From positions 1-22,869 of the IMG/VR virus record IMGVR_UViG_3300049482_000047: a stretch of DNA of 22,869 nucleotides; one strand, 5' to 3'. The position numbers and the translations under genes were made by a program. This DNA is from a virus. The notes under the pieces were generated by a model. It was not told the origin of the DNA, did not search any database, and was given only the letters and a program-made list of their open reading frames with translations. Below are positions 1 to 22,869 of the stretch, in pieces. Position 1 is the first letter of the stretch. Each line of letters begins with the position of its first letter.

Positions 1-1071
1 TCCGTCGCGTCAGGCGGCTTCGAGGGGTTCTCCGGTGCCGGACAGCAGGGCCGATCCGGTGGTGGCGGGGGCGGCGCATCTGCAGCTGGCGCTGCGACAA
101 CAGGCGGGACCGGAGTCACGTCATCCATCACGGGAACAGCCGTCCAGTACGGCAGGGGTGGCAACGGTGGCAACGGCGACGGGGCCAGTGGAACAGCGCA
201 AGCCGGTGCCACTCCCGGCTCAGGCGGTTACGGAGGCAACAACTTCTCCTCGGGCAATGGAGGCGCCGGTGCTGCGGGCATCGTCATCGTCGCCGTGCAG
301 AAGTCACCGCCCGTGACCATCGTCGGAGGCGTTGCAGCCACAGGAGGTACCGAGAGCACGATCGTCGGTGACGGGGTGAACGGCATCCTCGGGCAGTCGT
401 ACAAGGTGCACAAGTTCACCGCGAGCGGCAGCCTTGTCGTCACGACAGGCGGAGCCTGCGAGGTCCTCGTCGTCGCTGGCGGCGGCGGAGGCGGCAACGG
501 CTGGGTGTCGCAGGGCGGCGGCGGAGGCGGCGGTGCGGGGTCGATGGTCGAGCAGACCATCACCATCCCTGCCGGAACGCACGCCATCGTCGTCGGCGCT
601 GGCGGCGGCGGAGGCGCTGGGGCCTCTGGCACGGATGGCCTCGCCTCCACGCTTGGAGCCCTGCTCGCGGGCATCGGCGGCGGCGGCGGCGGCGGGGAGA
701 ACACGCAGCTGAACGGCCGACCTGGTGGCTCGGGTGGTGGAGGCGCTGGGGGGAACTACGGCAACGGCACGGGTGGCGCGGCGCAGTTCGCCGGGTACGC
801 GGGTGGAGCGGGCAGCGGCAACGCTGGGGGCGGAGGTGGCGCTGGGGGCGTCGGACCGACGTTGAATGGCAGCGGTGGCCCCGGCAAGGCTTCGCTCATC
901 ACGGGAACCTCCGTCACGTACTGCGCCGGCGGGACAGCGGGCAACGGCAACCCATCATCGGCTGCACCACCGAATCTTGGTCGCGGCGGTCAGGGCGGTG
1001 GCGGGAACAGCGCGTCCGAGCCGGGCGGCGCGGGCGGCTCCGGCATCGTGATTGTGAGGTACAAGGTGTGA
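1..1071 (+). CDS. Glycine-rich tail fibre/adhesin, 3' part (5' end outside window)
   Basis: The frame is open from base 1 and runs 356 codons to the TGA at 1069-1071, so the start lies to the left. The protein is dominated by long Gly runs broken by Ala, Ser, Asn and Thr. Two tandem units are visible: one ends near 270-300 with AGIVIVAVQK, and the second starts with HKFTASGSLVV near 408 and ends with GGSGIVIVRYKV at the C-terminus. The closing GIVIVRY motif after a Gly-rich stretch is common in phage tail fibre and adhesin proteins, where Gly-rich strands pack as a sandwich (family knowledge). A receptor-binding or fibre-tip role is inferred from this and from the neighbouring glycosidase and lysis genes. 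The internal ATG at 295 is not taken as the start because coding continues upstream. The stop overlaps the next GTG start (GTGA). Confidence 0.8.
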   Translation, partial: SVASGGFEGFSGAGQQGRSGGGGGGASAAGAATTGGTGVTSSITGTAVQYGRGGNGGNGDGASGTAQAGATPGSGGYGGNNFSSGNGGAGAAGIVIVAVQKSPPVTIVGGVAATGGTESTIVGDGVNGILGQSYKVHKFTASGSLVVTTGGACEVLVVAGGGGGGNGWVSQGGGGGGGAGSMVEQTITIPAGTHAIVVGAGGGGGAGASGTDGLASTLGALLAGIGGGGGGGENTQLNGRPGGSGGGGAGGNYGNGTGGAAQFAGYAGGAGSGNAGGGGGAGGVGPTLNGSGGPGKASLITGTSVTYCAGGTAGNGNPSSAAPPNLGRGGQGGGGNSASEPGGAGGSGIVIVRYKV

Positions 1072-1946
1072 TCGGCCTTCACTTCCGCGAGCAGGAGTTC
1101 GACGCGATCCCTGCCGAGGTCACTCATGTCCGCATCTGGGATGCGGGCGCACACTGGTCAGCGATCCACACCGCACCCGACACGTATGACTGGGCTCGGT
1201 TGGACGACATCGTAAACAAGTGCGGCAGCCGGCACATCACCTACGTCATCTGCGCCTGTCCGAAGTGGCTGGCGAAGTACCCGAGCAACCCGCACTACGC
1301 ACCATGGCTCGGGCCCGGAAGCAACAGCATGCCCAGCAATCAGGACACCGCGAACGCCTTCTTCTGGAACCTGGCCACCCGGTACACGGGCCGGATCGAC
1401 GCCTACGAGATATGGAACGAGCCGCAGCTCCCCGACTTCCTCTACCCGTGGAACGAGACGGAGCGTAACGCCCTCGCCCAGCTGACGAAGCGTGCCTACT
1501 CGACGATCAAGTCGTGCGACCCGAAGGCGATGGTGCTCGCCGCGTCCGTGCTGCCCCGTGACTCAAGCGGCGGCATGGAGAAGGGCAAGAAGTACTGGAA
1601 GGCGCTGAAGGCGAAGGGATGGAACGTCGACGCATTCACCTGCCACATCTACCCCGAGGTCGACAAGGGCTACAAGCGGTGGCGGTCGATGCTCGACAAC
1701 GTGGTCTCCACGCTCGAGATGATGGACCCGCCGACGGAGAAGCTCTGGATCACCGAGACGGCCTACGGGCTGCTCGGCCACGACATCCCCGACGACAAGG
1801 CCCGTGAGCTCGTCGAGGACACCTACGGCGGGGACGGCGGCCGGTTCACCTACTGGTACGCCTGGGCCCGTGAGGACCTGGGTGGGATGCTTGTCGGACC
1901 CGGGTCCGCCGGATGGGATGCGATCAAGGAGCACCACGATGCATGA
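1068..1946 (+). CDS. Clan GH-A glycoside hydrolase (GH39/GH5-like)
   Basis: A 292-residue protein with the signature of a retaining TIM-barrel glycosidase: YEIWNEP with Glu118 as likely acid/base, and LWITETAYG with Glu230 as likely nucleophile. Substrate-binding type residues are spread between them, including HIYPE near 193-197. The start is the GTG at 1068, which overlaps the preceding stop (GTGA) and has GAGG at 1056-1059. It sits between a Gly-rich fibre gene and the endolysin gene. It therefore probably degrades a host surface or cell-wall polysaccharide, either as part of the tail or during lysis. No signal peptide or TM segment is seen. The length is close to a bare catalytic domain, with no added binding module. 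The exact GH family and substrate cannot be settled from the sequence alone; the catalytic pair makes the clan call fairly secure. Confidence 0.8.
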   Translation: MIGLHFREQEFDAIPAEVTHVRIWDAGAHWSAIHTAPDTYDWARLDDIVNKCGSRHITYVICACPKWLAKYPSNPHYAPWLGPGSNSMPSNQDTANAFFWNLATRYTGRIDAYEIWNEPQLPDFLYPWNETERNALAQLTKRAYSTIKSCDPKAMVLAASVLPRDSSGGMEKGKKYWKALKAKGWNVDAFTCHIYPEVDKGYKRWRSMLDNVVSTLEMMDPPTEKLWITETAYGLLGHDIPDDKARELVEDTYGGDGGRFTYWYAWAREDLGGMLVGPGSAGWDAIKEHHDA

Positions 1947-2664
1947 GCCCTGGAACATCGGACCGCAGGACTCCTACGACCCGGCCGGCCCGCACCCCGA
2001 GCTGTACAGTGGGTACCTGACCCGTGACGTGGACGGCGCGATCGCCTGGATGGAGGGTGAGCACAGCGACCCCTCCCAGTCGTGGTCGAACCTGTGCCAG
2101 TCGGCGTGCCGCCAGTCCTACGGCGTGGGGGCGTGGGCGGACTCGGCGAAGAACGCATGGCGCCAGATCCCCTCGGGGAAGCGGGTCGACGGCGGGTCGC
2201 CGTTCGACGCACCCCGTGGCGCCCTGATCTACTTCGACTCCGGCACCTACGGGCATGTCGCCCTGTGCAAGGGGAAGACCACCGACGACAAGGCGTGGTC
2301 GAACGACTATGTCTCCGACGGCGACATCGACTCCGCCCCGCGCGACTTCCCCCGCTGGGGGCTGCACTACGTGGGCTGGTCGATGTGGACCCCGTACGGG
2401 TCGATGCGACTGGAGCAGCTGTGGGACGGCGTCGCGCCCTCGATCGAGGGATGCTTCAACGCGATGAACCACGGCTACGCGAATCCGCAGGCATACCGAT
2501 TGGCATGCCGACTGCATGACCTCGGCTTCTTCTCCGGGGTTCCCGTCGAAGGGGCGCAGAAGTACCCGGCGAAGGCTGTCGCCCAGCTGCAGGCGTCGGC
2601 CGACGTGAAGACGAATCCCTCCGGGGCGTACTCCCCCGAGCTGCACGACTGGCTGTTCGGATGA
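1939..2664 (+). CDS. Endolysin, CHAP/NlpC-P60-like peptidase with C-terminal binding region
   Basis: A 241-residue protein. The N-terminal two thirds has the layout of a cysteine-histidine peptidase: SNLCQSACRQSYG with Cys53, then PRGALIYFD near 92-100, GHVAL with His106, and SNDY near 121-124 as a candidate third catalytic position. This arrangement is common in actinophage lysins that cut peptidoglycan peptide bonds. Residues from about 155 to the end look like a helical peptidoglycan-binding segment. The ATG at 1939 is chosen because AAGGAG (1926-1931) lies 7 nt upstream and the ATG overlaps the stop of the glycosidase gene by 8 bases; the more upstream ATG at 1804 would run through the glycosidase gene. 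There is no signal peptide, so export would rely on the holin-like protein encoded immediately downstream with an ATGA overlap. Confidence 0.8.
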   Translation: MHEPWNIGPQDSYDPAGPHPELYSGYLTRDVDGAIAWMEGEHSDPSQSWSNLCQSACRQSYGVGAWADSAKNAWRQIPSGKRVDGGSPFDAPRGALIYFDSGTYGHVALCKGKTTDDKAWSNDYVSDGDIDSAPRDFPRWGLHYVGWSMWTPYGSMRLEQLWDGVAPSIEGCFNAMNHGYANPQAYRLACRLHDLGFFSGVPVEGAQKYPAKAVAQLQASADVKTNPSGAYSPELHDWLFG

Positions 2665-2855
2665 CCAGGCTCCTGCTCATCACGGCGGCCGCCGCATTCG
2701 CGGCCTCCGCAGGGGTGTCCCGCTTCAATCCGCACAACGACTTCCTGACGTGGTCTTTGGCTATCATCGGTGCAGTGCTTATCGGCGCGGCCATCGCGTC
2801 GATAGATCACTCCAGGGGAGGAGAGACAGATGAATCAGACACTCCTGATCGTTGA
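2661..2855 (+). CDS. Holin-like small membrane protein (two TM segments)
   Basis: A 64-residue protein with two hydrophobic segments, about residues 3-19 (LLLITAAAAFAASAG) and 29-47 (LTWSLAIIGAVLIGAAIAS), joined by a short polar turn and followed by a charged tail rich in Asp, Glu and Ser. Size, topology and position directly after the endolysin (ATGA overlap at 2661-2664) fit a class II-type holin that permeabilises the cytoplasmic membrane and releases the lysin. No sequence family was recognised; the call rests on architecture and context. The 3' end overlaps a second small membrane peptide gene that starts at 2830. Confidence 0.7.
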   Translation: MTRLLLITAAAAFAASAGVSRFNPHNDFLTWSLAIIGAVLIGAAIASIDHSRGGETDESDTPDR

Positions 2856-2910
2856 CACGATCCTGCTGATCGTCATCACGGCCGCGGTGCTGTTCGGACT
2901 GCGGCGATGA
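2830..2910 (+). CDS. 26-residue single-TM peptide, possible second lysis protein
   Basis: A 27-codon reading frame encoding MNQTLLIVDTILLIVITAAV followed by LFGLRR: almost entirely one hydrophobic helix with two C-terminal arginines. It has a strong Shine-Dalgarno sequence (GGGGAGGA, about 2815-2822) at proper spacing. It overlaps the end of the holin-like gene by 26 bases, and its stop overlaps the next ATG as ATGA (2907-2910). Good SD, coupled junctions on both sides and a clean TM helix argue that it is translated. It could be an antiholin, a second holin component or an unrelated membrane peptide. It is too short to assign by homology. Confidence 0.6.
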   Translation: MNQTLLIVDTILLIVITAAVLFGLRR

Positions 2911-4106
2911 TCCTCGGAGCCGAGGAAGGGCGACGGCCCGAGTACGGTGCGCAGGTTCCCTCTGCGCCCGTCCCGGGCCTGATGTCCGCTCCCACATACT
3001 CGACGGCTCCGCTCGGGTCGCCGCCGAAGCCGGTCTCCCCCATCCCCAGCTATTTCACGTCCATCCCGTCGATCACGCAGGAGGTGCCGGAGCCGACCCT
3101 GCCCGCCCCGTCGCTGGTGCCCCACGGTGCTGCCTCGACGCAGGCGCCGGAGAAGCCGAGCAATCCGAAGAAGCCCGCTCGGACGGGACCGCGGAGCAGT
3201 GGGGAGCTCGCGGACTACTCGTACACGCGGTCGGCCTCGGAGCTGGCTCGGGTGCGCAAGGAGCGGCCGCAGGCAGGTGCCGAGGTCTCCGTCGAGAACA
3301 CCGCCACCCCGCTGACATGGGAGGCGTACGACAAGCTGTCACCCGAGCAGCGGGCGGCCGTCGATGTCAACGGCCTCCTCGTGCAGGCGCGTGAGGTCGA
3401 CCTGGCAACCGACCCCAAGTTCTTCGACTCCACGGACAGGAAGCAGTACGCGATCGACGTCGAGTCGATCTTCGGCAAGGGCGGCGGCTCGGACACGATG
3501 GGCTTCCAGACGGTGGCGCTGCTGAAGCGGCTCGACTTCCAGGCGATCGGCCAGGACCTCGACGAGTTCCTGTCGCTGGAGCGTGCCGTCTCCACGAAGG
3601 ACCTGAAGAACTTCACGTTCAGCGACAAGGACATGAAGGCCCTCAACGCCTACTCCCCGGAGCAGAGCACCGCCCCCACGCAGTACGCGAGCGTGCGCAC
3701 CGATGAGAACATGAAGGCGATCGACACGGCCCTGATCCAGTCGGCGCTCAACACGTACAAGACCAATCTCTCGGAGAAGAAGCCGAACGGGTGGAGCTTC
3801 CAGTCGTCACTGGGGATCCCCCTGGCCGCACCGATGATGATCCCGGACGGGTACTTCCAGATGCTGGATGAGAAGTCCCCCCAGTTCCAGCTCGACAAGG
3901 CTCTCGACGACGCCTACGCATGGCTGCAGGCGCACCCGGACGAGACGGGTCTCGCCGCGATCTTCCAGGACTTCACGGATCGGAACTGGGAGCCGGAGAA
4001 CCAGCAGAGGCTCTGGGACTACGTGAACGACCGGTCCCTGCGGGAGACCCGGACCCTCGATGACGGGGCCGCCAAGAACATCCGCGCCGCCCTCGGATGG
4101 AAGTGA
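2907..4106 (+). CDS. Probable virion structural or internal protein, Pro-rich N-terminus
   Basis: A 399-residue protein that I do not recognise as a named family. Residues 1 to about 100 are rich in Pro, Ser and Ala and look disordered. A basic Lys/Pro/Arg patch (PKKPARTGPR) follows near 88-97. The rest is mixed helical and soluble, with no TM segment and no catalytic motif seen. The start at 2907 overlaps the stop of the 26-residue peptide (ATGA), so translation is probably coupled; there is no strong SD. It lies between the lysis genes and the connector/nozzle genes, next to a helical protein. In T7-like phages this class of position holds internal or ejected proteins, so that is the inferred role. 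A tail-accessory role is equally possible. Confidence 0.6.
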   Translation: MILGAEEGRRPEYGAQVPSAPVPGLMSAPTYSTAPLGSPPKPVSPIPSYFTSIPSITQEVPEPTLPAPSLVPHGAASTQAPEKPSNPKKPARTGPRSSGELADYSYTRSASELARVRKERPQAGAEVSVENTATPLTWEAYDKLSPEQRAAVDVNGLLVQAREVDLATDPKFFDSTDRKQYAIDVESIFGKGGGSDTMGFQTVALLKRLDFQAIGQDLDEFLSLERAVSTKDLKNFTFSDKDMKALNAYSPEQSTAPTQYASVRTDENMKAIDTALIQSALNTYKTNLSEKKPNGWSFQSSLGIPLAAPMMIPDGYFQMLDEKSPQFQLDKALDDAYAWLQAHPDETGLAAIFQDFTDRNWEPENQQRLWDYVNDRSLRETRTLDDGAAKNIRAALGWK

Positions 4107-4115
4107 GGTAGCACC

Positions 4116-5093
4116 ATGGCTCTCCCCCTCGTCGACAGGCCCGTTCCTCCGCTGGGGGTGCGACCGCCGGCCAACGCGCCGACGGCGCCGGATCCCGCGA
4201 AGACCGCTGAGGAGATCCAGAAGGAGGCGGAGAAGCGGGCCAACGCCAAGCAGAAGAAGGCCAACCTCAAGACCGCGAACCGGTACAGCGCATCCGCCGC
4301 CGACCTGCAGTACCAGATCCGGGGCCTGCGGGATGCCATCCAGAACGAGTTCGGCCGCAACCGCCGTCAGAACATGCAGGACATCAACCTCATGCTGGGC
4401 CAGCAGCTGGGCCAGCTGAGGGAGGCGGCGGGGCTGCGCGGGGCGGAGTTCCTGAACGCGGCATCCGACGCCGACAAGGCGACCGGCGACGTGCAGGAGG
4501 CGGGGATCCGCAACGTGGTGCGGGAGCGTGCCGACTCGATGACCGCCATCCTCGAGCAGGGCGCGGGCGAGACGGACGCCGTCCGTGCCATGCTCGCCAA
4601 CGCCCGCAACTGGCACTCCAACGCGAGCGACGCCAACCGCGCCTACTACGACACGATGCAGTCGATCAACCAGGGCATCACCGACCTGAACATCGACACC
4701 AAGGCAGCGATGTCCAACGCCTTCATGACGGCGGAGGGGCAGCGGGAGTCCCTGTGGCAGGACTTCTACACCCGACGCTCCGAGTCCATGACCGCCCTCG
4801 GCAACACGTACGGGCAGCAGGCCGACTACCTCGCGCAGGCCGATGAGCTGGGTCTGAAGGGCACCGGCAAGCGGAGGACCACAGCGAGGAAGGGCATGAA
4901 GCGCTCGTTCGCGCTGGCCTCCAACGAGCTCGGCAAGTCCTACGTGCAGAAGCCGCTGCCCGACTGGATCGACGAGTGGGACGGCACCGAGCGGATCGAC
5001 CGGCGGCAGGAGAGCACCAACCTTGCCGCGTCGCCCACGTTCGAGGGCGTGCAGAAGGCACAGGGCGCGACACTGAGGAAGTGGACAGTATGA
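4116..5093 (+). CDS. Helical probable internal virion protein
   Basis: A 325-residue, Ala/Gln/Asp-rich, strongly helical protein. After a Pro-rich N-terminus (residues 1-30) comes a charged Lys/Glu coiled-coil-like stretch near 31-55, then long amphipathic helices with many Gln, Asn and Ala to about residue 245. A basic segment (KGTGKRRTTARKGMKRS) follows near 250-267. No TM helix and no enzyme motif are seen. The ATG at 4116 is preceded by GAGGT at about 4106-4110. Length, helicity and position just upstream of the connector- and nozzle-like genes resemble internal/ejection proteins of podoviruses such as T7 gp14, but no direct family match is recognised. The stop overlaps the next ATG (ATGA at 5090-5093). 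Confidence 0.6.
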   Translation: MALPLVDRPVPPLGVRPPANAPTAPDPAKTAEEIQKEAEKRANAKQKKANLKTANRYSASAADLQYQIRGLRDAIQNEFGRNRRQNMQDINLMLGQQLGQLREAAGLRGAEFLNAASDADKATGDVQEAGIRNVVRERADSMTAILEQGAGETDAVRAMLANARNWHSNASDANRAYYDTMQSINQGITDLNIDTKAAMSNAFMTAEGQRESLWQDFYTRRSESMTALGNTYGQQADYLAQADELGLKGTGKRRTTARKGMKRSFALASNELGKSYVQKPLPDWIDEWDGTERIDRRQESTNLAASPTFEGVQKAQGATLRKWTV

Positions 5094-5860
5094 GCGCGAT
5101 GAGCACCGAGCTCCAGATGACACTGGACGATGCGGTGGCGGAGGTGCTCGGCACCCTTACCGGGCTCGACATCACGTACGAGCCGGAGTACGACCGGTAC
5201 CGCGCCATCACCCGGCAGCTGAACCGGGCCCTGCGGCACAACGCCCTCGACCAGGACTGGTCCTACTACAGCACCGTCGAGGACGTCGGTGTCATCGTCG
5301 GCGGCGAGCAGGAGTTCGCCATCGACCCGCAGAACCGGGTTCGCATTCTCGATGACGACTCCGTCCGACTCGTCGATGACACGGGCAAGCCTGTGCGCTG
5401 GGCGTACGTCCTGCCGCGCGACAGCCTGCACAAGTACGCCAGCCGCACGGGGCTGTGGTGCGCGATCGTCCGCAAGACAGTCATGTTCTCCCGTCCGCTG
5501 TTCACGTCCGAGGCGGGCCTGCATGTGGAGGTCCCGGTGATGAGGGAGCCCACCATCTTCCGGCTGCCGCCGGCCGACGAGGAGGTCGACGATGGCATCC
5601 GTCAGCAGCTGGTCGACTTCGACTATCCCGACCTGGTGATCGCCCGTGCCGCGTACCTGTACGCGCAGGCGGACCCGGTGATGCAGCCAAGGGCGCAGAC
5701 GCTGGAGCAGAGCTACAAGAACCTCATGTACCAGCTGATCGAGCGGGACACCGACCACACCGACTCCGCGTACCTGAACGAGATCATCGTCCCGGTGCAG
5801 TCGAGCGTGCGCAGCGAGTTCTCCCGCGTGCACCTGCATCCGCATGCCTGGGAGGGCTGA
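5090..5860 (+). CDS. Tail tubular A-like head-tail adaptor
   Basis: A 256-residue protein. Its N-terminal part reads as helical adaptor: DRYRAITRQLNRALRHNAL followed by DQDWSYYS, the pattern of a helix with Leu-Asn-x-Ala repeats followed by a Trp that is typical of podovirus adaptor proteins such as T7 gp11. A beta-rich middle region (residues about 65-155) is followed by a C-terminal helical bundle with ARAAYLYAQADP and SYKNLMYQLIERD. The ATG at 5090 is chosen because it overlaps the upstream stop (ATGA) and has a GAGGAAG sequence upstream; the frame stays open further left, inside the previous gene. It is followed directly by the nozzle-like gene (TGATG overlap at 5858-5862), the standard tubular A then tubular B order. 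The role as a ring joining portal to nozzle is inferred from order and pattern. Confidence 0.65.
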   Translation: MSAMSTELQMTLDDAVAEVLGTLTGLDITYEPEYDRYRAITRQLNRALRHNALDQDWSYYSTVEDVGVIVGGEQEFAIDPQNRVRILDDDSVRLVDDTGKPVRWAYVLPRDSLHKYASRTGLWCAIVRKTVMFSRPLFTSEAGLHVEVPVMREPTIFRLPPADEEVDDGIRQQLVDFDYPDLVIARAAYLYAQADPVMQPRAQTLEQSYKNLMYQLIERDTDHTDSAYLNEIIVPVQSSVRSEFSRVHLHPHAWEG

Positions 5861-8800
5861 TGCCCCCGAGCAAGGCGGTCATCCCGGCGCCGATCGACAG
5901 GCCGCTGTCCCGTGCTTATCTACGGGGATTCACGGGGTGGTCCACAGCTTATCCACCGGGGCAGTCGGAGCCGACGAGCCTGCGGATCATGGAGAACGCG
6001 ATGGTCGACCGCAACGGGGCGCTCGCCGTCCGGCCAGGACTGCGGTACCTGTCGTACGAGGACTCCCCCGACATGGACCCGACGGACGACGCCTACCCCG
6101 GCCTCGCCTACTCCCTTCCCCTGGTCGGCGGGCAGGAGCCGTTCTACACCCTGAAGGGGGAGAAGGCGCTGCTGTTCGGGGTGCGTGAGATCGACGGCAC
6201 CGTCGGCTTCCGCGCGATCCTCATGACGGACCCGTTCCGTGTCGTGTTCGGGCTGGAGGATCCCGCGATCGGGTTCACCATTCCGCAGGGCACCGCGAAC
6301 ATGAACTTCTCCGAGGCCACCACCCATGTGGAGTACCTGCAGATCAACAACCGGATCATCGCCATGTCCGACGCAGGCGAGGACATCCGGGTGTTCTTCG
6401 TGGGCATGGAGAAGGTCGCCAAGCGCATGTCGAACGTGTCGGTGCCGGACTGGACGGACGCCGACAAGCTCACCGCGATCCAGCCGGACGCCGCCTGGGT
6501 CGCCACGCAGACCGTCACCGTCCGGACGAACGAGCTGCTGAACCCGTCGTTCGAGATCGGCACTTACCTGTGGACCCCGTCGGACACGACACGGCTGAGC
6601 CCCGGGACTCCCGCAGATCCCGTGAGCGGGACGCATGTGCTGCACGTCGAGTCGCGCCCGGCCCGCACCAACATGATCACCAGGCCGCTGCACGACCTCG
6701 CCACGCTGCCGGAGAACTCCATCATCAACGGCTGGTACCCGCTCGAGCAGTTCGGCCATGAGACCCGTGTCATCACCGACCACGGCTACCTGCGCATCTA
6801 CGACATGCATGTGGCGGAGGGCCCGTTCCTGGCGTACAGCGCGAAGGCCCACGAGAACGTGGTGCCCGGCCAGAAGTACCGCCTCGCGTTCGACTACACC
6901 ATCGGGCAGGACATCACCCCGCAGGCCCGGTTCACGTTCCACAGCGTGAACGGCGCGAAGATCGGCGACGATGTCGTGTTCGAGCTGCCCGAGGAGAACG
7001 GGCGCTGGGTCAGCGACGCCGTGCCGGCACCGTCCGGGACCGTCACCATCCGCGCGTGGGTCGGCGGCACCGGCCACGGCCCGGTCGTCACCTACGTCCG
7101 CATCAAGGACGTGGTGCTGTGCCAGGACGGGGAGCCCACCACCCTGCTCACCGGGGCCAGCGGCACCGACTGCCACTGGACGGGAGCCGTGAACCAGTCG
7201 GCGTCGGTGTACCACCCGGTGCAGACGGTGAAGGTCACCTCCGCCCGGGTCCCCGTACCGAAGCGGGCACTGTCCGGGTCGGCGTCGGTGCGCACGATGG
7301 GGCAGACGTTCACGATCGGCATGACGACCTTCAACAAGTACGGCAACGTCGTCGACATCCCCACCGCGGGGGCGTCCCCGGCGGCAGGGGCCTGGTTCCG
7401 GGCGCATGCAGGCTCCCCGATGGTCGGCGCGGGAGCCGTGTCCGCCGAGCTGTCGATCGAGATCCCCGGCGTCGGGTACGGCCAGTACATCGAGGTCGAT
7501 GCCGCCATGCTGGAGTCGAACACGTCGCTGCTCGGCACGTACTTCGACGGCTCGACGGCCGGCACCCCGATCACGGCGAACAACTGGATGGACCGGTTCT
7601 CCCCGCATGCCTCTCCGAGCAGGCAGCGCATCATGCCGGGCACGTCGATGCCGTCACCGGAGACGCCGACCGCGAACACTCTGATCGCCACCGGTGGTGC
7701 GGCCGCGAACGAGTTCAAGCTCGGCATGTTCTACACGTTCGAGAACGAGATCGGGGAGTCCGCCCCGTCCCGGGTGCTGGAGATCCGGATGTCTCGCGCG
7801 TGGTCGAACTGGCGCTGGGAGACGGCGAACGCCGCTGGCGAGCCCAGCGGGACTGCCACGGACGTGGCCGAGCTGTGCGCGGACCAGCTGGTGGTGCGCC
7901 TCCCGCAGGCCGTGTACGAGCAGGCCCTGTCCGAAGGAGCCGTGAAGTGGCACCTGTACGTGCTGGCCTGGTCGGACCAGGATCCCGTCCCCGTCGAGGG
8001 CGACAGGTTCACCACGACGTTCATGTACGACACGGAGCTGTCTGACACGCTGCCCTACTTCGAGGGCGGCATGGTGAAGCTGACCCCGAACCGGCGGATC
8101 GGCACCGTGTCGTTGCCGCTGCCGTCACTGTCGAACCGGGTCAACTACTCGACCCCGCCGAAGTCGCGCTCCGGCATGGTAGCCAGTGATCGGATGGTCC
8201 TGGTCGGTGACCCGACGGAGCTGGCCACCATCAAGTGGACGTCCAACGCCTTCGGCGAGTACACGAACTTCTCGGCGGCCGCCGGTGGCGGGGAGAAGAC
8301 CCTGACATCAGGGAACCTGAACCTTCCGGTGGCGGTCGTGCTGTGGCAGAACCCGCAGTCCGTCGACACCCTCACCATCCTGTGCCAGGGGGAGGACGGG
8401 TACTCCTCGGCGTACTACATGCAGCCGGCCACGGTGCAGGCGGCCAGCGGCGTGACCGCGATCATGGGGTTCGAGGAGACCACGAACACCCCCGGCACGC
8501 TGTCGCCGTACGCGGTCGAGGTGATGAACAACGGGATGTACCGCCCGACGATGATGGGCCTGCTGAAGTCGACGGCGCAGAACTACAACATCAACCACAA
8601 GATGTTCAGCGACAAGATCGCGAACATGTGGCGCGGGCTGCAGGCTCGGCAGTGGATGATGTCGGCCCAGCTCGACAACCGGTTCTACCTGCTGGTGAAC
8701 AATCCCAGAGGTGCAGCGCTCGAGGAGGGCTGCAAGGGGAACGAGATCTGGGTGCTGGACATCGGCGCGGAGAACGGCAACTGGTCCCGCCTGCTGATCC

Positions 8801-9399
8801 AGGCGGCGGCACTGCGCGAGTTCGACATCAGCGGCCACACCTACATGGGCGTCACCCGGCCGGAGGGCCTGTACTACCTCGACCCGGACTACCGTCGCGA
8901 TGACTACGTGACGGACATCCGGGAGGTGCGCAGCCGGCCGATCCCGTGGCGGATCATGACGAACACGCAGGGCGCCAACCGCGCGCATGACGCATGGGCC
9001 CATGTGCAGCAGGTCCAGATCACCCTCGGCGCGTTCCAGGGGAAGATGCGCTACGGGGTGATGGGTCTCGACCTGCACGGCAAGATGGTCGACGTGTCGA
9101 AGATCATGTCCGACGAGCGGCGGATCTTCGACACCGGCTATGAGTGGAATGTCCACGACAAGCTGAGAATCGGCAGGGACCTGATGGAGTGGGAGTTCTA
9201 TGCCGAGTCGCTGGACGGCGAGGACGGCACGGGGGTCCTGGCTGTCGTCCAGTACCGGTACACCCCGGTGTCGGTGAACGTCGGCACGGAGTTCGGCAGC
9301 GTGGAGACCTTCGAGTACGGGAGCAATGTCGCGAACGGCCCGGACGGGTACGCGGCGAACGGCATCCCGCTGACGTACATGGACTACCGCAGGAACTAG
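5860..9399 (+). CDS. Tail tubular B-like nozzle protein with jelly-roll insertions
   Basis: A 1179-residue protein, larger than T7 gp12 (about 790). The N-terminus has LRIMENAMVDRNGALAVRPG near residues 43-62, the kind of opening seen in podovirus nozzle proteins, followed by beta-rich propeller-like sequence. Near residue 225 the style changes: LLNPSFEIGTYLWTP is followed by HVLHVESRP and PGQKYRLAFDYTIGQD, a CBM4/9-like jelly-roll pattern. A second unit ends around ESNTSLLGTYFDGSTAG (about 548-564), a motif shared with minor tail proteins. The nozzle pattern resumes near 760-800 (SGMVASDRMVLVGDP, then FGEYTNFSAA). The ATG at 5860 overlaps the upstream stop. The stop TAG forms part of the first CTAGTCACC repeat. 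The protein probably forms the tail nozzle, with the insertion exposed for glycan binding (inference). Confidence 0.7.
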   Translation: MPPSKAVIPAPIDRPLSRAYLRGFTGWSTAYPPGQSEPTSLRIMENAMVDRNGALAVRPGLRYLSYEDSPDMDPTDDAYPGLAYSLPLVGGQEPFYTLKGEKALLFGVREIDGTVGFRAILMTDPFRVVFGLEDPAIGFTIPQGTANMNFSEATTHVEYLQINNRIIAMSDAGEDIRVFFVGMEKVAKRMSNVSVPDWTDADKLTAIQPDAAWVATQTVTVRTNELLNPSFEIGTYLWTPSDTTRLSPGTPADPVSGTHVLHVESRPARTNMITRPLHDLATLPENSIINGWYPLEQFGHETRVITDHGYLRIYDMHVAEGPFLAYSAKAHENVVPGQKYRLAFDYTIGQDITPQARFTFHSVNGAKIGDDVVFELPEENGRWVSDAVPAPSGTVTIRAWVGGTGHGPVVTYVRIKDVVLCQDGEPTTLLTGASGTDCHWTGAVNQSASVYHPVQTVKVTSARVPVPKRALSGSASVRTMGQTFTIGMTTFNKYGNVVDIPTAGASPAAGAWFRAHAGSPMVGAGAVSAELSIEIPGVGYGQYIEVDAAMLESNTSLLGTYFDGSTAGTPITANNWMDRFSPHASPSRQRIMPGTSMPSPETPTANTLIATGGAAANEFKLGMFYTFENEIGESAPSRVLEIRMSRAWSNWRWETANAAGEPSGTATDVAELCADQLVVRLPQAVYEQALSEGAVKWHLYVLAWSDQDPVPVEGDRFTTTFMYDTELSDTLPYFEGGMVKLTPNRRIGTVSLPLPSLSNRVNYSTPPKSRSGMVASDRMVLVGDPTELATIKWTSNAFGEYTNFSAAAGGGEKTLTSGNLNLPVAVVLWQNPQSVDTLTILCQGEDGYSSAYYMQPATVQAASGVTAIMGFEETTNTPGTLSPYAVEVMNNGMYRPTMMGLLKSTAQNYNINHKMFSDKIANMWRGLQARQWMMSAQLDNRFYLLVNNPRGAALEEGCKGNEIWVLDIGAENGNWSRLLIQAAALREFDISGHTYMGVTRPEGLYYLDPDYRRDDYVTDIREVRSRPIPWRIMTNTQGANRAHDAWAHVQQVQITLGAFQGKMRYGVMGLDLHGKMVDVSKIMSDERRIFDTGYEWNVHDKLRIGRDLMEWEFYAESLDGEDGTGVLAVVQYRYTPVSVNVGTEFGSVETFEYGSNVANGPDGYAANGIPLTYMDYRRN

Positions 9400-9565
9400 T
9401 CACCTAGTCACCCCCTAGTCACCCCTAGGTGACCAGGAAATGTCGTTCATTCCCAGAGAGTTTTTCTGTTCTAGTCACCTAGTCACCTCTTTTCTATCTT
9501 TATATAAATAAGTAGAAGAGAAATAAAAGGGAGTAGGGGGTGACTAGGGGTGACTAGGTGACTAG
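9396..9565. repeat. CTAGTCACC repeat array forming a large inverted repeat
   Basis: The 9-mer CTAGTCACC occurs at 9396-9404, 9404-9412, 9415-9423, 9471-9479 and 9479-9487. Its reverse complement GGTGACTAG occurs at 9539-9547, 9549-9557 and 9557-9565, and a related GGTGACC lies at 9428-9434. The left block 9396-9425 and right block 9536-9565 are reverse complements apart from the length of one C-run, giving arms of about 30 bp around ~110 bp. The inner pair 9471-9487 can also pair with 9549-9565, so alternative stems are possible. The first copy starts inside the final codons of the nozzle-like gene. The array separates two plus-strand structural blocks. It could be a terminator/regulator, a multi-site operator, an origin or a packaging site; the sequence alone does not choose. 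Confidence 0.9.
9488..9535. other. AT-rich core between the repeat arms
   Basis: A short stretch made almost only of A and T, including TTTATATAAATAA near 9498-9510, in an otherwise strongly GC-rich genome. It lies at the centre of the inverted repeat and is itself loosely symmetric (TCTA on the left, TAGA on the right around the TATATA). No open reading frame or SD is seen. Such a segment could ease DNA melting or carry a promoter; neither can be shown here. Confidence 0.6.
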
Positions 9566-9597
9566 GAATGGCGCACCGCCCGGCGTACCCAGGCATG

Positions 9598-9624
9598 CTT
9601 ACAGAGTGGTGTACGTGCTAATGT
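9598..9624 (+). promoter_or_regulatory. Weak candidate promoter for the second structural block
   Basis: CTTACA at 9598-9603 matches TTGACA at four of six positions. TGCTAATGT at 9616-9624 fits an extended -10 (TGnTAnnnT) after a short 15-nt spacer. It lies about 37 bp upstream of the ATG at 9661 and after the repeat array, a sensible place for a promoter. The match is modest and the spacer short, so this is only a candidate. Confidence 0.3.
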
Positions 9625-9660
9625 CCCGCACAGTGAAGCCGTAACCCACCTAGGAGCGAC

Positions 9661-10341
9661 ATGAGTTCCAAGCATAAGGCTGAGCTCTACAACTTGTACA
9701 AGGCCACTGGAATCCCACTGGAGAAGCAGTTCCGCAACTACACAGAGCAGGAGCTGATCGACCTCCTGACCGCCGCCGGCGTCGACATCGAGGCCAGTCT
9801 CCAGCCCGCGCCAGCCGAGGAGCCCCTGCCGCCGCTCCGCCTGCCGGATCCCGAGGAGATGCCCGGGCAGCGCCTCAACACCAACGCCGATGACGAGGTC
9901 ATCCGGGTGGACGAGGACGGCCGCGAGTGGCTGCAGGAGGAGGTGCGGAAACCCGCCTATCCCAAGCCTCGCGGCCGCCGTGTCCTGAAGTACCTCGAGA
10001 CCGGCACGGAGAAGCAGACCGTCCAGAACGGGGAGTACGTCGAGACCTTCGAGGTCGCCGGCTCCCGCGAGGGAGTCCCCTCCGAGGTGAAGATCACCCT
10101 CCCCTCGTACCAGGTGGGCATCTACCGGGACCCCCGCTTCCCGTTCAAGATCCACTGCTACAACGGCCGCGAGGGCTTCGACATGACCGATGTCGAGGCC
10201 TTCTACGGCGCCGCCGAGCTCGTGCCCGAGAAGGTCAAGAGGGTCTACATCGAGAACGTCCTGTGCTACGACATCCGAACGGTGGTGCGCGCCATCTCCG
10301 ACGAGCACCGCCACCTTCAGCTCACCGGAGGACTCAAGTGA
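9661..10341 (+). CDS. Unrecognised protein, first gene of the second structural block
   Basis: A 226-residue protein with no family I can name. Residues 1-45 form two short helices (LYNLYKATGI, then YTEQELIDLLTAAGVD), loosely like a SAP/HeH helix-extension-helix DNA-binding motif. A Pro-rich linker runs from about 50 to 80. The C-terminal half is a compact mixed fold with SYQVGIYRDPRFPFKIHCYN and KRVYIENVLCYDIRTVVRAI. There is no TM segment. The start has AGGAG (9652-9656) only 4 nt upstream of the ATG. It opens the operon running through the scaffold-like and terminase genes, so a structural or head-assembly role is likely. The next gene overlaps it as GTGA. Confidence 0.5.
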   Translation: MSSKHKAELYNLYKATGIPLEKQFRNYTEQELIDLLTAAGVDIEASLQPAPAEEPLPPLRLPDPEEMPGQRLNTNADDEVIRVDEDGREWLQEEVRKPAYPKPRGRRVLKYLETGTEKQTVQNGEYVETFEVAGSREGVPSEVKITLPSYQVGIYRDPRFPFKIHCYNGREGFDMTDVEAFYGAAELVPEKVKRVYIENVLCYDIRTVVRAISDEHRHLQLTGGLK

Positions 10342-10919
10342 CCGACCAGCCCCTCATCGACCAGTCCATCATGGACACCACCGTCGCCGACCTCGGCGAG
10401 GTGACCCCGCAGTTCCACACCATCCTCGAGGTGTGGGCGAAGGTCCTCGAGCCCGCGCGCAAGGAGGCCGATGCCCATGTCACGCCCCAATGGGCGAGCC
10501 GGATCTGCGCGAAGTACCAGCAGATGCAGTTCGCCGACATGCCGGAGTTCCGCGACCGCTACTTCGACAAGATCGCCCAGCTCGAGGCGATCCTCCTCGA
10601 TGAGATCTCCCAGGACGACGAGGCCCTGAACCAGACCACGCCGGAGGAGGATGCCCAGCACAACTCCGAGCACTACCTCGCGGTGCTGACCAGCTGGCAG
10701 ATCGCCGTGCTGGGCTGGGAGCTGGACTGGGCATGCAGCGAGCCGACGGCGCCAGCCGAGCTGGCTGCCATCTCCGAGGTCCACTCGATGTTCTTCGGCG
10801 ACGTGGGACTGACAGCGCTGCTGGACCAGATCCAGTTCGAGTTCACGGACATGCACAGGGATGCCCTGGCGCTGGCCCTGCAGTCCTACAAGGACGGCCG
10901 GGAGGGTGACGGTGAGTGA
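10338..10919 (+). CDS. Unrecognised acidic helical protein
   Basis: A 193-residue acidic protein, mostly helical, rich in Asp, Glu, Ala and Leu, with two short Trp-containing segments (VWAKVLEPARK near 26-36 and SWQIAVLGWELDW). No catalytic or metal-binding motif is seen. The start is the GTG at 10338, overlapping the previous stop (GTGA), with GGAGG at 10327-10331 six bases upstream. Upstream in-frame ATGs lie inside the previous gene and are rejected. It sits between the 226-residue protein and the scaffold-like protein and probably acts in head assembly or as a small virion component, by context only. Confidence 0.5.
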   Translation: MTDQPLIDQSIMDTTVADLGEVTPQFHTILEVWAKVLEPARKEADAHVTPQWASRICAKYQQMQFADMPEFRDRYFDKIAQLEAILLDEISQDDEALNQTTPEEDAQHNSEHYLAVLTSWQIAVLGWELDWACSEPTAPAELAAISEVHSMFFGDVGLTALLDQIQFEFTDMHRDALALALQSYKDGREGDGE

Positions 10920-11925
10920 GCCAGCCGCGGATGACCGCCCTGGCCTCACGCTCCCGTCTCAGGGCGATGTGGCATTCGGTGCTCTCATGGACACTCTGGT
11001 GGCTGAGACGGCCTCAGAGGGCGCTCCAGGCGCGACGGCAGAGACGGGCGCTGGAACGGGCGCAGGAGCTGCGACAGGGGCTCCTGGAGGCACTGAGGCC
11101 CCTGGCGGCAGCCCTGCAGCGGCAGGACAGCCTGCGCCAGGCACAGCACCAGCAGCAGATGGAGCAGGGACTCCTCCTGCTGGACCTGCTGCAGGAGGTG
11201 CTGGGCAGCCTCCAGCCGACGGCAAGCCAGCAGCTGCTGCCACGGGTGGAGCAGACGCGGCCACTGTCCTCCCGCAGATCGGGGAGCTGAGCACCAAGTT
11301 CGAGGAGAGCGTCACCAAGGCCTACCAGCAGGAGTCGTTCGAGCAGGTCCGCAAGGACTACGGCAACTACTTCGAGGCGCTCGAGAAGCACCCCCGGCTG
11401 CTCGTCGGCGCCCAGGTGCCGGCCATCGGCAAGGAGGGCATGGAGACCCTGAAGTCCTCCGAGGATGCCAAGGAGTGGCAGGAGGCCGTGCGGACCCTGC
11501 TCGCGCAAGAGATCCGGAGCAAGGCCGAGTCGAAGATGGAGGAGTCGAAGGCCTTCATCGACACCGTCCACGCCAGCATCGACCTGTTCAAGAACAACCC
11601 TGACCTGATCCCTGGCACCACCGGGTTCAACCGGCCCCTGGCCGACGCCTTCGCCACGATGGCCACCCCGTACGAGATCCGAGGCGACGACAAGAAGCTG
11701 GTCGGCTACTCGATCCCCGTGCAGCCGATCATCGAGCAGCTGCGCAAGCAGCTGTCCACGGCCCCTGCTCCTGCGGCGGCTCCGCCCACCGTCCTCCCGG
11801 TGGCAACCCCGCCACCGGCGGATCCGCCGCAGGCCGGGATCACCTCGAAGGCAGGTGACAGCTCGCAGAAGGAGGACTTCTCGACGCTGTTCGGCACAAT
11901 AGGACTGCCCAATCTCCAAATCTGA
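10912..11925 (+). CDS. Scaffold-like head assembly protein
   Basis: A 337-residue protein. Residues about 35-115 are low complexity (Ala, Gly, Pro, Thr). They are followed by a charged helical region from LSTKFEESVTKAYQQESFEQ to about residue 235, including AESKMEESKAFIDTVHASID. A second Pro/Ala-rich linker (about 280-310) leads to a short conserved-looking tail ending FSTLFGTIGLPNLQI. A disordered N-terminus, a helical middle and a short C-terminal motif fit an internal scaffolding protein, which usually binds the capsid protein through its tail (family knowledge). The GTG at 10912 has GGGAGG at 10900-10905, 6 nt upstream, and overlaps the previous stop within GTGAGTGA. No Ser-His-Asp protease motif was noticed. 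The role is an inference from composition and from the terminase downstream. Confidence 0.55.
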   Translation: MSEPAADDRPGLTLPSQGDVAFGALMDTLVAETASEGAPGATAETGAGTGAGAATGAPGGTEAPGGSPAAAGQPAPGTAPAADGAGTPPAGPAAGGAGQPPADGKPAAAATGGADAATVLPQIGELSTKFEESVTKAYQQESFEQVRKDYGNYFEALEKHPRLLVGAQVPAIGKEGMETLKSSEDAKEWQEAVRTLLAQEIRSKAESKMEESKAFIDTVHASIDLFKNNPDLIPGTTGFNRPLADAFATMATPYEIRGDDKKLVGYSIPVQPIIEQLRKQLSTAPAPAAAPPTVLPVATPPPADPPQAGITSKAGDSSQKEDFSTLFGTIGLPNLQI

Positions 11926-11935
11926 GGAGCACACC

Positions 11936-12421
11936 ATGCCGCACGACGCAGCCCTGTACGCAGATGTCGTCAAGCAGACGACGTCCCCCGCCGAGACCGC
12001 GGACAAGATCCAGGACGAGGTCGACGACGCCCGAGCCGAGTACCGGCAGGGGTTCGAGTCCACTGTCGAGCAGTACCGCTACCTGACAACGGGAGTGGCC
12101 GCGGACCAGACCCCGGAACTGACGAGTCTCAGCCCGCAGGGGGTGCTCGCCGGCGCAGCAGGTCCGGTCGTCATCACCCTCACCGGTTCGAGCTTCGTCG
12201 CCTCGAGCAAGGTCAACTGGGACGGTGCGATCATCACCACCACGTACGTGAACCCCACGACCCTCACCGTCAGCATCACGCCCCCGGCCACCGTCAAGGC
12301 CGTGCCGGCGTTCGTGGTGAACGGTGACCTGGTCAGCACGACCAAGAACTACCCCTTCAAGGCTGCGGCCGCGGCTGCGGCGGAGGCCACAGCGAAGTCC
12401 AAGGCCACCAAGAGCAAGTAG
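11936..12421 (+). CDS. IPT/TIG Ig-like domain protein, possible head decoration
   Basis: A 161-residue protein. Residues 1-50 are helical and acidic. Residues about 58-141 form one IPT/TIG-type Ig-like domain: TPELTSLSPQGVLAG, then PVVITLTGSSF, NPTTLTVSITPP, VVNG and a closing NYPF. The last 20 residues are Ala- and Lys-rich (AAAAAAAEATAKSKATKSK). Single Ig-like domains on phage virions commonly decorate capsids or tails and bind glycans weakly (family knowledge). GAGGAG at 11923-11928 is well placed for the ATG at 11936. It lies between the scaffold-like and terminase genes, where a capsid gene is often found, but at this size and with this fold it is not a typical HK97 capsid protein. Confidence 0.65.
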   Translation: MPHDAALYADVVKQTTSPAETADKIQDEVDDARAEYRQGFESTVEQYRYLTTGVAADQTPELTSLSPQGVLAGAAGPVVITLTGSSFVASSKVNWDGAIITTTYVNPTTLTVSITPPATVKAVPAFVVNGDLVSTTKNYPFKAAAAAAAEATAKSKATKSK

Positions 12422-12436
12422 CAGAGGAGGCCTGGT

Positions 12437-13894
12437 ATGCCGCAGTTCCCGGTTCACTACCAGCCGCGGCCATACCAGGCATCCCTGCACCGGATGTTCC
12501 GCACGCACCGCTACTCGATCGCGGTGCTGCCGAGGCAGACCGGCAAGGATGTCGCCGCGTCGATGGAGCAGTGCGAGGCGAGATTGAAGACCCCCAAGAC
12601 CACGGGGGTTTACATCTCCCTGTCCAACCCAATGATCAGGGACATTCTCTGGGACAAGACGTACATCGACCCGCGCACCGAGCAGTACATCATGGGGCTG
12701 AAGGACAACGTCCCCCCGGAACTGGTGGAGTGGAAGGACACCGTGATGGTGGGGAACTTCACCAACAAGAGCCGCCTCAAGCTGCAGGGCTACTTCCAGT
12801 CAGGGCAGGACAAGGCCGGCGTCGGCACGTCCTTCCAGGACTACACGATCACCGAACTAGCCCTCTTCACCAGAGAAGATCCGATCCCCCGGATCATGCC
12901 CATCCTCGAGAACCGGGCCGAGGACAAGCGCCTCATGGTGGTGTCCACCCCACGAGGGAAGCGACGCAACCCGCTGTGGCAGCTGATGCAGTCCATGGAG
13001 GGCAATCCCGAGGCGAAGACGATCATCCTCGGCATCGACGACGTCAACCAGATCATGCGCAAGGCAGGGCTCTCCGATGTCCTGACCGAACCGGAGCTCG
13101 AGCGGATCCGCGACACGTACATGCGACGGTTCGGGAACGAGCGCATGTTCGAGCAGGAGTACCACTGCTCGTTCGAGGAGATGGACGCGGCAGCCGTGTA
13201 CGGCGAGGCGTACATGAAGCTCGTCAACGACAACCGCGTCCTCGACTTCAACCTCGACCAGGCCCATCCCGTGTACGTCGCCTTCGACATCGGCGCCAGT
13301 GGCCTGCACTCCGATGCCACCAGCTGGATCACGTTCCAGTGGGTGAACGGGCGACTGTGGATCTACGACTGTGGCGAGGGCCACGGCAAGGCGCTGCCCG
13401 AGTACGTCGACGAGCTGCAGCCGAAGCACTACTTCAACAGGATCGGCAAGCTGATCCTGCCGTGGGACGGGGACCACCACGAGAAGGCGGTGAACACCAC
13501 GCCGGCCGACATGCTGCGGCAGCGGTTCCCCAACGTCGCGGTGCTGGCGAAATCCAACAAGGTGTGGAAGGTGCCGGGCTCGCGGCAGGGCGACTACGGC
13601 CTGATCACCGACATCCAGCAGACCCGGATGCAGCTGTACAACACGATCATCCACGAGACGAACTGCCAGTGGCTGCTCGAATGCCTGGAGAACTACAAGT
13701 ACGAGTACTCCACCCGGCTGCAGCAGTGGACACAGCAGCCGCTGCACGACCGGCACAGCCACATGATGGATGCCCTGCGGTACGCAGTGCAGTCCACGAA
13801 GGAGCTGGACTTCTTCGGCTCCAGCTTCTATGACGAGCACACTGGCGGAGCGTCCGTCAGCTACGAGGAGAACTGGGCAGGGGTATGGCGCTGA
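12437..13894 (+). CDS. terL: Terminase large subunit (ATPase and nuclease)
   Basis: A 485-residue packaging motor protein. N-terminal ATPase: a Walker A-type loop LPRQTGKD at 31-38, Walker B YTITELALF with Glu140, and a coupling motif STPRGKRRN at about 170-178. C-terminal RNase H-like nuclease: VAFDIG with Asp284, LPWDGDH with Asp344/Asp346, and HDRHSHMMDALRY with Asp445. This order and spacing match large terminases, which pump DNA through the portal and cut concatemers. GAGGAGG (12424-12430) lies 6 nt upstream of the ATG. The length is normal for the family. The following gene starts inside its last 10 bases. No portal gene is adjacent, which is unusual. Confidence 0.9.
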   Translation: MPQFPVHYQPRPYQASLHRMFRTHRYSIAVLPRQTGKDVAASMEQCEARLKTPKTTGVYISLSNPMIRDILWDKTYIDPRTEQYIMGLKDNVPPELVEWKDTVMVGNFTNKSRLKLQGYFQSGQDKAGVGTSFQDYTITELALFTREDPIPRIMPILENRAEDKRLMVVSTPRGKRRNPLWQLMQSMEGNPEAKTIILGIDDVNQIMRKAGLSDVLTEPELERIRDTYMRRFGNERMFEQEYHCSFEEMDAAAVYGEAYMKLVNDNRVLDFNLDQAHPVYVAFDIGASGLHSDATSWITFQWVNGRLWIYDCGEGHGKALPEYVDELQPKHYFNRIGKLILPWDGDHHEKAVNTTPADMLRQRFPNVAVLAKSNKVWKVPGSRQGDYGLITDIQQTRMQLYNTIIHETNCQWLLECLENYKYEYSTRLQQWTQQPLHDRHSHMMDALRYAVQSTKELDFFGSSFYDEHTGGASVSYEENWAGVWR

Positions 13895-14196
13895 AGAAGG
13901 TGGTCAGTATCCGGCATGCGCTGCAGCATGTGGCGGACAACCCGACCGTGAACACGGACGTGATGCTCGAGCTGCCCGCGTACGAGCTGGTGTGCCGCAC
14001 CCTGTTCCAGATCGCCAACGGTGCCGAGCTCGACGACAGGTCATCCCAGTCACGGGCGAACGTGGCCAGGAAGTTGATCTTCGACCGGCTCGTCGGCAAG
14101 CGACGGACGGGCACGCATCCAGCCACGAGGCAGGCCGTCTCGCTGGAGTTCACCGACCTCACGGCCCACCAGGTGGGAGACAGCGATGCCAGCTGA
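13885..14196 (+). CDS. Unrecognised small basic protein after terminase
   Basis: A 103-residue protein, slightly basic, with helices around IRHALQHVADNP and PAYELVCRTLFQIANGAEL, and a basic C-terminal half (ANVARKLIFDRLVGKRRTG). No known domain was recognised. The ATG at 13885 overlaps the end of the terminase gene by 10 bases and has AGGGG just upstream. The 3' end overlaps the next gene by 11 bases. Tight overlap with the terminase suggests a packaging or late structural role, but nothing in the sequence proves it. Confidence 0.5.
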   Translation: MALKKVVSIRHALQHVADNPTVNTDVMLELPAYELVCRTLFQIANGAELDDRSSQSRANVARKLIFDRLVGKRRTGTHPATRQAVSLEFTDLTAHQVGDSDAS

Positions 14197-14467
14197 CATC
14201 GTCCCGATCAAGACCTACCGCACCCGGATCCCGGATGACCACCGCACCAGCCTGGATACCCGGCTGCACTGGCTGTGGCACCAGCGGTTCGGCACCGTGC
14301 AGACGGTGTACTCCCGCAGCGACGACATCCTCGACGTCACGGCCGCCACCCTGATCCTGCAGTGCATCATGGCGAAGGACCTGCGCTCCATCCAGCAGCT
14401 GTTCCAGCGGATCGAGGGCGGGGCCGTGGATGATCAGGACATCGCCGACGAGTCCCTGCGCATCTGA
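14186..14467 (+). CDS. Small helical protein, possible terminase small subunit-like
   Basis: A 93-residue protein. The C-terminal half reads MAKDLRSIQQLFQRIEGG, which resembles the segment (charged residue, AIQ-like, then RxEG) found in small packaging-associated proteins and some small terminase subunits. The N-terminal part carries several aromatic residues (LHWLWHQRF). The start has GGGAG a few bases upstream of the ATG at 14186. It is the last plus-strand gene and its end overlaps the opposing minus-strand gene by 34 bases. A small terminase subunit is normally encoded before the large one, so this assignment is tentative. Confidence 0.45.
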   Translation: MPADIVPIKTYRTRIPDDHRTSLDTRLHWLWHQRFGTVQTVYSRSDDILDVTAATLILQCIMAKDLRSIQQLFQRIEGGAVDDQDIADESLRI

Positions 14468-14760
14468 CGGCGCCACATCCGCTTCCACCTCTTCGCCGCC
14501 GGCCGCTTGCACACAGGGCAGCGGCAGCGCCTGGGCTTGACCATGTGGTCGTACGCCTCGGAGTCGGGTCGTGTCTCGGGAAGCTGCCGCTGGTCCTCTC
14601 CAAGGAGATCCAGCGGCAGTACCCAGTCACCCCCCCATCTCACAGCCCGGGGATCATCCGGCTTGCGCACAATTTTTTTCCGCTGATCCGCAGGGACCGG
14701 TGCGTACCGCGTGCCATTCGAGTAGAGCCGGGTGCCGTCCTCGAGGACCCTCACGGTCAC
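14434..14760 (-). CDS. Unrecognised basic protein with Cys motif
   Basis: A 108-residue protein that I do not recognise. The N-terminus has a small beta-like segment (VRVLEDGTRLYSNGTRYAPV). The C-terminus is strongly basic with a cysteine cluster, CRCPVCKRP, then KRWKRMWRRQMRR, suggesting nucleic-acid or metal binding. The GTG at 14760 is preferred over the ATG at 14808 because it forms a GTGA overlap with the stop of the upstream gene, the pattern used repeatedly in this genome. The 3' end overlaps the converging plus-strand gene by 34 bases. It is the last minus-strand gene of the window and lies beyond a strong terminator. Confidence 0.5.
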   Translation of the reverse strand: MTVRVLEDGTRLYSNGTRYAPVPADQRKKIVRKPDDPRAVRWGGDWVLPLDLLGEDQRQLPETRPDSEAYDHMVKPRRCRCPVCKRPAAKRWKRMWRRQMRRDSSAMS

Positions 14761-15314
14761 GGGTGCAGCACTCCCTCCACGTACTCGGCGTACAGCGTCA
14801 GGGTGCACGGGCGATGCCGCTTGATGTAGTACCCCTTCTTCACCTTGTACGCCTTGCCGACCTTGCGGCCCATGATCCAGGTCGTGTACGGCTTGCCGAA
14901 GTAGTAGGCGAGGACCTGGTTGATCTTGCGCAGGTCGGATCGCCAGTTCTGCTTGCCGCTCTCGAACTTCTCACTCGACGCCATCAGCTCCTTGACCTCG
15001 AGCCCGGTCGCCCACTCGAAGACCATGACCGCGGTGACGCGGTGCTCGTGGTCGGGCGACAGGTTGCGCAGGAACTTGCGGACCTCGCGCTCCCACTCGA
15101 CGAGGCCCGGGTTCTCCTTCACCAGGAACTTCTCCTTGGTGAACGGCATTAGCCCCCTCTCCTCATCGGGCAGGGTGATTTGGTCGACGCGGCCTGACGG
15201 CTGCGAAGCGGATGCCGTCGAAGGCATCCGCTTCCGATCGGCCTCCTCCTTGTTGAATCTCTTCTTCAATTCCTCTTCAGCTTCGGTCAGGTACGACTTG
15301 TCAAGGAGGCTCAT
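14757..15314 (-). CDS. Unrecognised protein encoded just past the operon terminator
   Basis: A 185-residue protein with no recognised family. The first 60 residues are charged and probably helical (LTEAEEELKKRFNKEEADRK) then Ser/Ala-rich. The remainder is a mixed fold with EWEREVRKFLRNLSPDHEHR, then QNWRSDLRKINQVLAYYFG and a basic, Tyr-rich C-terminus (KVGKAYKVKKGYYIKRHR). The ATG at 15314 gives the most gene-like start, though no clear SD precedes it. It begins 17 bases after the U-tract of the terminator at 15331-15376. It must therefore be made by read-through, from a promoter overlapping the terminator, or from a nearly leaderless message. The C-terminal basic patch suggests nucleic-acid contact; this is a guess. 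Confidence 0.55.
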   Translation of the reverse strand: MSLLDKSYLTEAEEELKKRFNKEEADRKRMPSTASASQPSGRVDQITLPDEERGLMPFTKEKFLVKENPGLVEWEREVRKFLRNLSPDHEHRVTAVMVFEWATGLEVKELMASSEKFESGKQNWRSDLRKINQVLAYYFGKPYTTWIMGRKVGKAYKVKKGYYIKRHRPCTLTLYAEYVEGVLHP

Positions 15315-15330
15315 GACCGAAGTAAACCAC

Positions 15331-15376
15331 AAAAAAAAGAGAGAAGGCCGCACCCTTATGAGGGAATGCGGCCTTC
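15331..15376 (-). terminator. Strong U-tract terminator of the replication operon
   Basis: GAAGGCCGCA at 15343-15352 pairs with TGCGGCCTTC at 15367-15376 (10 bp). An inner CCCT/AGGG extension and a 4-base loop complete the stem. On the minus strand the stem is followed by a run of eight T (15338-15331). The U-tract lies only on the minus-strand side, so it acts on right-to-left transcription, just after the 39-codon gene ends. Confidence 0.85.
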
Positions 15377-15379
15377 CTC

Positions 15380-15499
15380 CTACCAACTCACCTCTGCGAT
15401 GATCCGGTCGATCTCGCTCGCCCCCTTGGGAGTGATCTCGCCGGTGTCGAGCAGGAACCTCAACGCTGCACGCAGTCGCTCAGCCTCTGTTGGCGACAC
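15380..15499 (-). CDS. 39-residue acidic peptide at the operon end
   Basis: A 40-codon frame starting with GTG at 15499 and ending with TAG at 15380-15382. It reads MSPTEAERLRAALRFLLDTG and then EITPKGASEIDRIIAEVSW: a helix, a turn and a second helix. A strong SD (GGGGAGG) sits about 9 nt upstream on the minus strand. It overlaps the end of the DUF6378 gene by 20 bases and stops 4 bases before the terminator stem. The fit between SD, frame and terminator supports a real gene. No family is recognised; a small regulator or partner of the DUF6378 protein is possible. Confidence 0.6.
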   Translation of the reverse strand: MSPTEAERLRAALRFLLDTGEITPKGASEIDRIIAEVSW

Positions 15500-15776
15500 G
15501 GGTCGACACCTCCCCGCCGCATGCGGCGTAGCCGGCGATGTCGACCCAGTGATCCTCCTGTCCCGGGCTCGTTGCCAGCCGGGACACCTTCATCAGGATC
15601 ATCATGGCCGCAACGTCGTACGTGTGGAGCTCGATGTCGTGCATGCCCTTCGCCCGCAGGTACGCCTCCCAGTACTCGGCGATGGTCCGGAAGTTGTCCT
15701 CCGGATCCCCGTGCGTGGCATTGCGATCGTGCGACACGTAGCCCTTCGCCGTGTCCAGGATCTCCGGCCGGTTCAC
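15480..15776 (-). CDS. DUF6378-like phage protein
   Basis: A 98-residue protein with the pattern I associate with DUF6378 (function unknown, common in phages): a short N-terminal helix, then RNATHGDPEDNFRTIAEYW, and a helical region with YDVAAMMILMKVSRL and HWVDIAGYAACG. The start is the GTG at 15776, overlapping the Prim-Pol stop as GTGA; the frame stays open upstream only as a shadow of the Prim-Pol gene. It is co-transcribed with replication genes. The helical EYW...D...KVSRL layout is reminiscent of all-alpha NTP pyrophosphohydrolase-like folds, but I do not see a complete set of their metal ligands, so I leave the function open. Confidence 0.65.
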   Translation of the reverse strand: MNRPEILDTAKGYVSHDRNATHGDPEDNFRTIAEYWEAYLRAKGMHDIELHTYDVAAMMILMKVSRLATSPGQEDHWVDIAGYAACGGEVSTRVANRG

Positions 15777-16627
15777 GGGATGACCGCGGACGACGGGGCG
15801 TACCTGCTGATGTTGAGCACCAGCTTGTCCGTCTCGTCCGACGCGAGCCCGAGCTGCATCGCCCGGTCCCGCACCAGGGTCTCCCAGTTCTCCACCTCTG
15901 CCAGGAACAGCTGGCTGCCGATGGCGAACAGCGTGTTGTTGCGTCGACCCGCCGGGATCGGCTTGGCCAGGTCCTCGATCAGTGCGTCGTGCATGAGCAG
16001 TACCTCCTCCATGTCCCCACTGTCGAGGACCTTCACGATGTTGGCGACCTGGGCGGCAGCCTTCTGCTGCCGGCCGCGCAACATCGTCTTGATGTGATCC
16101 GGCAGCTCGGTGAGCTGACGGCTGTTCCATCTCTGCGACGGGTAGTGGTACACGCATCCCGTCGCTCGGAAGTCGACCCCTTGCTGCAGCCCGATGCGAT
16201 CGCCGAACGGGGCGAAGCCGAAGTCATCGCTCCACTCGTCGTCGCTCACCAGGTAGAACAGGTGGTATCCGTTGCCGGACTTGCTGGTCTCGGCCAGCGT
16301 GTAGGGCAGCATGCCCAGCTTGCCGACACCGGTGAAGCCCCCGTTCTTCCCGTCGATGTCGATGCACACCAGGCGCATCGACCTCATGATGTAGGCGAAC
16401 GCCCACTTCTCCTGGTGATAGCCCTGGAGGACCGCCTGCATCGTGCGCATGAAGCGACCCTTGCCGTACTTCTCGATGAAGTCCGGCATACCCCAGCCCT
16501 TGTCCGTCGTGCCGTCACGCCAGACCCGGGTGAGGGCAAGACCCTTCGGGCCTGCGTTGTCGACGAACTCCTTCGGGAGATCGTCGTCGACCACGTACTC
16601 GTCAGTCATCCACCACGGCTGTGGCAT
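15773..16627 (-). CDS. Prim-Pol type primase (AEP family)
   Basis: A 284-residue protein with the catalytic layout of the archaeo-eukaryotic primase fold: RLVCIDIDGKNG with Asp90/Asp92 (motif I, DxD), SGNGYHLFYLV with Ser117 to His122 (motif II, SxH-like) and VDFRATGCVYHYPSQ near 151-165 (motif III, Asp152). It would synthesise primers for the phage polymerase. Two ATGs compete: 16633 abuts the GAGGAGG at 16634-16640, while 16627 has the usual 6-nt spacing, so 16627 is chosen. The start overlaps the end of the D5/SF3 helicase gene by 26 bases. In many phages Prim-Pol and D5 helicase are one polypeptide; here they are two adjacent, overlapping genes. Confidence 0.8.
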   Translation of the reverse strand: MPQPWWMTDEYVVDDDLPKEFVDNAGPKGLALTRVWRDGTTDKGWGMPDFIEKYGKGRFMRTMQAVLQGYHQEKWAFAYIMRSMRLVCIDIDGKNGGFTGVGKLGMLPYTLAETSKSGNGYHLFYLVSDDEWSDDFGFAPFGDRIGLQQGVDFRATGCVYHYPSQRWNSRQLTELPDHIKTMLRGRQQKAAAQVANIVKVLDSGDMEEVLLMHDALIEDLAKPIPAGRRNNTLFAIGSQLFLAEVENWETLVRDRAMQLGLASDETDKLVLNISRYAPSSAVIP

Positions 16628-17996
16628 GTGCATCCTCCTCTCTCAGTGAGCCGATCACGATCATCGTGTCCTCCGTCAGGCCGGAGATGACACGCTTCTT
16701 GCGGGAGCTCACGATCGAGGCATCCCACACGGACTTGCGCTCGGTGTCGAGCACAGGCCTGAACAGGTTGAGCAGCGTCTGCGCATCCCACGGAGTGGGA
16801 TCACCGCATGCCTTGCGCCACGACTGGAACTGCGAGGCCATGTCATGGAACAGCATGCCGAGCAGGAACTCCTCGACCGGCAGGGTCTCCGTCTCGTCCA
16901 GGTGGACGAGGAACTGCAGGGCCAGCGAGTTGTCCACCGCGTGCTCGATCTGCGCCAGCCTCGACGCCTGCGACGGGGACAGCATCACCGCCACCTCCGA
17001 CTGCAGCACGTAGTGGTCGACCAGCAGGGACAGCAGCGCACCGAGCATCCGCTCGGAGTGCATGTGAGTCCAGAAGTCCTGGTCATCCGGGTACTTGTTC
17101 GGGAACACGAACCGGACCAGCCTCGCCTGCAGGGCAGACGACTTGTCCCGGGAGCGTGGCTCCTGGTTCAAGCCCTCGATGAACAGGGCGTTGGTCTGCA
17201 CCGTGGTGGAGGCGTTGGCATACAGCTTGCGGATGCCGATCGCCTCGCCCGTGATGAGCGACTTCTCCCTGCCCGAGTCCTTCAGGAACTCGGCCGGTCC
17301 GTCGAACACGACGTTGAGCAGCTTGTTGTTCAGGTCGAACATCGCCTTGTCCGCCTCGCTGATCTGCTGACGGGTGATGCTCGAGCAGTTGTCCCGCCCG
17401 AACAGGACCTGCAGCATGTTCATCAGCAGCGACTTGCCGTTGCGACCATTGCCGATCAGCAGCACGTACTTGCCCGCCGACCAGTGCGGTGCCAGCGCTG
17501 TCGCCAGGTGGCGCAGCAATGACGTGACGATCTCCTCGTCCCCACCGACCCAGTCGGTGATGGTGGCCTTGAGTGCGGCCTTGTCGTCCGGGTCGTCGTT
17601 GATCTCCCACCGGATGGTGTTCGGGATGAACGTGCCATCCGGATCCTGCAGCGTGCCGTCCTCCTTCAGGACCTTCAGGCCCTGAGCGGTCTTGACCAGC
17701 AGCCACGGCTTCACGTCGAAGACCCGGATGGCCGACTGCTCGACCATGAACTGGAACGACTGCTGCTGCCGAGGATCCTTGAACATCGTGTCGAACTGCT
17801 GCAGCGCCTTGACCTGGAGCATGTCGTCGCTGAGCGGAACCCACGTCGTGCGCTCCATGTCAGGGACCACGTCCGCATCCGTGTCGATGTAGTCGACCGG
17901 TGCGTACAGCTTCTTGTTGTAGAAGACGTACTGGTAGCTGGTCGCCAGGGTCTCAGCGTCGACAGCAAGGACTGCTGTCGTCTTCGGTGTTGCCAT
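16602..17996 (-). CDS. D5/SF3-type replicative helicase
   Basis: A 464-residue protein. An N-terminal region of about 150 residues resembles the D5 N-terminal domain. The AAA+ core follows: Walker A GNGRNGKS (about 182-189), Walker B LLNVVFDGPAEF (about 226-237), a sensor-1/motif C segment NALFIEGLNQEPR (about 269-281) and a likely arginine finger in RLVRFVFPN (292-300). This matches phage/plasmid primase-associated SF3 helicases that unwind the fork as a hexamer. The ATG at 17996 is preceded by AAGGAGG about 6 nt upstream. It is followed by the overlapping Prim-Pol gene, its expected partner. The length matches the helicase part of P4/D5-type proteins without the primase half. Confidence 0.85.
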   Translation of the reverse strand: MATPKTTAVLAVDAETLATSYQYVFYNKKLYAPVDYIDTDADVVPDMERTTWVPLSDDMLQVKALQQFDTMFKDPRQQQSFQFMVEQSAIRVFDVKPWLLVKTAQGLKVLKEDGTLQDPDGTFIPNTIRWEINDDPDDKAALKATITDWVGGDEEIVTSLLRHLATALAPHWSAGKYVLLIGNGRNGKSLLMNMLQVLFGRDNCSSITRQQISEADKAMFDLNNKLLNVVFDGPAEFLKDSGREKSLITGEAIGIRKLYANASTTVQTNALFIEGLNQEPRSRDKSSALQARLVRFVFPNKYPDDQDFWTHMHSERMLGALLSLLVDHYVLQSEVAVMLSPSQASRLAQIEHAVDNSLALQFLVHLDETETLPVEEFLLGMLFHDMASQFQSWRKACGDPTPWDAQTLLNLFRPVLDTERKSVWDASIVSSRKKRVISGLTEDTMIVIGSLREEDAHATAVVDD

Positions 17997-18021
17997 GTAT
18001 CCTCCTTAGTGGTTGCTGGAA

Positions 18022-18056
18022 CAGGGAGGGAGTCCTTACGAGGGACTCCCTCCCTG
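18022..18056 (-). terminator. Long intercistronic hairpin without U-tract
   Basis: CAGGGAGGGAGTCC (18022-18035) pairs perfectly over 14 bp with GGACTCCCTCCCTG (18043-18056), with a 7-base loop. It lies between the stop of the 39-residue peptide gene and the D5/SF3 helicase start. No T-run follows on the minus strand, so it may be an I-shaped terminator, an attenuator or an RNA-processing/stability element. Confidence 0.7.
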
Positions 18057-18060
18057 CTGC

Positions 18061-18180
18061 TCACTCCTCGGAATCGAGGAGCTTGATGCGCCTGTCGTAC
18101 TCGTCGAACATGGCACTGGACAGAGACGGATCCTTCATCTGCTCACGCAGTGATTCCGTGATCTCTTCCTTGGTAGTCAC
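18061..18180 (-). CDS. 39-residue acidic helical peptide
   Basis: The frame starts at the GTG at 18180 and encodes VTTKEEITESLREQMKDPSL, then SSAMFDEYDRRIKLLDSEE, a charged and probably wholly helical peptide. AAGGAGG lies just upstream on the minus strand, with 4-5 bases to the GTG. An upstream ATG at 18288 would extend into the SF2 helicase gene and give an Arg-rich leader unlike a protein, so it is rejected. It sits between the two helicase genes with hairpin 18022-18056 right after its stop. The function is unknown. Confidence 0.55.
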   Translation of the reverse strand: MTTKEEITESLREQMKDPSLSSAMFDEYDRRIKLLDSEE

Positions 18181-18226
18181 TAGACCTCCTTCATCTCGCC
18201 GACAAGGTGTCGACTCCCTCCCGCGA

Positions 18227-19384
18227 TCAGGAGACCAGTGGTACCAGTCGGATGACCTGCTTGCCCGACGCATCGACAGACTCGCCACGCGGCATGATCC
18301 GTCCGATCAGCTGACGGCGCAGTGCGTCGTCATCCGTGTCGTCCAGGATCAGCAGCGTGTCGCACACCCGGTCCAGCCCGTCCGTCCCTGTAGCCAGGGC
18401 GGCCGTGCCGAGCAGGACCGGGAACTCTCCCTTGATGAACTGCTTGATGATGTGCGTCTTCTGCTTCGTGGTGGCGGAACCCGTCACCTCGTCGAAGCAG
18501 TCCAGCCCCTCCTCCATCATGGTGAATGCGAGGGCGTCGATCACTGTCGAGTGCTGAGCGAAGATCAGCACCCGGTCATGCGACTGGATCACGTCAAACA
18601 CTTGAGTCCATACGTCATCATGAAGCCGGCCATCAGGGGCGATCAGCCCCTGCAGCCTGACGGTGTGCATCATCTCGATGATGCTCGCCACCATGCGATC
18701 GTCTCTCTCGTTGTAGCTGTACTCGGTCAGTGCTTGTGGCACGGTCACCGGGTACTCCCGGTCCTCGATCGTGTAGACCAGGTCATCGGGCAGGTAGTGC
18801 ACCCGAGGCAGCGACGCCAGGTAGGCGGCCGCATCGGGGAACATCTTGAACCCGGTGACGTACGGTGTCTGGCTGAACGGGTTCTGCTCCGTCTCGCAAT
18901 GGCGATACAGGAACTCGAGGAACCCACCCTTGCACGACGACGGGTCGATGATGTGCTGGATGCAATAGCACCGCTCCGCGTCGTTGTACTGCGGTGTCGC
19001 CGACATGATGAACAGCGGAGCCTGCAGGTGCTTGGCAATGGTGTCGAGCTTGCGCCACCCCTTGCCATGCTGACCACCCAGTAGATGAAACTCATCAGCC
19101 ACCACCGCCACAGTTCGTGACAGGCGGGTGTCCTTCATCCGGAACTTCGCATGGCTCATCACCTGCAGCTCCATGCCGTACTGGTCACCCAGCGCCAGCC
19201 ACTGTGCGTGGGTGGACGGTGGTGAGATGACCACCGCCTTGGCCTGGCCCAGTGCGTGCAGTCCCATGACAGCGGTCAGGCTCTTGCCTGCACCTGTCTT
19301 GAAGTACACGCACGCACGCTGCGGAAAAGTTTCCGCGGTGATGTCATCGACGAAGTCCGACTGGTGATCGAAGAGAACGGTCAC
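18227..19384 (-). CDS. SF2 helicase/ATPase (DEFH-box)
   Basis: A 385-residue superfamily 2 helicase. Motif I is KTGAGKS at 29-35, motif Ia VVISPPSTHAQW near 51-62, motif II VVADEFHLL with DEFH at 97-100, motif III SATP at 128-131, motif V near GTAALATGTDGLD, and motif VI QLIGRIMPRG at 358-367. Phage replication modules often carry such an SF2/SNF2-like helicase for branch migration or fork remodelling. The GTG at 19384 overlaps the RuvC-like stop as GTGA. An alternative ATG at 19402 has no SD and would add six residues. Its place beside the resolvase gene suggests a RuvAB-like pairing of branch migration with junction cutting (inference). Confidence 0.8.
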   Translation of the reverse strand: MTVLFDHQSDFVDDITAETFPQRACVYFKTGAGKSLTAVMGLHALGQAKAVVISPPSTHAQWLALGDQYGMELQVMSHAKFRMKDTRLSRTVAVVADEFHLLGGQHGKGWRKLDTIAKHLQAPLFIMSATPQYNDAERCYCIQHIIDPSSCKGGFLEFLYRHCETEQNPFSQTPYVTGFKMFPDAAAYLASLPRVHYLPDDLVYTIEDREYPVTVPQALTEYSYNERDDRMVASIIEMMHTVRLQGLIAPDGRLHDDVWTQVFDVIQSHDRVLIFAQHSTVIDALAFTMMEEGLDCFDEVTGSATTKQKTHIIKQFIKGEFPVLLGTAALATGTDGLDRVCDTLLILDDTDDDALRRQLIGRIMPRGESVDASGKQVIRLVPLVS

Positions 19385-19878
19385 GGCCCCACCACTTCCC
19401 ATGTTCGACCAGCGAGGTGGTCTCCAACTATGACAGACAGCACCTTGTTCAGCTGGGGATCCTTCATCATTCCCAGCAGGGCGATACGTGCTGCCGATCG
19501 CAGGTCCTGGTGGTGCGTGGACTGCGGCCAGTCCCACACCCCGAACAGCTGCATCAGCGTGGCCGGCACCACCCGGGTGACACCCGTGTTGTTCAGCACC
19601 AGGGATCCAGCGATCCCCTTCTTCATGTCTGCCACTCCGGCCACCATCCTGGTGTCGGAGGACAGGTTGTGCCGAGGACGGTAGCCCTCGATGAACACAG
19701 CAGGACGAGCCAGCCCGACAGTGCCGGACACCCACTGCTCCACGCTGACTACGTCAAGACCCTTGATCACCGCGTAGCTGAGCGAGATCTGCTGCGACCC
19801 TATGTCGAACACCATCCGGACACACCCGGTATGGACCAGTCCTGGGTCTATGCCCACGACATGTGCTAACTTCGTCAT
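19381..19878 (-). CDS. RuvC-like Holliday junction resolvase
   Basis: A 165-residue RNase H-fold nuclease: GIDPGLVHTG with Asp11, AVFIEGYRPR with Glu64, and THHQDLRSAARIAL with Asp125 (His122/His123 nearby), the three acidic positions of RuvC-type resolvases. The length matches RuvC (about 170). The ATG at 19878 has GAAGGAGG on the minus strand a few bases upstream. A frame extending to 20064 runs antisense through low-quality sequence and the hairpin and is rejected. The product likely resolves recombination or replication intermediates and branched concatemers before packaging. It is followed immediately by the SF2 helicase gene. Confidence 0.85.
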   Translation of the reverse strand: MTKLAHVVGIDPGLVHTGCVRMVFDIGSQQISLSYAVIKGLDVVSVEQWVSGTVGLARPAVFIEGYRPRHNLSSDTRMVAGVADMKKGIAGSLVLNNTGVTRVVPATLMQLFGVWDWPQSTHHQDLRSAARIALLGMMKDPQLNKVLSVIVGDHLAGRTWEVVGP

Positions 19879-19896
19879 GCATCCTCCTTCTGATTG

Positions 19897-19934
19897 AGGG
19901 CCGGCCACCTGACTCGACCCAGGTGACCGGCCCT
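19897..19934 (-). terminator. Hairpin between polymerase and resolvase genes
   Basis: AGGGCCGGCCACCT (19897-19910) and AGGTGACCGGCCCT (19921-19934) form a 14-bp stem with a 10-base loop. The single non-Watson-Crick position is C/A on the plus strand but G/U on the minus-strand RNA, so the stem is complete only in the minus-strand transcript. It starts 4 bases past the polymerase stop. No U-tract follows. Confidence 0.7.
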
Positions 19935-19937
19935 TCA

Positions 19938-21986
19938 TCACTTGATGTAGCGGTACGCGCTCTTGATCTCCGCACTGAGCGGGAACCCTGGCAACGTGGT
20001 GGTACCCATCGCCATCTCCATCATGTGCGTGATCTGTGACAGCGGGGTGTTGCCCGGCTGCCACTCGACCACGATCTCATCATGGAACTGGCCGATGAGC
20101 CGTGCATTGGGCACGCTCCTCAGCTGCACGTCCAGCTCCTGCAGGGACTGGAAGAACATCTCCCTGCACAGCGACTGGGTGAGCAGCCCCGCCAGCTTGC
20201 CACCGTAGATGGTGAACTGCCGGACCTGCTTCGTCTTCGGATCGGTGAAGTGGTCGGACCACAGGTCACCGGTCTTCCGCTCGCTCGGCTTGTAGTACGT
20301 GATGTTCCTGCCCTTCATCTCCACGCCATGGATGTAGCGCGTGAACTGCAGGCCCTTCGCAAGGAACTGGACTCTCAGCGAATGCTGAGGACCCATGTCC
20401 CTCAGTGAGACAGGTGCATCCACCTTCTGGATCACCACCGCACCCCAGCCCTTCGGGATGCGTGCATCACCCATCGTGATGGCGGTGAGCAATGCATCCT
20501 GCAGCTGCTGCCACCACTCGATGATGCACGGGTTGGCGGCACGCCAGTCACGGACCAGCGATGCAGCCTCCACCTCGGACAGGGTGACACCCATGTTCTT
20601 GGCGAACGCATGCACCGCACCACCACCGGCGCCGTAGCCGCAGGACAGCTCGCCGGTCTTGCCGACCTGCCGCTGCTGCTTGGTCACGTCGACGTACTCG
20701 ACGTCGTAGATGCGTGACGCCAGCAGCTTGTACAGATCCTCGCCTGCCGTGTAGGCAGCGAGCTTCCACTGCTCGCCCGCCTGCCACGCCAGGCCCCGAC
20801 TCTCCACACTGGAGAAGTCGCCGACGACCAGCCGACCATTCGGATGGGAGGCACGGAACACCTGGCGCAGGTTGCGCGCCAGCTGTCCGTTCTCCCACAC
20901 GATGGCGTTGTCGTACAGCAGGGTGACATCGTCACCCTCCCCGAACAGGCGCGGCAGGTTCTGCATCTGCACACCCCTACCCGTGGTACGCCCCGTCGCC
21001 TGCGCACCGAAGTGCAGGTACGAGTCGTACAGCCGGCCACCCTCCGACACCTGACGCTCGATGACCTCGAGCTTCTTCAGGCTGGAACCACCCAGGTCCT
21101 GCTTCAACCTGAGCATGGCGACCACCTCCCCATAGTTGAGACGCTTCGTCTCATCAGGGGTGGTGGTCATGCGCTTCTCCAGCATGGGGATCATGCTCGC
21201 CACCCTGTCCTCGTCGAACGAGGACGAGCGCACACCCCGCTCAGCGCACCACTTCTTCAACTGCGTGGTACTCGCCAGGCTGGGTGCTGTCGAGCCGAAC
21301 GTGCGAAGCATGTTCGCCTTGACCGTTGCCACGTTGTCCTCGTACCGGGACTGCATCTCCCCCACCATGTCCATGTCCACGGGCCAGCCCGTGTCATTCA
21401 TGGCCAGGGTCAGGTGCGAGTAGTGCAACTCGGACACCGGCAGGTACAGCAGGGCCAGCTGATACGACAGCTCGGCATCCAGCGAGCAGTAGTGGATGAG
21501 CTCATCCCACTCCTCGTGCAGTGCCGTGCGTATCAACGGGTTGAACGCCTGCGACTGAGCCATCTCCTGGTACTCACCAGGAATGCAGAACGTCTTGATC
21601 AGATCCTTGCCCTTCGCGTACTTGTCCCTGCCCAGCAGCTGACTCGCTGCCGCCTCGAGGCTGCGGCCCGCACCGTGGTACGCAGCGATGACCGCCGTGT
21701 CCAGGAACCGGGTTACCGGCAGGTGGATGCCGATGGCATTCAGCACCCGCCACTCGAACCCCGCATTGTGCGCGGCGATCGTGTCCGGGTTGTCCTCGAG
21801 GTACTTCTTCAGATCCTGTGTCACCTGGTACATGCCATCACTCACGAAGTCGAAGACGTGGTTGCCGTCCTTCTTCGTTGACACCACAGCCACCAGTGGC
21901 TGGAAGTTCACGTCGTCCGTGTAGTTGCGCAGCCCCACCTTGGTCAGGTCCCGAGACCCATAGGTCTCGAAGTCCAGGCCGATCAC
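19938..21986 (-). CDS. Family A DNA polymerase with 3'-5' exonuclease
   Basis: A 682-residue replicative polymerase. Exonuclease motifs: GLDFETYG with Asp5/Glu7 (Exo I), AAHNAGFEW near 73-81 (Exo II) and HYCSLDAE (Exo III, Tyr and Asp). Polymerase motifs: A is GDFSSVESRGLAWQAGE with Asp390 and Glu395; B is GKTGELSCGYG with Lys443; C is QFHDEIVVEW with His635-Asp636-Glu637. The length is near T7 gp5 (704). The start is the GTG at 21986, which overlaps the nuclease stop as GTGA; upstream extension would fall inside the nuclease gene. The ESRGLAW version of motif A and the DUF2800 neighbour place it with phage polymerases of the DUF2800-associated module rather than with T7 itself (family knowledge). 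Confidence 0.9.
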   Translation of the reverse strand: MIGLDFETYGSRDLTKVGLRNYTDDVNFQPLVAVVSTKKDGNHVFDFVSDGMYQVTQDLKKYLEDNPDTIAAHNAGFEWRVLNAIGIHLPVTRFLDTAVIAAYHGAGRSLEAAASQLLGRDKYAKGKDLIKTFCIPGEYQEMAQSQAFNPLIRTALHEEWDELIHYCSLDAELSYQLALLYLPVSELHYSHLTLAMNDTGWPVDMDMVGEMQSRYEDNVATVKANMLRTFGSTAPSLASTTQLKKWCAERGVRSSSFDEDRVASMIPMLEKRMTTTPDETKRLNYGEVVAMLRLKQDLGGSSLKKLEVIERQVSEGGRLYDSYLHFGAQATGRTTGRGVQMQNLPRLFGEGDDVTLLYDNAIVWENGQLARNLRQVFRASHPNGRLVVGDFSSVESRGLAWQAGEQWKLAAYTAGEDLYKLLASRIYDVEYVDVTKQQRQVGKTGELSCGYGAGGGAVHAFAKNMGVTLSEVEAASLVRDWRAANPCIIEWWQQLQDALLTAITMGDARIPKGWGAVVIQKVDAPVSLRDMGPQHSLRVQFLAKGLQFTRYIHGVEMKGRNITYYKPSERKTGDLWSDHFTDPKTKQVRQFTIYGGKLAGLLTQSLCREMFFQSLQELDVQLRSVPNARLIGQFHDEIVVEWQPGNTPLSQITHMMEMAMGTTTLPGFPLSAEIKSAYRYIK

Positions 21987-22699
21987 GACTCGTCTGCCAG
22001 CAGGGCAGCCTCGTCGAACGGTGCCGGGTACAGCACCTGCATCATGGCCGGGCACATCGGTGTGCCCTTCGCCGCACGACTGTGCGGATTCGCAGGGCAG
22101 AACTGGCAGTGGTCACCTGGTGAGAACACCAGCTGACCAGCGAGCAGGCTGTCCTGCGCCGCTATCGCCTCGCGCATGAACTCGGCGAGGGTCACGGTGT
22201 CAACGACCCACGACGTGAACAGGTCGGCGTTGGGCTGCACGATGTGCAGCACCACCTCGCTTGCCTTCGGTGCGTACTTGGCGTACGTCGCTGCGTAGTA
22301 CAGCAGCTGCCGATTGTCGACGACTTCCACGGGGATGCGACCCCACTTGAAGTCGAGGATGTGCATCTCGTCCTGCGTGTACAGCACCAGGTCCGCTGTC
22401 GTGCCAGCCGGCTGCGTCAGCCAGACGGCTACCTCATGCTGCTCGATCAGCGTGGTGAAGCGACGGCTCGCCCTCACCTCTGCGATGTACTCGATGGCCT
22501 TGCCGAAGGCGGCCATCTCCCGAGGAGACAGCGTCTCCACCTCGGCCAGCACCTCGTGCATCCGCGTGCCACGGCTAGCCGCCGTGTCCGCGTTCGGATC
22601 CTCGACCGGTGGCTGCCAATGCGGGATCGCATTGTCCAGGTCACCGCTTGCGCTGCAGCTCATGATGCGTGCAGCCCTGCTTGCGGAGAACGTCTCCAT
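21983..22699 (-). CDS. DUF2800/Cas4-like PD-(D/E)XK nuclease with Fe-S cysteines
   Basis: A 238-residue RecB-type nuclease. An N-terminal Cys15 (RIMSCSASG) and GTRMHEVL with His48 are followed by the catalytic core TADLVLY (Asp103) and ILDFKWG (Asp116, Lys118), then NRQLLYYAATY (Gln131). A C-terminal cluster HCQFC (Cys198, Cys201) and MCPAM (Cys216) completes four cysteines, the Cas4/AddB-like pattern for a 4Fe-4S cluster. GGAGGGG lies upstream of the ATG at 22699 on the minus strand. It precedes the polymerase gene with a GTGA overlap. It probably acts as an exonuclease in phage recombination or DNA processing. Confidence 0.8.
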   Translation of the reverse strand: METFSASRAARIMSCSASGDLDNAIPHWQPPVEDPNADTAASRGTRMHEVLAEVETLSPREMAAFGKAIEYIAEVRASRRFTTLIEQHEVAVWLTQPAGTTADLVLYTQDEMHILDFKWGRIPVEVVDNRQLLYYAATYAKYAPKASEVVLHIVQPNADLFTSWVVDTVTLAEFMREAIAAQDSLLAGQLVFSPGDHCQFCPANPHSRAAKGTPMCPAMMQVLYPAPFDEAALLADES

Positions 22700-22743
22700 T
22701 TGCCCCTCCTAGGGTCACGAAAATTTTCTGGTGAAACAGAGAG

Positions 22744-22772
22744 GGGGCAGGCCGTGGTAAACAGCCTGCCCC
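22744..22772 (-). terminator. Hairpin upstream of the nuclease gene
   Basis: GGGGCAGGC (22744-22752) pairs with GCCTGCCCC (22764-22772) with an 11-base loop. It lies between the stop of the zinc-knuckle gene and the nuclease start. On the minus strand it is followed by CTCTCTGTTTC, a weak U-rich stretch. It may be a partial terminator or an RNA-processing element. Confidence 0.55.
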
Positions 22773-22783
22773 TCCCGTACTAG

Positions 22784-22869
22784 TCAGCGCCCGTACAACA
22801 GGCGCCTCTCTGCCTGCCTGTCTCGATGACAGGCTCGGCACTGTGTGCCACTGAGAATGTTCTCCTTCA
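22784..22869 (-). CDS. C-terminal end of a Cys-knuckle (HNH-like) protein, partial
   Basis: A frame open to the window edge ends at the TGA at 22784-22786 and reads KENILSGTQCRACHRDRQAE then RRLLYGR. The CxxC followed by many Arg residues resembles the terminal zinc knuckle of phage HNH or endonuclease VII-like proteins, but the catalytic part lies outside the window. Only 27 codons are visible, so the family call is weak. The frame fits the operon and ends just before the hairpin at 22744-22772. Confidence 0.5.
   Translation of the reverse strand, partial: KENILSGTQCRACHRDRQAERRLLYGR

What the first reader, a model, noticed from the sequence alone, without database searches (positions are those of the whole stretch)
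9396..9565. Nine-base repeat array built into a 30-bp inverted repeat around an AT-rich core
Five copies of CTAGTCACC on one side face three copies of its complement on the other, with inner and outer arms able to pair in alternative ways, in the only real intergenic gap of the window. CTAG is rare elsewhere here, so nine CTAG sites within 170 bp stand out. The first copy begins in the stop codon of the nozzle-like gene. This looks like a dedicated protein-binding or structural element (operator, origin, packaging site or terminator switch) and not a simple intrinsic terminator.
Basis: partly seen in the sequence, partly recalled or inferred. Interest (0 to 1): 0.75.

Follow-up and report, generated by a model that had tools for sequence, protein, structure and literature searches.

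The report
Paired, origin-like repeat array in phages
A repeat-rich, easily melted stretch of DNA next to the late genes of this phage is one of two matching copies that its relatives carry, and it most likely acts as a replication origin (or replication-fork barrier) recognised by a phage protein.

Summary
In detail: eight exact CTAGTCACC copies (five forward, three reverse) plus one degenerate copy lie at 9396-9565, around a 55-bp core overlapping the least stable 50-mer of the contig. It is a conserved feature of giant-gene podoviruses related to Microbacterium phage DoTi and Arthrobacter phage MissAmericana: 35 of 36 in-clade rows of a terminase tree have such an array upstream of the packaging operon. 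The unit changes between relatives (CTAGTCACC, CTGGTCACC, TGTAGWCA, GCAGTCA, TGTGACA). Eleven near-complete relatives carry two arrays: this late one and one in the large early noncoding gap; both use the same majority unit, although it switched about six times among them. Cultured relatives have only the early array. The module encodes a PrimPol, an SF3 helicase modelled like SaPI5 Rep primase-helicase (Z 29), and a winged-helix protein. Two iteron sets around a melting site is the plan of PICI/SaPI origins; an early and a late copy is the layout of SPP1 oriL/oriR. Best reading: a replication-initiator array, late partner of a pair. Function is inferred; binding and replication are untested. 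It works like, but is not filed as, a PICI or SPP1 origin.

The parts
9396..9423 (+). Outer left units: three forward CTAGTCACC (9396, 9404, 9415); the first overlaps the nozzle stop codon
9428..9436 (-). Degenerate reverse unit (CTGGTCACC) closing the outer left hairpin
   Evidence: same F-F-F-R layout in relatives
9471..9487 (+). Inner left pair of tandem forward units, 8-bp period
9486..9540 (.). AT-rich core (33% GC) with a pyrimidine run, TATATAAATAA and a purine run; the least stable 50-mer of the contig is 9479-9528 (dG -52.5, mean -77.5, z 6.2)
9539..9565 (-). Three reverse units (9539, 9549, 9557)
9619..9624 (+). Possible -10 element (within TGCTAATGT) of the packaging operon; a TATAAT-like sequence at this place is present in relatives lacking the array. 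Read by eye; the consensus scan did not call it
   Evidence: sequences; negative
5455..9399 (+). Nozzle protein gene upstream
   Evidence: homologue annotated 'nozzle protein' in MissAmericana
9661..10341 (+). Conserved hypothetical gene, first of the packaging operon; the array lies about 100-700 bp upstream of its homologue in array-bearing relatives
12437..13894 (+). Terminase large subunit
14757..15314 (-). Conserved winged-helix protein ('MA1'), candidate array-binding protein
15773..16633 (-). PrimPol (primase-polymerase)
   Evidence: PF09250, just below cut-off; above cut-off in the MissAmericana homologue
16602..17996 (-). SF3 helicase (DUF5906), fold of SaPI5 Rep primase-helicase; main candidate initiator

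Best explanation
The array is a replication-initiator binding site: two sets of iterons in inverted orientation flanking a DNA-unwinding core, one of a matched pair per genome. SHOWN: the architecture, its conservation, unit drift, matching units in the two arrays of a genome, the low stability of the core, and a PrimPol/SF3-helicase/winged-helix replication module in the same phage. INFERRED: a phage-encoded initiator (SF3 helicase and/or the winged-helix protein at 14757-15314) binds the units on both sides, melts the core and loads the helicase. The universal copy in the early noncoding gap would be the primary origin. The late copy studied here would be a second origin or, as proposed for SPP1 oriR, a tight initiator-DNA complex that stalls forks and triggers the switch to concatemer synthesis for headful packaging.
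For: (1) Array at the same junction throughout the clade; one gain and one loss explain its presence. (2) Eleven near-complete genomes have two arrays, 20-25 kb apart on the circular map, with the same majority unit in both in all 11 (T-type 5, A-type 5, GCAG 1), though the unit needs about six switches among them on the terminase tree. (3) Cultured relatives keep one array, always in the early noncoding gap, with other units (CGTTAC, CGGTTC[AG]C). (4) The core is the contig's least stable 50-mer; other J/N cores are among the seven or so least stable loci of their genomes. (5) The SF3 model matches SaPI5 primase-helicase (Foldseek E 2e-17; VIA Z 29.0, rmsd 4.1 over 380 residues). [quoted passage not shown] (6) SPP1 has two origins, each direct repeats plus an AT-rich DUE, oriR in the late region (PMC6316719; PMC3485210). 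(7) The unit is rarer than expected outside the arrays (24 vs 43.6). (8) SF3 and MA1 diverge more than expected between genomes with different unit classes, the ORF9661 control does not.
Against: No binding, replication-start or read-coverage data. Relatives without the late array exist (MissAmericana, DoTi, KingKamren, L059), so it is dispensable. No SF3 column tracks the T/A switch in the unit, and the covariation test ignores tree structure. GC skew at four-fold sites does not change consistently at the junction. The array is not next to the initiator gene as in SaPIs. Cores of several relatives are only moderately AT-rich (46-56% GC).
Confidence: 0.55

Rival explanations
1. Operator array: a phage regulator binds the tandem units at two operon starts (early leftward operon and packaging operon) to time transcription.
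For: Both arrays lie near operon starts. A TATAAT-like element lies just downstream of the late array site, also in relatives lacking the array. 8-bp tandem half-sites are typical of ribbon-helix-helix regulators (general knowledge), and DoTi has an RHH gene.
Against: The unit is depleted elsewhere, the promoter-like element persists without the array, and the RHH gene is not conserved (3 of 15). The conserved low-stability core and symmetrical 2-core-2 minimum are not needed for an operator.
Confidence: 0.17
2. Transcription boundary: the long hairpin terminates or insulates between the structural and packaging operons.
For: Very stable RNA fold; position directly at the nozzle stop codon; in L018/L026 the core itself is a terminator-like hairpin with T tracts (sequences).
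Against: No terminator-like site in the window's gap. Tandem direct units and identical units in a second, distant array are unexplained by a hairpin. In several relatives the nozzle gene ends 1 kb or more before the array, so the array follows the downstream operon.
Confidence: 0.12
3. Packaging (pac) recognition site for a small terminase subunit.
For: 2.8 kb upstream of the terminase gene; relatives are circularly permuted (PMC7302621). The winged-helix gene lies near the terminase gene and could be a small subunit.
Against: Two arrays per genome, and the universal one is 20-25 kb away in the early region; cultured relatives package without the late array.
Confidence: 0.08
4. Recombination or mobile-element ends (inverted arms as recombinase or transposase sites).
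For: Inverted repeats; J and N cores are alike within some genomes (G002, G003, G004, G011), so sequence exchange between the two sites is plausible.
Against: No recombinase matched among the conserved replication-module genes; no cargo seen; fixed position over a whole clade.
Confidence: 0.05

Closest known systems
PICI/SaPI replication origins with Pri-Rep initiator
   Same: Two sets of short iterons flanking an AT-rich melting site; initiator is a D5/SF3-type helicase (this phage's SF3 model best matches SaPI5 primase-helicase) with an associated PrimPol; unit differs between elements.
   Different: Array is not immediately 3' of the helicase gene; two copies per genome in relatives; PrimPol and SF3 are separate genes; carrier is a lytic-type podovirus, not a satellite; iterons in opposite orientation on the two sides with extra outer hairpins.
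SPP1 oriL/oriR with G38P
   Same: [quoted passage not shown] circularly permuted genome; the phage also encodes RuvC-like, exonuclease and SSB-like genes.
   Different: No G38P/G39P/DnaB-type helicase found; SF3 helicase instead; the late copy is absent from some relatives.
P4 ori1/crr with alpha protein
   Same: Two iteron-bearing sites and a primase-SF3 helicase initiator (from my own knowledge; PMC6092414 names only the alpha protein and its ori site).
   Different: P4's two sites lie close together on a small satellite genome and are both needed (recalled, not tested).
Stoperators/SAS motifs of actinobacteriophages
   Same: Short repeated phage motifs in intergenic gaps (PMC7302621).
   Different: Those are single dispersed sites at many genes; here nearly all copies sit in two arrays around a core.

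Membership tests
[quoted passage not shown]
   definition PMC6092414
PICI/SaPI-type origin | SF3/D5-type Rep (or Pri-Rep) initiator encoded by the same element | tested here: met
   (by fold; its role as initiator is not shown)
PICI/SaPI-type origin | Origin immediately 3' of the rep gene | tested here: not met
   Array 9396-9565 is about 7 kb from the SF3 gene 16602-17996
PICI/SaPI-type origin | Rep binds the iterons; ori plus rep replicate autonomously | not testable with these tools
   needs binding and plasmid maintenance assays
SPP1-type paired origins | Two arrays with shared repeats plus AT-rich region, one early and one late | tested here: met
   Met in 11 relatives; in the window only the late one is on the contig
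SPP1-type paired origins | G38P-family initiator with G39P loader and DnaB-type helicase | tested here: inconclusive
   No such family matched among conserved genes; helicase is SF3
Intrinsic terminator | GC-rich short hairpin followed by a T run | tested here: not met
   none in 9350-9700
Dispersed operator/stoperator | Sites scattered at many promoters or genes | tested here: not met
   24 sites outside arrays against 43.6 expected over 12 genomes
pac site | Packaging series start at or near the site | not testable with these tools
   no virion reads

The most novel reading that the evidence does not exclude
A lytic tailed-phage lineage replicates from a matched pair of PICI-like origins whose iterons change in concert across 20-25 kb, kept alike by exchange between the sites and tracked by an SF3 initiator and/or a detached winged-helix origin-binding protein. 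The late copy is an acquired fork barrier that switches replication to concatemers.
Probability: 0.3. Interest if true: 0.75.

Novelty: new variant of a known kind. Interest (0 to 1): 0.6.

Why it matters
It would give a proposed origin for the giant-gene (cluster EK/EM/Burro-like) actinobacterial podoviruses, for which I found no published origin. [quoted passage not shown] The natural series of units, nearly homogeneous within a genome, is a ready-made set for studying how initiators and iterons co-evolve, and genomes with and without the late copy allow a direct test of what a second origin does.

Tried and rejected
GC-skew switch as origin evidence: raw skew flips at the junction in the window, but four-fold-site skew is inconsistent across relatives and also drops in DoTi, which lacks the array; dropped. 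Specificity residues in SF3, PrimPol, SF2, MA1 or terminase that track the T/A switch: no usable signal (18 SF2 columns separate, but only with many residue types and few genomes); T and A units also mix within some arrays. Inverted orientation of N relative to J as a rule: seen from shared cores in G002-G004, but G011 is in direct orientation. Motif GGTCAGA beside the arrays: a partner motif in a sub-clade (G010, G012-G015, G021), absent in the window. Rfam: only sub-threshold plant miRNA matches, a sign of hairpin shape. Exact 17-mer hits in other viral contigs (L006, L007, L010 share one sequence; L009, L012 other arrays; L008 next to a parA-like gene) are not at this junction. Foldseek gave no match with E<=0.001 for MA1; its top VIA row, the C-terminal part of PriRep1 in a dsDNA complex (7PDS, Z 5.1), is tied with other winged helices.

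Full report
OBSERVATION. The window holds eight exact CTAGTCACC copies at 9396-9565, five forward and three reverse, plus a degenerate reverse copy at 9428. No 9-mer exceeds four copies in such a span in 100 dinucleotide shuffles. Nine of the window's 15 CTAG sites lie in it. The arms form a 19-bp perfect, about 30-bp gapped inverted repeat, with an alternative inner arm. The first unit supplies the nozzle stop codon.

SOURCE. The window is a 22,869-bp IMG/VR viral record. Its terminase matches Microbacterium phage DoTi, genus Burrovirus, and ORF 9661 matches Arthrobacter phage MissAmericana. These resemble the circularly permuted podoviruses with a gene of more than 13 kb described in PMC7302621. 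That paper reports repeats for other clusters; the passages found name none for these.

CONSERVATION AT THE JUNCTION. Relatives were fetched through ORF 9661 and the terminase. The gap upstream of the ORF 9661 homologue carries the same architecture with other units: CTGGTCACC, TGTAGTCA, TGTAGACA, GCAGTCA, TGTGACA, TGTGTACA and TGTAGTCG. Where the nozzle gene ends further upstream, the array stays near the start of the ORF 9661 homologue. On a 44-row terminase tree the array-less rows need two changes: the base of the clade and one internal loss (L059). So it is an acquired (or once-lost), conserved, but dispensable part.

A SECOND ARRAY. An almost unsupervised scan (7-mers at least five times in both orientations within 260 bp, GC under 58%) of near-complete genomes found two arrays per genome with one spurious extra. 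The second, 'N', lies in the noncoding region between the leftward replication operon and the giant gene. Cultured relatives have N only: DoTi AGGTAACG, MissAmericana CTCGTTAC, KingKamren CGGTTC[AG]C. In the window N would lie beyond the contig end. For G003 the late array ('J') has only four units and was read from the sequence.

CONCERTED CHANGE. In all 11 genomes with both arrays the majority unit is the same in J and N. By my parsimony count on the tree, about six switches occurred among these 11. Cores are also shared within a genome in G002, G003, G004 (inverted) and G011 (direct); permutation P for J/N core matching is 0.0016 on eight genomes. Either one trans-acting protein holds both arrays to one unit, or the sites exchange sequence, or both.

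ANATOMY. The minimal form is two forward units, a core of about 45-70 bp, and two reverse units (L018, L026). Fuller forms add outer units that close small hairpins on either side. A sub-clade adds GGTCAGA elements. The window's core is the least stable 50-mer of the contig (z 6.2), and the cores of relatives are among the few least stable loci. The unit is under-represented elsewhere in these genomes.

CANDIDATE BINDERS. The conserved early module includes PrimPol, a DUF5906 SF3 helicase, an SF2 helicase, Pol I, a PD-(D/E)XK nuclease, a RuvC-like protein, an SSB-like protein and a conserved 180-residue protein MA1. The window's SF3 protein was modelled at pLDDT 86. Its closest solved fold is the SaPI5 primase-helicase, Z 29.0. 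MA1 models as a winged helix in residues 66-180; its fold matches are weak and tied. Both SF3 and MA1 diverge more than expected between unit classes, a suggestive result that does not correct for the tree.

MECHANISM. PICI origins always have two iteron sets around an AT-rich region (PMC6092414), and SaPI Rep recognises them with its C-terminal domain (PMC7581432). [quoted passage not shown] PMC3485210). The present element combines the first architecture with the second layout. I therefore propose a phage initiator array, with N as main origin and J as second origin or fork barrier. The origin step is inferred with moderate confidence and the fork-barrier role with low confidence.

RIVALS. 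Operator, transcription boundary, pac site and recombination site are weighed in their own sections. None is excluded experimentally. The terminator reading fails its sequence test here, and a dispersed-operator reading is disfavoured.

FILING. One PICI feature (origin directly 3' of rep) was tested and not met, so I do not file it as a PICI origin. The claim is that it works like one, in an SPP1-like pair.

Noticed in passing
L038:3565-17718 (relative G004): The 4,717-residue giant protein contains LGGDHDGDTMVP, reminiscent of the DFDGD motif of multisubunit-type RNA polymerases; read by eye only.
   Followed up: no
window 10861-11925: Weak sub-cutoff Pfam match to a virion RNA polymerase domain (vRNAP_dom, E 0.0078) in a packaging-operon gene.
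   Followed up: no
L008:3438-3454 and flanks: CTAGTCAC tandem repeats next to a parA-like gene (read by eye) in another viral contig, possibly a partition site or operator.
   Followed up: partly
L012:1206-1246 and L009:6225: Longer tandem CTAGTCACC arrays in other viral contigs.
   Followed up: no
relatives G010, G012-G015, G021: GGTCAGA elements between outer and inner units, often inverted on the two sides, a possible second binding site in the arrays.
   Followed up: partly
L081:8532-9089: The winged-helix protein of G011, the genome with the deviant GCAGTCA unit, is unusually divergent (38% to MissAmericana) while its other replication proteins are not.
   Followed up: partly
L059:2312-2415: A close relative lacks the late array entirely and keeps only a gap of about 100 bp.
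   Followed up: yes
window 22700-22869: Start of another noncoding stretch at the contig end with one CTAGTCAGC (unit with one mismatch) and an inverted repeat GGGGGCAGGC...GCCTGCCCC (sequence).
   Followed up: no
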